Position numbers and translations under genes: made by a program. A stretch of DNA of 64,000 bases, from positions 124,001 to 188,000 of the forward strand of contig NZ_CADFDK010000010.1 of NCBI RefSeq assembly GCF_902832885.1, written 5' to 3'. This document shows positions 1 through 64,000 of the stretch, in pieces. Position 1 is the first letter of the stretch. Each line of letters opens with the position of its first letter. The DNA comes from Burkholderia seminalis DSM 23518. Lineage in GTDB: Bacteria > Pseudomonadota > Gammaproteobacteria > Burkholderiales > Burkholderiaceae. The notes beneath the pieces were generated by a model, which ran no database searches, was not told where the DNA came from, and was given only the letters and a program-made list of their open reading frames with translations.

Positions 1-1640
1 TCCGGTTGCGTTGCGTCTGCCGGTGATTCAGCGATCGGATGCGCGGGCGATGCTTCGAACGCGGAAACCGACGGGCGGCCGAGGTCCTCCCACGGCGCGA
101 GATTGACCGGGGCGTCGAACGACGGCGCCGGCGGGATCCCATGTGCAGGTGCAGGTGCAGGTGCGTGTGCGGCGGGCGCAGCGTCGACGTGACGGATGTC
201 ATCGTCGGTTTGATGCGACGACACGGCATCGTCGCTGCCGGCGCCCGTGTCAGCATTCGGCAGCGCGTGCGGTGCGGCGCCGTTGAGCGCCGGGGTGGCC
301 CAATCGGCAATCGTCGCGGGGATGCCGGGCTCCGCCGGCATGAACGCATCCAGTACGATCGGCGCGCTGTCGTCGCGTGCGGGCGCGGCATCGTGCTGGA
401 CCCGAGCACCAGTGTCACGGGCCGCGATACCGTGCGTTGCCGAAACGAATGCGTTCGACACGGCCGCCGCTGCCGGCGCGGCGACGCTGCCTGCTGTCGC
501 AGCCATTCCAGCCGCGGCTGCGGCGGCCGTCGCGGCGTGCGTCGCATCGGTCGACTGTGCGCCGCCGAGTGTGGCCCATTGCGCGGTGCTGGCTTCGATC
601 GAACGCAGCGTGTCGTGAACGCTCGGCGCCGGCGTGATCGGCGTCGCGGGTTTTTCAGTCCAGGCATAGAGCGGCGCGCGCGCCGGCGTCGACGGCACCG
701 GACGGCGTCGCGTCGTGTCCGGCGACACGCCGGCTGCGGCCGTTCCCGCGACCGGGCGTGCCGGCGGACGCTGCGGTGGCGCGGCGGCCGGGCGCGGCGT
801 GACCGTCGCACGCGGTGGCGTCTGTTTCAGCGCGGCGGTGGCCGGTCGCACGGCAGTCGGCCGCGGCCGGACGGGTTCGAATCCGACAGGAAGCGGGGCC
901 GGATCGGGGCGCGGCACTTGCGAGTTGGCTGCCGCGCGCGCGAGGCTCGCGGTGCTGCCGGTCGTCGGCGGCGGCATCGCGCCGGCCGGAATCGGCGCGG
1001 CGGGCGCCACCGGCGTGCGCTGCGGCACGGTCGGCTTCAGCCAGCCCGACGGCGCGACGGGTTCCGTGTGCGGCCGCGGCGGCATCTTGCCGCGCGGCTT
1101 CGGCCGCGCCTGCGGATCGGGTTTCCACAGCGTCGGGCGTGAATACCGGCCGTTCTGGCGCGGCGCCATCGAGTTGACGGTATGCGCGGTGGTTGGCTGC
1201 ACGAGGTCGTCGTCGCGATGCAGCGCGCTGCGCGGCAGGTCGGCGATCCCGCGCGCGTCGTCGTCGCCGCCGTCGCGCGACAGCTTGACGCCGAACGACG
1301 TGTCGACCCACGCGGCGAACTGCCGCCAGCCGATGCCGGTCAGCCAGGGCAACCCGGCGAAGAACAGGACGACCATCGCGACCGGCGTGCCGATCGGACC
1401 GAGTACGTGTGCGAAGCCCGCCGAGAACGCATGGCCGAGCGCGTTCGTGTCGGGGCCCGACAGCGGGCTCGTCAGCGTGCAGCTCGCGACGAATACCGCG
1501 ACGAAGCCGAGCCACAGGCGGATCGAGCCGCGGCCGGCGAGCCCGCCGCCGCCGGGCAGCATCGCCTGCACGAGACGCCAGAAGAGAAGGAGGAACCAGA
1601 CGGCGGAGATGCCGAACCAGCCGAAGACTACCGTGTGCAT
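1..1640 (-). CDS. ftsK: FtsK-like DNA translocase, N-terminal part (cut by window edge)
   Basis: The minus-strand frame is open from the ATG at 1640 to base 1, about 546 codons, and continues off the window, so the motor and gamma domains are not visible. The first ~110 residues hold three hydrophobic segments (about residues 3-25, 40-60 and 78-103) that resemble TM2-TM4 of the FtsK 4TM domain. A long Pro/Ala/Arg-rich linker follows, with short Ala-Pro repeats, as in FtsK/SpoIIIE proteins. FtsK anchors at the septum and pumps chromosome dimers towards dif. The first TM helix of the usual four seems absent: upstream in frame there is only a short non-hydrophobic stretch before a stop near 1733. 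No clear Shine-Dalgarno precedes the ATG. The family call rests on the membrane pattern and linker, so it is probable rather than certain. Confidence 0.62.
   Translation of the reverse strand, partial: MHTVVFGWFGISAVWFLLLFWRLVQAMLPGGGGLAGRGSIRLWLGFVAVFVASCTLTSPLSGPDTNALGHAFSAGFAHVLGPIGTPVAMVVLFFAGLPWLTGIGWRQFAAWVDTSFGVKLSRDGGDDDARGIADLPRSALHRDDDLVQPTTAHTVNSMAPRQNGRYSRPTLWKPDPQARPKPRGKMPPRPHTEPVAPSGWLKPTVPQRTPVAPAAPIPAGAMPPPTTGSTASLARAAANSQVPRPDPAPLPVGFEPVRPRPTAVRPATAALKQTPPRATVTPRPAAAPPQRPPARPVAGTAAAGVSPDTTRRRPVPSTPARAPLYAWTEKPATPITPAPSVHDTLRSIEASTAQWATLGGAQSTDATHAATAAAAAAGMAATAGSVAAPAAAAVSNAFVSATHGIAARDTGARVQHDAAPARDDSAPIVLDAFMPAEPGIPATIADWATPALNGAAPHALPNADTGAGSDDAVSSHQTDDDIRHVDAAPAAHAPAPAPAHGIPPAPSFDAPVNLAPWEDLGRPSVSAFEASPAHPIAESPADATQP
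143..166. repeat. Hexanucleotide tandem repeat in the FtsK linker
   Basis: Three perfect copies of GTGCAG plus a degenerate fourth (GTGCGT) lie in frame in the ftsK-like gene and encode alternating Ala-Pro. As the unit is six bases, slippage would change linker length without shifting the frame. Confidence 0.7.
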
Positions 1641-1817
1641 GCTTTGAAACAGGAGTAGGGAGGGGCGCGCGAGGCGCGACCCGCCGAGTTTAACCGGCCG
1701 GCGAACAAGATTCCCGGGCGACGTGAATTCGGTTCACGCCGTGCGGCGCGTGCGGTCGGCACACGCGCGCGACACGCGACGCGAAGGCGGTCGGCCGGCC
1801 TTCGCGTGCGTGATGCA

Positions 1818-2363
1818 TCAAGGGCTCCGGTGCGTGAAAACGAGCGTTGCGCCGGCGCTGGTCACGATCTGCAATTGCTGCGGCTCGCGCATCTGCACGC
1901 CGGTCTTGTCGACGTGCGCAAGCGCGTCGAGGTACGCGCGCTCGAGCTGGCCGCCGAGCGAATTCGGGCAGGCCATCCGCGTGCCGGCGAGCGGCCCGAA
2001 GCTCAGCAGGCCGTTCTTGATCGCGTAGGTGCCCGTGTAGCGGTTGCAGCCCGAGAACCCGCTGGCGCGCCGGATGCCCGACTCGGTCGACAGCGCGAGC
2101 TTGATCGGCTCGCCGTTGTCGCCGTGCGGGATCGCGCGCGGCGTGCCGTCGGCATTCGTCCAGCTGGTGAGTTCCCAGCTCGTGTCGTCGAGCAGCTGGA
2201 CGGCGGCCGGGTTGTACGGGTCGGGCGCGGGGGCGGCGGAATCGGGATGGGTCGGCATCGCGCAGGCGGCGAGAAGCGTGGCAAGCGTCAACGCGCAGAG
2301 CGGCGCGCGCAACGGGCGAAGCAGGCCGGTGCGTGCGCGTGCGGCGGCGGACAGGTGGGACAT
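1818..2363 (-). CDS. META-domain (HslJ-like) lipoprotein
   Basis: 181 residues. An arginine-containing N-terminus and hydrophobic core end in a lipobox (LLAAC, about residues 30-34), so the mature protein is probably a periplasmic or outer-membrane lipoprotein. The rest matches the META domain (DUF306/HslJ family): a TSWELTSW start, an SGCNRYTGTY core, then a TRMACP motif. HslJ of E. coli is a heat-shock protein linked to novobiocin resistance; the function here is not known. A GAGG-type ribosome site lies a few bases before the ATG. It follows no close partner and is divergent from purT across 213 bp. Confidence 0.85.
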   Translation of the reverse strand: MSHLSAAARARTGLLRPLRAPLCALTLATLLAACAMPTHPDSAAPAPDPYNPAAVQLLDDTSWELTSWTNADGTPRAIPHGDNGEPIKLALSTESGIRRASGFSGCNRYTGTYAIKNGLLSFGPLAGTRMACPNSLGGQLERAYLDALAHVDKTGVQMREPQQLQIVTSAGATLVFTHRSP

Positions 2364-2576
2364 GAGCCTCGTTCCTCATCGGATTCTGATCAAGGCGTAA
2401 GAGTAACGCACCCGCCCCGCGGCAGGCGAGCCGACACTTCACGCATGAAAACGTTCGCAGCGTGCCTGCGCGTCGTGCGCGGTCGGGCGCCGGCGCGTCG
2501 AAACGCCCCCAACCGGCATCATCGCGCGTGTTAACATCGGAGCCGTTTTCGTCCTCCACCAGAAGCGGGAAATCAC

Positions 2577-3791
2577 ATGCAGATCGGTCAGCGGCTCGGT
2601 ACGCCGCTTTCACCCTCGGCCACGCGCGTCATGCTGCTCGGCGCGGGCGAGCTCGGCAAGGAAGTCATCATCGCGTTGCAGCGTCTCGGTGTCGAAGTCA
2701 TCGCGGTCGACCGCTATCCGGATGCGCCGGGCCATCAGGTCGCGCATCGCGCGCACGTGATCGACATGACTGACGCCGCCGCGCTGCGTGCGATCGTCGA
2801 GGCCGAGCGTCCGCACCTGATCGTGCCGGAGATCGAGGCGATCGCCACCGACGCGCTCGCGGCGATCGAGACGGCCGGTCTTGCCGAGGTGATCCCGACC
2901 GCGCGCGCGACACAGCTCACGATGAATCGCGAAGGGATCCGCCGGCTCGCGGCCGAGGAGCTTGGCCTGCCGACGTCGCCGTATGCGTTCGCGGATTCGT
3001 TCGAGGCCTTCAGCGCGGCGGTCGCGAAGATCGGCATGCCATGCGTCGTGAAGCCCGTGATGTCGTCGTCGGGCAAGGGGCAGTCGGTCGTGAAGACCGG
3101 CGCCGACGTGAAGGCCGCGTGGGACTACGCGATGGCGGGCGGGCGCGTGAACCACGGCCGCGTGATCGTCGAGGGCTTCATCGATTTCGACTACGAGATC
3201 ACGCAGCTGACCGTGCGCGCGATCGATCCGGCGACGCTCGCCACGCGCACCTACTTCTGCGAGCCGGTCGGCCACGTGCAGGTCGCGGGCGACTACGTCG
3301 AATCGTGGCAGCCGCAGCCGATGAGCGCGGTGGCGCTCGAGAAGTCGCGCGAGATCGCGCACAAGGTCACCGAGGCGCTCGGCGGGCGCGGGCTGTTCGG
3401 CGTCGAGCTGTTCGTGCGCGGCGACGACGTGTGGTTCTCGGAAGTGAGCCCGCGGCCGCACGATACGGGCCTCGTCACGCTCGCGTCGCAGCGCCAGTCG
3501 GAATTCGAGCTGCATGCGCGCGCGATTCTCGGGCTGCCGGTCGATCCGGCGCTCGGGACCCCGGCCGCGTCGGCCGTGATCTACGGCGGGCTCGACGAGC
3601 GCGGGATCGCGTTCGAAGGCGTACGCGACGCGCTCGCGGTGCCGGGCGCGGACCTGCGCCTGTTCGGCAAGCCGGAAAGTTTTGCGAAGCGGCGCATGGG
3701 CGTCGCGCTGGCGACCGGCGCGACCGTCGACGAAGCCCGCGAACGCGCGAAGCGCGCCGCCGCGGCCGTCCGGCCCGTGTCGGCCCGCTGA
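2577..3791 (+). CDS. purT: Formate-dependent phosphoribosylglycinamide formyltransferase (PurT)
   Basis: 404 residues, slightly longer than the ~392-residue E. coli PurT because of an N-terminal extension. It makes formyl-GAR from GAR, formate and ATP in purine synthesis, an alternative to the folate-dependent PurN. The N-terminal part has a Rossmann-type start ([11 protein letters not shown]), the middle an ATP-grasp fold with the glycine/serine loop SSSGKGQS near residue 162, and the metal/ATP-binding motif [10 protein letters not shown] sits near residue 292. The cytosolic enzyme is encoded alone, not in a pur operon; the gene for the preceding step, purD, lies at about 29-30 kb. Two small envelope genes follow in the same direction. 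Confidence 0.97.
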
Positions 3792-3809
3792 CGGAACGAG
3801 GAGAGGGCG

Positions 3810-3995
3810 ATGGCGTCGAGGTGGTTGCGTATCGGCAAGCTGGGCGCCGCGCTGGCGCTCGTCGCGAGTCTCGCGGGTTGCGGCCTCGCGGCCGCGCCGT
3901 GCCGGGTGGCTTCGGCCGGGCTCAAGATCGTGCCGCTCGTCGGCCACGTCGCGGCGGCGCCGACCGACGCGTGCGCCGACGTCATCGATCCCTGA
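3810..3995 (+). CDS. Small lipoprotein (DUF6726-like)
   Basis: 61 residues, beginning 18 bases after purT and preceded by a strong AGGAGAGG ribosome site. A short basic N-terminus and a hydrophobic stretch end in the lipobox LAGC (Cys24); the mature part is only ~38 residues with two more cysteines, Cys32 and the Cys in TDACADV. Burkholderia genomes carry short lipoproteins of this kind (recalled as DUF6726). Function unknown. It may be cotranscribed with purT and the lysozyme-inhibitor gene downstream. Confidence 0.75.
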   Translation: MASRWLRIGKLGAALALVASLAGCGLAAAPCRVASAGLKIVPLVGHVAAAPTDACADVIDP

Positions 3996-4081
3996 TCCCC
4001 GCCAGCCGGGGCGCTCGCCCGTCAACAGTAATCGCGCGCCCCGGGAGGGCGCGCTTCCACCCGTCTCGTGAGAGGACCTGC

Positions 4082-4462
4082 ATGATTCGCCACACCCTTG
4101 CCGCGCTCGCGCTTGCGGGCACTGCCGTTTCCGTCGCGCACGCCGCGCAGCTGACCGTCGAGGAAATCGATGCCGATGCGCGCCAGCAGGCCGTCTACCA
4201 GTGCGCGAACCAGAAGCAGCCCGTGCGCGTGTCGTACTGGCTCGCGGGCAACGGCCAGAGCTTCGCGCTCGTGCCGGTCAACGGGAAGCAGATGCTGTTC
4301 GTCGACACCGTGTCGGCGTCGGGCGCGCGCTACCAGGCCGGCCGCTATACGTGGTGGACGAAGGGCAAGGAAGCGACGCTGCGCGACGAGATCGCCGACC
4401 CGAATTCGCCGCCGCTGCTGGGCGATTGCGCGCAGGTCGAGAAGAAAAAGAAGAAGGGCTGA
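4082..4462 (+). CDS. MliC-family C-type lysozyme inhibitor
   Basis: 126 residues with a clear cleavable signal peptide ending near AHA-AQL (about residue 21). The mature part matches the MliC/PliC fold: the YQCANQ motif with the first conserved cysteine, the SASGARY motif near residues 80-86 that inserts into the lysozyme active site in known members, a WWTKGKEATL strand, and a second cysteine near the C-terminus for a disulfide. It ends in a run of lysines. No lipobox is seen, so a soluble periplasmic form is expected. A GAGAGGA ribosome site lies 6 bases before the ATG. The role, protection of peptidoglycan from host lysozyme, is inferred from the family. Confidence 0.88.
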   Translation: MIRHTLAALALAGTAVSVAHAAQLTVEEIDADARQQAVYQCANQKQPVRVSYWLAGNGQSFALVPVNGKQMLFVDTVSASGARYQAGRYTWWTKGKEATLRDEIADPNSPPLLGDCAQVEKKKKKG

Positions 4463-4927
4463 GCGCCGGGCGCGGTCGCGGACCGTACGCGCCGCTCGCA
4501 TCGACCGGCTGCCGGGCCTGGCCGCCCGTTCGCCCGTTCCGCGGGCAGGCGGCGGGCCTCCGGACGCGACACTCCGCGATCAGTCCCCTGATATTGCCGC
4601 CGGCCGATCGGGATAGCCCGCGCGGGCCGTCCGTCGCCCCGCGCGGGCCTGTACCGGCCGGCCGCGCGAACCGCCGGTGCGGCCGTTCGCGGCGTTGTCA
4701 CGGACAGACGGCCGCACAGTGCTACAATACGGCCCTTTCCGCCGGCATTCGCGCCGAACGGAGTCCGCACGGCCTGGCGTCCAGCGTTCGCATTGAACCG
4801 GTCCCAAGCGCCAGAGCGGCGCCGCGCGGCGCGCCGCGGCTCCGTCTATTTCCGAATTGTGATGAGCGCAGGCCCGGCCGGCCTGACGCACGATGTCCCC
4901 GCCGCGCCTTTTGAGCGAAACGCCACC
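4463..4927 (+). other. 465-bp non-coding region and probable long rhlE leader
   Basis: No convincing gene was found here: frames across it have arginine/proline-rich shadow composition and no matching ribosome site. It holds a TACAAT -10-like element at 4723-4728. If that is the rhlE promoter, the transcript carries an untranslated leader of about 190 bases. Confidence 0.5.
4723..4728 (+). promoter_or_regulatory. Candidate -10 element of rhlE
   Basis: TACAAT in GC-rich surroundings. The nearest -35-like hexamer (TTGTCA, 4695-4700) is 22 bases away, longer than the optimal 17, so the promoter is only a candidate. Confidence 0.4.
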
Positions 4928-6433
4928 ATGTCCGATTCTGTCGCCAAGCCCGTCGACGCAACCTTCGACCAATTCGGCCTTGCCGCCGATATCCTGAAAG
5001 CCATTGCGGAGCAGGGTTATACGACGCCGACGCCGATCCAGGCGCAGGCCATTCCGGTCGTGCTCGCCGGCCGCGACGTCATGGGCGCCGCGCAAACGGG
5101 CACCGGCAAGACCGCGAGCTTCTCGCTGCCGATCATCCAGCGCCTGCTGCCGCAGGCCAACACGAGCGCGTCACCGGCGCGCCACCCCGTGCGTGCGCTG
5201 ATCCTCACGCCGACCCGCGAACTCGCCGACCAGGTCGCCGCGAACGTGCACGCGTATGCGAAGCACACGCCGCTGCGCAGCGCGGTCGTGTTCGGCGGCG
5301 TCGACATGAACCCGCAGTCGGCGGAGCTGCGCCGCGGCGTCGAGATCCTGATCGCGACACCGGGCCGCCTGCTCGACCACGTGCAGCAGAAGACCGCGAA
5401 CCTCGGCCAGGTGCAGATCCTCGTGCTCGACGAAGCCGACCGGATGCTCGACATGGGCTTCCTGCCCGATCTGCAGCGCATCCTGAACCTGCTGCCGAAG
5501 GAGCGCCAGACGCTGCTGTTCTCGGCCACGTTCTCGCCTGAAATCAAGAAGCTCGCGTCGACCTACCTGCGCAGCCCGCAGACGATCGAGGTCGCGCGCA
5601 GCAACTCGACGAACGCGAACGTCACGCAGATCGTCTACGACGTCGCCGAAGGCGACAAGCAGGCGGCCGTCGTGCAGTTGCTGCGCGATCGCGGCCTGAA
5701 ACAGGTGATCGTGTTCTGCAACAGCAAGATCGGCGCGAGCCGCCTGGCGCGCAATCTCGAGCGCGACGGTGTCGTCGCGTCGGCGATTCACGGCGACAAG
5801 ACGCAGATCGAGCGGATGCAGGCACTCGACGCGTTCAAGCGCGGCGAGATCGAGGCACTGGTCGCGACCGACGTGGCCGCGCGCGGCCTCGACATCGCCG
5901 AGCTGCCGGCCGTGATCAACTTCGACCTGCCGTTCAGCGCGGAAGACTACGTGCACCGGATCGGCCGTACCGGCCGCGCGGGCGCGACGGGCGATGCGCT
6001 GTCGCTGTGCAGCCCGAACGAGCGCAAGCAGCTTGCCGATATCGAGAAGCTGATCAAGCGTCCGCTCGACGTGCAGACGCTCACGCTCGACAAGCCGGCG
6101 CGCCATCGTCACGACGACCGCGGCGGCGAGCGCGGTGGTGACCGTGGCGGCGATCGCAACAGCGAACGCGGTGGCGAACGAGGCGGCCGTCGCGATCGCG
6201 ACGAGCATCGCGGCGCATCGGGGCGCCGGTCGGGCGGTTCCGAGCGCGGCGGTCATCACCGTCGCCACGAAGCGCCGGTCGATGATTTCTTCCTGAAGCC
6301 GTATGAGCCGTCGGCGCCGGCGAAGCAGGCGGACGACGCACAACCCGCGCAACAGCCCGAGAAGAAAGGGCCGAAGCGTCAGGTTGCGGCGCTGCTCGGC
6401 GGGTTCGGGATGCCGCGCAAGCCGTCGGCGTAA
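4928..6433 (+). CDS. rhlE: DEAD-box ATP-dependent RNA helicase RhlE
   Basis: 501 residues from the ATG that gives MSDSVAKPVD. A start 135 bases upstream is in frame, but the residues it would add are arginine-rich and unlike the family. Helicase motifs occur in order: Q motif (TPIQAQAIP), Walker A AQTGTGKT at ~55-62, DEAD at 168-171, SAT at ~199, and HRIGRTGR in the second RecA domain. The C-terminal ~120 residues are low-complexity and rich in Arg-Gly-Gly/Asp/Glu, typical of the RNA-binding tails of RhlE proteins. It unwinds structured RNA in ribosome maturation and mRNA decay in the cytosol. A good intrinsic terminator follows. Confidence 0.95.
   Translation: MSDSVAKPVDATFDQFGLAADILKAIAEQGYTTPTPIQAQAIPVVLAGRDVMGAAQTGTGKTASFSLPIIQRLLPQANTSASPARHPVRALILTPTRELADQVAANVHAYAKHTPLRSAVVFGGVDMNPQSAELRRGVEILIATPGRLLDHVQQKTANLGQVQILVLDEADRMLDMGFLPDLQRILNLLPKERQTLLFSATFSPEIKKLASTYLRSPQTIEVARSNSTNANVTQIVYDVAEGDKQAAVVQLLRDRGLKQVIVFCNSKIGASRLARNLERDGVVASAIHGDKTQIERMQALDAFKRGEIEALVATDVAARGLDIAELPAVINFDLPFSAEDYVHRIGRTGRAGATGDALSLCSPNERKQLADIEKLIKRPLDVQTLTLDKPARHRHDDRGGERGGDRGGDRNSERGGERGGRRDRDEHRGASGRRSGGSERGGHHRRHEAPVDDFFLKPYEPSAPAKQADDAQPAQQPEKKGPKRQVAALLGGFGMPRKPSA
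6118..6200 (+). repeat. Degenerate RGG/RGGD coding repeat in rhlE
   Basis: Imperfect repeats of GGCGGCGAGCGC-type units encode successive Arg-Gly-Gly-Glu/Asp blocks in the C-terminal tail of RhlE. The region is low-complexity, and its length may vary between strains. Confidence 0.6.
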
Positions 6434-6477
6434 GGTCGGCGGAAGGCAGGGGCGGCGCGCGAGCGCTGCCGGACGAG

Positions 6478-6509
6478 CGGGTGCATGCGACAAGCATGTG
6501 CCCGTTTTT
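6478..6509 (+). terminator. Intrinsic terminator of rhlE
   Basis: An 11-bp stem (CGGGTGCATGC at 6478-6488 with GCATGTGCCCG at 6494-6504, two G-U pairs) is followed at once by TTTTT. It lies 45 bases after the rhlE stop. Confidence 0.85.
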
Positions 6510-6607
6510 CATTGGGGGTGCGGCTGGGGGATCGTGGCGCGGCAGGCGACGCATCCGTCATGGGGCGCCGGCCGCGATTGCCGCGAAGCCGGCTCGCTGC
6601 ACGCGCG

Positions 6608-7501
6608 TCAGCCGGCCGGCGGGCCGAAGCGCCGCGCCCACGCTGCCGTCGCGGCGGCGTAGAACGCCTCCAGCGTCGCGCCGGGCAGCGCACCGTCGGG
6701 CGCGAGGCCCAGGTGCGCTGCCGCGGCCTGCAGCGCGGGCAGCGGGGCTGCGCGTTCGAGCGCGGTCGCGCCCGTCTGCTTGCTGAGTTTCTCGCCGTTT
6801 GCATCGACGACGACGGGCACGTGCAGATACCGTGGCGTCGGCACCCCGAGGCAGTGTTGCAGATGGATCTGGCGCGCGGTCGAATCGAGCAGGTCGGCGC
6901 CGCGCACGACATGCGTGATACGCGCGGCGGCGTCGTCGACGACGACCGCGAGCTGATAGGCCCATTGGCCATCCGCGCGCTTCAGCACGAAATCGCCGAC
7001 TTCGGTCGCGAGGTTCTGCGATTGCGTGTGCTGCCAGCGGTCGTCGAACGCGACGATCGCGTCGCCGCCGTCCGGCACGCGCAGCCGCCACGCGCGCGCG
7101 GGCTTGCCGTGCAGGCCGGTGCGGCACGTGCCCGGGTACGCGAGCGTCGTGTGGCGTTCGTGCGCGGCACGCAGCGAATCGGCGATTTCCCTGCGCGTGC
7201 AGCCGCACGGATAGACGAGCCCTGCCGCGACGAGCTGTTCGAGCGCGGCCGTGTAGGCCGCGTCGCGCGTGCTTTGCCACACGGGCGGTTCGTCGGGCGT
7301 CATGCCGAAATGCGCGAGCGTCGCGAGGATGTCGTCGGCCGCGCCGGGTACCGTGCGCGGACCGTCGAGATCCTCGATGCGCACGAGCCACGCGCCGCCG
7401 TGCGCGCGTGCGTCGAGCCAGCTCGCGAGCGCGCCGACCAGCGAGCCGAAGTGCAGCGGGCCGGTGGGCGACGGCGCGAAGCGGCCGCGATAGTCGTTCA
7501 T
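6608..7501 (-). CDS. gluQ: Glutamyl-Q tRNA(Asp) synthetase
   Basis: 297 residues: a truncated class-I glutamyl-tRNA synthetase catalytic core with no anticodon-binding domain, as in GluQRS, which glutamylates queuosine at position 34 of tRNA(Asp). The [14 protein letters not shown] signature begins near residue 7. The zinc-site cysteines appear as YPCGC followed by a Tyr and Cys about 20 residues on (AYPGTCR). The KMSKS-like loop reads KLSKQ near residue 235. It follows the rhodanese gene trhO in the same direction with a ~19-base gap. Both act on tRNA modification, which fits a small tRNA-modification operon. Confidence 0.93.
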
Positions 7502-7520
7502 CGGAACGCCGGTTGCGCGC

Positions 7521-8375
7521 TTACGCGGCGCTGGCTGCCTGCGCGCAGGCCGGGCACGACTTGCCGGGCACGTAGCTCGGCGATTGTTGCGCTTCCGGCG
7601 TGACGACCGCGCGGCACGCGAAGCAGGTGACGTTCTCGGTCGGCTGGAGTTGCGGGTTCAGCGCGGTGCGGTAGTCGAACACGAAGCAGTCGCCGTGATA
7701 GTGCGCGCCGCCGACTTCCTCGAAGTACTTCAGGATCCCGCCTTCGAGCTGGTACACGTTCTCGATGCCGATTTCCTTCATGTGGATCGCGGCCTTCTCG
7801 CAGCGGATGCCGCCGGTGCAGAACGACACGACCGTCTTGCCTTCGAGGTCGGCGCGGTTCGCGTCGATCACTTCGGGGAATTCGCTGAACTTGTCGATCC
7901 GGTAATCGAGCGCGTTGTCGAACGTGCCGACGTCGACCTCGAACGCGTTGCGCGTGTCGAGCATCACGACCGGGCGCCCCGTGTCGTCGTGGCCGCGGTC
8001 GAGCCACGCCTTCAGCGTGTGCGCGTCGACGAACGGCGCACGGCCGAGCTCCGGCTTGATCGCGGGTTTCTTCATCGTGATGATCTCGCGCTTCAGGCGC
8101 ACGAGCATGCGGCGGAACGGCTGCGAGTCGGACAGGCTTTCCTTGAACTGCAGCGACGCGAACTTGCCTTCGAACAGCGGATCGTGGCGGAGGTACGCGA
8201 TGAACGCGTCGGTGGCGTCGCGCGTGCCGGCGATGAACAGGTTGATGCCTTCCGGGGCGAGCAGGATCGTGCCGCGCAGGCCGAGTTCGTTGCAGCGGGC
8301 GGTGACGAGCGGGCGCCATTGTTCGTTCGCGTCGAGCGACACGAAGTGGTAGGCGGCGAGGTTGACGATGGTCAT
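7521..8375 (-). CDS. trhO: tRNA uridine(34) hydroxylase TrhO (rhodanese family, YceA-like)
   Basis: 284 residues from the ATG at 8375 ([11 protein letters not shown]). It has an N-terminal ferredoxin-like domain, then a rhodanese domain with the active-site loop FCTGGIRC (Cys186), and a C-terminal tail with two CxxC pairs (CFAC and CPAC). TrhO/YceA proteins install 5-hydroxyuridine at the wobble position of tRNA in an oxygen-dependent way. The gene is divergent from dnaE and is probably cotranscribed with gluQ. An in-frame start further upstream adds only arginine-rich residues and was not used. Confidence 0.92.
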
Positions 8376-8578
8376 GATGGTCCGACGGGAAAACGGCCGC
8401 ACGGCGGCCCGCAAAATAGGGTGCGAAGCCGGGGCGTTGATTCGAAAACCCGTATTATCCCGCAAACCGCGCGGGCATCGGCACCCGGCTGTCCGGCCGG
8501 CCGCGCGACGTGTCGCCGCGCGCATCGGCCGAACGGCCGGCGCGGGGATTTTTTGGGCAGCCTGCGCGGCGGGGCGGC

Positions 8579-8584
8579 TACAAT
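8579..8584 (+). promoter_or_regulatory. -10 element immediately upstream of dnaE
   Basis: TACAAT ends 7 bases before the dnaE ATG, so a transcript starting at the usual distance would begin at or within 1-2 bases of the start codon. No Shine-Dalgarno is visible. A TTGGGC at 8553-8558 is a poorly spaced (20 bp) -35 candidate. Confidence 0.5.
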
Positions 8585-8591
8585 AGCGCCC

Positions 8592-12125
<3,534 letters not shown>

Positions 12126-12144
12126 TCGCGTCCTGTTTAGACGG

Positions 12145-12200
12145 CTGTCGCGACAGACGGCCCGGCGCATCGCCATCGCGCGGTGCGGCGGGCCGTTTTC
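12145..12200 (+). terminator. Terminator of dnaE
   Basis: A perfect 12-base palindrome CTGTCGCGACAG (12145-12156) is followed by a second hairpin: ACGGCCCG at 12157-12164 pairs with CGGGCCGT at 12189-12196 and runs into TTTTC TTTC. Confidence 0.8.
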
Positions 12201-12223
12201 TTTCATCCGAGGGTAATCGGGCC

Positions 12224-12252
12224 TTGGGCCGGTCATCCGGACGCTATACAAT
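12224..12252 (+). promoter_or_regulatory. Promoter of the first GT9 gene
   Basis: TTGGGC (12224-12229), a 17-base spacer and TACAAT (12247-12252) form a well-spaced sigma-70-like promoter about 175 bases before the GT9 start. Confidence 0.65.
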
Positions 12253-12426
12253 CGCGCGCTGGCCGCATGTATGCGGCGCCTGCCGCGGGTTCGCGCGGCG
12301 AACGGCACCGCCGTCGTGTGTCGTGTGCATGCACGGGGGCGGTCTGCGGGACGCGCGACAGGATCACCCTGGATCGGGATGCCGTGGAACGGCCCGTCGC
12401 GACGATAAAAAACTGACTGTCACCAC

Positions 12427-13518
12427 ATGACCATGGCCAATCGGAACCCGACGCGGCGGATCCTCGTGATCCGGATCGATTTTCTCGGCGACATGCTGTG
12501 TACAACGGCATTTCTCGGCGCGCTGAAGGCGCGTTGGCCCGGTGCGGAGCTCCATGTGGTCGCGAACCGCTACAACGCGGCCGCGCTGGCCGGCAACCCG
12601 GACGTGCACGCGGTCCACACCTACGTGTACAGCCGCCAGTGCGAGCGCAACGACCGTCCCGGGCGGATGCGCGCATTCTTCGACCGGCTGCGGCTCGTGC
12701 GCCGCCTGCGTCGCCTGCGGTTCGACCTCGTGGTCGTCCCGAACGGCGGCATGCATCGCAGCAGCATGCAGTTCGCGCGCCAGCTTCGCGCGAAGGATTG
12801 CCGCTGGCACGATGCCGACAGCGAATTCGACGATCGCAAGCCCGAGCACGTTGCGCAGCGGCAGATGTGTCACGAGGCGCTGTCGGGTTTCCGGCTGGTG
12901 CCCGAACTGGGCCGTGCCGATCTCGACCGCCTCGAACTGTCGGTTCATCCCGACCGTACGCTGCAGGACACGTGGTACCGCCTGCTCGGCGCGCGCACGA
13001 AGCCGCGCGTCGGATTGTTCGTGTCGAACAAGGCGGTCGAGCGCCGCTGGCCCGCGGACCGCTGGCGCGACCTCGGCCTGCGGCTTGCACCGTGCGCCGA
13101 CGTGATCGTGTTCCGCGACCCGGCGATCGGCACGTGCGGCGAGGACGATGCGTGGCGCGACGTGAATGCGCGGCACGTGGCGCCGTCGTCGGTTGCCGAA
13201 CTGATGGCTGCCGCGAGCCTGCTCGACGTGATCGTGTCGGCCGACAGCGCGCCCGTGCATCTCGCGTCGGCGCTCGGCGTGCCGGTCGCCGCGCTGTTCG
13301 AGGACCGCCCCGAGAAATACCTGCGCTGGCACCCGCTCGGCGTGCCGCATGTGATCCTGCGCGCCGGCGCGACCGTCGACGCGATCGGCGTCGACGCGGT
13401 CGAGCGGGCGGTGCGCCATCTGCTGCCGCGGGCCGGCCATCGCGACGAGCCGGTGGCTGCTGCGGGACACGAGCAGCCGGCTGCCGCCGCGCCCGCGATC
13501 GCGACGATCGCGTCGTAG
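12427..13518 (+). CDS. GT9-family glycosyltransferase (heptosyltransferase-like), LPS core
   Basis: 363 residues. The N-terminus ILVIRIDFLGDMLCTTAFLGALKARWP is split across a typical GT9 start (ADP-heptose:LPS heptosyltransferase family): a Rossmann strand, then an RxDxxGDxL loop near residues 15-22. The C-terminal half has the acceptor-side motif VSADSAPVHLASALGVP near residue 275, equivalent to the xxDSGxxH region that binds ADP-heptose. No signal peptide is present, as expected for enzymes at the inner face of the cytoplasmic membrane. A second GT9 gene follows, and the LPS ligase, WaaE-like and msbA genes are close, so LPS inner-core assembly is inferred. The exact sugar and linkage cannot be read from sequence. 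Confidence 0.82.
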   Translation: MTMANRNPTRRILVIRIDFLGDMLCTTAFLGALKARWPGAELHVVANRYNAAALAGNPDVHAVHTYVYSRQCERNDRPGRMRAFFDRLRLVRRLRRLRFDLVVVPNGGMHRSSMQFARQLRAKDCRWHDADSEFDDRKPEHVAQRQMCHEALSGFRLVPELGRADLDRLELSVHPDRTLQDTWYRLLGARTKPRVGLFVSNKAVERRWPADRWRDLGLRLAPCADVIVFRDPAIGTCGEDDAWRDVNARHVAPSSVAELMAAASLLDVIVSADSAPVHLASALGVPVAALFEDRPEKYLRWHPLGVPHVILRAGATVDAIGVDAVERAVRHLLPRAGHRDEPVAAAGHEQPAAAAPAIATIAS

Positions 13519-13681
13519 CGGGCGCACCCGTACGGCGCTGACGGTGGGCGCGGCCCGCCGGCGGGGCCGCATCAGGGCCGTTTCAGGACGGCATGCACGG
13601 CCGGTGCGCCACGCTGCGCCGGCTGCGGCAAAATCCTGTACATTGCCAGCCTTGTTCAGCCAGCTAGACAGATCGATCGCC

Positions 13682-14860
13682 GTGGCCCTGTTTTCTTCTG
13701 CCCGCCCGCCCAGAACCATCCTCGTTGCCGCGCCGCGCCGGATCGGCGACGTCCTGCTGACGACGCCGCTCGTCCGTTCGCTGAAGGCCCGCTGGCCGGA
13801 TGCGCAGATCGACATGCTGGTATTTCGCGGCACCGAGGGGGTGCTCGAGCACAATCCCGACGTACGCCGCGTGATCGTCGTCGCGCAGCGAGCGGGATTC
13901 CGCGAGCGGCTGCGCGACGCGTTGTCGATGTGGCGCCGCTACGATCTCGCGTGCGCGGCGCTGAGTTCCGACCGGCCGCGTTTCTACAGCTGGTTCGCCG
14001 GCCGCAAGCGGGTCGGCCTCGTCGATCCGGATCGTGTCACATGGCTCACGCGAATGATGCTGAACGGGATCGCGATCAATCATCACGCATCCGCGCATAC
14101 GGTCGTCAGCACGCTCGCACTCGCGCCGGTGATCGGCATCGAGCCGGTGTCCGAGGTCGTTGCGCCCGGCATCGGCGACGATCCCGCGCGGCGCGCGCGC
14201 TTCGACGCGCGGCTCGCGGAGTCGCCGGCGATTCGCGCCGGCCAGCCGCTGGTCGTCCTGCATCCGTATCCGATGTTCCGCTACAAGCAATGGCGGCTCG
14301 ACGGCTGGGTCGAGATGATCGGCTGGCTGCGCGAGCACGGCTTCGCGGTCGCGCTGTCGGGCGGGCCGGCGGACAGCGAACGCGAGTATGCGGAGCAGGT
14401 CGCGGCCGAAGCGGGCGGCGACGTGCTGAACCTGGTCGGCCGGCTGACGTTCGGCGAGAGCGCGGAGCTCGTGCGGCGCGCGCGGCTCTTCATCGGGCCC
14501 GACACTGGCGCGACCCACGTGGCGGCCGCGACGGGCACCGACACGATCGCGCTGTTCGGCCCGTCCGATCCGGTGCGCTGGGGGCCGTGGCCGCAGCACT
14601 GGCCCGCGACCGAGAATCCCTGGCCGTTGCGCGGCTCGGGACGGCACGGGAATGTATGGCTGCTGCAGGGGGAGGGCGATTGCGTGCCGTGCCGGCACGA
14701 AGGCTGCGAGCGCAAGGTCGACAGCCGCAGCGACTGCCTCGCCAATCTCGGCGCGCAGCGCGTGAAGGCCGCGGCGGCCGAGATGCTCGGGCTGAATCCG
14801 CCGGGTGTGGCCCACGCGATCGTCGACACGTCGCGACTGCCTCGCGCCGGGTCCGACTGA
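13682..14860 (+). CDS. GT9-family glycosyltransferase (heptosyltransferase-like), LPS core
   Basis: 392 residues from a GTG start (VALFSSARPPRTILVAAPRR). In-frame starts further upstream only add residues unlike the family, so the GTG is preferred but not certain. The N-terminal loop APRRIGDVLLTTPLVRSL matches the GT9 donor-site region. The C-terminal part has FIGPDTGATHVAAATG near residue 275 and the SDPVRWGPWP segment seen in RfaF/RfaQ proteins. A cluster of cysteines (CVPC...CERK...CLANL) near the end resembles WaaQ-like members. It is 163 bases after the first GT9 gene and convergent with the waaL-like gene. Confidence 0.8.
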   Translation: MALFSSARPPRTILVAAPRRIGDVLLTTPLVRSLKARWPDAQIDMLVFRGTEGVLEHNPDVRRVIVVAQRAGFRERLRDALSMWRRYDLACAALSSDRPRFYSWFAGRKRVGLVDPDRVTWLTRMMLNGIAINHHASAHTVVSTLALAPVIGIEPVSEVVAPGIGDDPARRARFDARLAESPAIRAGQPLVVLHPYPMFRYKQWRLDGWVEMIGWLREHGFAVALSGGPADSEREYAEQVAAEAGGDVLNLVGRLTFGESAELVRRARLFIGPDTGATHVAAATGTDTIALFGPSDPVRWGPWPQHWPATENPWPLRGSGRHGNVWLLQGEGDCVPCRHEGCERKVDSRSDCLANLGAQRVKAAAAEMLGLNPPGVAHAIVDTSRLPRAGSD

Positions 14861-14884
14861 CGCGCGCGCGAGGCGCGCGCTTTT
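14861..14884 (+). terminator. Terminator between the second GT9 gene and waaL
   Basis: CGCGCGC (14861-14867) pairs with GCGCGCG (14873-14879), followed by C and TTTT. It starts directly after the GT9 stop codon, between convergent genes. Confidence 0.65.
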
Positions 14885-14993
14885 CCGCTTTCGAAGGGGC
14901 GCCGTGCCGAGGCGGCGCAGCCCGCTCGCGTCGGCGTGATGTGCGGGCGCTGCCGCCGGAGCGGGCCGGCAGCGGAACCCGTTTCGTCATGCG

Positions 14994-16274
14994 TTACGCG
15001 CTGCGCCGGATCGCCGACGTTTCGCGCGGCAACGCCTCGCTGCGTTCGCCGCAACCGAGCAGGATGCCGGCCAGCAGCACGATCAGGTGCCCTTCGGCGA
15101 AATCGAGCAGCAGCGAGTTCGCGAGACTGCCGATCGCGAAGATCGCGAGCCACCCGAGCAGCAGGTGCCGCGAGCGCGGATCGAGCGCGCGGCTGCCGCG
15201 CGCGATCTGCACGATCAGGTTGACGAACAGCAGCAGGCCGACCGAGCCGAGCTGGACGGCCATCAGCAGGTATTCGTTGTGCGGGTTCGACGTGAGCTGG
15301 CCTTCGGCCGCCGTCTTGCCGGCCGAGAGCTTCTGGAACTCGACCTCGAGGCCGCCCGCACCGTAGCCGATCACGGGGCGCTGGCTGAACAGCTCGAGCC
15401 CTCTCTTGTACCATTCGAGGCGCAGGCCGGATGACGTGACGGCATCGCTCTGCCGATATTGCTGCACTTCCGTCACGACCTCCGCGAGCCGGCCGTTGTG
15501 AACCGTACACGCTGCGACGACCAGTGCAATGCCGGACAGGACGAGCACGCCGGCGGCCAGCCCGGCGCGCAGCGCCGACTGCCGACGCAGCAACAGCACG
15601 AAACGCACCGCGACAACGAGAATCAGCAGTAGCGCGATGACCTGCCCCGTGCGTCCCTGCAGCATCACGAACACGTTGACGAGCGTCCATGCGGCGACAA
15701 CCGCATAGGCAATGCGCGACAGCGCCGTGCGAGCCGCCAGCGCGAGATCCGCAGCCTGGTAGAACAGCAGTGCGCCGAACATGCCGGCGGCGATGTGGTT
15801 CTTGAACACCCACGCGCGCGATACCGGCAGCGCGGACGCATACGCGGGCCCGATCGCGGTCAACCCGAGATAGTTGGTCGTCGACAGCAACAGGATGACG
15901 CACAGCGTGCCGAACCAGCAGCGCTGCACGATCGGCGCCCAGTTCGAATGACGGAACGCGAGCACGGCAAATGGCAGCAACAGCAGCTTGTCGTACTTCG
16001 CGACCCAGTTCCATGCCTTGTTGTGCGGCGCGATCGTATACGTGACGCTGACGGCGAGCGCCGCGAGGATCAGCAGTGCCGCGAGCGAAGCCGGATCGGT
16101 GAAGAACGAGCGCAGGTTGCGCCAGAATTCGGGAGAGATCACGAGCGCGGCGGCGAACAGCCCGCAGAACACATTGGTCAGCGCGGTCGAGACGGGCACC
16201 ATGCAGAGCGCGGCAACGGCGAATGCGCGTGCGGCGGTCAGGCGCCGCGAGGCGGGAGCGGAAAACGAAAGCAT
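14994..16274 (-). CDS. waaL: O-antigen ligase family protein (WaaL-like)
   Basis: 426 residues from the ATG at 16274 (MLSFSAPASRR), which has ACAGG just upstream; an in-frame ATG at 16322 would add 16 polar residues. About ten to twelve hydrophobic segments span the protein. The large periplasmic loop carries the ligase signature NPHNEYLL with His332, the histidine needed for transfer of O antigen from undecaprenyl diphosphate to the lipid A core. The protein acts in the inner membrane, periplasmic side. It is last in a minus-strand run (WaaE-like, GT2, WaaL), consistent with core completion and ligation. Confidence 0.85.
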   Translation of the reverse strand: MLSFSAPASRRLTAARAFAVAALCMVPVSTALTNVFCGLFAAALVISPEFWRNLRSFFTDPASLAALLILAALAVSVTYTIAPHNKAWNWVAKYDKLLLLPFAVLAFRHSNWAPIVQRCWFGTLCVILLLSTTNYLGLTAIGPAYASALPVSRAWVFKNHIAAGMFGALLFYQAADLALAARTALSRIAYAVVAAWTLVNVFVMLQGRTGQVIALLLILVVAVRFVLLLRRQSALRAGLAAGVLVLSGIALVVAACTVHNGRLAEVVTEVQQYRQSDAVTSSGLRLEWYKRGLELFSQRPVIGYGAGGLEVEFQKLSAGKTAAEGQLTSNPHNEYLLMAVQLGSVGLLLFVNLIVQIARGSRALDPRSRHLLLGWLAIFAIGSLANSLLLDFAEGHLIVLLAGILLGCGERSEALPRETSAIRRSA

Positions 16275-16410
16275 CGGAACCTGTCGAATGGACGAATGCG
16301 GCTGGCGGACATCCTGCTGCACGTCGCCGCGCGTCCCGACGGGAGATTCGGGACGAACCGCAAAGTATACGCGAAGCGGGACGGGTTTCCGTGCCGTTTT
16401 CGGGGCCCGA

Positions 16411-17253
16411 TCAGCTGAAGGCGCGCTTGATCCGCGAGCGCAGCAGCGCGCGCTTCAGGCGGCCTTCCACGGCCGGCGTGTCGAGCGTGATGTTCGGGCC
16501 GGCGGGCTCGCCGCGATGCAGGTAGTAGCGGTCGAACGTCGCCTGGGTCATGCCCCATTTATTGAGAAACTGGCGGCGGCCGTCGTTCTTGACGATCTTG
16601 CCCGTGCTTTTCTGCTGGAAGTGATAGACGAGGCTGTCGCCGACGCCGAGGAAGATCCGGCAGCCGGCGTCCCAGAATTTCATCGAGAAGTCGTTGTCGC
16701 TGCTCATGCCGGGCGACAGTTCGCTGCTGTAGCCGCCAATGCGGTTCCACCAGTCGCGGTGCACGAGCGTCGGCGGCCAGGTCGACCCGAGCCAGTCCGC
16801 GCGGGCGAGCTTCGGCGTCGCGGCGACGAGGCCCGCCGCGTCGAATTGCTCGGCGTCACGGCCGAAATTGCTGACGACGACGCACGGGTTGCGCGTGTCG
16901 ACCGGCTCGACCATCGTGCCCGACAGCATGAAGAGATCGGTCGGCATCTGCTCGATACGGCGCACGAGGGCCGTGTCCCAGCCGGGGCAGCAGAACATGT
17001 CGTCGTTCATGTAGACGACGTAATCGCGCGTCGCCCGGGCGGCGGCCAGGTTCACCGCATGGCAGATGCCGATATTGGCCGGTGACGCGGTGTGTTCGAT
17101 GCCTTCGCCGCGCACCCAGTCGAGCGTGCCGTCCGAGCCGTCGTTCACGTGCACGATGATCTGGTGATCGTACGCGGAGTGGCGGCGCAGGCTGTCGACG
17201 ACGAGCTTGAGGTACGGCAGGTTGTTCCAGGTCGGAATGATGATGGAGAACAT
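16411..17253 (-). CDS. GT2-family glycosyltransferase
   Basis: 280 residues from MFSIIIPTWNNLPYLK. This is a GT-A fold: an N-terminal nucleotide-binding region (VHVNDGSDGT at ~40) and the metal-binding YVVYMNDDMF (~87-96) in place of a strict DxD. A GMSSDNDFSMKFWDAGC segment near residue 190 probably holds the catalytic acid. The tail is basic (RLKRALLRSRIKRAF), suitable for membrane association. The longer in-frame start at 17352 adds an Arg/Pro-rich stretch and is less likely. It lies between the WaaE-like and WaaL-like genes, so an LPS core sugar transfer is inferred. Confidence 0.82.
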   Translation of the reverse strand: MFSIIIPTWNNLPYLKLVVDSLRRHSAYDHQIIVHVNDGSDGTLDWVRGEGIEHTASPANIGICHAVNLAAARATRDYVVYMNDDMFCCPGWDTALVRRIEQMPTDLFMLSGTMVEPVDTRNPCVVVSNFGRDAEQFDAAGLVAATPKLARADWLGSTWPPTLVHRDWWNRIGGYSSELSPGMSSDNDFSMKFWDAGCRIFLGVGDSLVYHFQQKSTGKIVKNDGRRQFLNKWGMTQATFDRYYLHRGEPAGPNITLDTPAVEGRLKRALLRSRIKRAFS

Positions 17254-17376
17254 GGCGGTCGGATTCGGTGGTCGTCGTGGCGGGCGGCGGCGCCTTCGGG
17301 CGGGCACGCGCGGCGCGGGCAGCCCGGCATTGTAACGCCGGGCCGCCCGCACGCCGGCGGTGTGCGGGGCGGGCGC

Positions 17377-18129
17377 TCAGCGCGCGGCTTCGTGGCCGAG
17401 CTTCAGGAAGCGGTAATACACGGTTTCCGCGTTGAATACGGCGATCATGAAGCCGGCGCGACCGTCGAGGAACCCGCGCCGCAGCACGTAGGTGCGCACG
17501 AACGCCCACGCGCCGCGCGCGAGCGCCTTGCCGAAGCCGCCGCGCTGGCCGGCCGCGCGGCGCTGGCGCGCGCCGGCCGTCGAATACGCGTCGAGCTTGC
17601 GCACGACGGTCTCGAAGTCCTCGTACGAATAGTGCATCAGCTTGCCGGCCAGGCGCTGCGCGGCGCCGTCGAACACGAGGCGCTCGTGCACGAGGTCGTC
17701 CGAGAACCGCGCGGTGCCGCGCCGGAACAGGCGCGGCACCCAGTCCGGATACCAGCCGCTGTGATGGATCCACTGGCCGCAGAAGCTCGACAGCCGGTCG
17801 ACCGCATAGACCTGCGCGGCCGGCGCGCGGATCGCGTCGCGAATCGACCGGGCGAGTTCCGGCGTGACGACTTCGTCGGTGTCGAGCGACAGGATCCAGT
17901 CGGTGCCGAGCGCGTCGAGCGCGCGGTTCTTCTGCGGGCCGAAGCCCGGCCAGTCGCGCTCGACGATCACGCGCGCGCCGTGCGCCTGCGCGATCGCGAC
18001 GGTATCGTCGGTGCTGCCGCCGTCGATGACGACGACGTCGTCGGCGAACGACAGCGCGCCGAGGCACTGCGCGAGCCGCGCGGACGCGTTGAGGGCGATG
18101 AGGGCGACGCCGAGGGAGGGTTCAGCCAT
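17377..18129 (-). CDS. waaE: WaaE/KdtX-like GT2 glucosyltransferase of the LPS inner core
   Basis: 250 residues. Family features are all present: VVVIDGGSTDDTV near residue 32, RDWPGFGPQKNRAL at ~58-71 (the FG-x-QKN motif typical of WaaE), SLDTDEVV at ~80-87 (metal-binding DxD-type) and HERLVF in the acceptor region. WaaE proteins add beta-1,4-glucose to heptose I of the inner core in enterobacteria; the same role has been described for Burkholderia (recalled, not checked). It is divergent from msbA, with promoters for both directions expected in the 195-bp gap. Confidence 0.85.
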   Translation of the reverse strand: MAEPSLGVALIALNASARLAQCLGALSFADDVVVIDGGSTDDTVAIAQAHGARVIVERDWPGFGPQKNRALDALGTDWILSLDTDEVVTPELARSIRDAIRAPAAQVYAVDRLSSFCGQWIHHSGWYPDWVPRLFRRGTARFSDDLVHERLVFDGAAQRLAGKLMHYSYEDFETVVRKLDAYSTAGARQRRAAGQRGGFGKALARGAWAFVRTYVLRRGFLDGRAGFMIAVFNAETVYYRFLKLGHEAAR

Positions 18130-18229
18130 GAAATCGTCGGAAAGGCGGTGAAAACGGTGAGCGGCAGTATACCCGCGGCCCGGCCGCGGGCCGCATCGTC
18201 CCTGCCCGTGCCGGCGGGGGCGGTGCGGC

Positions 18230-18235
18230 TATAAT
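18230..18235 (+). promoter_or_regulatory. -10 element for msbA
   Basis: A perfect TATAAT sits 89 bases before the msbA start in GC-rich flanks. No convincing -35 is seen 17 bases upstream. Confidence 0.55.
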
Positions 18236-18324
18236 GTTGAGCCCTTTTAGGCACCCGCCCGACAGGGGCGAACGCCCGGGCGGCCACGCGCCGGGCGCCG
18301 CATCGCGGCTCAAGAAGGATTGCC

Positions 18325-20106
18325 TTGGAAACCCAGAACACACTTCGCAAACCGATGGACGGCACCGGCACCTCGCCGGTCACGGTCCTCAAGCGCCTGT
18401 GGCCGTACATCCGGCCGCTGATCGGCATCGTGGTGCTCGCCGTGATGACGATGGGCGTCGTCGCGGCCACCGAGGCCGGTATCCCGGCGCTGCTCAAGCC
18501 GCTGCTCGACCACGGTTTCGGCGCGCACGGCAGCGACAACGCGAAATGGTACGTGCCGATCGCGGTGATCGGCCTCGCGCTCGTGCGCGGCGTGTCGCAG
18601 TACACGTCGAATTACCTGCTCAACTACGTATCGAACCGCATCCTGCTGCAACTACGGCTCGAGATGTTCCAGCGGATGCTCCACACCGGCGCGTCGTTCT
18701 TCCAGCGCGAAACCGCCAGCACGGTGATCAACGCGATCGTGTTCGAGGTCAACCAGATCCTGTCGGTGCTGACCGGCGTGATGGTCACGCTCGTGCGCGA
18801 TTCGCTGACCGTGATCTTCCTGCTCGGCTATCTGTTCTACCTGAACTGGCGGCTCACGCTGATCGTCGCGGTGATCCTGCCCGGCATCGGCTGGCTCGTC
18901 AGCAAGATCAACCGCCGCCTGCGCCGCCTGAACCGCGAGCACCAGACGCTCACCAACGAGTTGTCGTACATCGTCGAGGAGACGGTCGGCGGCTACAAGG
19001 TCGTCAAGGTGCACAACGGCGAAGCGTACGAGATGGACCGCTTCACGACGATGAGCAAGCGCCTGCGCGGCTACGCGATGCGCATGACGATCTCGGGCGG
19101 CCTCGCGCAGCCGCTCACGCAGTTCCTCGCGTCGATCGCGCTCGCGGTCGTGATCACGATCGCGGTCGTGCAGTCGTCGAACGACCAGACGACGGTCGGC
19201 GGTTTCGTCGCGTTCGTCACGTCGATGCTGCTGGTGATCTCGCCGCTCAAGCACCTGATCGACGTCAACCAGCCGCTGCAGCGCGGGATGACGGCCGCCG
19301 AGCTGATCTTCGGGCTGATCGACGAGCCGGCCGAACCGCAGGGCGGCGGCCGGCCGCTGGCGCACGCGCGCGGCGAGATCGAATTCCGCAACGTGTCGTT
19401 CGACTACGGCGCGGCCGAACGGCCGACGCTCGACCGCATCTCGTTCAAGGTCGCGCCGGGCGAGATGATCGCGCTGGCCGGCCCGTCCGGCAGCGGCAAG
19501 ACGACGCTCGTGAACCTGCTGCCGCGCTTCTTCGACCCGACCGACGGTGCGATCCTGGTCGACGGCGTGCCGGTTTCCGACTACGACCTCCATGCGCTGC
19601 GCGGCCAGATGGCGATGGTCAGCCAGGACGTCGTGCTGTTCAACGACACGATCGCCGCGAACGTCGCGTACGGGCAGACGCCCGATCGCGCGCGCGTGCA
19701 GGCCGCACTCGAGGCCGCCAACCTCGCCGATGCGGTCGCCGCGATGCCCGAGGGCCTCGACACGCTCGTCGGCGGCAACGGGATGCGGCTGTCCGGCGGC
19801 CAGCGCCAGCGGCTCGCGATCGCGCGCGCGATCTACAAGGACGCGCCGATCCTGATCCTCGACGAAGCGACGTCGGCGCTCGACTCGGAATCGGAGCGCC
19901 ACGTGCAGGCCGCGCTCGAACGGCTGATGGAAGGCCGCACGACGCTCGTGATCGCGCACCGGCTGTCGACGATCGAGCGTGCGGACCGCATCCTCGTGCT
20001 CGAGGCAGGCAAGATCGTCGAGGAGGGCAGCCATGACGAACTGCTGCGCCACGGCGGCCTCTACGCGCACCTGCACCGGATCCAGTACCAGCAGCAGGCC
20101 GCGTAA
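18325..20106 (+). CDS. msbA: Lipid A export ABC transporter MsbA
   Basis: 593 residues from a TTG start; AAGAAGGA lies 6 bases upstream, which supports the TTG over the ATG at 18355. The N-terminal half is a six-span ABC exporter domain. The C-terminal half is an ATPase with Walker [10 protein letters not shown] (~residues 389-397), signature LSGGQRQR (~490), Walker [16 protein letters not shown] and the switch His in VIAHRLST. MsbA homodimers flip core-lipid A from the inner to the outer leaflet of the inner membrane. Its place beside LPS core genes agrees. Confidence 0.95.
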
Positions 20107-20199
20107 CGCGCGGTCATGCGGCCGCGCGGTGCCGTGTGCTAGTCTTCATCGGGCAGTTCGAGTGGTTTCGTTCGACGTGACGACACGGAGGGGAGCGCG

Positions 20200-20580
20200 A
20201 TGAGGAAGATGCACGGGATGATGCTGGCCGCGATGATCGCGGCGGGTTGCGCCGCGCCGGCCGCGATGGCGCAGGACCACGGCAACCACGACGACCGGGG
20301 CGGCCACGGCATGCAGCATGGCCACGGCCCGAAACACATGCCGCCCGGCCAGATGCGCCATGAGGACGACGTGCCGCCGCGCTGGGCCGACCAGCCGCGC
20401 CGCGAGTGGCACAAGGGCGACCGGCTTCCCCCCGAATTCCGCGATCGCCAGTACGTGATCGACGACTGGCGCGGCTATCGCCTGAGCCCGCCGCCGCGCG
20501 GCTATCAATGGGTTGGCGTCGGCGGGGATCACCTGCTGGTGCAGATCGGTTCCGGCATCGTGCTGCGGATCGGCGACTGA
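20200..20580 (+). CDS. RcnB-family periplasmic protein
   Basis: 126 residues with a signal peptide of ~25 residues ending at AMAQD. The mature N-terminus is very rich in His, Met and Gly (HGNHDDRGGHGMQHGHGPKH), a likely metal-binding segment. The C-terminus has the RcnB/DUF1520 pattern: RDRQYVIDDWRGYRLSPPPRGYQWVGVGGDHLLVQIGSG, split by short gaps from E. coli RcnB. RcnB limits Ni/Co loss with the RcnA exporter, but no rcnA is near, so the metal role is inferred only. GGAG precedes the ATG. Confidence 0.82.
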   Translation: MRKMHGMMLAAMIAAGCAAPAAMAQDHGNHDDRGGHGMQHGHGPKHMPPGQMRHEDDVPPRWADQPRREWHKGDRLPPEFRDRQYVIDDWRGYRLSPPPRGYQWVGVGGDHLLVQIGSGIVLRIGD

Positions 20581-20591
20581 CCTTGCCGAGC

Positions 20592-20629
20592 GCCCGGCAC
20601 GTATCGCGATGCCGCGATGCGCGCCGGGC
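20592..20629. terminator. Bidirectional hairpin between convergent genes
   Basis: GCCCGGC (20592-20598) pairs with GCCGGGC (20623-20629), with an inner ATCGCG/CGCGAT stem. There is no T tract, so it could be a weak or Rho-assisted terminator for either the RcnB-like or the FUSC gene. Confidence 0.4.
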
Positions 20630-20636
20630 AGCCGCG

Positions 20637-21203
20637 TCACTTCGCTTGCGCGCGGCGGAACCAGCGCCGCTCGATTCTCGACATCACCCAGCACACGCCC
20701 AGCGCACAGACGGTGCCGAGCGTCACTTCGCCGAGCCGCACCAGCGGGATGTCCCACAGCGGGCCGTTGCCCGGGAACAGCATCACGATCGTCGCGGTCA
20801 CGCCGCCGAGCCGTGCCGCGCTGCCGACGTTCAGGCACCAGCAGCAGACGATCACGACCGCGACCGTGATCGCATACGTGACGAGGCGATCGCCGCCGAC
20901 CGCCGCACCGGCGAAGCCCAGCATGCCGCCGACCATTGCGCCGATGAACTGGTCGCGCGACAGCGACATCGTGTCCGAGTAGTTGTGCTGCGTGACGGCG
21001 ATCGCGGTGATCGCCGCCCATACGGCCTGCTCGGTATGCATCGCGCGGCCGATCGCATACGCGAGGCACGCGCCGCAGACGGCCTGGAGCGCCATCAGCC
21101 CGCCTTGCGCGAGCCGTTCGCTGAATGACAGCCCCTTGAACAGATCGAAGATCGACTGCTGGATCTGCTGGCGGGCTTCGTTGAGTGTCCTGATCGTATC
21201 CAT
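20637..21203 (-). CDS. FUSC-family (aromatic acid exporter-like) inner-membrane protein
   Basis: 188 residues from MDTIRTLNEAR. An amphipathic N-terminal helix (~30 residues) is followed by about five to six hydrophobic segments containing AVWAAITAIAVTQ and GAMVGGMLGF, typical of FUSC/YccS-AaeB membrane domains. This is a half-size member without the cytoplasmic domain of AaeB. It starts 41 bases after the MFS gene stop in the same direction, so the two are probably cotranscribed. The substrate is unknown; members export aromatic acids or fusaric acid. Confidence 0.8.
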   Translation of the reverse strand: MDTIRTLNEARQQIQQSIFDLFKGLSFSERLAQGGLMALQAVCGACLAYAIGRAMHTEQAVWAAITAIAVTQHNYSDTMSLSRDQFIGAMVGGMLGFAGAAVGGDRLVTYAITVAVVIVCCWCLNVGSAARLGGVTATIVMLFPGNGPLWDIPLVRLGEVTLGTVCALGVCWVMSRIERRWFRRAQAK

Positions 21204-21244
21204 CGTGAGTCGGCCAAGAAGCGGGTAACGGCGGCGCGCCGCGT

Positions 21245-22507
21245 TCAGTGCGCCTGTTCGGGCGAGGCGGCAGCCGGCTCGTCGGTTGCCGCCTCGCCGT
21301 TTGCGACACGCGTTTCGGGCATCACGAGCCAGACCAGCAGCACCGCGAGCGCGCCGGCGCCCGCGAGCCCGAAGAAGCTGACCGCGTTGCCGAAGTGATC
21401 GGCGACGTAGCCGGCCGCGGCCGTGCTGAGGGTCGCGCCGATTCCGGCCGCGAGCCCGAACAGCCCGATGCACAGGTTGTAGCGGCCCTTGCCGCCCGCG
21501 ACGTCGGCCGCGATCAGCGGCAGCATCACGCCGAACACGGCGGCGCTGATGCCGTCGAGCATCTGCACCGGCACGAGCAGGTACGGGCTGCTCACGCCGG
21601 CGAACAGCAGCGCGCGCACGGGCAGCGCGGAGAAGCCGAGCAGCAGGATCGGCCGGCGCCCCCAGCGTTGCGCGGAGCGGCCGACCCACGGCGACAGCAT
21701 CGCGACGATCGCCTGCGGCACGATGATGCGCGCGGCGATCACGAGCTGCACGTTTTCGCCCATCCCGGCCGTGACTTCGCCGGCCGCGAGGTTCAGCATC
21801 GCCGCGTTCGACAGGTGGAACAGCACGACGCACGCCGCGAAGATCAGCATCCGGCGGTCGCGCAGCAGTTCGAGCAGCGTTTCGCGTTCGCCGGTTTCGT
21901 CGTGGTGATCGTCGGGCTTCGACGATTGCGGGATCACTTCGTGGGTCGGCTGGATCATCGCGAGCGCGAACAGCGCGGGCAGCGCCAGCACGGCGGTCAG
22001 CCAGAACACCGCGCGCGCGGAGAAGTATTCGCCGGTGAGCCCCATCAGGCCTGCCGCGACCGCACTGCCGATCGATGCCCAGCGCGCGTTGCGGCCGAGC
22101 CGGTCGCCGAGGTCGGCGCGGCCGACGAGCGAGAACGAGATCGCGGCCATCGCCGGCACGAGCATGCAGCTCGCGAAACCGTGGAATACCTCGGCGGCGA
22201 TCACCGGCACGATCGTCGGGCTCGACGCGAGCAGCACCGCCGACAGGATGATGGCCGCGATCGCCCAGGCGGCCGCGCCTTTCTTGTTCTTCAGCGCATC
22301 GACGGCCGCGCCGCCCGGCACCTGGCTGACCATCGCGCTGATCGTGCCGATCGACAGCACCATGCCGATTTCGCCCTGCGTCCACTTGTGCGATGCGAGG
22401 TAGGACGCGATGAACGGGCCGAAGCCGGTTTGAACGTTTGCAACGAAGAAGTTGAGCCAGTCGAGGGACCGCAGACTGCGTACGCTGACGGAATGCTTGA
22501 TCGTCAT
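21245..22507 (-). CDS. MFS transporter
   Basis: 420 residues with twelve predicted membrane segments, a charged loop after TM6 (TGERETLLELLRDRR) and an MFS-type RWGRRP motif in the second half. The start ATG overlaps the stop of the upstream lipoprotein gene by four bases (ATGA), which argues for coupled translation. A C-terminal Glu/Ala-rich tail is cytoplasmic. The likely role is drug or metabolite efflux, but no residue identifies the substrate. The operon partners are a PRC-barrel lipoprotein and a FUSC protein. Confidence 0.87.
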   Translation of the reverse strand: MTIKHSVSVRSLRSLDWLNFFVANVQTGFGPFIASYLASHKWTQGEIGMVLSIGTISAMVSQVPGGAAVDALKNKKGAAAWAIAAIILSAVLLASSPTIVPVIAAEVFHGFASCMLVPAMAAISFSLVGRADLGDRLGRNARWASIGSAVAAGLMGLTGEYFSARAVFWLTAVLALPALFALAMIQPTHEVIPQSSKPDDHHDETGERETLLELLRDRRMLIFAACVVLFHLSNAAMLNLAAGEVTAGMGENVQLVIAARIIVPQAIVAMLSPWVGRSAQRWGRRPILLLGFSALPVRALLFAGVSSPYLLVPVQMLDGISAAVFGVMLPLIAADVAGGKGRYNLCIGLFGLAAGIGATLSTAAAGYVADHFGNAVSFFGLAGAGALAVLLVWLVMPETRVANGEAATDEPAAASPEQAH

Positions 22508-23466
22508 CGGGCAGCACTCGCAGAGGAAGCCGGGGCCGGCGCGACGGGCGGGTAGACCGCGACGACCGGCTTGTCGGCCGCGTAGGGCGGCGACGCCTTG
22601 ATCTGCGCGTCGTTCAGGTCGAGCTGCGGGTGCAGCGCCTTGTCGCGCGTGACGAAGCGCAGCGCGCCCCAGCTCGCGGCGATCGAGCGGCGGTCGGTGT
22701 TGACGAGGCCGCCGAGGTCGAGCACGACCGCCTGCGGCTGCGCGGCGCGGTCGATCAGCACGTCGACGATGCGGCCGATCTTCGTGCCGTTCGGGCGCTC
22801 GACGTCGCTGTCGAGCATCGGCAGCCGCGTCGCGGGCGACGCCGCGGCCGAACCCGACAGCGGCACGGCCTTCGGCCGCGCGGCCGGCGGCAGGTCGCCC
22901 GACGGCACGTCGAGCACGATCGGCTCCTGTTTGCCGCCCGGCGTGAAGCGGAACACGTTCCACGGGAAGACGACCTTGCGGTCGCCGACGCCCATGAAGC
23001 CCTGCAGGTTGACGATCATCTCGCGCGGCTTGCCGCTTCCGTCCACCACCATGTCGACCGCGCGACCGACCACCTTGCCGTTGCGGCGCGCGACTTCGCT
23101 GTCGAGCAGCGCGTGGATCTGGGTGCGGTCGAGCGGGCGCGTCGCGACGATCGGCGGGGGCGGCGGCGGTGGCGGTGTCGGCGATTCGGGCCGCTGCACG
23201 GGCTTCGGCCGCGTCACTTCGCGGTGCGGCTTCTTCGGTGCTTCCGGTGCCTCGGGTTGCGTCGGCGCCGGCACGGGCGGCATCGTCAGCGGCTCGCCGG
23301 CGGTTTCCTCGATGGGCTCGACGAGCGCCTCGCTGATCGGCGCGGGCGGGTTCTGGACCGGCAGCAGCCCGCAGCCGGACAGCAGCGCGACGGCGGCGAG
23401 AATCAGGAAGACCGTCGAGGACGGCAACGACTTGCGGGATGCGGGAAACGGAAGTCCGCCGCTCAT
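22504..23466 (-). CDS. Lipoprotein with two PRC-barrel domains
   Basis: 320 residues from the ATG at 23466, which has GGAG nine bases upstream; a GTG six bases earlier is too close to that site. A lipobox LLSGC (~residues 28-32) is followed by a long Pro/Glu/Ala-rich linker with eight consecutive prolines (~100-107). Two PRC-barrel-like repeats follow, at ~113-190 and ~215-285 (SEVARRNGKVVGRAVDMVVD and SDVERPNGTKIGRIVDVLID in parallel). It appears to be an envelope-anchored protein of unknown role, first gene of the operon with the MFS and FUSC genes. Confidence 0.8.
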   Translation of the reverse strand: MSGGLPFPASRKSLPSSTVFLILAAVALLSGCGLLPVQNPPAPISEALVEPIEETAGEPLTMPPVPAPTQPEAPEAPKKPHREVTRPKPVQRPESPTPPPPPPPPIVATRPLDRTQIHALLDSEVARRNGKVVGRAVDMVVDGSGKPREMIVNLQGFMGVGDRKVVFPWNVFRFTPGGKQEPIVLDVPSGDLPPAARPKAVPLSGSAAASPATRLPMLDSDVERPNGTKIGRIVDVLIDRAAQPQAVVLDLGGLVNTDRRSIAASWGALRFVTRDKALHPQLDLNDAQIKASPPYAADKPVVAVYPPVAPAPASSASAAR

Positions 23467-23733
23467 TGACACTCACTCCATGGGTCGGGGGCGGCCCGAG
23501 GGCACGCGGCTGGCGATGGATGGCGGGTGCGGGCGGCGCACCACGCGAGGTGAGAGTTTAACGTGTCTTGCTTTCAGGACCGATTTCGACGGCTTGTCGC
23601 AGGCTGACCGTCGGGAAAAGGAAGGGATCGGTGGCGGGCGAGGTGAAGCGAAGCGCGGCGCCGCGGCGCCCGGTCATCGGCGACGATGCGGGCGCCGCGC
23701 ATGGCCCGATGCGCGGCGCAGGAAACCGGAAGG

Positions 23734-24069
23734 TCAGGCGTCCGGATACCACGCGTCGGTGAAATCGCTGACCTTGACGTCCGTCAGTTCCGGACGGGCG
23801 GCCAGCCAGCCGCGCACGAGCTCGCGATCGGCGTCGGTCGTCGTGCCGCGCGGCGCGCCGGAGATCACGTAGGCGCCGATGCCTTCGTCCGCGGATGCGA
23901 CGGTCATCAGCCCGTTCGCCTCGACGAAGTCGATGAACGCGTCGATCAGTTCGCCGCGCGCGAGATCGGTCATGTCGTTGCGGTAGTGCGCGGTGGCGTT
24001 GAACGCGAGTTCCTGGAACTCGCCGATATGGAGTTTCTTGCGCTGGCGGCGGTTGTGGCCTTGGCTCAT
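23734..24069 (-). CDS. yggL: YggL-family 50S ribosome-associated protein (DUF469)
   Basis: 111 residues, the normal family length. It has the basic N-terminus NRRQRKKLHIGEFQE, the RGELIDAFIDFVEANGL helix and the C-terminal DFTDAWYPDA. YggL proteins bind the large ribosomal subunit. It is downstream of rng across 127 bases in the same direction; whether they share a transcript is not clear. Confidence 0.88.
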   Translation of the reverse strand: MSQGHNRRQRKKLHIGEFQELAFNATAHYRNDMTDLARGELIDAFIDFVEANGLMTVASADEGIGAYVISGAPRGTTTDADRELVRGWLAARPELTDVKVSDFTDAWYPDA

Positions 24070-24196
24070 GGTGGGTGATGAATGCGAAAAGGGGTGAATG
24101 AAAGGGCGGCGGCGGGCGCCGGCGCGACAGGCGCGAGCGGCCCGGGCACCGCATCCGGACGCCGCGCGGCGATGCCGGCGGCGCAGGGGCGGAGCG

Positions 24197-25666
24197 CTAC
24201 ATCAGCACGATATCGTACTGCTCCTGACTCAAATTCGACTCGACCTGCAGCGATACCGGCTTGCCGATGAAGTCGATCAGCATCGCGAGATGCTGCGACT
24301 CTTCGTCGAGGAACAGGTCGATCACCTGCTGCGCGGCGATCACGCGGAATTCACGCGGATTGAACTGCCGCGACTCGCGCAGGATCTCGCGCAGGATGTC
24401 GTAGCACACGGTGCGCGACGTCTTGACCTGGCCCTTGCCCTGGCAGGTCGGGCACGGCTCGCACAGCACGTGCGCGAGCGATTCGCGCGTGCGCTTGCGC
24501 GTCATCTCGACGAGCCCGAGCTGCGAGAAGCCGTTGACCGTCACGCGCGTGCGGTCGCGCGACAGCGCCTTCTTCAACTCCGACAGCACCGCGTCGCGAT
24601 GCTCGGCGTTCTCCATGTCGATGAAGTCGATGATGATGATCCCGCCGAGATTGCGCAGCCGCAGCTGGCGCGCGATCGTATGCGCGGCCTCGAGATTGGT
24701 CTTGAAGATCGTGTCGTCGAAGTTGCGCGCGCCGACGTAGCCGCCCGTGTTCACGTCGATCGTCGTCATCGCCTCGGTCTGGTCGATCATCAGGTAGCCG
24801 CCCGACTTCAGGTCGACGCGGCGCGACAGCGCACGCTGGATCTCCGTCTCGATGTTGTACAGGTCGAACAGCGGCCGCTCGCCGGTGTAGTGGTGCAGCT
24901 TCGGGCTCACGGCCGGCGTGAACTCGCCCGCGAATTCCGCGAGGCGCTGGTACGTCTCGCGCGAATCGACCTGGATGCGCGTCGTGTCGTCGTTCGCGAA
25001 ATCGCGCAGCACGCGCTGCGCGAGATCGAGATCCTGGTACAGCAGGCTCGTCGCCGGCAAGCGCTGCGCCTGCGCGACGATCGTCGCCCACGTCTTGCGC
25101 AGGTACGTGACGTCGCCGGCCAGTTCGTCGGAGGTCGCATCCTCGGCGATCGTGCGCACGATGTAGCCGCCTTTCTCGTCCGGCGGGATCACGGCCGTCA
25201 GGCGCGCACGCACGGCCTCGCGCTCGGCTTCGCTCTCGATCTTCTGCGAGATGCCGATATGCGGCTCCTGCGGCAGGTAGACGAGCGTGCGGCCCGCGAT
25301 ACTGACCTGCGTCGACAGCCGCGCGCCCTTCGTGCCGATCGGATCCTTGATCACCTGGACCATCAACGTCTGGCCTTCGAACACGATCTTCTCGATCGGC
25401 TGGTGCGGCGTGCCCGACTGCGGTTCGCCGGCGAGGCGCGGATGCCAGATATCGGCGACGTGCAGGAATGCCGCGCGCTCGAGGCCGATGTCGATGAACG
25501 CCGACTGCATGCCCGGCAGCACGCGCACGACCTTGCCGAGATAGATGTTGCCGACCCGCCCGCGCGACAGCGTGCGCTCGACGTGAAGCTCCTGCACCGC
25601 GCCTTGCTGCACGAGTGCGACCCGCGTTTCCTGCGGCGTGAGGTTGATCAGGATTTCTTCGTTCAT
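24197..25666 (-). CDS. rng: Ribonuclease G
   Basis: 489 residues, equal to E. coli RNase G. An N-terminal S1 RNA-binding domain (RVGNIYLGKVVRVLPGMQ region, ~35-110) is followed by the RNase E/G catalytic domain with the Mg-binding aspartates in TTIDVNTGGY and DFIDMENAEHRD, then the zinc-link cysteines in CEPCPTCQGKG. There is no long RNase E-type tail. It processes 16S rRNA 5' ends and some mRNAs. It begins 8 bases after the maf stop, at the end of the hemF-nadD-rsfS-rlmH-maf-rng run. Confidence 0.96.
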   Translation of the reverse strand: MNEEILINLTPQETRVALVQQGAVQELHVERTLSRGRVGNIYLGKVVRVLPGMQSAFIDIGLERAAFLHVADIWHPRLAGEPQSGTPHQPIEKIVFEGQTLMVQVIKDPIGTKGARLSTQVSIAGRTLVYLPQEPHIGISQKIESEAEREAVRARLTAVIPPDEKGGYIVRTIAEDATSDELAGDVTYLRKTWATIVAQAQRLPATSLLYQDLDLAQRVLRDFANDDTTRIQVDSRETYQRLAEFAGEFTPAVSPKLHHYTGERPLFDLYNIETEIQRALSRRVDLKSGGYLMIDQTEAMTTIDVNTGGYVGARNFDDTIFKTNLEAAHTIARQLRLRNLGGIIIIDFIDMENAEHRDAVLSELKKALSRDRTRVTVNGFSQLGLVEMTRKRTRESLAHVLCEPCPTCQGKGQVKTSRTVCYDILREILRESRQFNPREFRVIAAQQVIDLFLDEESQHLAMLIDFIGKPVSLQVESNLSQEQYDIVLM

Positions 25667-25674
25667 GGTGGGCT

Positions 25675-26307
25675 TCAGAAGGCGACACGCGCGGTGCGCA
25701 ACAGCGCCGCGGTCTCAAAAAGGGGCAGACCCATGATACCCGAATGGGAACCGTCGATCCGCTCGATGAATTCGGCGGCGCGTCCCTGGATCGCATACGC
25801 GCCGGCCTTGCCGAACGGCTCGCCGGTTTCGACGTAACGCGCGTAGGCGTCGCGCGACGCGGCCGCGAAACGCACCGACGAGCGCGACAGCGCGGGCGGC
25901 AGCAGTTCGCCGCCGGCATCGATCACGGCGACGGCGGTCAGCACCGCGTGTTCGCGGCCCGCGAGGCGCATGAGCATCGCGAGCGCGTCGTTCGCGTCGG
26001 CCGGCTTGCCGAGGATCGCGCCGTCGATCGTCACGGTCGTGTCGGCGACCAGCACCGGCGCGGCCGGCTTGCCGCTCGCGACGAGGCGCGCACGCGCGGC
26101 CTCGGCCTTCGCGATGGTCACGCGCCGCACGTAGGCGTCGGCGGCTTCGCCGGGCAGCTCGGCCTCGAGCGCTTCGGCATCTTCGTCGGGGCGCGGCAGC
26201 AGCAGTTCGAAGCGAACGCCGATCTGCTGCAGCAGCTCCTGGCGGCGCGGGCTTTGCGAAGCGAGGTAAAGGATCGGGAAAAGCGCGGGGGACGTGCTGG
26301 ACGGCAT
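25675..26307 (-). CDS. maf: Maf-family nucleoside triphosphate pyrophosphatase
   Basis: 210 residues. The N-terminal [17 protein letters not shown] is the Maf signature (SxSPRR) and [12 protein letters not shown] holds the catalytic Asp loop. [29 protein letters not shown], broken by no gap, closes the active site. Maf proteins hydrolyse dTTP/UTP or modified nucleotides in the cytosol. The gene lies between rlmH and rng, a conserved betaproteobacterial order. There is an insertion of ~10 residues around [10 protein letters not shown] compared with short members. Confidence 0.94.
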
Positions 26308-26358
26308 GGTGTCGTTATCTCGGTGTGCGCGCGCGGCGCGCGTCTCGAGGACGACACG

Positions 26359-26829
26359 TCATGCGCGGTGGTAGGGGTGATTCTGCGTGATGCTCCACGC
26401 CCGGTAAAGCTGTTCGGCGAGCAGCACGCGCACCATCCCGTGCGGCAGCGTCATGCTCGAGATGCGCAGCAGCACGTCGGCGCGCGCTTTCAGTTCCGGA
26501 TCGAGCCCGTCGGCGCCGCCGATCACGAACGCGACGTCGCGGCCGTCCTGCTGCCAGCCGGGCAGCGCCTGCGCGAGCTGCATCGTGGTCCAGTCGCGGC
26601 CGCGCTCGTCGAGCGCGACGAGGCGCGCGCCCTTCGGCAGCGCGGCTTCGATCTTCTGCCGCTCGGCCGCCATCACGCTTTCGGCGCTGCGGCCGCCCGA
26701 ACGCAGTTCGGGCTTGATTTCGCGCAACTCGATGCGCAGCTCGGGCGGCATCCGCTTCGTGTATTCGTCGAAGCCGGATGCGATCCAGCCCGGCATCTTG
26801 TGGCCGACCGCGAGGATGAAAAGCTTCAT
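26359..26829 (-). CDS. rlmH: 23S rRNA (pseudouridine-1915-N3)-methyltransferase RlmH
   Basis: 156 residues, the usual length. This is a SPOUT-fold methyltransferase: the SAM-binding knot is [11 protein letters not shown] near 103-113, and the C-terminal [18 protein letters not shown] and final NHPYHRA are diagnostic of RlmH. It methylates pseudouridine 1915 in helix 69 of 23S rRNA on 70S ribosomes. It begins 18 bases after the rsfS stop; the rsfS-rlmH pair is widely conserved. Confidence 0.97.
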
Positions 26830-26847
26830 CGGAACACGCGTGACGGC

Positions 26848-27297
26848 TTAACGGCGGCGGGCGGCCGTCTTGCGCGCCGGGCGTGCGGGCGCGGCTTCCT
26901 CGTCGTCCTCGTCGCCTTCGCTGGCCGTGGCAAAGCCGTTCGGGCCCTTGTCGCCGCCGAGCTTCATCCGCACGGGCTTGTCGCCCCAGATTTCCTCGAG
27001 GTTGTAGTACTGGCGCAGGGCCGGCTGCAGGATGTGCACGACCGCGTCGCCGCAATCGACCAGCACCCATTCGCCGGTGTCTTCGCCTTCGGAGCTGACG
27101 ATGTCGCCGCCGGCTTCCTTGACCTTGTCGCGCACGCTCGAGGCGAGTGCCTTGGTCTGGCGGTTGGACGTGCCCGATGCGACGACCACGCGGTCGAACA
27201 GTTCGGTCAGGTGGCTGGTGTTGAACACCTTGATGTCTTGCGCCTTGACGTCTTCGAGGGCGTCGACGATCACGCGCTGCAGTTTGCGAATATCCAT
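26848..27297 (-). CDS. rsfS: Ribosomal silencing factor RsfS
   Basis: 149 residues from MDIRKLQRVIVDAL; a longer frame start adds residues that belong to the nadD region. The core shows the Iojap/RsfS pattern: ALEDVKAQDIKVFN, FDRVVVASGTSNRQ, and GEWVLVDCGDAVVHI followed by the YYNLEEIW motif. An acidic then basic C-terminal tail (~30 residues) goes beyond the family core. RsfS binds uL14 and blocks subunit joining in starvation. It is 4 bases after the nadD stop. Confidence 0.95.
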   Translation of the reverse strand: MDIRKLQRVIVDALEDVKAQDIKVFNTSHLTELFDRVVVASGTSNRQTKALASSVRDKVKEAGGDIVSSEGEDTGEWVLVDCGDAVVHILQPALRQYYNLEEIWGDKPVRMKLGGDKGPNGFATASEGDEDDEEAAPARPARKTAARRR

Positions 27298-27301
27298 GGA
27301 T

Positions 27302-28045
27302 TCAGGAATGGTAGAGGCGATGTTGAAGAATATAGGCCCATACGGCGGCCGGCACATGCTCGGCCGACGCATCGGGCATTTGCGCATGGCGCGCGATGCA
27401 TTCGCGCAGGTGCGCGCGGATGTCGGTCGCGGCGATGTCGAACGAAAGGGTCGTATCGATCAGCAGGTGGCCGGCCGGCGTGGCCTTCAGCACGTCGGCG
27501 CCGGCCTGCCGCGCGGCGATTTCCCGCGCGACGTCCGGCGGCGCGGTGCCCAGGTCGAAACCCGGGCGCGTCGACACGCAGATGTGCGCGAAGTCGAACA
27601 GCTTGCGCCAGTCGCGCCACGTGTCGAGCCGCACGAGCTGGTCGGCGCCGATCAGCAGCGACAGCGAGGCATCCGCACCGATGCGCTCACGCCAGCGCGC
27701 GAGCGTCTCGACCGTGTAGGTCGGGCCGGCGTGCTCGATCTCGTCGGTGGCGACGGTCACGGTCACGCCCGGCAGGGACAGCGAGCCGGCGGCCGCGCGC
27801 GTCATCGCGAGCCGGTGCTCGGCGGCCGACACGTCGCGCTTCTGGTACGGCTGCCCGGCGGGCAGCAGCACGAGTTCGGTCAGGCCGAGCAACTCGGCGA
27901 ACCGGCGCGCGAGCGCGAGATGGCCGTCGTGGATCGGGTCGAAAGTACCGCCCAGCAAGCCGATACGACGCGGCAGCGGGGCGGGGCGGGCGGTGGTGTC
28001 CAGAAACGCGTCCTTTCCTTGGGGCAGCGGGGCGCGCGGGCTCAC
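27302..28045 (-). CDS. nadD: Nicotinate-nucleotide adenylyltransferase NadD
   Basis: 247 residues. The [18 protein letters not shown] motif near residue 29 is the nucleotidyltransferase HxGH site; ISTxR-type residues appear as [11 protein letters not shown] ~28-residue N-terminal extension is present. The GTG start overlaps the hemF TGA stop by four bases (GTGA), so translation is likely coupled. NadD makes deamido-NAD in NAD synthesis. The order hemF-nadD-rsfS-rlmH is typical for the group. Confidence 0.94.
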
Positions 28046-28965
28046 ACCCAGTCGCGCGGCACGATGAAGTCGCTGTACAGGCGCGCTTCGGGCGTTCCCG
28101 GCTCGGGCTGCCAGTTGTAGCGCCAGTTCGCGACCGGCGGCATCGACATCAGGATCGACTCGGTCCGGCCGCCGCTTTGCAGGCCGAACAGCGTGCCGCG
28201 GTCGAACACGAGGTTGAATTCGACGTAACGGCCGCGGCGATACGCCTGGAAGTCGCGCTCGCGCTCGCCGTACGGCAGCCCGGCGCGGCGCTCGACGATC
28301 GGCAGGTAGGCCTGCAGGAACGCATCGCCGACGCTTTGCATCAGGTCAAACGAGCGTTCGAAACCGGGCTCGGAGAAATCGTCGAAGAAGATCCCGCCGA
28401 TGCCGCGCATTTCGTTGCGGTGCTTCAGGAAGAAATACTCGTCGCACCATTTCTTGAAGCGCGGGTAGAGTTCGGCGCCGAACGGGTCGAGCGCATCCTT
28501 GCAGGTCTGGTGGAAATGCCGCGCGTCGTCCTCGAAACCGTAAACGGGTGTCAGATCCATGCCGCCGCCGAACCAGAACACGGGCGCCTCGCCCGGTTTC
28601 GTCGCGATCAGCATCCGCACGTTCATGTGGACGGTCGGGCAGTACGGATTGCGCGGGTGCAGTACCAGCGACACGCCGAGCGCCTCGAAGCCGCGGCCCG
28701 CGAGCTGCGGGCGCGCCGCGCTCGCCGACGGCGGCAGCGCGTCGCCCGCGACGTCGGAAAAGCCGATCCCCGCGCGTTCGAACACGCGGCCGCCTTCGAG
28801 AATCCGCGTGCAGCCGCCGCCGCGCAGGCGTTCGGCCGGCCCGCGCTGCCACGTGTCGGTCGCGAGCGGCGTGCCGTCGAGCGCACCGAGCGCGTCGGCG
28901 ATGCGTGTTTGCAGGCCCTGGAGGTACGTGCGCACGCGCGCCACGTCGTAGGTCGAATCGGTCAT
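28042..28965 (-). CDS. hemF: Oxygen-dependent coproporphyrinogen III oxidase HemF
   Basis: 307 residues from [12 protein letters not shown]. The HemF signature is present: [23 protein letters not shown], and [15 protein letters not shown] with FDDF and [12 protein letters not shown] following. It converts coproporphyrinogen III to protoporphyrinogen IX in the cytosol using O2. It is transcribed after the purD terminator and has a strong hairpin 14 bases before the ATG but no obvious Shine-Dalgarno. Confidence 0.96.
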
Positions 28966-28978
28966 GTCTGGACTGGGC

Positions 28979-28999
28979 GCCCCCGCCCGAAGCGGGGGC
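28979..28999 (-). promoter_or_regulatory. Hairpin in the hemF leader
   Basis: A perfect 8-bp stem, GCCCCCGC with GCGGGGGC around a 5-base loop, ends 13 bases before the hemF ATG. There is no T tract after it on the minus strand. It could affect ribosome access; no known riboswitch matches. Confidence 0.45.
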
Positions 29000-29002
29000 C
29001 GT

Positions 29003-29046
29003 AAAAAAAGGCCTCTGCCGGGCATTCTATCGAACCCCGGCAGAGG
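29003..29046 (-). terminator. Terminator of purD
   Basis: Read on the minus strand, CCTCTGCCGGG (29046-29036) pairs with CCCGGCAGAGG (29022-29012), then CC and a run of seven T. It is a strong intrinsic terminator 39 bases after purD. Confidence 0.88.
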
Positions 29047-29084
29047 AGCCGCCGCCGCGCGGGGGCGGGGCGGCGATTGCGACG

Positions 29085-30365
29085 TCACGCGCTCTTGCGG
29101 TTGAGCGCGCGGAAGCCGATGTCGCGGCGGTACTGCATGCCTTCGAAATTGATCTGGTTGATCGTGTCGTACGCATGCTGCTGCGCTTCGCGCACGGAAT
29201 CGGCAAGGCCGACCACGCACAGCACGCGGCCGCCGGACGTCACGAGCTTGTCGCCGTCGCCGAGCGTGGTGCCCGCATGGAACGTCACGGCCTGCTCGGT
29301 CTCGGCCGGGATCCCGTTGATGCGGTCGCCCTTGCGCGGCGCGTCCGGATAACCGTGCGCGGCCAGCACGACGCCGAGCGCGGTGCGACGGTCCCAGTCG
29401 AGCTCGACCGTGTCGAGCGTGCCCGCGATCGCCTGCTCGACGACCTTCGAGAAATCGCTCTTCAGGCGCGCCATGATCGGCTGCGTTTCCGGGTCGCCCA
29501 TCCGGCAGTTGAACTCGAGCGTGCGCGGATTGCCGTCCTTGTCGATCATCAGGCCCGCGTACAGGAAGCCCGTGAAGCGGATGCCGTCCTTCTCCATCCC
29601 GCGCACGGTCGGCATGATGATCTCGCGCATCACGCGTGCGTGCATCTGCGGCGTGACGATCGGCGCGGGCGAATACGCGCCCATGCCGCCGGTGTTCGGG
29701 CCGCGGTCTTCGTCGAGCAGGCGCTTGTGGTCCTGGCTCGAAGCCAGCGCCAGCGCGTGCTTGCCGTCGACCATCACGATGAAGCTCGCTTCCTCGCCGT
29801 CGAGGAATTCCTCGATCACGACGCGCGCGCCGGCATCGCCGAGCTTGTTGCCCGACAGCATCATGTCGACGGCGGCGTGCGCTTCTTCCAGCGTCATCGC
29901 GACCACGACGCCCTTGCCGGCCGCGAGGCCGTCGGCCTTCACGACGATCGGCGCACCCTTCGCGTCGATGTACGCGTGGGCGGCGGCCGCGTCGGCGAAG
30001 GTTTCGTAGTCGGCCGTCGGGATGCCGTGGCGCTTCATGAACGCCTTCGCGAAATCCTTCGAGCTTTCGAGCTGCGCGGCTTCGCGGGTCGGGCCGAAGA
30101 CCTTCAGGCCGCGTGCGCGGAACAGGTTGACGATGCCGGCCGCGAGCGGTGCTTCCGGCCCGACGAGCGTGAACGCGACGCCTTCGCTTTCCGCGAAATC
30201 GGCGAGTGCGTCGAGCGACGTGATATCGACGTTCTTCAGACGCTCGTCCTGCGCCGTGCCGCCATTGCCGGGCGCGACGTAGACCATCTGGACGCGCGGC
30301 GACTGCGCGAGCTTCCACGCCAGCGCATGTTCGCGGCCGCCGGAACCGACGACGAGTAGTTTCAT
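29085..30365 (-). CDS. purD: Phosphoribosylamine-glycine ligase PurD
   Basis: 426 residues. It starts [16 protein letters not shown], the GARS signature, followed by an ATP-grasp domain ([14 protein letters not shown] at ~143-156) and the [13 protein letters not shown] metal site (~285-297). It makes GAR from phosphoribosylamine, glycine and ATP, the substrate for PurT encoded at 2.6 kb. GGGGAA precedes the ATG. It lies between yebC and hemF and has its own terminator. Confidence 0.97.
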
Positions 30366-30470
30366 GGGATTCCCCGCAGACTAGAAAACAGGGCGGCCGG
30401 CACGCTCAGGCGCGCCGGCCGCGGAATCGGTCGGGCCGCCGCCCGCGACAGGCGAGCGGCGGCCGGCATC

Positions 30471-31199
30471 TCATTCCTCGACGATGACGGCGTTCGTGTA
30501 CACGTCCTGCACGTCGTCGAGGTTCTCGAGCGCGTCCAGGAGCTTCTGCATCTTCGCCGCGTCGTCGCCGGTGAATTCGACTTCGTTCTGCGGCTTCATC
30601 GTCACTTCGGCGAGTTCGGCCTTGAAGCCGCCGGCTTCGAGCGCGTCCTTCACCTTCGAGAATTCCTGCCAGTCGCACAGCACTTCGATCGAGCCGTCGT
30701 CGTTCGTGTTCACGTCGTTCGCGCCGGCTTCGAGCGCGGCTTCCATCAGCGCGTCTTCCGACGTGCCGGGCGCGAACAGGAACTGGCCGACGTGATCGAA
30801 CATGAACGCGACCGAGCCGTCGGTGCCCATGTTGCCGCCGAACTTCGAGAACGCGTGGCGAACTTCCGCGACCGTCCGCGTGCGGTTGTCGGTCAGCGTG
30901 TCGACGATGATCGCCGCGCCGCTGATGCCGTAGCCTTCGTAACGGATCTCTTCGTAGTTCGCGCCGTCCGCGCCGCCGACGCCGCGATCGATCGCGCGCT
31001 TGACGTTGTCCTTCGGCATGTTCGCGTCGGCCGCCTTGTCGACCGCGAGGCGCAGGCGCGGGTTCGAGTTGACGTCGCCGCCGCCGAGGCGCGCCGCGAC
31101 CTGGATTTCCTTGATCAGGCGGGTCCAGATCTTGCCGCGCTTCGCGTCGGCCGCTGCCTTCTTATGCTTGATGTTGGCCCATTTCGAATGACCAGCCAT
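30471..31199 (-). CDS. yebC: YebC/PmpR-family protein (TACO1-like)
   Basis: 242 residues, full family length. It opens [18 protein letters not shown], the invariant YebC start; the [10 protein letters not shown] and [15 protein letters not shown] motifs follow. It ends with the domain-III sequence [14 protein letters not shown]. Members have been described as DNA-binding regulators and, more recently, as factors that help ribosomes through proline stretches. Such stretches exist in this window, for example eight prolines in the lipoprotein at 22.5-23.5 kb. It is transcribed between upp and purD. Confidence 0.95.
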
Positions 31200-31309
31200 A
31201 CCTTTCTCCGTGCCCGGGCGCGCGGCGCGGGCGATTGTTTCAGTGTGTCGTTGAGTCGGCGGCCGTGTCGGCGGGCATGAAGCCGCGGGGCCGCGCGTAT
31301 CGAGTGGAT

Positions 31310-31324
31310 CGTGATTTTATCACG
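31310..31324 (-). promoter_or_regulatory. Palindrome over the probable yebC -10
   Basis: CGTGA-TTTTA-TCACG is a perfect 5+5 inverted repeat about 110 bases upstream of yebC. On the minus strand its centre reads GATAAAAT, which can act as a -10 (TAAAAT). An operator is possible; no regulator is assigned. Confidence 0.35.
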
Positions 31325-31416
31325 CGGCGACCGCCGGTTCGGGGCCGCCGCGCCTGGCCGAACGGCCGGGCAGGCCGTCGCGGACCGGACCGCGCGCCGC
31401 GCGGCCGTGCGGGCAC

Positions 31417-32067
31417 TCAGTTCTTGGTGCCGAACAGGCGGTCGCCCGCGTCGCCGAGGCCCGGCACGATGTACGCGTGCTCGTTCAGGTGCGAATCGAG
31501 CGACGCGACGAACAGCTTCACGTCCGGGTGCGCGTCCTGGAACACCTGGACGCCCTCGGGCGCGGCGACCAGCGCGACGAACATGATGTTCGCGGCCGGC
31601 ACGTTGCGGCGCTTGAGCACGTCGACCGCATGCACGGCCGAATAGCCGGTCGCGACCATCGGGTCGCACAGGATGAAGATGCGGTCTTCGAGGTCCGGCA
31701 GGCGCACCAGGTATTCGACCGGGCGGTGGTCCTCGGCGCGATACACGCCGATGTGGCCGACGCGTGCGGACGGCACCAGGTCGAGCAGGCCGTCCGACAT
31801 CCCGATGCCCGCGCGCAGCACGGGCACGATCGCGAGTTTCTTGCCCGCGATCACGGGCGCGTCGACTGCCACCAGCGGGGTTTCGACCCGTTTGGTCGTG
31901 ATCGGCAGGTTGCGGGTGATCTCGTAGCCCATCAGCAGCGTGATCTCGCGCAGCAGTTCGCGGAACGTGCGCGTGGACGTGTCCTTGTCGCGCATGTGCG
32001 TGAGCTTGTGCTGGATCAGCGGGTGATCGGTGATGAAGAGGTTCGGGAAACGGCTGTCCTGTTTCAT
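31417..32067 (-). CDS. upp: Uracil phosphoribosyltransferase
   Basis: 216 residues, a few more than E. coli Upp (208). The PRPP-binding motif is [12 protein letters not shown] near residue 132, and the uracil site is the C-terminal [16 protein letters not shown]. The TKRVETPL and [14 protein letters not shown] segments are typical. It salvages uracil to UMP in the cytosol. It is monocistronic or leads into yebC, and is divergent from the SDR gene at 32.3 kb. Confidence 0.97.
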
Positions 32068-32274
32068 GACGGAGGCGCCTTGGCGGCAAAAGGGGATCGG
32101 GGCGGCGGCGGGCGAACGCCGGCCGCCGCTTATGGCCGCAATTTTACCAAGGCGCGCCGCATGATCCGGATATTATCGACGTCTCACGACAATCCGCGCG
32201 CCGCGCCCGCCCGTTCGCCCGTCCACCGGCGCGGCGGGGCCGTCCCGGCGCGCGTCGCCACCAGGGAGTCGACG

Positions 32275-33054
32275 ATGGATCTCGGTATCGAAGGAAAGAC
32301 CGCGCTCGTATGCGCGGCGAGCAAGGGGCTCGGTCGCGGCTGCGCGGAAGCGCTGGCCGCCGAGGGCGTGAACCTCGTGATCGTCGCGCGCACGCGCGAC
32401 ACGCTGGAGGAAACCGCGGAGGAGATCCGCGCGGCGTCGAACGTGTCGATCACCCCGGTCGCGTGCGACATCACGACGCCGGAAGGCCGCGCGGCCGCGC
32501 TCGCCGCGTGCCCGCAACCGGACATTCTCGTGAACAATGCCGGCGGCCCGCCGCCCGGCGACTTCCGCGACTTCTCGCACGACGACTGGATCCGCGCGCT
32601 CGAGTCGAACATGCTGACGCCGATCGAGCTGATCCGCGCGACCCTCGACGGGATGATCGCGCGCCGCTTCGGCCGCATCGTCAACATCACCAGTTCCGCC
32701 GTGAAGGCGCCGATCGACGTGCTCGCGCTGTCGAACGGCGCGCGCTCGGGGCTGACCGGCTTCGTCGCGGGGCTGTCGCGCAAGGTCGCGGGCCAGGGCG
32801 TGACGATCAACAACCTGCTGCCGGGGCTGTTCGACACCGACCGGATCGCGACCACGCTCGCCGCCTCGGCGCGGGCGCAGGGCGTGACGGTCGACGACCT
32901 GCGCGCGCGGCGCACGAAGGACATCCCGGCCGGCCGCCTCGGCACGCGCGCCGAATTCGGCGCGGCATGCGCGTTCCTGTGCAGCGTGCATGCCGGCTAC
33001 ATCACCGGGCAGAACTGGCTGCTCGACGGCGGCGCGTATCCGGGCACGTTCTGA
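32275..33054 (+). CDS. SDR-fold protein lacking the catalytic Tyr-x3-Lys (BKR-like)
   Basis: 259 residues with AGGGAG six bases before the ATG. The Rossmann motif is AASKGLGRG (~14-22) and the NNAGG loop is at ~84. At the position of the SDR catalytic YxxxK, after [16 protein letters not shown], the sequence reads SNGAR: Ser replaces Tyr and Arg replaces Lys. This is known in a subgroup of beta-ketoacyl-reductase-like SDR proteins with incomplete active sites (recalled from conserved-domain models). It may be a non-standard dehydrogenase or a binding protein. mgsA follows 56 bases downstream. Confidence 0.85.
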
Positions 33055-33110
33055 CGCGCGGCTTTTCGATTCACGATCACGACAACAACCGGACGACGAA
33101 GGAACTGGAG

Positions 33111-33503
33111 ATGAGCAAACCCCGCATCGCATTGATTGCGCACGACGCGAAGAAGGACGAGATCGTCGCGCTCGCGGGCGAATACCGCGCGACGCTCGCG
33201 CAATGCCGGCTGGTCGGGACGGGCACGACGGGCGGCCGCATCGCGGCCGCGCACGGGCTCGAGGTCGAGCGCAAGCTGTCGGGCCCGCTCGGCGGCGACC
33301 TGCAGATCGGCGCGGAACTGGCCGAGGGCCGCGTCGACATCGTCGTGTTCCTGCGCGATCCGATGACCGCGCAGCCGCACGATCCCGACATCACCGCGCT
33401 CGTGCGCGCGTGCGACGTGCACGACGTGCCGGTCGCGACCAACGTCGCCACCGCGCGGATGCTGCTCGACGACCTGGCGCGCACCATGCAGGACGTGTGC
33501 TAG
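33111..33503 (+). CDS. mgsA: Methylglyoxal synthase
   Basis: 130 residues, near the 152 of E. coli MgsA and typical for short members. It has [13 protein letters not shown] at the start, the GTGTTGGRI phosphate loop, [13 protein letters not shown], and the catalytic aspartate region [14 protein letters not shown]. It turns dihydroxyacetone phosphate into methylglyoxal and phosphate, a bypass when phosphate is short. AAGGA lies ahead of the ATG. Its function may relate to the SDR or quinone-reductase genes on either side only by co-orientation. Confidence 0.95.
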
Positions 33504-33680
33504 GCGCGGGCCGCGCCCGATTGCCCCTGCCGGCGGCAGGGCCATGCACGCACGGCGGCAACGCGCGAGAATCGTGCGTCTCGATGCGCACCCGCAGCCC
33601 GGTTCCTGGATGAACCGGCCGGCCCGCGCATCGGCGACCCGGATTTTTTCCTGACCGATAGACAGACGAGGAGCGAAACG

Positions 33681-34655
33681 ATGCCGAAAGCAATCCGATA
33701 CGACCAGCCGGGCGGCCCGGAGGTGATGAAGTGGGTCGATGTCGAGGTCGGCGAGCCGCAGGCGGGCGAAGTCCGCATCCGGCAGCACGCGGTCGGGCTC
33801 AACTACATCGACGTGTATTTCCGCACCGGCCTTTATCCGCAACCGCTGCCCGGCGGCCTCGGGATGGAGGCGGCGGGCGAGGTGACGGCCGTCGGCGACG
33901 GCGTGACCGCGTTCAAGGTCGGCGACCGCGTGGCGTATGTCGGGCAGCCGCCCGGCGCGTATGCGCAGGAGCGCGTGATGCCGGTCGGGCGGCTCGTGAA
34001 GCTGCCGGACGGCATCGGCTACGACGATGCGGCATCGGTGATGCTGCAGGGCCTGACCGCGCACTACCTGCTGCGTCGCACGTACCCGGTGAAGGCCGGC
34101 GACACGATCCTGATCCACGCGGCGGCCGGCGGCGTCGGCCTGCTCGTGTGCCAGTGGGCGAAGGCGCTCGGCGCGACCGTGATCGGGACGGTCGGTTCCG
34201 ACGAAAAGGCCGCGCTCGCGAAGGCGCACGGCTGCGATCACCCGATCGTCTACACGCGCGAGAACTTCACGCAGCGCGTGAAGGAGATCACGCACGGCGC
34301 GGGCGTGCCGGTCGTCTACGATTCGATCGGCAAGGACACCTACATCGGCTCGCTCGACTGCCTCGCGCCGCTCGGTTATTTCGTCAGCTTCGGCAACGCG
34401 TCGGGCCCGCTGCCGCCGATCGATTCGAAGGAGTTCTCGTCGCGCGGGTCGCTGTTCTTCACGCGACCGACGCTGTTCTCGTACATCGCGAAGCGCGCCG
34501 ATCTCGAATCCGCGGCCGCCGAGCTGTTCGACGTGATCCTGTCGGGCAAGGTGAAGACCAGCATCAACCAGCGTTATCCGCTCGCGGAAGTCGGCCGCGC
34601 GCATGCCGAGCTCGAAGCGCGCAAGACCACCGGCTCGACGATCCTCGTTCCCTGA
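33681..34655 (+). CDS. NADPH:quinone oxidoreductase (QorA-like MDR protein)
   Basis: 324 residues with GAGGAG before the ATG. It is a zinc-free medium-chain dehydrogenase/reductase: an N-terminal GroES-like domain (VGLNYIDVYFRTGLYP), the NADPH-binding AAAGGVGLLVCQWAK at ~150, and the quinone-reductase signature around KPVKAGDTILIHAA-like residues. The zinc ligands of alcohol dehydrogenases are absent, as in Qor proteins. It reduces quinones by one electron in the cytosol. It is separate from mgsA (177-base gap) and upstream of kdp. Confidence 0.9.
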   Translation: MPKAIRYDQPGGPEVMKWVDVEVGEPQAGEVRIRQHAVGLNYIDVYFRTGLYPQPLPGGLGMEAAGEVTAVGDGVTAFKVGDRVAYVGQPPGAYAQERVMPVGRLVKLPDGIGYDDAASVMLQGLTAHYLLRRTYPVKAGDTILIHAAAGGVGLLVCQWAKALGATVIGTVGSDEKAALAKAHGCDHPIVYTRENFTQRVKEITHGAGVPVVYDSIGKDTYIGSLDCLAPLGYFVSFGNASGPLPPIDSKEFSSRGSLFFTRPTLFSYIAKRADLESAAAELFDVILSGKVKTSINQRYPLAEVGRAHAELEARKTTGSTILVP

Positions 34656-34750
34656 CCCGATTCTCCGTGCCGGCGCCGCGCCGGCACGCGCCCTCGCGGG
34701 CGGCGCCCCGGCGCCGCCCGTCCCGCCTTCCGGTTCGCTTCGTCCGCGTG

Positions 34751-34767
34751 TTTACACGTTTTTTATA
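34751..34767 (+). promoter_or_regulatory. Candidate KdpE operator upstream of kdp
   Basis: TTTACA (34751-34756), five bases, then TTTATA (34762-34767) stand out as a T/A-rich patch in GC-rich DNA. The two half-sites match those I recall for the enterobacterial kdp operator, with the same 5-base spacing but in the opposite order. A TTGACC at 34783-34788 with CATAAG at 34808-34813 may be the promoter (19-base spacing). Inference from pattern only. Confidence 0.45.
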
Positions 34768-34851
34768 TCCGCCCCGATACCTTTGACCCGTCCTTTACGT
34801 GCGTTCCCATAAGGTTCTAGTCGTCTGATTTCGACGACGGAGAACACAAAA

Positions 34852-34959
34852 ATGGATGGGGTTTTCATCGGCGCTCTGGTGCTCTTCACCACGCTGATCC
34901 TCGGCTTGGTTGCCGGTTGCGACAAGCTCGTGCAATACGGTCGCGGGGGGCGGGCATGA
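34852..34959 (+). CDS. Small membrane peptide at the head of the kdp operon
   Basis: 35 residues: one hydrophobic helix ([19 protein letters not shown], residues 4-22) followed by [13 protein letters not shown], a basic tail. GGAGA lies 8 bases before the ATG, and its stop overlaps the kdpF ATG by four bases (ATGA), so it is very probably translated and coupled to kdpF. Similar short proteins with a Gly/Ala-Cys-x-Arg/Lys-Leu ending stand before kdpF in other bacteria, as I recall, but I know no assigned name or function. It could help assembly or regulation of the Kdp complex. Confidence 0.72.
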
Positions 34960-35048
34960 CCTGGATGCTTTGGCTGGCGGGCGCCTCGACGGCCCTGCTG
35001 TTCGCGTATCTCGTCTTTGCGCTGCTGCGCGCGGAGGACATCGAATGA
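34956..35048 (+). CDS. kdpF: Potassium-transporting ATPase subunit KdpF
   Basis: 30 residues, a single membrane helix ([20 protein letters not shown]) followed by RAEDIE, the usual KdpF layout. KdpF stabilises the KdpABC complex in the inner membrane, between KdpA and KdpB. Both ends overlap neighbours by four bases (ATGA with the small upstream ORF and ATGA with kdpA). Confidence 0.88.
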
Positions 35049-36850
35049 ACGCGAACAACCTGTTGCAGACGCTGCTGTTCATCGTCGTGCTGCTCGCGGC
35101 GGCCGTGCCGGTCGCGCGCTACCTGAGCGCGGTGATGGACGGCAGCTCGCGCGTCGTGCGCGTGTTCGGGCCGCTCGAACGCGCGCTGTACCGCATTGCC
35201 GGCGTCGATGCCGGCAGCGAGATGAACTGGAAACAGTACGCGATCGCGACGATCGCGTTCAACGCGCTCGGCGCGCTGTTCCTCTACGGCCTGTTGCGCC
35301 TGCAGGGCCTCCTGCCCGGCAACCCGCAGCAATTCGGCGCGATGACGGTCGACGGCGCGTTCAACACGGCCGTCAGCTTCGTCACCAACACGAACTGGCA
35401 GGACTACACGCCCGAGCAGACCGTCAGCTACCTGACGCAGATGCTCGGCCTGACCGTGCAGAACTTCCTGTCGGCGGCGACCGGCATCGTCGTCGTGATC
35501 GCGCTGATCCGCGGCTTCGCACGTCACACCGCGCAGACGATCGGCAACTTCTGGGTCGACCTGACGCGCGTGACGATGTACGTGCTCGTGCCGATGTCGG
35601 TCGTGATCGCCGCGCTGCTGATGAGCCAGGGCGTGATCCAGAACATGAAGGCCTACCAGGACGTGCCGGTGCTGCAGACGAGCACCTACGCGGCGCCGAA
35701 GCTCGACGCGCAGGGCAATCCGGTGAAGGACGACAAGGGGAATGCGGTCACGGTGCCGACGCCGCTGACCAGGCAGACGCTCGCGATGGGTCCGGTCGCG
35801 TCGCAGGAAGCGATCAAGATGCTCGGCACCAACGGCGGCGGATTCTTCAACGCGAACTCCGCCCATCCGTACGAGAACCCGACGCCGTTCGCGAACTTCA
35901 TCCAGATCTTCGCGATCCTGATCATTCCTGCCGCGCTGTGTCTCGTGTTCGGCCGCATGATCGGCGACCGCCGGCAGGGCATCGCGGTGCTCGCGGCGAT
36001 GACGGTCGCGTTCGTGATCGCGATCGGCGTCGAGGTGAATGCCGAGCAGGGCGGCAACCCGACGCTCGCCGCGCTGCACGTCGATCAGTCGGCAAGCGCG
36101 CTGCAGCCGGGCGGCAACATGGAAGGCAAGGAAACGCGCTTCGGCATCGCGCAGACCGGCATCTTCACGGTCGCGACGACGGCCGCGTCGTGCGGCGCGG
36201 TCGACACGATGCACGATTCGCTGACGCCGCTCGGCGGCCTCGTGCCGATGCTGCTGATGCAGCTGGGCGAGGTGGTCTACGGCGGGGTCGGTTCGGGCCT
36301 CTACGGGATGCTCGTGTTCGCGCTGCTCGCGGTGTTCGTCGCGGGCCTGATGATCGGCCGCACGCCGGAGTACGTCGGCAAGAAGATCGAGGCGTACGAG
36401 ATGAAGATGGTGTCGATCGTCGTATTGCTCACGCCGCTGCTCGTGCTGGTCGGCACGTCGATCGCCGTGCTCGCCGATGCGGGCAAGGCCGGCATCGCGA
36501 ATCCCGGCCCGCACGGCTTCTCGGAAATCCTGTACGCGTTCAGCTCGGCCGCGAACAACAACGGCAGCGCGTTCGCGGGCCTGACGGTCGGCACGCCGTT
36601 CTACAACTGGATGACCGCGATCGCGATGTGGTTCGGCCGCTTCGGCACGATCGTGCCGGTGCTGGCGATCGCCGGTTCGCTCGCCGCGAAGAAGCGCATC
36701 GCGGTGACGAGCGGCACGCTGCCGACGCACGGTCCGCTGTTCGTCGTGCTGCTGCTGGGCACCGTGCTGCTGGTGGGCGCGCTGACCTACGTGCCGGCGC
36801 TCGCGCTCGGCCCGGGCGTCGAGCACCTGATGATGTGGCTGGGCGCATGA
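35045..36850 (+). CDS. kdpA: Potassium-transporting ATPase potassium-binding subunit KdpA
   Basis: 601 residues (E. coli 557). It has ten or more membrane helices and the selectivity-filter-like repeats of the SKT superfamily: SFVTNTNWQ near residue 115, [16 protein letters not shown] near 260, [10 protein letters not shown] near 380 and [10 protein letters not shown] near 500. The loop at ~205-255 holds an insert ([17 protein letters not shown] region), which accounts for part of the extra length. KdpA takes up K+ with high affinity and passes it to KdpB. Its start overlaps the kdpF stop. Confidence 0.97.
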
Positions 36851-36896
36851 CGCGCGGCGACACGTTGAAAAGACTGAAGAGATTGAAGAGATCGCA

Positions 36897-38981
36897 ATGA
36901 CTCAACATTCCGCAACACGGTCCATGTTCGATCCGGCGCTGCTGCGCCCGGCGATCGTGGACTCGTTCAAGAAACTCACGCCGCGCACGCAGTTCCGCAA
37001 CCCGGTGATGTTCTGCGTGTACGTCGGCAGCATCCTGACCACGATCCTGTGGATCGCGGCGCTCGCCGGCCAGGCCGAGGCGCCCGCGGGCTTCATCCTC
37101 GCGATCGCGCTGTGGCTGTGGTTCACCGTGCTGTTCGCGAACTTCGCCGAGGCGCTTGCCGAAGGGCGCTCGAAAGCGCAGGCCGCGTCGCTGCGCAGCG
37201 CGAAGAAGGACGTGATGGCGAAGAAGCTCAACGAGCCGCATCCGAAGTCGCCGATCCGCGTCACGACCGCGTCGGATCTGCGTAAGGGCGACGTCGTGCT
37301 GGTCGAGGCCGGCGACGTGATCCCGGCCGACGGCGAGGTCGTCGACGGCGTCGCGTCGGTCGACGAATCGGCGATCACCGGCGAATCCGCGCCGGTGATC
37401 CGCGAATCGGGCGGCGACTTCTCGTCGGTGACGGGCGGCACGCGCGTGCTGTCCGACTGGATCGTCGTCAAGGTCACCGCGAACCCGGGCGAGGCGTTCC
37501 TCGACCGGATGATCGCGATGGTCGAAGGCGCGAAGCGCAAGAAGACGCCGAACGAGATCGCGCTGACGATCCTGCTGGTCGCGCTGACGATCGTGATGCT
37601 GCTCGCCACGGCGACGCTGCTGCCGTTCTCGATGTTCTCGGTCGATGCGATGAAGGCCGGCCACGTGGTGACGATCACCGCGCTCGTCGCGCTGCTCGTG
37701 TGCCTGATCCCGACGACGATCGGCGGCTTGCTGTCCGCGATCGGCGTGGCGGGGATGAGCCGGATGATGCAGGCGAACGTGATCGCGACGTCGGGCCGCG
37801 CGGTGGAAGCGGCCGGCGACGTCGACGTGCTGCTGCTCGACAAGACCGGCACGATCACGCTCGGCAACCGCCAGGCGTCGACGTTCGTGCCGGCGCTGGG
37901 CGTGACCGAGGAAGCGCTGGCCGACGCCGCGCAACTGTCGTCGCTCGCCGACGAAACGCCGGAAGGCCGCAGCATCGTCGTGCTCGCGAAGGAGCGCTTC
38001 AACATCCGCCAGCGCGACATGGCGCAACTGCACGCGACGTTCCTCGGCTTTTCCGCGCAGACGAGGATGAGCGGCGTCGACCTGCCGGGCCGCGAGATCC
38101 GCAAGGGCGCGGCCGACGCGATCCGCCGCTACGTCGAGGCGCATGGCAGCCGCTTCCCGGAAGACGTGCGCCGCGCGGTGGACGACGTCGCGCGCCGCGG
38201 CAGCACGCCGCTCGTCGTGGCCGACCTGCACGAAGGGGCGGCGCGCGTGCTCGGCGTGATCGAGCTGAAGGACATCGTGAAGGGCGGCATCAAGGAGCGC
38301 TTCGCGGAGCTGCGCAAGATGGGCATCAAGACCGTGATGGTGACGGGCGACAACCGGCTGACGGCCGCGGCGATCGCGGCGGAAGCGGGCGTCGACGACT
38401 TCCTCGCGGAAGCGACGCCGGAAACCAAGCTCGCGACGATCCGCGAGCACCAGGCGGCCGGGCGGCTCGTCGCGATGACGGGCGACGGCACGAACGACGC
38501 GCCGGCGCTCGCGCAGGCCGACGTGGCCGTCGCGATGAATACGGGCACGCAGGCCGCGAAGGAAGCCGGCAACATGGTCGACCTCGACTCGAACCCGACG
38601 AAGCTGATCGAGATCGTCGAGATCGGCAAGCAGATGCTGATGACGCGCGGCTCGCTGACGACGTTCTCGATCGCGAACGACATCGCGAAGTACTTCGCGA
38701 TCATCCCGGCCGCGTTCGTGACGACCTACCCGCAATTGCGCGTGCTCGACATCATGCACCTGACGTCGCCGGCGTCCGCGATCCTGTCGGCGGTGATCTT
38801 CAACGCGCTGATCATCGTCGCGCTGATCCCGCTCGCTCTGAAGGGCGTCACGTACCGGCCGCTCGGTGCCGCGTCGCTGCTGCGCCGCAACCTGCTGGTC
38901 TACGGTCTCGGCGGCGTGCTGCTGCCGTTCCCGTTCATCAAGCTGATCGACATGGCGCTCGCCGCACTCGGCTGGGCCTGA
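36897..38981 (+). CDS. kdpB: Potassium-transporting ATPase ATP-binding subunit KdpB
   Basis: 694 residues, a P-type ATPase. The phosphorylated aspartate is Asp315 in [17 protein letters not shown] is the A-domain TGES loop (~160), [20 protein letters not shown] the hinge, and a [13 protein letters not shown] segment lies at the N-terminal membrane region. It drives K+ uptake by ATP hydrolysis. It begins 46 bases after kdpA; the gap has a run of repeated AGAYTGAA-like bases (AAGACTGAAGAGATTGAAGA) but no terminator. Confidence 0.98.
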
Positions 38982-39006
38982 GCCGGCCGTCCTTGAAGGA
39001 AACATC

Positions 39007-39588
39007 ATGAAAACGTTGATTCGCCCGCTCGTCGTGCTCTTTGTGGTCCTGACCGCCGTGACGGGCCTGGCCTACCCGGCCGTGATGACCGTGTTCGGCC
39101 AGGCCGTGTTCCCGTCGCAGGCGAACGGCAGCCTGATCGAGAAGAACGGCCAGGCGGTCGGCTCCGCGCTGATCGGCCAGTCGTTCGATGCGCCGAAGTA
39201 TTTCTGGGGCCGGCTGTCGGCCACCGCGCCGATGCCGTACAACGCGACCGGCTCCGGCGGCTCGAACCTCGGCCCGCTGAATCCGTCGCTCGCCGACCAG
39301 GTGAAGGGGCGCATCGCCGCGCTGCGCGACGCCGGGACCGACATGTCGAAGCCTGTGCCGGTCGACCTCGTGACGGCGTCGGCGAGCGGTCTCGATCCGG
39401 AGATCACGCCGGCTGCGGCCGCATACCAGGTCGAACGCGTTGCAAAGGCGCGCAACCTGACGCCGGACGCGGTCGCGCAGCTGGTCGCCGCGAACACGAC
39501 GGGCCGCCAGTTCGGCGTGCTCGGCGAGCCGCGCGTGAACGTGCTGAAGCTGAACCTCGCGCTCGACGCGGCGCAGGCCGCGCACTGA
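39007..39588 (+). CDS. kdpC: Potassium-transporting ATPase subunit KdpC
   Basis: 193 residues, with one N-terminal membrane helix ([18 protein letters not shown]) and a periplasmic domain with [19 protein letters not shown] and the [18 protein letters not shown] motif, all diagnostic of KdpC. It stabilises the KdpA-KdpB interface. It starts 25 bases after kdpB. Two hairpins follow it, separating the pump genes from kdpDE. Confidence 0.97.
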
Positions 39589-39607
39589 TTCGGGTACCCG
39601 ACGACCG

Positions 39608-39672
39608 GCGTCCGGCGCGGCATGACCCGCGCCGGACGCATTCATTCCCGACGGCGCATGCGCCGTCTTTGC
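39608..39672 (+). terminator. Tandem hairpins between kdpC and kdpD
   Basis: The first is a perfect 13-bp stem (GCGTCCGGCGCGG at 39608-39620 with CCGCGCCGGACGC at 39627-39639). The second is the perfect palindrome GACGGCGCATGCGCCGTC (39650-39667) followed by TTTGCCTTTT. The second is terminator-like; together they could uncouple kdpDE expression from the pump genes. Confidence 0.65.
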
Positions 39673-39740
39673 CTTTTGCGGCGATTTGGCACAACAATGC
39701 TCGTACTCGCGCGCATCCGGGCGCTCCGCTTTCCTGACGC

Positions 39741-42584
39741 ATGAACCGTCCCGATCCAGACCAACTCCTCGACAAGCTGCAGCGAGACGAAGAAAAGCAG
39801 CGGCGCGGCCAGCTCAAGATCTTCTTCGGCGCGTCGGCCGGTGTCGGCAAGACCTACGCGATGCTGCAGGCCGCGCGCCAGCGCCTGCAGGAAGGCGTCG
39901 ACGTCGTCGTCGGCATCGTCGAGACCCACGGCCGTGGCGAGACCGCCGCGCTGCTCGACGGCCTCGACGTATTGCCGCTCGCGCGCATCGACTATCGCGG
40001 CCGCACGCTCGCCGAATTCGACCTCGACGGTGCGCTTGCCCGCCAGCCGCAACTGATCCTCGTCGACGAACTCGCGCATTCGAACGTGCAGGGCGCGCGG
40101 CACCTGAAGCGCTGGCAGGACGTCTACGAACTGCTCGACGCGGGCATCGACGTCTATACGACCGTCAACGTCCAGCATCTCGAAAGCCTGAACGACGTGG
40201 TCGGCGCGATCACCGGCATCCGCGTGTGGGAGACCGTGCCCGACCGCGTGTTCGACGCGGCCGACGAGGTCACGCTCGTCGACCTGCCGGCCGAGGAGCT
40301 GCTCGAGCGGATGCGCGACGGCAAGGTCTATCTCGCGCAGCAGGCCGAGCGCGCGGTGCGCAACTTCTTCCGCAAGGGCAACCTGATCGCGCTGCGTGAA
40401 CTCGCGCTGCGCCGCACGGCGGATCGGGTCGATGCGCAAATGCGCGAATACCGCGCCGACCGTTCGATCCAGCGCATCTGGCAGGCGCGCGAGCGGCTGC
40501 TCGTGTGCGTCGGGCCGGGCGCCGAAGCGCCGACGCTCGTGCGCGCGGCCGCGCGGCTCGCCGCGAGCCTGAAGGCCGACTGGCTTGCCGTGTACGTGGA
40601 GACGCCGCGCCTGCAGCGGCTGCCCGACGCGCGGCGGCAGCGCACGCTCGATGCGCTGAAGCTCGCCGCCGAGCTCGGCGCGGAAACGGCCACGCTCGCG
40701 GGCGCCGACGCGGTGGCCGCGCTGATCGGCTATGCGAAGGTGCGCAACGTGTCGAAGATCGTCGCGGGCGGCTCGCCGAAGGCCGGGCTCTTGCGCCGCC
40801 TCGCGCGGCCGTTCGGCGAGCAGCTCGCCGAACGCGCGGGCGACGTCGACCTGATGCTGATCCGCGCGTCCGCGAGCGACGAGGCGCGCGCCGCGCCGCT
40901 CGACGCGCGGGCGCGCGACTGGCGCGATGCGTTCGCGCAGTTCGGCACGCACCGTTCGCCGCCGCGCCACTACGTCTATGCGGCCGCGATCTGCACGGCG
41001 ATCACGGTCGTCGCGAGTCTCGTGTCCGAGCGGCTCGACCTGACGAACCTCGTGATGCTGTACCTGCTCGGCGTGGTGTTCTCGGCCGTGCGGCTCGGGC
41101 GCGGCCCGGGCGTGCTGCAGTCGTTCCTGTCGGTGGCCGCGTTCGATTACTTCTTCGTGCCGCCGCGCATGTCGTTCTCGGTCAGCGACACGCAATACCT
41201 GCTGACCTTCTTCGGGATGCTGCTGACGTCGCTCGTGATTAGCCACCTGACGTCGACGCTGACGCGCCAGGCGAGTGTCGCGCAGCGCCGCGAGCGCCGC
41301 ACCGGCGCGATCTACGCGATGGCGCGCGAGCTTGGCGCGGCGCTCACCACCGAGCAGATCGTCGAGATCGGCAGCCGCCACGTGGGCGAGGTGTTCCGCG
41401 CCCGCGTCGCGTTCCTGCTGCCCGACAGCGCGGACAAGGTGCGGCAGAAGATCGAGGAGCCGGACGCCGCCGTCACGCTGACGGGTGCCGACCTCGACAG
41501 CGACGTCGGCCAGTGGGTGTACGACCAGCAGAAGCCGGCCGGCCGCGGCACCGACACCTTGCCCGCGACGGCCGCGCTGTACCTGCCGCTGAAGGCGCCG
41601 ATGCGCACGCGCGGCGTGCTGGCGGTCGCGTCGCGCGAGCCGCGCGAGCTCGAGGTGCCCGAGCAGCAGCGGATGCTCGACGCGTTCGCCGCGCAGATCG
41701 CGCTCGCGCTCGAGCGCGTGCACTACGTCGAGATCGCGCGCGACGCGCTCGTCAACATGGAGTCCGAGCGGCTGCGCAACTCGCTGCTGTCCGCGATCTC
41801 GCACGACCTGCGCACGCCGCTGACGACGATCGTCGGCTTCTCGTCGATGCTCGCGAACGGGCGCGCGGCCGCGCAGGGCGGCGACGCGGCGGCGGCCGAG
41901 CGTTTCGCGCAGCGCGAGGGCGAGCTGGTCGACGCGATCCACGACGAGGCGCTGCGCATGACGGGCATCGTCACGAACCTGCTCGACATGGCGCGGCTGC
42001 AGGCCGGCAGCCTGCAGCTCAAGCGCCAGTGGTCGCTGCTCGAGGAGACCGTCGGCGCCGCGCTCGCCGCGTGCAAGCGCGTGCTCGCGCGTCATCCCGC
42101 GCGCGTCGCGCTGCCGGCCGACCTGCCGCTGCTGCAGATGGACGCGGTGCTGATGGAGCGCCTGTTCACCAACCTGTTCGAGAACGCCGCGAAGTACACG
42201 CCGCCCGATACGTCGATCGAGATCGGCGCGGAGCGCGTGACCGACGACGGGCTGCCGTTCGTGCGCGTGCATGTCGACGATCACGGCCCGGGCTTGCCGG
42301 CCGGGATGGAAACGCGCATCTTCGACAAGTTCACGCGCGGCGAGAAGGAGTCGGCGACGCCGGGCATCGGGCTCGGTCTCGCGATCTGCCGGGCGATCGT
42401 CGAGGCGCACGGCGGTAAAATCGGCGCGCTCAACCGCACCGCGCCCGACGGCCACGTGACGGGCGCGCGCTTCTGGTTCACGTTGCCGGTCGAGACGCCG
42501 CCGGCCGCGCCCGCCGTGCCCGACGACGAATCCGACCTGCCGGGCGCCTCGTCCCCATCCGAGTCATTGCCAGACCATGAGTGA
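39741..42584 (+). CDS. kdpD: Sensor histidine kinase KdpD
   Basis: 947 residues. The domain order is: N-terminal KdpD domain with Walker A FFGASAGVGKTYA (~29-41); a universal-stress-protein domain (~250-370); four membrane helices in a DUF4118 region (~405-505); GAF domain (~525-660); HisKA with His688 in SAISHDLRTPL; and HATPase with NLFENAAKYTP and GIGLGLAICRAIV. It senses low K+ or osmotic stress, with cyclic-di-AMP binding known for some USP domains, and phosphorylates KdpE. Its last bases overlap kdpE by eight. Confidence 0.97.
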   Translation: MNRPDPDQLLDKLQRDEEKQRRGQLKIFFGASAGVGKTYAMLQAARQRLQEGVDVVVGIVETHGRGETAALLDGLDVLPLARIDYRGRTLAEFDLDGALARQPQLILVDELAHSNVQGARHLKRWQDVYELLDAGIDVYTTVNVQHLESLNDVVGAITGIRVWETVPDRVFDAADEVTLVDLPAEELLERMRDGKVYLAQQAERAVRNFFRKGNLIALRELALRRTADRVDAQMREYRADRSIQRIWQARERLLVCVGPGAEAPTLVRAAARLAASLKADWLAVYVETPRLQRLPDARRQRTLDALKLAAELGAETATLAGADAVAALIGYAKVRNVSKIVAGGSPKAGLLRRLARPFGEQLAERAGDVDLMLIRASASDEARAAPLDARARDWRDAFAQFGTHRSPPRHYVYAAAICTAITVVASLVSERLDLTNLVMLYLLGVVFSAVRLGRGPGVLQSFLSVAAFDYFFVPPRMSFSVSDTQYLLTFFGMLLTSLVISHLTSTLTRQASVAQRRERRTGAIYAMARELGAALTTEQIVEIGSRHVGEVFRARVAFLLPDSADKVRQKIEEPDAAVTLTGADLDSDVGQWVYDQQKPAGRGTDTLPATAALYLPLKAPMRTRGVLAVASREPRELEVPEQQRMLDAFAAQIALALERVHYVEIARDALVNMESERLRNSLLSAISHDLRTPLTTIVGFSSMLANGRAAAQGGDAAAAERFAQREGELVDAIHDEALRMTGIVTNLLDMARLQAGSLQLKRQWSLLEETVGAALAACKRVLARHPARVALPADLPLLQMDAVLMERLFTNLFENAAKYTPPDTSIEIGAERVTDDGLPFVRVHVDDHGPGLPAGMETRIFDKFTRGEKESATPGIGLGLAICRAIVEAHGGKIGALNRTAPDGHVTGARFWFTLPVETPPAAPAVPDDESDLPGASSPSESLPDHE

Positions 42585-43275
42585 ACCCAGCCTGACCGTC
42601 GTCCTGATCGAGGACGAAAAGCAGATCCGCCGTTTCGTGCGCGCCGCGCTCGAGGAGGAGGACATCGCGGTGTTCGAGGCCGAGACCGGCAAGCAGGGGT
42701 TGATCGACGCGGCCACGCGCAAGCCCGACCTCGTGATCGTCGACCTCGGCCTGCCCGACACCGACGGCCTCGACGTGATCCGCGAACTGCGCGGCTGGTC
42801 CGAGGTGCCGGTGATCGTGCTGTCCGCGCGCACGCAGGAAGAGGAGAAGGTCGCCGCGCTCGACGCGGGCGCCGACGACTACCTGACCAAGCCGTTCGGC
42901 GTGTCCGAGCTGCGCGCGCGGATCCGCGCGCAACTGCGCCGGCGCAACCAGGGCGGCGCGAACGAGTCGCCGAAGGTGAGCTTCGGCACCGTGACCGTCG
43001 ATCTCGCGCTGCGCCAGGTGTGGCGCGACGGCGAGATCGTGCACCTGACGCCGCTCGAATACCGGCTGCTCGCGACGCTCGTGCGGCACGCGGGGCGTGT
43101 GCTCACGCACCGCCAGCTGCTGCGCGACGTGTGGGGGCCGTCGCACGTCGAAAGCCATCACTACCTGCGCATCTACATGGCGCACCTGCGGCAGAAGCTC
43201 GAACTCGACCCCGCGCAGCCCGAGTACATCGTCACCGAGACGGGCGTCGGCTACCGGCTCGTCGGCGCCGCGTGA
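42577..43275 (+). CDS. kdpE: Response regulator KdpE
   Basis: 232 residues, an OmpR/PhoB-type regulator. The receiver domain has the acidic pair EDE (~10-12), the phosphoacceptor Asp56 in IVDLGLP, and Lys in LTKPFGVSEL near 107. The C-terminal winged helix carries HLTPLEYRLLATLVRHAGRVLTH, split by one loop, and the recognition helix near ESHHYLRIYMAHLRQKLE. It is expected to bind the kdp operator when phosphorylated. It overlaps the end of kdpD by eight bases. Confidence 0.97.
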   Translation: MSEPSLTVVLIEDEKQIRRFVRAALEEEDIAVFEAETGKQGLIDAATRKPDLVIVDLGLPDTDGLDVIRELRGWSEVPVIVLSARTQEEEKVAALDAGADDYLTKPFGVSELRARIRAQLRRRNQGGANESPKVSFGTVTVDLALRQVWRDGEIVHLTPLEYRLLATLVRHAGRVLTHRQLLRDVWGPSHVESHHYLRIYMAHLRQKLELDPAQPEYIVTETGVGYRLVGAA

Positions 43276-43433
43276 CGGCGCGGCGAGGGCGCTGGCGGCA
43301 TCCCCGCGCCGGACGTCGCGCGCCGGCAGGGTTGCGCCGGCGCGACAATCTCGCGCCGCGCGCCGGCCTCGCACACCGTCCGCTCATTCCCCGTTATCCT
43401 GACCGTTCCGCGAACGAAAACGAGGAGCGTGCA

Positions 43434-43715
43434 ATGTCCGTCCGTCTGGTCGTCATCTGTGCGCTGGCGCTTGCTGCGCCCGGCGCGTTCGCCCAGCCGC
43501 TGCCGCCCGGGCAGCAGCCGCCCGCCCAGGCGGCGCTGGCCAACCCGGCGTCGGTCAACTGCGAGAAGCTCGGCGGCCGCCACGTGGTCCGCAGCCTGCC
43601 GCGCGGGCAGGTCGGGATGTGCATGTTCAAGGATGGCCGCGTGTGCGAGGAGTGGGCGCTGTACCGCGACGACCGCTGCGTCGGCGGCGGCGCGCCCAAG
43701 CGCGTGTCGAACTGA
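43434..43715 (+). CDS. DUF333 domain secreted protein
   Basis: 93 residues from [13 protein letters not shown] with AGGAG seven to eight bases upstream. The signal peptide is cut near AFA-QPL (~residue 19); a Pro/Gln-rich spacer follows. The mature part is a DUF333 domain (putative hemolysin, YoaF-like): [35 protein letters not shown] with three of the conserved cysteines. Likely a periplasmic protein of unknown function; no toxin activity is implied. The preceding gene is kdpE but a 158-base gap and a separate ribosome site suggest its own transcript. Confidence 0.85.
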
Positions 43716-43795
43716 CCGAACTGGCCGGGCCCGGCCGATCGCGCCCCGGATCGGCCGTTGGGCTGCCCCGCCGCGGCGGTCCGTAAGCAACTTGT

Positions 43796-43801
43796 TATAC
43801 T
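43796..43801 (+). promoter_or_regulatory. -10 element of gdx
   Basis: TATACT ends 8 bases before the first riboswitch hairpin, which places the transcript start at about 43808, directly at the aptamer. No good -35 is seen at the expected distance. Confidence 0.6.
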
Positions 43802-43809
43802 CGGCGCCG

Positions 43810-43853
43810 CCCGGGGACGACCCCGGGTCATTCGCTTCAACGGGGACGGCCCC
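43810..43853 (+). promoter_or_regulatory. Guanidine-II (mini-ykkC) riboswitch
   Basis: Two hairpins with ACGR tetraloops form the whole element. P1 is CCCGGGG (43810-43816), loop ACGA, CCCCGGG (43821-43827). A 14-base linker follows. P2 is GGGG (43842-43845), loop ACGG, CCCC (43850-43853). This is the exact consensus of guanidine-II riboswitches, whose loops kiss and bind guanidinium. It lies 22 bases before the gdx ATG; a GGAG (43863-43866) is the ribosome site, and the TCCG-ATA-CGGA element at 43855-43865 could hide it when no ligand is bound, so translational control is expected. Confidence 0.93.
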
Positions 43854-43875
43854 ATCCGATACGGAGTACGTCGAG

Positions 43876-44196
43876 ATGGCGTGGGTATGGTTGTTGATTG
43901 CCGGTTTGCTGGAAGTGGCCTGGGCGGCCGGCCTGAAATCGTCGGACGGCTTCACGAAGCTTGGTCCGTCGGTGTTCACGATCGTGACGGCGCTGGCCAG
44001 CTTCGGGCTGCTCGCGGTCGCGATGCGCCAGTTGCCGCTCGGCACCGCGTACGCGGTGTGGACGGGCATCGGCGCGGTCGGCGCGTTCGTGTTCGGCATC
44101 GTGATGATGGGCGAGGCGCTGACCGCCGCGCGCGTCGCGAGCGCCGCGCTGATCGTCGCGGGGCTGGTCGGCCTCAAGCTGTCGTCGGCCGCCTGA
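43876..44196 (+). CDS. gdx: Guanidinium exporter Gdx (SugE-type SMR protein)
   Basis: 106 residues with four membrane helices, the SMR family size. It starts [21 protein letters not shown]; the conserved membrane glutamate is Glu13 in LLEVAWA, and [15 protein letters not shown] is the second signature loop. Gdx proteins export guanidinium in exchange for protons. The [13 protein letters not shown] segment at positions 15-27 is of the SugE/Gdx type rather than EmrE. A guanidine-II riboswitch directly upstream strongly supports the substrate. Confidence 0.95.
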
Positions 44197-44297
44197 CGCC
44201 GGCGTCAGGGCGTCGATACCGCGGCACCGGCATCCGGCCGCGCGTGTGCCCGGCATGTCGCGCTGCGGAATTGCGCCGGTCACCCGGATAGCCTGTC

Positions 44298-44303
44298 TAT
44301 AAT
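44298..44303 (+). promoter_or_regulatory. -10 element upstream of the DUF4126 gene
   Basis: A perfect TATAAT stands 133 bases before the DUF4126 start. TTGCGC at 44271-44276 is 21 bases upstream, too far for an ideal -35. Confidence 0.5.
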
Positions 44304-44436
44304 GGAACGCATTCGGGCCTGAATACCGTCGTGCCTCTCGCGGCACGCGGTGCCGGTCGCCACGCGCCGCGCGGCCGGCCTGTCCGACCCGATCCGGTCA
44401 ATCGGCAAATCGCACGGAAAGTGCAAGGAGAGGGCG

Positions 44437-45054
44437 ATGATCGAAGCCATTTCGCTCGGCGCGGGGCTCGCGTGGGCGAGCGGGCTGCGCCTGTACCTGA
44501 CGGTGCTGATCGCCGGCGTGCTCGCGCGGGTCGGCTGGCTCCATCTGCCCGATACGCTGGCCGTCCTGATGTCGCCGTGGGTCATCGGCGCGGCGGCCGT
44601 GCTCACCCTCACCGAATTCCTGGCCGACAAGATTCCCGCATTCGACTCGCTGTGGGATGCCGTGCATACCTTCATCCGCATTCCCGCCGGTGCCGTCCTG
44701 GCCGCCGGCGCGCTCGGCCATGCCGATCCGACCGTGCTCGCGGTCGCGGGGCTCGCCGGCGGCTCGCTGGCCGGCGCCGCGCACGTCGCGAAGGCCGGCA
44801 CGCGTGCGCTGATCAACCTGTCCCCCGAGCCGATTTCGAACTGGGTCGCGTCGTCGACCGAGGACGGCCTCGTCGTCGGCGGGCTCGTGCTCGCGTTCTT
44901 CGTTCCGCTCGCGTTCCTCGTGCTGCTCGCCGCGTTCATCGCGGCGTCGGCGTGGGCGCTGCCGCGTCTGTGGCGCGGCGTGTCGGGCGGCTTCCGCGGG
45001 ATGGCGAACCACATGGTGTCGCGGCTCAATTCGATCGGGGGCAAGCGCGATTGA
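44437..45054 (+). CDS. DUF4126 membrane protein
   Basis: 205 residues with AAGGAG six bases before the ATG. Several hydrophobic helices are seen, with glycine/alanine-rich segments (LAGGSLAGAAHVAKAG) and a conserved FLADKIPAFDSLWDAVHTFIR segment near residues 61-80, typical of DUF4126. The function is unknown; related proteins occur beside transport genes. Its stop overlaps the TTG start of the next gene (TTGA), linking it to the FtsX-like permease. Confidence 0.83.
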   Translation: MIEAISLGAGLAWASGLRLYLTVLIAGVLARVGWLHLPDTLAVLMSPWVIGAAAVLTLTEFLADKIPAFDSLWDAVHTFIRIPAGAVLAAGALGHADPTVLAVAGLAGGSLAGAAHVAKAGTRALINLSPEPISNWVASSTEDGLVVGGLVLAFFVPLAFLVLLAAFIAASAWALPRLWRGVSGGFRGMANHMVSRLNSIGGKRD

Positions 45055-47666
45055 ACGAGCGGCGACACGCGGCGCAGCCGCCGGCCGGGCAGCCCGGCCA
45101 TGACGGGCCCGCGCAGGCAGGCCGCTTCGGCCTGCACGACCTGATCCGCCAGGCTGCCCGGATGACCGCGCGCGACTGGCGCGCGGGCGAGTTGACGTTG
45201 CTCGTCCTCGCGCTGGTGCTGGCGGTCGCGGCGCTGACGAGCGTCGGTTTTCTGGCCGACCGGCTGCGCCAGGGGCTCGAGCGCGATGCACGCCAGATGC
45301 TCGGCGCCGATTTCGTCGTGCGCGCCGATCGTCCCGTCGATCCGTCGTTCGACCGGCAGGCCCGGGCGCTCGGCCTGCGCACCGCGACGACCGCCATCTT
45401 CCCGAGCATGATCGCGTCCGCCGCGGGCGGCCAGGCAGCCGATGCCGCGCCGTCGCGCCTCGCGGCCGTGAAGGCCGTGTCGCCCGGGTATCCGCTGCGC
45501 GGCGCCGTGGACATCGTGCCGGCCGGCGCGACCGCCGCGCAGAAGGCGGCCGCGATTCCCGCGCCCGGCACCGTGTGGGCCGATCCCGCGTTGCTCGACG
45601 CGTTGCACCTGAAGGCGGGCGACACCGTGCGCGTCGGTCTGCGCACGTTCACGGTCGCCGCGTCGATTTCCCGCGAACTCGATCGCGGTTTTTCGTTCGT
45701 CAATTTTTCGCCGCGGCTGATGATGCGCGCGGACGACCTCGCCGCGACGGGGCTGACGGGCTACGGCAGCCGCGTCACCTACCGGCTGCTGGTCGCCGGC
45801 GACGCACCGGCCGTCGCGCGTTTCGAAGCCTACGCGCACGCGCGCGTCGATGGCGGGAAACTGCGCGGCGTCGGGCTCGAGTCGTTGCAGGAGGGGCAGC
45901 CGCAGGTGCGGCAGACGCTGGACCGCGCGCGCCATTTCCTGACGCTCGTCGCGCTGCTGACCGCGCTGCTCGCGGCGGTCGCGATCGCGATGGCCGCCCA
46001 GCGCTACATGCGGCGCCATCTCGACGGTTGCGCGACGATGCGCTGCCTCGGCGTGAGCCGCCGCACGCTCGGCGCGCTGTTCGCGCTCGAATTCGCCGGG
46101 GTCGGCATCGTCTCGGGCGCCGCGGGCGCGGTGCTCGGCTACGGCGGCCACTGGGCGTTGCTGGCCGCGCTCGGCGGCCTGATCGACGTCGCGCTGCCGC
46201 CGCCGACGCTGTGGCCGGCGCTGATCGGCATGGGCGCGGCGCTCGTGCTGCTGCTCGGCTTCGCGCTGCCGCCGCTCGTGCCGCTCACGCGCGTGCCGCC
46301 GGTGCGCGTGCTGCGCCGCGAGTGGGGCGACGCGTCGCGCACCGCGTGGGCCGCGTATGCGATCGGCGTCGTGCTGTTCGCGGGGCTGCTGATCGTGGCG
46401 GCCGGCAACCTGAAGCTCGGCCTGATCGTCGCGGGCGGCTTCGCCGGCGCGCTGGTCGGTTTCGCCCTGATCGCGCGGCTCGTGCTGTTCGCGGCGGCAC
46501 GTGCGGTACGCAACGCGCGCGTGGCCGCCGGCGTCGGCTGGCGCTACGCGCTGGCGTCGCTGCACCGGCGCGGCACGGCGAGCGCGCTGCAGATCACCGC
46601 GCTCGCGCTCGGCCTGATGTGCCTGCTGCTGATCGCGATCACGCGCAACGATCTCGTCGCGGGCTGGCGGCAGTCGACGCCGCCCGATGCGCCGAACCAG
46701 TTCCTGATCGATATCCAGCCCGACCAGCGCGACGACGTCGCGGCCTATCTGGCCGCGCACGGCGTGCGCGACGCGGTGCCCGCGCCGATGGTGCGCGGCC
46801 GCCTCGTCGCGATCAACGGCAAGCCGGTGAATCCGGACGCGTATCCGTCCGACGAGGCGCGCCGGCTCGTCGACCGCGAGTTCAACCTGTCGTATACGAC
46901 CGAACTGCCGTCCGACAACCGGATCGTCGAGGGCGACTGGTTCGGCACCGCGGCGACGCCGCAGATCTCGATCGAGGCCGGCCTCGCGAAGACGCTGAAC
47001 GTGAAGCCGGGCGACACGCTGCGTTTCGACGTGACGGGGCTGACGGTCGACGCGCCGATCACGAGCGTGCGCAAGCTCGACTGGGGTTCGTTCCGCGTGA
47101 ACTTCTTCGTGCTGATGCCGCCGCCGGTGCTGAAGGATTTCCCGGCCGTCTACCTGACGAGCTTCCATTTGCCCGCATCGAACGCCGCGCTGCTCGATCC
47201 GCTGATCGCGCGCTATCCGAACCTGACCGCGATCGACGTCGCGCCGATCCTCGCGCAGTTGCAGCGGATGATGCTGCAGGTGGTCGGCGCGGTGCAGTTC
47301 CTGTTCGCGTTCACGCTCGCGGCCGGCGTGCTCGTGCTGTATACGGCGCTTGCCGGCTCGCGCGACGAGCGCGTGCGCGAGGCCGCGCTGCTGCGCGCGC
47401 TCGGCGCGTCGCGCGCGCAGGTCAATGCGGTACAGCGCGCGGAATTCGTCGTGGTCGGCGCGCTGGCCGGCGTGCTGGCTTCGGCGGGCGCGATCGCGGT
47501 CGGCTGGGTGCTCGCGTCGCGCGTGTTCGATTTCCAGCTCGCCGTCGATCCGTGGCTCGTGCCGGCCGGCATCGCGGCCGGTGTCGCCTGCGCCGGTGCG
47601 GCCGGCTGGCTGAGCCTGCATAATGTGTTGCGGCGCCCCGCGCTGCAGTCGCTGCGCGACGCATGA
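45051..47666 (+). CDS. FtsX-like ABC permease, large (YbbP-type)
   Basis: 871 residues if started at the TTG overlapping the upstream stop by four bases; an ATG at 45162 would give 834 and lacks a good ribosome site. The N-terminal LIRQAARMTARDWRAGEL and TM1 are followed by a large periplasmic region. Two FtsX permease repeats of three to four helices each lie at about 300-440 and 750-870, with extra helices and a second MacB-like periplasmic domain between. This is the YbbP architecture of ABC permeases for hydrophobic substrates or lipoprotein work. No ABC ATPase gene is adjacent, so the partner is elsewhere. Confidence 0.83.
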   Translation: MNERRHAAQPPAGQPGHDGPAQAGRFGLHDLIRQAARMTARDWRAGELTLLVLALVLAVAALTSVGFLADRLRQGLERDARQMLGADFVVRADRPVDPSFDRQARALGLRTATTAIFPSMIASAAGGQAADAAPSRLAAVKAVSPGYPLRGAVDIVPAGATAAQKAAAIPAPGTVWADPALLDALHLKAGDTVRVGLRTFTVAASISRELDRGFSFVNFSPRLMMRADDLAATGLTGYGSRVTYRLLVAGDAPAVARFEAYAHARVDGGKLRGVGLESLQEGQPQVRQTLDRARHFLTLVALLTALLAAVAIAMAAQRYMRRHLDGCATMRCLGVSRRTLGALFALEFAGVGIVSGAAGAVLGYGGHWALLAALGGLIDVALPPPTLWPALIGMGAALVLLLGFALPPLVPLTRVPPVRVLRREWGDASRTAWAAYAIGVVLFAGLLIVAAGNLKLGLIVAGGFAGALVGFALIARLVLFAAARAVRNARVAAGVGWRYALASLHRRGTASALQITALALGLMCLLLIAITRNDLVAGWRQSTPPDAPNQFLIDIQPDQRDDVAAYLAAHGVRDAVPAPMVRGRLVAINGKPVNPDAYPSDEARRLVDREFNLSYTTELPSDNRIVEGDWFGTAATPQISIEAGLAKTLNVKPGDTLRFDVTGLTVDAPITSVRKLDWGSFRVNFFVLMPPPVLKDFPAVYLTSFHLPASNAALLDPLIARYPNLTAIDVAPILAQLQRMMLQVVGAVQFLFAFTLAAGVLVLYTALAGSRDERVREAALLRALGASRAQVNAVQRAEFVVVGALAGVLASAGAIAVGWVLASRVFDFQLAVDPWLVPAGIAAGVACAGAAGWLSLHNVLRRPALQSLRDA

Positions 47667-47709
47667 GCGTTGCCGGCGGCCCCGAAGATTCCGTTTTCCG
47701 ACTATCCGT

Positions 47710-48120
47710 ATGACCGATGTGAATGACGATGCGCCGTCGCAGCCGACGGCGTTCGAACTCGTGGGCGGCGAAGCCCGCGTGCGCGAAATGGTGGACCGCT
47801 TCTACGACCTGATGGACCTCGAGCCGGAGTTCGCGCAGATTCGCGCGCTGCATCCGCAGTCGCTCGACGGCTCGCGCGACAAGCTGTTCTGGTTCCTGTG
47901 CGGCTGGCTCGGCGGCCCCGACCACTACATCAGCCGGTTCGGCCATCCGCGGCTGCGCGCGCGGCACCTGCCGTTCCCGATCGCGTCGGTCGAGCGCGAC
48001 CAGTGGCTGCGCTGCATGGCGTGGGCGATGGAGGATGTCGGGCTGGCCGAGCCGCTGCGCGAGCGGCTGATGCATTCGTTCTACGACACGGCCGACTGGA
48101 TGCGCAACCGGCCCGGTTGA
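47710..48120 (+). CDS. Group II truncated haemoglobin
   Basis: 136 residues. It has the 2/2 globin pattern: ELVGGEARVREMVDRFYDLMD for helices A/B (with Tyr and Phe near B9-B10), the FWFLCGWLGGPDHYISRFGHP run covering CD-E, and the proximal His86 in RARHLPFPI. WLRCMAWAMEDVGL is in helix G, where group II members carry Trp at G8. The likely roles are oxygen binding or redox/NO chemistry in the cytosol. No clear Shine-Dalgarno is seen; it starts 43 bases after the permease gene. Confidence 0.92.
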   Translation: MTDVNDDAPSQPTAFELVGGEARVREMVDRFYDLMDLEPEFAQIRALHPQSLDGSRDKLFWFLCGWLGGPDHYISRFGHPRLRARHLPFPIASVERDQWLRCMAWAMEDVGLAEPLRERLMHSFYDTADWMRNRPG

Positions 48121-48224
48121 TCGACCGGTACGCCGCTGTCCGTGCGCCGGACGATCTGCGTCTGGGCGCGCGGGAGGCATCGCGCGACACTGGCCGTTTC
48201 CCCCACCGATACGAGGCTCGCCCG

Positions 48225-48956
48225 ATGAGGACACAAGCGCTGTTTCGCGAAGACGCGTACCTCACGCAATGTGACGCGGTCGTCCGGGCCATCGGCGACG
48301 AGGGCATCCGGCTCGACCGCACGGTGTTCTATCCGCTCGGCGGCGGCCAGGCCGGCGACACCGGCACGCTGACGCTGCCCGACGGCGGCACGATCGTGAT
48401 CGCCGACACGCGCAAGGCGAAGTTCGACGGCGCGACGCCCGACGACGCCGTCCACGTGCCGGCGCCGGGGCAGGAGGCCCGCGTCGCGGCGCTCGCGCCC
48501 GGCACGCGCGTGATCGCGGAGATCGACTGGCTGCGCCGCTACCGGCACATGCGTTTGCACACGGCCGCGCACCTGATGTGCGCGGTGCTGCCGTACGCGG
48601 TCGATGGCTGCAGCGTGACGGCCGACTACGTGCGGCTCGATTTCGCGACGTCCGATGCGATCGACCGCGACGACGTCGAACGGCGTCTCGCGGCGCTGGT
48701 CGGCGGCGCGCATCCGGTCACGACCGAATGGATCACCGACGACGAGATGGCCGAGCGGCCCGAACTCGTGCGCACGATGAGCGTGAAGCCGCCGATGGGC
48801 CTCGGCCGCGTGCGGCTGCTGCGGATCGAGCAAGTCGACCTGCAGCCGTGCGGCGGCACGCATGTGCGCAACACGTCCGAAATCGGCGCGCTGCGGGTCG
48901 CGAAACTGGAAAAGAAGAGCGCGCGTACACGGCGCCTCGTCCTGGCGTTTGCATGA
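48225..48956 (+). CDS. Alanyl-tRNA editing protein (AlaX)
   Basis: 243 residues. The AlaRS editing-domain zinc site is complete: His112 and His116 in HTAAH, and Cys209 and His213 in CGGTH. The N-terminal half has the glycine-rich YPLGGGQAGDTGTL motif of the AlaX-M type. It hydrolyses Ser-tRNA(Ala) made by mistake, a free-standing proofreading step. The next gene overlaps by four bases (ATGA). Confidence 0.94.
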   Translation: MRTQALFREDAYLTQCDAVVRAIGDEGIRLDRTVFYPLGGGQAGDTGTLTLPDGGTIVIADTRKAKFDGATPDDAVHVPAPGQEARVAALAPGTRVIAEIDWLRRYRHMRLHTAAHLMCAVLPYAVDGCSVTADYVRLDFATSDAIDRDDVERRLAALVGGAHPVTTEWITDDEMAERPELVRTMSVKPPMGLGRVRLLRIEQVDLQPCGGTHVRNTSEIGALRVAKLEKKSARTRRLVLAFA

Positions 48957-49570
48957 CGATCGATACCGGCCACGCCGGCGCGGCAGCGCTGGATCCGCAA
49001 GCACGGGAGATTCTGGATGTCTGGTTCGGCGAGCCGGGCTCGGCCGAATTCGGGCGGCAACGCAAGGTGTGGTTCAACGGCGGCGCCGCCTTCGACGATC
49101 TGCTGCGCGCACGCTATGGCGCGTTGCTCGACGCCGCATGCGACGGCGCCTGCGATCACTGGGCCGGCTCGCCGTCGGGTGCGCTGGCGTTGATCGTCGT
49201 GCTGGACCAGTTCTCGCGCAACATCCATCGCGGCACGCCGCGCGCGTTTGCCGCCGATCCGAAGGCGCTCGCGATCGCCCGCCGTGTCGTCGCGACCGGC
49301 TGGGACGCACGGCTGCCGAGCGGGCATCATCGTGCGTTCGCGTACCTGCCGTTCGAGCACGACGAGTCGGTCGAGAGCCAGCGCGAAGCCGTGCGCCTGT
49401 GCGCGGGCATTCGCGACGAGGCCGGGTGCGAGCGTTATCACCGCTTCGCCGTGCTGCACGCGGCGGTCGTCGAGCGCTTCGGCCGTTTCCCGCACCGGAA
49501 CGCGATCCTCGGCCGCGCGTCGACCGACGAGGAAACGGCGTTCCTGCGCGAGCCCGGTTCGTCGTTCTGA
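48953..49570 (+). CDS. DUF924 (YP-type) protein
   Basis: 205 residues. The DUF924 pattern is clear: ILDVWFGEPGSAEFG, KVWFNGGAAFDD, the LDQFSRNIHRGTPRAFA motif at ~85-101, and FAYLPFEHDESVESQ. The fold is all-helical and TPR-like; function unknown, sometimes annotated as a transmembrane protein without hydrophobic helices to support that. Translation is likely coupled to the AlaX gene. Confidence 0.87.
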   Translation: MTIDTGHAGAAALDPQAREILDVWFGEPGSAEFGRQRKVWFNGGAAFDDLLRARYGALLDAACDGACDHWAGSPSGALALIVVLDQFSRNIHRGTPRAFAADPKALAIARRVVATGWDARLPSGHHRAFAYLPFEHDESVESQREAVRLCAGIRDEAGCERYHRFAVLHAAVVERFGRFPHRNAILGRASTDEETAFLREPGSSF

Positions 49571-49701
49571 AGATCCAGGCCGTGGTGTAAAGGGGAGTGC
49601 GAGCCCGCGGCTTGATGCGGGGGCGTCAAGGATGGATATCGCGCAGAGGTTGCGCGCCGGCCGACCGGGCGGGCGCGACCGGTGCGAAAGATGAAGGCGG
49701 G

Positions 49702-49721
49702 CAGGGCGGCGCACCGCCCTG
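49702..49721 (-). terminator. Hairpin after the GT39 gene
   Basis: CAGGGCGG and CCGCCCTG form a perfect 8-bp stem with a 4-base loop, just after the GT39 stop on the minus strand. The downstream T tract is weak (a CTTTC further on), so termination is possible but not certain. Confidence 0.45.
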
Positions 49722-49723
49722 TG

Positions 49724-51616
49724 TCACTGCAGGTGCTGTTCGGGCGTCCGCACGTACACGCGCAGCAGTTCCTCGTTGTCGCCCGGGCGGGCGCCGGTCC
49801 AGAACAGTTGCCATTCGCTGCCGGGTGCCGGATCGACGGCACGCACGCCCTGGACGATCATCCATGTGCAGCGCGTCGACTTCGCGTCGTCGATCGGCGT
49901 GTGCTGGATGCCGGAGAAGTAGTACAGCATCGGCGCTTCCGATTCGCCGAGCCCGTGCAGGCTCGCCATGCAGTCGCCGTCGTTCCATTCGAGCGCGAGA
50001 TGCGCGTTCAGGTCGTCGAACACCGAGCGGTAGCTCTTCGCGACGTCGAGCCACGGCAGCAGCAGCGTATAGACGAGGCCCCACGCGACGAGCGCGCCGG
50101 CGCCCCACGACAGCGCGCCGCGCCACAGGCCCGTCGAGCGCAACTTCGGCAACAGTGTCAGCCAGCCGATGGTCAGCGCGAGCGCACCGATCACGAGCGC
50201 GGGCCGGATCGGCATCGTCCAGTCGAGCGGCAGCCAGCGGCCGAGCAGCGCGAGATCGGCGCGCGACGCGGCCGGATCGGCCATCACGGCCCAGATCGCC
50301 CACGCGAGCGCGACGGTCGTGCCGAACAGCACGCGGCTGAAGTAATCCCACGCGAGATGCAACCGGCGCGGCAGGCGGTCGATCGCCTGCGCGGCAACCA
50401 GCGCGAGCGGCGCGAAGAACGGCAGGATGTAGAGCTGGCGCGACGTCGCGGATATTTGCAGCACCACGAGCCCGATACCGGCGAACAGCACCGGCAGCGC
50501 GACGCGCGGCGTGCGCCAGTCGCGCCATGCGCCGCGCGCGACGGCGACGATCGCGAGCGGCGCGACCGGGAAGCCGACGAGCAGGAACGCACGCAGGATG
50601 AAGAACGGCTTGTCGTTTTCCGCGCCGAGTTCGGGGACGGAGAAGCCGAAGAACCGGCCGACGTTGTTGTCCCAGAACCACGTCATGAACAGCGTTTCGG
50701 AGCGCAGGAACAGCGCGGTCGGCCAGATCAGCGCGAACGGCGCGAACACGAGCGCGGCGACACCGAGCGCGCGCGCGAACGAGCGGGTGCGGCAGGCCGG
50801 GTAGAGCACCAGCGTGCAGACGAGCGTGGCCGCGAACACGAGCGGCACGAACAGCCCCTTCGTCATCAGCGCGATGCCGACGCCCGCGCCGAAGAGCGGC
50901 GCGGCCCAGCGGCCCGACGGCCGGACCGGCAGCCCGTGCCGCATCTGCTGCGCGCGCGCGACGTGCTGCATCACGAGTTCGAGCAGCCCGCAGAAGCCCA
51001 TCGCCGTGCCGGCGAACAGCGCGACGTCCGTCATCATGTCGTGCAGGTGCTTGATGACGACGAGCGTGCTCGCGCTCAGCACGACGGGGCCGATCACGCG
51101 CAGGTCGAACCAGCTGTCCGCGCGGCTGGCGACGCGCGCCGCACGTGCGATGAAGCCGAACGCGAGCGTGGCGAACAGCGCGCTGGCGAGTCGCGCCGCA
51201 TCGTGCAGCGGCATCACGCGCTGCAGCAGCCAGGCGAGGCTCGTCGCGACCCATGCGTAAAGCGGCGGCTTTTCCATGAACGGCAGGCCGGCATTGGTCG
51301 GCACGACGAAGTCGCCGGTTTCGAGCATGTGCTGGATGATGCCGAACGTATAGGTTTCGTCCTGTTTCCACGGATCGTGGCCGAGCACGCCCGGCAGCGT
51401 GTACGCGCAGACCAGCACGGCGACGAGCAGCCAGGCCCGCCAGCCGAGCAGGGCCGCGCGGTCGCGCGCGGTGCGGGTAGCGGTGGTCGACGCCACGACG
51501 GGCGTGCCGGCGGCGTCGAGCGTCGCGGGGGCGTCGGTGTCGGCTGTCGAGCGGGTGTGCTGAGCCGGCGCGGGCACAGACGTGCGTCGCCGGCTGGGCG
51601 CTGCGGTTCCAGGCAT
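49724..51616 (-). CDS. GT39-family glycosyltransferase (ArnT/PMT-like)
   Basis: 630 residues. A Ser/Thr/Ala-rich N-terminal ~55 residues is followed by about twelve membrane helices. The first periplasmic loop carries HDPWKQDETYTFG (~80-92) with the acidic residues expected at the GT-C catalytic site, and EKPPLYAW follows, as in ArnT. The C-terminal ~120 residues form a soluble periplasmic domain. GT39 enzymes transfer a sugar from a polyprenyl donor, for example aminoarabinose to lipid A or mannose to protein. The acceptor here is unknown. The gene is isolated, with a 107-base leader that ends at a minus-strand frame of no known type. Confidence 0.85.
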   Translation of the reverse strand: MPGTAAPSRRRTSVPAPAQHTRSTADTDAPATLDAAGTPVVASTTATRTARDRAALLGWRAWLLVAVLVCAYTLPGVLGHDPWKQDETYTFGIIQHMLETGDFVVPTNAGLPFMEKPPLYAWVATSLAWLLQRVMPLHDAARLASALFATLAFGFIARAARVASRADSWFDLRVIGPVVLSASTLVVIKHLHDMMTDVALFAGTAMGFCGLLELVMQHVARAQQMRHGLPVRPSGRWAAPLFGAGVGIALMTKGLFVPLVFAATLVCTLVLYPACRTRSFARALGVAALVFAPFALIWPTALFLRSETLFMTWFWDNNVGRFFGFSVPELGAENDKPFFILRAFLLVGFPVAPLAIVAVARGAWRDWRTPRVALPVLFAGIGLVVLQISATSRQLYILPFFAPLALVAAQAIDRLPRRLHLAWDYFSRVLFGTTVALAWAIWAVMADPAASRADLALLGRWLPLDWTMPIRPALVIGALALTIGWLTLLPKLRSTGLWRGALSWGAGALVAWGLVYTLLLPWLDVAKSYRSVFDDLNAHLALEWNDGDCMASLHGLGESEAPMLYYFSGIQHTPIDDAKSTRCTWMIVQGVRAVDPAPGSEWQLFWTGARPGDNEELLRVYVRTPEQHLQ

Positions 51617-51845
51617 GGAAAAGATCTCGGGTCGAGTCGAGCCGGTCCGCTACTTGGGCGGGACCGATAAGGGCCACATCAGGGTGGCGGAGACTTGGCG
51701 TAGACGACGCCTGTCTGATTGCCCGCTAGTAGAGCACGGAACTGTTACGAATGTTTACTGAAACCGTCACGAAATTGTGGAGATTTGTGGTGTCGTGACG
51801 ACAGGGCATGCCTAGCGGCGCTTCGGGGGCGCCGGGCCGGCGAGA

Positions 51846-52607
51846 TTACCGGCCGCCGCCGACGTCGAGCAGGGCGCCCGTCGTGTACGACGCCGCGTCG
51901 CCGAGCAGCCAGACGATCGCTTCGGCGATCTCCGGTGCCTCGCCCGCGCGGCCGAGCGGCGTTTGCGCGCCGAGGCGCGCTGCCCGGCCGGGCTGGCCGC
52001 CGCTGGCGTGAATGTCGGTCTCGATCAGGCCGGGGCGCACCGCGTTGACGCGCACGCCGTGCGGGCCGAGTTCCTTCGCCAGACCGATCGTCAACGCGTC
52101 GACCGCGCCTTTCGACCCCGCATAATCGACGTATTCGTTCGGCGAACCGAGCCGCGATGCGATCGACGACACGTTGACGATCGCGCCGCCGCGGCCGCCC
52201 CGGTCGGTGGACAGCCGGCGCGCGGCTTCGCGCGCGCACAGGTACGCGCCGAGCACGTTGGTATCGAACATTCGCCGCAGCCGGTCGGCCGTCATGTCGG
52301 CGAGCGGCATCGACGGCGCGACGATGCCCGCGTTGTTGACGAGCGCGTCGAGCCGTCCGAACGCGGCCGTGACGGTGTCGAACATCGCGATGACGTCCGC
52401 CTCGTTCGCGACATCGCCCGCGACGATGCACGCGCGGCCGCCCGCGTCGCGGACAGCCTGCGCGGTGAGCTCGGCCGCCGCCGCGTCGCGCGCGTAGTTG
52501 ATGCCGACGTCCCAGCCGCGTTCGGCCGCGAGCACGGCGGTCGCGCGGCCTATGCCCCGGCTCGCGCCGGTGATGAGGACGGCCTTGCGATCGGACGGTG
52601 CGGCCAT
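51846..52607 (-). CDS. SDR-family NAD(P)-dependent oxidoreductase
   Basis: 253 residues. This is a classical SDR: VLITGASRGIGRATA (~10-24), NNAGI at ~92, catalytic Ser in NVSSIAS, and the complete YVDYAGSK pair (Tyr and Lys separated by three residues). The final part has GLIETDIHASGG and GALLDVGGG. It resembles SDR proteins annotated as glucose-1-dehydrogenase or 3-oxoacyl-ACP reductase, but no substrate is evident. It is third in a TetR-LOG-SDR minus-strand run, starting 22 bases after the LOG gene. Confidence 0.9.
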   Translation of the reverse strand: MAAPSDRKAVLITGASRGIGRATAVLAAERGWDVGINYARDAAAAELTAQAVRDAGGRACIVAGDVANEADVIAMFDTVTAAFGRLDALVNNAGIVAPSMPLADMTADRLRRMFDTNVLGAYLCAREAARRLSTDRGGRGGAIVNVSSIASRLGSPNEYVDYAGSKGAVDALTIGLAKELGPHGVRVNAVRPGLIETDIHASGGQPGRAARLGAQTPLGRAGEAPEIAEAIVWLLGDAASYTTGALLDVGGGR

Positions 52608-52629
52608 GGCGTGCGGTTTCCGGTGACGG

Positions 52630-53211
52630 TTACTTCGCTGCGTCGGGCGCCCACTTGTCGCGGGCGGGCGGCTGGTAGCGGCGCAGCCGCTCGATCAGTT
52701 CGACGGGTTCGGATTCGACGCACAGCGCGTCGAAATAGGCCGGACGCATGAAGCCTTCGTCGACCGTATGGCGCAGCAGCGCGATCAACGGATCGTAGAA
52801 CGAATCGATGTTGTAGACCGCGACGGGCTTGCGGTGATAACCGAGCTGCGCCCACGTGTAGACCTCGAAGAGCTCTTCGAGCGTCCCGGCGCCGCCGGGC
52901 ATCGCGACGAACGCGTCGGAGAGGTCGGCCATCATTTTCTTGCGGTGATGCATGTCGGGCACGACGTGCAGTTCCGACAGCCCCGTGTGACCGACTTCCT
53001 TGTCGACGAGCAGCTCGGGGATCACGCCGACCGCATGGCCGCCGGCTGCCATCACCTCGTCGGCGATCACGCCCATCAGGCCGACGCGGCCGCCGCCGTA
53101 GACGAGCGTGAGGCCCGCCTCGACGAGCGCGCGGCCGAATGCGCGCGCGGCGGCGGCATAGACGGGCCGCACGCCGGGCGACGAGCCGCAATAAACGCAG
53201 ACTGCCTTCAT
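52630..53211 (-). CDS. LOG-family protein (cytokinin-activating type, TIGR00730)
   Basis: 193 residues from MKAVCVYCGSSPG. The active-site motif PGGAGTLEELFE near 109-120 and the substrate motif YGGGRVGLMG near 39 are intact. LOG enzymes hydrolyse nucleotide 5'-monophosphates to base and ribose 5-phosphate; in plants they activate cytokinin, and bacterial members act on AMP. The ATG overlaps the TetR stop by four bases (ATGA), so TetR and LOG are translationally coupled. Confidence 0.93.
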   Translation of the reverse strand: MKAVCVYCGSSPGVRPVYAAAARAFGRALVEAGLTLVYGGGRVGLMGVIADEVMAAGGHAVGVIPELLVDKEVGHTGLSELHVVPDMHHRKKMMADLSDAFVAMPGGAGTLEELFEVYTWAQLGYHRKPVAVYNIDSFYDPLIALLRHTVDEGFMRPAYFDALCVESEPVELIERLRRYQPPARDKWAPDAAK

Positions 53212-53966
53212 TGCTTGGAATCCTTGGCGGAGGCCTGCCCGAGGGTGACGGGGCTGTCGGCCGGGCGCGGCGAGCCGTCGCGCGGCGGCAGGTAGTCGGT
53301 GAACTGGCGCTTGGGCAGCTTGCCCGAGACCAGATCGTCGAACAACTGGCGCGAACGGCCGCGCAGGTACGGCGCCATCACGGAGATCACGTGCATGCTG
53401 ACCTGGTGCAGTTCTTCGCGAATCGCGTCCTGGTCGTTGTATTTGCGCGGATGCATCACGTACTGATACGACAGCCAGTAGGTCGAGATCACGGCCATGT
53501 TGGTCGCGATGACTTCGATCTCGGCGGGCGTCGCGACCATTTCGGCGTCGGACACGAGCAGCTCGCACATCTCGCGCGCGAAGCGCACCTTGTGGCTGAT
53601 GATCTGCTTGAAGTGCGTCTCGAGCGTGCGGTTGCGGGCGAGCAGGTCGTTGAGGTCGCGGTACAGGAACCGGTAGGTCCACATGAAATCGGCCATGTAC
53701 TGCAGGTACGACCAGGTTTCGTCGATCGTCGGACGATGATCTTCGGGGAAGCGCAGCCGCCGTTCGATCTGCTGCTCGAACTGCGCGAAGATGCTGTTGA
53801 TGATGTCGTCCTTGTTGCGGAAATGGTAGTACAGGTTGCCTGGACTGATTTCCATTTCCTCGGCGATCGTCGTGGTCGTGACGTTCGGCTCGCCGATCTC
53901 GTTGAAGAGTTTCAACGACAACTCGAGAATCCGTTCGCGGGTGCGGCGGGGAGGTTTCGCTTCCAT
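53208..53966 (-). CDS. TetR/AcrR-family transcriptional regulator
   Basis: 252 residues. The N-terminal TetR helix-turn-helix is plain: RERILELSLKLFNEIGEPNVTTTTIAEEMEISPGNLYYHFRNKDD, split over helices 1-4 (the recognition helix is NLYYHF). The C-terminal part, ~75-215, is a ligand-binding dimer region with many aromatic residues. A polar tail of ~35 residues follows. The family usually represses its own operon, so the following LOG and SDR genes are the first candidates for its targets. No palindromic operator was confirmed upstream. Confidence 0.9.
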   Translation of the reverse strand: MEAKPPRRTRERILELSLKLFNEIGEPNVTTTTIAEEMEISPGNLYYHFRNKDDIINSIFAQFEQQIERRLRFPEDHRPTIDETWSYLQYMADFMWTYRFLYRDLNDLLARNRTLETHFKQIISHKVRFAREMCELLVSDAEMVATPAEIEVIATNMAVISTYWLSYQYVMHPRKYNDQDAIREELHQVSMHVISVMAPYLRGRSRQLFDDLVSGKLPKRQFTDYLPPRDGSPRPADSPVTLGQASAKDSKQ

Positions 53967-54172
53967 GTCGTCCGGCCCTGTGTGTGCCGGACTGGCGGGC
54001 GCTGCAATCGATGCTGCGTGATTCGTCCGGCGCGGGTTGCTGTTCTATGTCTAGCGGACGATTATAAACCGGGGTTTCGCCACATCGGGGGCATTTCGTG
54101 ATCGCGCCCCCGCGCGGCGCATGGTGCAGCGCCGCACGCGGGCGGCCCGCGGCGCGCGCGCCCGGTCCCCGT

Positions 54173-54709
54173 CTAGAAGCCGAGCCAGCGTGCGACGACG
54201 GGGCCGAGCACGAAGCCCCACGTCGTCACGCACGCGAACAGCGCGACCGTCACGGCCGCGCTGCCGAGATCCTTCGCACGCTTGGAGAGTTCGTGACGCT
54301 CGAGCGAGATGCGGTCGATCGCGGCCTCGACGCTCGAGTTCAGCAGCTCGACGATCAGCACGAGCAGCACCGAGCCGATCAGCAGCGCGCGCGACGCGGC
54401 CGGCACCGGCGCGAATGCGCCGATCGGGAGCATCAGCGCGGCGAGCGTGAGTTCCTGGCGAAACGCGCTCTCCTCGCGGATCGCGACGCGAAAGCCGTTC
54501 AGCGAATGCTTGAGGGCATACCACGCGCGCGTGATGCCGCGGTGGCGCTTGTACGGGTTCGGCGGCAGCGGCGACAATGGGTCGTCGGGGCCGAGCGGCT
54601 CGTGCGCGTGCACGTCCGCTTCGGCATGCGGCTCGTCCTCGTCGAACGGACGGTGCCGTTGCGGCGTGGAGGCGGGAGGCGGGATCTTGTCGTTCAGGTC
54701 TCGTTTCAA
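54173..54709 (-). CDS. dgkA: Diacylglycerol kinase with an acidic N-terminal extension
   Basis: 178 residues from a TTG that overlaps the upstream GT4 stop by four bases (TTGA); no ATG exists before the conserved domain. Residues ~1-60 are rich in Asp, Glu, His and Pro (PFDEDEPHAEADVHAHEP) and unlike E. coli DgkA (122 residues). The rest is a three-helix DgkA: the catalytic motif ELLNSSVEAAIDR near 125-137 and the AKDLGSAAVTVAL region. It makes phosphatidic acid from diacylglycerol in the inner membrane. In this operon the substrate could be diacylglycerol released by the phosphoesterase. Confidence 0.85.
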   Translation of the reverse strand: MKRDLNDKIPPPASTPQRHRPFDEDEPHAEADVHAHEPLGPDDPLSPLPPNPYKRHRGITRAWYALKHSLNGFRVAIREESAFRQELTLAALMLPIGAFAPVPAASRALLIGSVLLVLIVELLNSSVEAAIDRISLERHELSKRAKDLGSAAVTVALFACVTTWGFVLGPVVARWLGF

Positions 54710-55740
54710 ACGGCGGCACCTTCGGCTGGCGAGTACGCGGTCTTCGGCAGCGGCTTCAGATGCGACGCGAACTGCTCGGATGCCGCGCGCCACGAGAAGC
54801 GTTCGGCCCACGCGCGCGCGGTCGTGCGTTCGATCTTCAGCGCTTCGAGGCAGGCTTCCTGCAGGTCCTCGTGCATCGCGCCCGCGTCGCCTTCGCCGAG
54901 CACGTCGATCGGGCCCGTGACGGGATACGCGGCCACCGGCGTGCCGCAGGCGAGCGCCTCGAGGAGCACGAGGCCGAACGTGTCGGTGCGACTCGGGAAC
55001 ACGAACACGTCGGCCGCAGCATACACCTTTGCAAGCTCGGCCTGTGACAGCACGCCGAGATAGTTCGCCTCCGGATAGCGCGACTTCAGTTCCGCGAGCG
55101 CGGGGCCTTCGCCCGCGACCCACTTCGAGCCGGGCAGGTCGAGGCGCAGGAACGCCTCGACGTTCTTTTCGATCGCGACGCGGCCCACGTACAGGAAGAT
55201 CGGCCGCGCGGTGTTGAGCACCTTCGACTCCATCGGGCGGAAGATCTCGAGGTCGACGCCGCGGGTCCACAGCACGACGTTCGTGAAGCCGAATTTCTCG
55301 AGGTCCTGCTTGACGACCGGCGTCGGCGCCATCACCGCGAGCGACGGGCCGTGGAACCAGTGCAGGAAGCGGTAGGTCGCGGCCAGCGGGATGCCGAAAC
55401 GCGCCTGCACGTATTCCGGAAAGCGCGTGTGGTACGCGGTCGTGTACGGCAGCTTGCGCGCGCGCGCATAACGCCGTGCGGCGAGGCCGAGCGGGCCTTC
55501 GGTCGCGATGTGCAGCGCGTCGGGCGCGAACGCATCGATCCGCGCGCGCAGCTTGCGGTACGGCAGGATCGACAGGCGGATCTCGGGGTAGGTCGGGCAG
55601 GGCACCGTGCGGAATTCCAGCGGCGTCAGCAGTTCGACGCGGTGGCCGAGCGCGGTGAGCTCGCGCGACGTGCTCTTCAGCGTGCGCACGACACCGTTGA
55701 CCTGCGGTTCCCACGCGTCGGTGACGATCATGATCTTCAT
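54706..55740 (-). CDS. GT4 glycosyltransferase, candidate diacylglycerol glycosyltransferase (Agt-like)
   Basis: 344 residues from MKIMIVTDAWEPQVNGVV. GT-B fold, family 4: the N-terminal APPxxGG-like loop is EPQVNGVVRT, HIATEGPLG is in the acceptor domain, and the C-terminal donor domain has FPSRTDTFGLVLLEALACGTPVAA, broken over two lines of the motif, with the EX7E pair. Such proteins include glycolipid transferases (MgtA, SqdX, Agt). It follows the phosphoesterase gene by 29 bases and overlaps dgkA. The lipid-remodelling function is inferred from this context. Confidence 0.85.
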   Translation of the reverse strand: MKIMIVTDAWEPQVNGVVRTLKSTSRELTALGHRVELLTPLEFRTVPCPTYPEIRLSILPYRKLRARIDAFAPDALHIATEGPLGLAARRYARARKLPYTTAYHTRFPEYVQARFGIPLAATYRFLHWFHGPSLAVMAPTPVVKQDLEKFGFTNVVLWTRGVDLEIFRPMESKVLNTARPIFLYVGRVAIEKNVEAFLRLDLPGSKWVAGEGPALAELKSRYPEANYLGVLSQAELAKVYAAADVFVFPSRTDTFGLVLLEALACGTPVAAYPVTGPIDVLGEGDAGAMHEDLQEACLEALKIERTTARAWAERFSWRAASEQFASHLKPLPKTAYSPAEGAAV

Positions 55741-55769
55741 CGCGGCTTTGTCCTGTAAGTAGGGTTGTG

Positions 55770-56708
55770 TCAGGCAGTGGCCTTGGCCTTGCGCGACGTG
55801 GTCTCCGACGGTGCGGAGCGCATCACCGTCCAGTAGACGATCTTCAGTTCGCCTTCCATCGTTTCGACGAGCGCGGACAGGCTTTCGACCCAGTCGCCGT
55901 CGTTGCAGTACAGCACGCCGTCGATGTCGCGGATCTCCGCCTTGTGGATGTGGCCGCATACCACGCCGTCGCAGCCGCGGCGGCGCGCCTCGTCGGTCAT
56001 CACGGTCTCGAACTGCGAAATGAAGTTGACCGCGTTCTTGACCTGGTGCTTCAGGTACTGCGACAGCGACCAGTACTGGAAGCCGAGCCGGCTGCGGATC
56101 CGGTTGAACCAGCGGTTCAGCACGAGGATCAGCGTGTACAGCGTGTCGCCGAGATACGCGAGCCATTTCGCGTGCTGGATCACGCCGTCGAACAGGTCGC
56201 CGTGCACGATCCACAAACGTTTGCCCGCAATCGTCGTGTGGAAGGCCTCGCCGCGCACCTGGATGTCGCCGAACGCGAGGTCGCAGAACTGCCGCGCGCC
56301 CTCGTCGTGATTGCCGGGGATGTAGACGACCTGCGTGCCCTTGCGCGCCTTGCGCAGGATCTTCTGCACGACGTCGTTGTGCGCCTGCGGCCAGTACCAG
56401 CCTTTCTTCAACTGCCAGCCGTCGATGATGTCGCCGACGAGATACAGGTATTCCGAATCGTTGTGGCGCAGGAAGTCGAGCAGGTACGGCGCCTGGCAGC
56501 CGCTCGAGCCGAGGTGGATGTCGGACAGCCAGATGGTGCGGTAGCGATGGGCGGACGGGTCGGGATCGTCGTGCCGCGCGGGATGCGTGGCAGGCGGTTC
56601 TTGCGACGCCAGGTCATCGGTTGCAGCCGAACCGGACAGGAAGGCGGTGGCGGCGCGGGCGCCGATAGGGTGACGGAACAGGGAGGTCGCGGACGTTTTC
56701 TGGCCCAT
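55770..56708 (-). CDS. Metallophosphoesterase, PlcP/LpxH-like
   Basis: 312 residues from MGQKTSATS; the ATG at 56756 lies inside the Pho-box-like repeat and the likely transcript starts after it. After a ~55-residue polar N-terminus the calcineurin-type metal motifs follow: DIHLG with Asp63 and His65, GDIIDGW, GNHDE, HGD and GHIH near 245. The segment YWPQAHNDVVQKILRKARKG matches the PlcP group of phospholipases, annotated as UDP-2,3-diacylglucosamine diphosphatases. PlcP hydrolyses phospholipids to diacylglycerol under phosphate limitation; a plain LpxH role is the alternative. Confidence 0.85.
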   Translation of the reverse strand: MGQKTSATSLFRHPIGARAATAFLSGSAATDDLASQEPPATHPARHDDPDPSAHRYRTIWLSDIHLGSSGCQAPYLLDFLRHNDSEYLYLVGDIIDGWQLKKGWYWPQAHNDVVQKILRKARKGTQVVYIPGNHDEGARQFCDLAFGDIQVRGEAFHTTIAGKRLWIVHGDLFDGVIQHAKWLAYLGDTLYTLILVLNRWFNRIRSRLGFQYWSLSQYLKHQVKNAVNFISQFETVMTDEARRRGCDGVVCGHIHKAEIRDIDGVLYCNDGDWVESLSALVETMEGELKIVYWTVMRSAPSETTSRKAKATA

Positions 56709-56729
56709 GCATGACTCGCGCCGGTTGAC

Positions 56730-56735
56730 ATTATC
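56730..56735 (-). promoter_or_regulatory. -10 element of the phosphoesterase operon
   Basis: On the minus strand this reads GATAAT, 21 bases before the ATG at 56708. It lies 19 bases after the Pho-box-like repeat. Confidence 0.45.
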
Positions 56736-56754
56736 GGCATTCCGCCATGCGGGC

Positions 56755-56772
56755 ATGACTGTGCCGTGACAG
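56755..56772 (-). promoter_or_regulatory. Pho-box-like direct repeat
   Basis: Minus strand: CTGTCAC, four bases GGCA, CAGTCAT. Both 7-mers match the Pho-box unit CTGTCAT at six of seven positions, and the 11-base repeat period is that of PhoB sites. The box normally ends about 10 bases before the -10; here the best -10 is 19 bases away. The first unit is also half of a palindrome GTGACTGTCAC, so another regulator is possible. Confidence 0.5.
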
Positions 56773-56932
56773 TCACGAGACGTTCTTATTACGACCGCTG
56801 CCGGGTGTTTAGCAGTGAATCACGGCCCTTGCGTGACCTGCCGCACGGAACGGCCGGCGGTTGTCCGGCAGCGCCGTCTGGCCGGATGACGGAAGGCGGG
56901 ACGAGCGGTTTTCGTCTGAGGAGTGCGGCGCG

Positions 56933-57439
56933 TCAGCGCGGTATCGCGACGACGCGGGTGCGCGCGATCCGGTCGTGCGGAAATTGGCGGCCGGCATGCA
57001 GCCGGGCCGCGCCGGCCCAGATGACGATCCACGCGGCCGTGAGCGCGAGCGTGACGGGCACCGACAGGCCGAGGAGCGGATGCAGCGCGAGCGGAGGCAG
57101 GAACCACAGCCAGCCGAGCGCATAGCGGACGAGCGCGTGGCCGGCGCTCAGCGGCCGGCCGTTCGACGATTCGAGGCGCAGCCGCCAGGTCTTCATCGGC
57201 AGCGTCTGGCCGCCGTGGGTCCAGAACCAGACGAAGTACGCGCCGACGACGAGCGCGATCCACGCGGCGAGGAGGTTGTGATGGACGAGGCCGTTGCGTT
57301 GCTGCGTCGCGAGGCCGAATGCGAGCCCGGCGAAGAACACGACACCGAACAGCAGCACGCCTTCGTAGAGCAGCGCGGCGAGGCGCCGCCGCACGGAGGG
57401 CGCGGCGGCCGGGATCTCGGGGGCGCGGGCGTCTGCCAC
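56933..57439 (-). CDS. RDD-family membrane protein
   Basis: 168 residues. The RDD pattern starts with RRRLAALLYEGVLLFGVVF (the Arg and acidic residue in TM1), and the loop GGQTLPMKTWRLRLESSNGRPLS carries the second signature (TLGKxxxxLRV-like). Three to four membrane helices are seen. The function is unknown, and members often lie with stress or transport genes. It is 6 bases after the DUF3106 stop, last of the sigma factor operon. Confidence 0.85.
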   Translation of the reverse strand: MADARAPEIPAAAPSVRRRLAALLYEGVLLFGVVFFAGLAFGLATQQRNGLVHHNLLAAWIALVVGAYFVWFWTHGGQTLPMKTWRLRLESSNGRPLSAGHALVRYALGWLWFLPPLALHPLLGLSVPVTLALTAAWIVIWAGAARLHAGRQFPHDRIARTRVVAIPR

Positions 57440-57445
57440 GGCCGC

Positions 57446-58207
57446 TCAGGAGCCCTTGAACAGCGACGGTGCGTCGGCGGGCGACACCGGCGCCACGGCG
57501 GCCGGCGCGGACGCGGTGCCGGCCGTCGACGACGCGGGCACCGGCTGCGCGGCGGCGCCGCCCGAGGCAGGCGCCGGTGCGGCTGCGGCGCCGCTTGCCG
57601 GATGTTCGTGCGAATTGACGAGGCGGCGGACGTCACGGTCGGCGACGGTCGGCGGTGCGCTGACGACGCTCGGCCTGCGGCGGCGCTCGGCGGCCGCGAG
57701 ACGTTCCTTCTGCTCCTCGGGGAGTTGCTGGTAGGCCTTCCACGCGCGCTCGCGCGCCTGCGCGGACAGCTCTTTCGCGCTCTGGTAGTTTTCGCGCGCG
57801 ACGCGGCGCTGCTCGGGCGTCATCTTGGCCCATTCGGCCATCCGGTCCTGCAGGCGCTTCTGGTCATCGGGCGACAACTTCGCGAAACGCGACGCGATCT
57901 TCAGCCATTTTCGCTTGCGGGCGTCGCTGAAGCCATCCCACTGATCGGCGAACGGCGCGAGTGCCGCGTGCTGCGCCGGCGTGAGGCGCGCCCACGACAG
58001 CGGGCCGGTGGCGGCCGGCAGCGGCAGGGGCAGCGGCGGGAGTTCGGTGGCCAGCCCGGTCGCGGCCGAGGCAGGCGCGGCGGGGCTGACGGCCGCGACG
58101 GTGGTCGTCGCGGGGGCCGGGTGAAATCGGGAATAGGTGGCGACGTAGGAAACGGCGATCGCGATCACGCATCCGAAAAATACGGCCAGGCCGCGCTTCT
58201 GACTCAC
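57446..58207 (-). CDS. DUF3106 membrane-anchored protein
   Basis: 253 residues from a GTG with GAGGGG about nine bases upstream. A single N-terminal membrane helix (LAVFFGCVIAIAVSYVATY) is followed by a Pro/Ala-rich spacer. A DUF3106 region (~70-165) holds repeats of the type LTPAQxxALAPF, LSPDDQKRLQ and MTPEQRRVAREN, which form a charged helical array. The C-terminal ~80 residues are again Pro/Ala/Ser-rich. It would face the periplasm. It lies 26 bases after the DUF3619 gene in the sigma factor operon. Confidence 0.82.
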   Translation of the reverse strand: MSQKRGLAVFFGCVIAIAVSYVATYSRFHPAPATTTVAAVSPAAPASAATGLATELPPLPLPLPAATGPLSWARLTPAQHAALAPFADQWDGFSDARKRKWLKIASRFAKLSPDDQKRLQDRMAEWAKMTPEQRRVARENYQSAKELSAQARERAWKAYQQLPEEQKERLAAAERRRRPSVVSAPPTVADRDVRRLVNSHEHPASGAAAAPAPASGGAAAQPVPASSTAGTASAPAAVAPVSPADAPSLFKGS

Positions 58208-58233
58208 CCGTGCGATCCCCTCGTTATTGTCTG

Positions 58234-58659
58234 TTAGTGAGCGCGCGAAAGATACGCGTTGAACCCGTGATCGAGATACGCGTTGAGCGGCAGGTCGTCG
58301 CTGAGCATCGCTGCGTCGATGTCGGCGAGTTCGGCGGTGCGCTGCATGTCTTCCCAGTAGGCGATGCCGACGAGCCCCGCGAGCAGCAGCGCAAGCGGCC
58401 ACGCGCGCAGCAGGCGGCGCGCGAACGACGCTTTCGGGCGGTTCACGGGCGCCGGTCCGTAGGCACCGGCCGCGCCGGCGAAGGCCGGCACGAACACCGG
58501 CGCGGTCGCGGCTTCGGGTTTCTTGCGCGCGAGCGCGGCCCGGCGGGCGATGGCCAGACGATCGGTGGTCGCGGCAGGCAGCGCGGCCGCACGCTCGTCA
58601 AGCGCGCGGCGCACCTTCAGCGCGAATTCGTGTTCTCGGTTTGCGGGAGCGGAGCTCAT
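58234..58659 (-). CDS. DUF3619 single-span protein, possible anti-sigma factor
   Basis: 141 residues with AAAGGA eight bases before the ATG. The N-terminal ~85 residues are soluble and helical (HEFALKVRRALDERAAALP), then one membrane helix at ~88-106 (RAWPLALLLAGLVGIAYWE). A short acidic C-terminus ends in NAYLSRAH. The layout, cytoplasmic domain plus one helix, is that of many anti-sigma factors, and the ATG overlaps the sigma factor stop by four bases. The anti-sigma role is my inference from this arrangement; the family itself is uncharacterised. Confidence 0.82.
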   Translation of the reverse strand: MSSAPANREHEFALKVRRALDERAAALPAATTDRLAIARRAALARKKPEAATAPVFVPAFAGAAGAYGPAPVNRPKASFARRLLRAWPLALLLAGLVGIAYWEDMQRTAELADIDAAMLSDDLPLNAYLDHGFNAYLSRAH

Positions 58660-59219
58660 AGCGTGATTCCTTTGGCCTTGAGCGCTTGCGCCAGGGTATG
58701 GGTGGCCCGCGAGCAGTGCGTCTTCACGCTGCCCTCGGAGCACCCCATTGCGGCGGCAGTCTCGGCGACATCCATATCTTCCCAATAACGCATCAGGAAC
58801 GCTTCCCGTTGACGCGCCGGAAGCTTCTGGATTTCTTCGTCGATCAGGGCCAGAACCTGCTCTCTTTCGAGGCGGTGCTCGCTGCTCTCGACGCCCGCGT
58901 TGTCGTCCGCGGATTCGAGTGTTTCGAGCGGGTCGAAGTCTTCGTCGTCGGTATTGTTCAGCGACGAGAAGAGCGTGACCCACGTGTTGCGGACCTTCTG
59001 CCGGCGAAACCAGTCGTGGACCGTATTCTGCAGGATCCGCTGAAAAAGCAGCGGCAATTCGGCCGCCGGCCGGTCGCCGTACTTTTCCGCAAGCTTGATC
59101 ATCGCGTCCTGCACGATGTCGAGCGACGCATCGTCGTCACGCACGGCGTACGCAGCCTGCTTGAACGCGCGCCTTTCGACGCCCGCCAGAAAGTCGGCGA
59201 GTTCCTTGTCTGATGCCAT
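58656..59219 (-). CDS. ECF-type RNA polymerase sigma factor
   Basis: 187 residues from MASDKELADF; upstream in-frame starts add a non-conserved Arg-rich stretch. Region 2 is SLDIVQDAMIKLAEKYGD through FQRILQNTVHDWFRRQKVRN (~35-80). Region 4 has LPARQREAFLMRYWEDMDVAETAAAMGCSEGSVKTHCSRATH, split into the helix-turn-helix (~130-170). A ~35-residue acidic linker (NNTDDEDFDPLETLESADDN, in part) is unusually long. It heads an operon with DUF3619, DUF3106 and RDD genes. Its regulon is not known. Confidence 0.92.
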   Translation of the reverse strand: MASDKELADFLAGVERRAFKQAAYAVRDDDASLDIVQDAMIKLAEKYGDRPAAELPLLFQRILQNTVHDWFRRQKVRNTWVTLFSSLNNTDDEDFDPLETLESADDNAGVESSEHRLEREQVLALIDEEIQKLPARQREAFLMRYWEDMDVAETAAAMGCSEGSVKTHCSRATHTLAQALKAKGITL

Positions 59220-59574
59220 TCCGTGAAGGTATGCGCTGCGGGCCGCTGCGTGGTGTAAAAGGTCGAAAAATTTCGTAAAACCCGCGGATGCTATCAAATT
59301 TTCGTGCCGCTTGGCACCGGGTCGGGCGCCGCACGTTGCGCGCGAGCCGCGGCGGCGGGGCGCCGGGCGGCGCGCATGATGCGGTGCGGGATATTTTGCT
59401 TGACGACCCAACCACGACCCGCTATCGTCAACGATTCGCAACATGAAGTGATGGTCTCATTTGAGGCTGGCCCAAGAAGCCCGCCCTTCAAACTGGACGC
59501 GCCGCTTGAACCCGAGCCACAAGCCCGGCAGAGAGCACCCGATCAATTTTTTGCCGAAAATTCGAAAGGTCAAA
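59220..59574 (+). other. Sigma factor-ilvI divergent region (355 bp)
   Basis: It holds the ilv promoter and a ~140-base leader. No leader peptide rich in Ile/Val/Leu codons was found. One stem is plausible: TTTGAGG (59460-59466) with CCTTCAAA (59485-59492). No gene is called. Confidence 0.55.
59400..59428 (+). promoter_or_regulatory. Promoter of the ilv operon
   Basis: TTGACG (59400-59405), a 17-base spacer and TATCGT (59423-59428) form a well-spaced sigma-70 promoter, giving a leader of about 140 bases before ilvI. Confidence 0.7.
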
Positions 59575-61338
59575 ATGAACATGCCCAGCGCGGAATTCTC
59601 CACGTCGGAACCCCTTTCCCCTCCCGATAGCGACTCCATCGGCGGCACCGTGCTGATGAAGGCACTCGCCGACGAAAACGTCGAATTCATCTGGGGCTAT
59701 CCCGGCGGCTCGGTTCTCTATATCTACGACGAGCTGTACAAGCAGGACAAGATTCAGCACGTGCTGGTGCGCCACGAACAGGCGGCCGTGCACGCAGCCG
59801 ATGCGTATGCGCGTTCCACCGGCAATGTCGGCGTCTGCCTCGTGACGTCGGGCCCCGGTGTCACCAACGCGGTGACCGGCATCGCAACGGCCTACATGGA
59901 TTCGATCCCGATGGTCGTGATCAGCGGCCAGGTGCCGACTGCCGCGATCGGCCAGGACGCTTTCCAGGAGTGCGACACCGTCGGCATCACGCGTCCGTGC
60001 GTGAAGCACAACTTCCTCGTGAAGGACGTGCGCGACCTCGCGGAAACCGTCAAGAAGGCGTTCTACATCGCCCGCACCGGCCGTCCGGGCCCAGTGCTGA
60101 TCGACATCCCGAAGGACATCTCGAAGACGCCGTGCCAGTACGAGCCCGTCAAGAGCGTGTCGCTGCGTTCGTACAACCCCGTCACGAAGGGCCATTCGGG
60201 CCAGATCCGCAAGGCCGTGTCGCTGCTGCTGACGGCGAAGCGTCCTTACATCTACACGGGTGGCGGCATCATCCTCGCCGACGCGTCGCGTGAACTGAAC
60301 CAGTTCGCGGACCTGCTCGGCTACCCGGTCACGAACACGCTGATGGGCCTCGGCGGCTATCGCGCGTCGGACAAGAAATTCCTCGGCATGCTCGGCATGC
60401 ACGGCACCTACGAAGCGAACATGGCGATGCAGCACTGCGACGTGCTGATCGCGATCGGTGCCCGCTTCGACGACCGCGTGATCGGCGACCCGGCGCACTT
60501 CGCGTCGCGTCCGCGCAAGATCATCCACATCGACATCGACCCGTCGTCGATCTCGAAGCGCGTGAAGGTCGACATCCCGATCGTCGGCGACGTGAAGGAA
60601 GTGCTCAAGGAGCTGATCGAGCAGCTGCAGACGGCCGAGCACGGCCCCGACACCGAGGCGCTCGCGCAATGGTGGAAGGACATCGAGGGCTGGCGCGCGA
60701 AGGACTGCCTGAAGTACGACCGCGAAAGCGAGATCATCAAGCCGCAGTACGTGGTGGAGAAGGCGTGGGAGCTGACGGACGGCAATGCGTTCGTGTGCTC
60801 GGACGTCGGCCAGCACCAGATGTGGGCCGCGCAGTTCTACCGTTTCAACAAGCCGCGTCGCTGGATCAACTCCGGCGGCCTCGGCACGATGGGCTTCGGC
60901 CTGCCGGCGGCGATGGGCGTCAAGATGGCGCACCCGGACGACGACGTGCTGTGCATCACGGGCGAAGGCTCGATCCAGATGTGCATCCAGGAGTTGTCGA
61001 CCTGCCTGCAGTACGACACGCCCGTGAAGATCATTTCGCTGAACAACCGCTACCTCGGCATGGTCCGCCAGTGGCAGCAGATCGAATACAGCAAGCGCTA
61101 TTCGCATTCGTACATGGATGCGCTGCCCGATTTCGTGAAGCTCGCCGAAGCGTACGGCCATGTCGGCTTGCGGATCGAAAAGACCTCGGATGTGGAGCCG
61201 GCGCTGAAGGAAGCGCTGCGCCTGAAGGACCGCACCGTGTTTCTCGACTTCCAGACCGATCCGACCGAAAACGTCTGGCCGATGGTACAGGCCGGCAAGG
61301 GCATCACCGAGATGCTGCTCGGATCGGAAGATCTGTAA
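59575..61338 (+). CDS. ilvI: Acetolactate synthase large subunit
   Basis: 587 residues from MNMPSAEFST, with AAAGG about six bases upstream; an earlier in-frame start adds residues from the leader. The TPP-dependent fold shows FIWGYPGGSVLYIYDEL and the catalytic Glu in VRHEQAAVHAADAYAR near residue 60. The C-terminal TPP-binding motif is GEGSIQMCIQEL followed by NNRYLGMV. It catalyses the first common step of Val, Leu and Ile synthesis. The regulatory subunit ilvH and ilvC follow. The ilvB/ilvI symbol choice is by context. Confidence 0.96.
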   Translation: MNMPSAEFSTSEPLSPPDSDSIGGTVLMKALADENVEFIWGYPGGSVLYIYDELYKQDKIQHVLVRHEQAAVHAADAYARSTGNVGVCLVTSGPGVTNAVTGIATAYMDSIPMVVISGQVPTAAIGQDAFQECDTVGITRPCVKHNFLVKDVRDLAETVKKAFYIARTGRPGPVLIDIPKDISKTPCQYEPVKSVSLRSYNPVTKGHSGQIRKAVSLLLTAKRPYIYTGGGIILADASRELNQFADLLGYPVTNTLMGLGGYRASDKKFLGMLGMHGTYEANMAMQHCDVLIAIGARFDDRVIGDPAHFASRPRKIIHIDIDPSSISKRVKVDIPIVGDVKEVLKELIEQLQTAEHGPDTEALAQWWKDIEGWRAKDCLKYDRESEIIKPQYVVEKAWELTDGNAFVCSDVGQHQMWAAQFYRFNKPRRWINSGGLGTMGFGLPAAMGVKMAHPDDDVLCITGEGSIQMCIQELSTCLQYDTPVKIISLNNRYLGMVRQWQQIEYSKRYSHSYMDALPDFVKLAEAYGHVGLRIEKTSDVEPALKEALRLKDRTVFLDFQTDPTENVWPMVQAGKGITEMLLGSEDL

Positions 61339-61449
61339 CGGCGCGACGCGCGCCTGGCCCGAGGCGGCCGCCTTCACGAAGGGCGGTGCGGCACGCGGCG
61401 GCGCGCGGCGCGAGTGAATCGACACGGACACATTCTGGAAGAAGCGAAC

Positions 61450-61941
61450 ATGAGACACATCATTTCCGTCCTGCTGGAGAACGAACCGGGCGCGCTGTCG
61501 CGCGTGGTCGGTCTGTTTTCCGCACGCGGCTACAACATCGAAACCTTGACGGTGGCGCCGACCGAAGACCAATCGCTGTCGCGGCTCACCATCGTTTCCA
61601 TTGGCTCCGACGACGTGATCGAACAGATCACGAAGCATCTGAACCGCCTGATCGAGGTGGTGAAAGTGGTGGACCTGACCGACGGTGCACACATCGAACG
61701 CGAGCTGATGCTGATCAAGGTACGTGCAGTGGGCAAGGAGCGCGAAGAAATGAAGCGGATGTCGGACATTTTCCGCGGCCGCATCATCGACGTGACCGAG
61801 AAGACCTACACGATCGAATTGACGGGCGCGAGCGACAAGCTCGACGCATTCATCCAGGGGCTGGACGCGGGCGCGATCCTCGAGACCGTGCGCACCGGCA
61901 GCTCCGGCATCGGACGCGGCGAGCGCATCCTGAAGGTGTGA
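61450..61941 (+). CDS. ilvH: Acetolactate synthase small (regulatory) subunit
   Basis: 163 residues, normal for IlvH/IlvN long type. It opens MRHIISVLLENEPGALSRVVGLFSARGYNIETL as an ACT domain (the valine-sensing part), and the second domain has MKRMSDIFRGRIIDVTEKTYTIELTG, each cut to its core. It gives feedback inhibition by valine. It starts 111 bases after ilvI. Confidence 0.96.
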   Translation: MRHIISVLLENEPGALSRVVGLFSARGYNIETLTVAPTEDQSLSRLTIVSIGSDDVIEQITKHLNRLIEVVKVVDLTDGAHIERELMLIKVRAVGKEREEMKRMSDIFRGRIIDVTEKTYTIELTGASDKLDAFIQGLDAGAILETVRTGSSGIGRGERILKV

Positions 61942-62027
61942 TGCCGAATTTGCCAGACCGGCACGCCGGGTGCGCCGTCATGTCCCGGCCCGCAGTACTC
62001 CATCCGAACGAATTGTTGAATTTTTGA

Positions 62028-63062
<1,035 letters not shown>

Positions 63063-63110
63063 GCTCCGCGAGCTGTTCCGGCCCTTCGAGTGGAGGGTCG
63101 GTTTCAAAAA

Positions 63111-63145
63111 GCCGTCCGAAGGCAGCAGTGCCCCGGGCGGCTTTT
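63111..63145 (+). terminator. Terminator of the ilv operon
   Basis: GCCGTCCG (63111-63118) pairs with CGGGCGGC (63134-63141), one G-U, and TTTT follows. The loop is 15 bases. A TATCCT at 63148-63153 just beyond could be a -10 for psd. Confidence 0.8.
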
Positions 63146-63189
63146 GCTATCCTACGGGCTTTGCAATTCACCGAACACAGAACGAATCC

Positions 63190-63834
63190 ATGAACTATCC
63201 TCATCCGATCATCGCGCGCGAAGGCTGGCCGTTCATCGCGATTGCTGCCGTCATCGCGCTGTTGATCCACGCCGTCGGGGGCTTCGGCTTCGCGTGGCCG
63301 TTCTGGCTGCTGCTCGTCTTCGTCGTCCAGTTCTTCCGCGATCCGCAGCGCCCGATCCCCGCGCAGCCGAACGCGGTGCTGTGCCCGGCAGACGGCCGCA
63401 TCGTCGCGGTCGAGACCGCACAAGACCCGTACGCGAACCGTGAAGCGCTGAAGATCAGCGTGTTCATGAACGTATTCAATGTCCATTCGCAGCGTTCGCC
63501 GGTCGACGGCGCGATCACCAAGGTCGAGTACTTCCCGGGCGCGTTCCTGAACGCGGCGATCGACAAGGCCTCGACCGAGAACGAGCGCAATGCGGTCGTG
63601 ATCCAGACGGCGAGCGGCAAGACCGTCACCGCCGTGCAGATCGCGGGCCTCGTCGCCCGCCGGATTCTCTGTTACGTGCGTGCCGGCGAGCCGCTGTCGC
63701 GCGGGCAGCGCTACGGTTTCATCCGCTTCGGCTCGCGCGTCGACGTGTACCTGCCGCTCGGCAGCCGCGCGAAGGTGTCGATCGGCGAGAAGGTCTACGC
63801 GTCGTCGACGATCCTCGCCGAGCTCGAGCAGTAA
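63190..63834 (+). CDS. psd: Phosphatidylserine decarboxylase (short type)
   Basis: 214 residues, of the short archaetidylserine-type Psd family. An N-terminal membrane segment ([21 protein letters not shown] region) is followed by the catalytic domain: [22 protein letters not shown], and [15 protein letters not shown]. The self-cleavage site is Gly-Ser in RFGSRVD, with Ser182 as the pyruvoyl precursor. It forms phosphatidylethanolamine in the inner membrane. The next gene is pssA, the preceding step; this pair after ilvC is typical of Burkholderia and relatives. Confidence 0.96.
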
Positions 63835-63849
63835 GCGGCGGGGCGCACG

Positions 63850-64000
63850 ATGGCCGCATTCAAACCGCGTCGGCCGCGTAACGGCTCCGGCCAGACGCCA
63901 CGACCGTTCCGCCGCAACAAGGGGATGGCGCCCGATCCGGCGCCGCTCGAGAGCCGTCGCGCCGCGCGCCAGCGGTTCCTGAAGACGCGCGGCATCTACC
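63850..64000 (+). CDS. pssA: CDP-diacylglycerol-serine O-phosphatidyltransferase PssA, N-terminus (cut by window edge)
   Basis: 50 codons are visible: a basic, Pro/Arg-rich N-terminus (FKPRRPRNGSGQTPRPF) then SRRAARQRFLKTRGIY, the stretch that leads into the first helix of PssA in betaproteobacteria. The identification depends on this short match and on position 15 bases after psd, the next enzyme in phosphatidylethanolamine synthesis. No catalytic motif is inside the window. Confidence 0.75.
   Translation, partial: MAAFKPRRPRNGSGQTPRPFRRNKGMAPDPAPLESRRAARQRFLKTRGIY

Follow-up and report, generated by a model that had tools for sequence, protein, structure and literature searches.

The genes and their identity

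Within the window, by which we mean the whole 64,000-nucleotide stretch of DNA that was analyzed, three open reading frames follow one another on the minus strand and encode a metallophosphoesterase, a GT4 glycosyltransferase, and a protein of the DAGK_prokar family. The preliminary description had read this arrangement as an LpxH-like enzyme, a GT4 enzyme 29 bases further on, and a kinase sharing four bases with the latter; the open reading frames and Pfam matches bear this out, with the GT4 frame beginning 29 bases past the metallophosphoesterase stop. We refer to the genes as plcP (55770..56708), agt (54706..55740), and dgkA (54173..54709). A search for a terminator-like site after dgkA on the minus strand found none. 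Among the matches listed, from which near-identical records may have been omitted, the named relatives nearest to the first protein are those of Burkholderia sp. D-99 (97%) and of B. arboris (96%), so that the window comes from an organism like those of the B. cepacia complex. Genome-wide scans covered the 55 contigs (7,974,784 bases) of the genome to which the window belongs.

Judged from sequence, the first gene is plcP and not lpxH, and its product, a member of the metallophosphoesterase family, is predicted to be an intracellular phospholipase C. The protein matches the Metallophos Pfam model (E 1.6e-9, above the cut-offs), is 52% identical to Sinorhizobium meliloti PlcP and 53% identical to the apparent Pseudomonas aeruginosa PA3219 protein, and shares with both the metal-site motifs DxH, GD, GNHD, HGD, and GHIH in an alignment. 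The identity of these two references rests on their gene neighbors. In the S. meliloti reference, a plasmid-collection record, the neighbors encode an acyl-homoserine-lactone synthase and a regulator of the LuxR type, a setting that fits sinR/sinI and SMc00171. The P. aeruginosa reference lies on plasmid pPALO11, where a plcP-agt pair is followed by cyaB; PA3217 is presumably cyaB, and the order fits PA3219-PA3218-PA3217. The pPALO11 pair resembles the window in having plcP and then agt (53% identity for each enzyme), but differs in that cyaB follows and no DgkA match is found in the 8.7 kb stretch. Likewise, no match to either Agt or DgkA lies within 4 kb of the S. meliloti plcP, in contrast to the window. 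When PDB chains were compared with PlcP at E 0.01, no match was returned.

The alternative assignment to LpxH fails on several counts. Relatives of PlcP are named UDP-2,3-diacylglucosamine diphosphatase in public records, but the plcP product scores only 34.6 bits with one LpxH model of NCBIfam (cut-off 134) and 31.7 to 32.6 bits with the other, TIGR01854, far below the curated cut-off of 190.35, which places it outside LpxH. The preliminary description had staked its reading on a separate lpxH elsewhere in the genome, and such a gene lies at G000:C1:140598-141251, its product scoring 232.4 bits with TIGR01854 against the same cut-off; the top local BLAST match between this LpxH and the plcP product has an E of only 0.16. 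Furthermore, a maximum-likelihood tree, built quickly from 158 PlcP and 22 LpxH rows (180 in all), parts PlcP from LpxH with a support of 100 and puts the window protein and both references on the PlcP side, which is the grouping that the preliminary description had anticipated. The branch between PlcP and LpxH is long and drew a program warning of long branches meeting, and the finer relations are rough because 57 of the 177 inner branches are weakly supported. LpxH above the curated cut-off is present in 22 of 23 chosen PlcP-bearing genomes, including the genome of the window; the exception (G015) has two PlcP proteins and no LpxH match.

The agt product matches the Glyco_transf_4 Pfam model (E 2.6e-24). 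It is 53% identical over 336 residues to the equivalent of PA3218 (Agt1), and 52-53% identity is found both with this protein and with the product of the neighbor of plcP on a Sphingomonas plasmid; within its own genome agt is the sole match at E 1e-40. As a GT4 protein that is related to a characterized Agt and is encoded next to plcP, it belongs by sequence with the Agt enzymes, and the earlier assignment to Agt holds in the form of a predicted diacylglycerol (DAG) glycosyltransferase of the Agt1 type. At E 1e-8 a search of the PDB with Agt returned six distinct sequences of other GT-B-type glycosyltransferases. Since PA3218 expressed in Escherichia coli yields monoglucosyl-DAG (PMC8528852), our best guess is that the enzyme of the window makes this lipid too.

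The dgkA product is identified by PF01219 (DAGK_prokar) with 109.4 bits against a curated cut-off of 22.3 (E 9.1e-32), and this gene is the only PF01219 copy in the genome. The Pfam domain is preceded by an N-terminal extension of 66 residues, and the distance from the agt stop to the first DgkA similarity differs widely among species. In the window, dgkA begins with a TTG within TTGA (54706..54709), the four bases that it has in common with the agt stop. This overlap suggests that synthesis of DgkA keeps pace with that of Agt, and translational coupling of the two genes is likely; as the sole copy, dgkA may have a promoter of its own as well.

Pho box and translation start

Upstream of plcP lies the site CTGTCAC-GGCA-CAGTCAT (56755-56772, minus strand; CTGTCACGGCACAGTCAT), two putative PhoB half-sites with an 11-base period. 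The strict pattern occurs once in the genome and not at all as a reversed control, the single match being so by construction because the pattern was written from the window site. With one mismatch allowed, there are seven sites in the genome versus two for the reversed control. One of these lies 88 bases 5' of a gene for a PF12849 periplasmic binding protein that we read by eye as PstS. There are five other one-mismatch sites, of which one (L333) lies by eye in a ribosomal-protein region and two (L331 and L332) have no recognizable gene beside them; L330 and L334 were left out.

The site recurs upstream of plcP in related genomes. We scored 80 upstream regions, one from the window and 79 from the 80 named loci that rank highest among 586 confirmed stretches; L109 was without an anchor, and the regions of L053 and L100 are short. 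All 14 positions agree in 16 regions, at least 13 in 42, and at least 12 in 69, as compared with 0.0, 0.2, and 1.6 regions after shuffling; the scoring accepts the letters of the window site and is in this respect post hoc, the shuffles were scored identically, and the relatives are not independent. Conservation of the Pho box exceeds chance. By its 11-base period and its conserved place 5' of plcP, the site has the sequence characters of a Pho-regulon element, and several Cupriavidus and Ralstonia loci carry more half-sites at 11-base steps past the box. Thus, the Pho-box-like site noted in the preliminary description is real; the correction concerns the start of the gene, which very probably lies downstream, as the box overlaps ATG 56756, the first ATG of the long open reading frame as first called (55770-56756).

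Two further elements emerge from an alignment of 24 chosen upstream regions. Directly 5' of the Pho box is a conserved block, GTAATAAGAACGTCTCGTGA (56773..56792, minus strand), which in the form GTAATAAGAAC(G/T)TCTCGTGACTGTCAC is little changed in the Burkholderia and Paraburkholderia rows. The exact block with two free positions is found in 21 of the 80 named loci, and at up to three mismatches it has one match in the window where none is expected. It holds a degenerate third half-site, ACGTCTC, 11 bases upstream. On the other side, most aligned rows have a hexamer ending in AAT 10 bases past the Pho box, which in the window is CGGAAT (56739..56744, minus strand) and which we assign by eye as a putative -10 element; a spacing of 10 bases between the Pho box and the -10 is that of E. 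coli PhoB promoters. A sigma-70 scan of the region found no consensus promoter.

The start of plcP is very probably ATG 56708, which is Met17 of the long open reading frame. ATG 56756 is missing in the 11 closest Burkholderia loci among those listed (L035-L045), in which the box ends in CAC, and most Paraburkholderia protein matches begin at residues 16-17 of the long frame; it is for these reasons that we place the start downstream. In the alignment of upstream regions, the Burkholderia and Paraburkholderia rows retain ATG 56708. What the long frame reads as its first 16 codons is, very probably, promoter DNA.

Conservation of the gene order and linkage of dgkA

The three genes stand in the order plcP-agt-dgkA in 68 of these 80 top-ranking named loci (of 586), in genera that include Burkholderia, Paraburkholderia, Caballeronia, Trinickia, Pandoraea, Cupriavidus, Ralstonia, Polynucleobacter, and Jezberella. 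The other 12 are without the full order, four of them (L095, L096, L101, and L114) ending inside agt and hence uninformative. A possible dgkA start at the overlap with the agt stop is present in 32 of the 68 three-gene loci and absent from that place in the other 36.

In the order Burkholderiales as a whole, PlcP is present at E 1e-20 in 70 of 150 genomes, and neighbors were counted at 72 PlcP and 64 Agt places (a PlcP fragment, G023:C5, and the second pieces of split Agt in G003, G051, and G058 were left out, and a GT match in G069, 5.6 kb off on the opposite strand, was not scored as a partner). At the 48 places with at least 57% PlcP identity, agt is directly downstream in 33, dgkA is downstream on the same strand in nine, and a divergent dgkA lies upstream in one; at the 24 less similar PlcP places dgkA is within 6 kb in three. 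On the same strand as plcP and no more than 3 kb from it, dgkA occurs in 12 of the 59 Burkholderiales genomes with both genes (0.075 expected) and in 5 of 46 in a further sample of Pseudomonadota (0.043 expected; two of the five are in the family of the window), although the genomes in these counts are not independent. Other orders are found in genomes of other classes, namely dgkA-plcP-agt in L174 and L175 and plcP-GT-dgkA in L176, and L171 has plcP-GT-dgkA-GT. When linkage to dgkA is placed as a label on the PlcP tree, at least nine changes, either gains or losses, are required; the count is rough because the tree was built quickly and has 57 weak inner branches, and it omits G268, where DgkA was not looked for, and treats the divergent neighbor in G108 as not linked.

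By the same measure, dgkA is unlinked to plcP in the majority of genomes that have both (47 of 59 and 41 of 46), and in the wider sample PF01219 has no match in 34 of 80 genomes with PlcP. The unlinked genes were scored for Pho boxes of their own. Upstream of unlinked dgkA in PlcP-bearing Burkholderiales, a score of at least 12 of 14 was reached in 1 of 31 regions (shuffles 0.4), not beyond chance; the regions come from 30 of the 47 genomes, with the less similar PlcP group, G104, and G108 left out and one of two copies used for G070. Similarly, 0 of 9 regions reached this score in a Pseudomonas-like group defined by its place in the tree (shuffles 0.3), as did 1 of 20 upstream of dgkA in genomes lacking PlcP (shuffles 0.2). 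We thus reject independent Pho control of unlinked dgkA as scored here, and Pho control of dgkA, if real, would be confined to the lineages in which it is linked. Taken with the many genomes that lack DAGK_prokar, these results suggest that induction of DgkA is no general need of PlcP-Agt systems.

A proposed route of lipid remodeling

We consider it likely that plcP-agt-dgkA is a PhoB-activated operon for membrane lipid remodeling. Under low phosphate, phosphorylated PhoB would bind the box at 56755-56772 and the three genes would be transcribed together. PlcP would then cleave phospholipids into DAG and a phosphorylated head group, and Agt would glycosylate DAG, most likely with glucose from UDP-glucose, to give a phosphorus-free glycolipid. 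DgkA would convert DAG not captured by Agt to phosphatidic acid and so hold DAG below harmful levels. If this is true, Pho-controlled renovation of phospholipids into glycolipids extends to a large bacterial group of soil inhabitants and opportunists.

The first two enzymes have precedents. PlcP and Agt under PhoB are already published for other bacteria, and what the window adds is the presence of dgkA in the operon. In P. aeruginosa, PA3219-PA3218 (plcP-agt1) is reported to have a Pho box upstream (PMC8528852). In marine bacteria, plcP with agt constitutes arrangement type 2, and Pho boxes were predicted in plcP clusters; the main text of that paper contains neither dgkA nor diacylglycerol kinase as a term (PMC4796936). 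Methylosinus trichosporium OB3b, unlike the window, has an operon of two genes, plcP-agt, deletion of which abolishes the GADG glycolipid of phosphate limitation, and both terms are likewise absent from the main text of the report (PMC9239053). For Pseudomonas putida BIRD-1, PHO-dependent PlcP and DagK were enriched on phosphate depletion and named as key lipid-remodeling proteins, in a proteome listing whose passages on the two describe neither a shared operon nor a mechanism (PMC5082522). Among the literature matches listed we recognized no description of a plcP-agt-dgkA operon, although a B. cenocepacia phosphorus-stress proteome may cover these proteins. Thus, the PlcP/Agt remodeling proposed in the preliminary description stands at the level of sequence, with PlcP, a separate lpxH, an Agt relative, and a conserved Pho box, but its novelty is weaker than was stated: the preliminary description knew of no account with a dgkA partner, and the operon itself was not recognized among those literature matches, yet DagK is already named together with PlcP in P. 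putida (PMC5082522). A PHO-dependent DagK in P. putida fits awkwardly with an unlinked dgkA that has no Pho box, and the response may be indirect or may go through a site outside our scoring pattern.

The role of DgkA in draining surplus DAG is plausible, and it is the least certain step of the model. The operon would both make DAG, through PlcP, and use it, through Agt, and a kinase that removes the surplus would therefore be of benefit. E. coli without DgkA accumulates about 20-fold more DAG, and the loss of the enzyme is lethal under osmotic challenge (PMC8027125). The E. coli enzyme is of the same Pfam family and salvages DAG as phosphatidic acid; in contrast to our model, its DAG is released when MDO is made and lipid A modified, and about two thirds of what accumulates without DgkA is due to the MDO pathway (PMC8027125). 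PlcP and DgkA together could also form a cycle that spends ATP, a cost that we count against the operon model. A bolder form of the hypothesis holds that dgkA was recruited independently several times into plcP-glycosyltransferase operons as a built-in relief valve for DAG, and that in Burkholderiaceae the only DgkA has come under phosphate control, with one promoter governing both renovation and DAG toxicity; we judge the case for and against it to be evenly balanced. The three-gene operon would also give a testable answer to a gap in the pathway, which is the fate of DAG that PlcP frees faster than the glycosyltransferase uses it.

A different view would be that plcP-agt is the Pho unit and that dgkA is a housekeeping passenger with its own promoter, recycling DAG from the modification of lipid A or other envelope components, its placement having little to do with phosphate. 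We think this unlikely but worth weighing. As the only DAGK_prokar gene of the genome, dgkA may serve other needs too; it is unlinked to plcP in most genomes examined and then has no Pho box, and in E. coli the DAG salvaged by DgkA stems from MDO synthesis and, most likely, from EptA (PMC8027125). Against such a passenger role, dgkA of the window overlaps agt by four bases and 32 of 68 loci have a possible start at this place, the order is retained from Burkholderia to Polynucleobacter, and dgkA is associated with plcP in other lineages. Furthermore, a search of the genome for OpgG, which marks the MDO pathway and is the sole DAG-release marker searched for, found none, and we reject MDO synthesis as the source of DAG here. 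We continue to favor the three-gene operon in which DgkA acts beside PlcP and Agt.

The substrate of DgkA also admits another reading. Gram-positive members of the DgkA family act on undecaprenol, and both activities fall within one Pfam family. That undecaprenol rather than DAG is the substrate here is nevertheless very improbable, as the neighbors of dgkA encode enzymes predicted to produce and to use DAG and the host is Gram-negative. Least probable of all, to the point of being almost negligible, is that the first gene encodes LpxH and the operon serves lipid A synthesis, a reading that can draw on the public label and the weak LpxH-model similarity but is opposed by the low TIGR01854 score, the separate lpxH, the fully supported split in the tree, and the poor BLAST match to the LpxH of the same genome. 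The identification of PlcP corrects the LpxH label that its relatives carry in public records.

Upstream block and neighbouring genes

The predicted Pho box of the plcP-agt-dgkA operon is abutted on its upstream side by a conserved block, GTAATAAGAACGTCTCGTGA (window 56773-56792, minus strand), and comparison of upstream regions shows that this block is strongly conserved across Burkholderia and close relatives. A weak, degenerate third PhoB half-site is the one recognizable component of the block. Further upstream of the operon, the minus strand encodes an RDD-family protein, a DUF3106 protein, a DUF3619 protein, and a sigma-70-like factor (window 56933-59444), none of which has an evident connection with lipids.

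DgkA and a possible second glycosyltransferase pairing

The kinase domain of DgkA is preceded by an N-terminal extension of 66 residues (window 54512-54709, minus strand) that is enriched in proline and histidine and whose length apparently differs among relatives. In eight genomes of the order Burkholderiales (G024, G033, G035, G046, G062, G078, G080, and G122), another GT4 gene lies on the same strand within 3 kb of dgkA, and its product is 36-40% identical to Agt. No plcP gene was found near the dgkA-GT4 pair in any of these eight genomes. It is possible that these pairs represent a second dgkA-glycosyltransferase cassette.

PlcP relatives in public records

The PlcP relatives at five loci (L166, L167, L168, L169, and L170) are publicly annotated as UDP-2,3-diacylglucosamine diphosphatase, a label that was probably transferred mistakenly from LpxH. 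One PlcP-bearing genome (G015) encodes two PlcP proteins (L203 and L204), and a search of it for LpxH gave no match at E 0.001.

In the 3.7-Mb Sinorhizobium meliloti record CP090106.1 (L166), AHL synthase and LuxR genes adjoin plcP; this record is titled plasmid pSymB and looks like a misnamed chromosome. The Pseudomonas aeruginosa plasmid CP075839.1 (L167) bears a plcP-agt1-cyaB stretch that looks like a copy of a chromosomal one. In Mitsuaria sp. 7 (L168), plcP is adjoined by the polyphosphate kinase gene ppk1 and a Ppx/GppA phosphatase gene.
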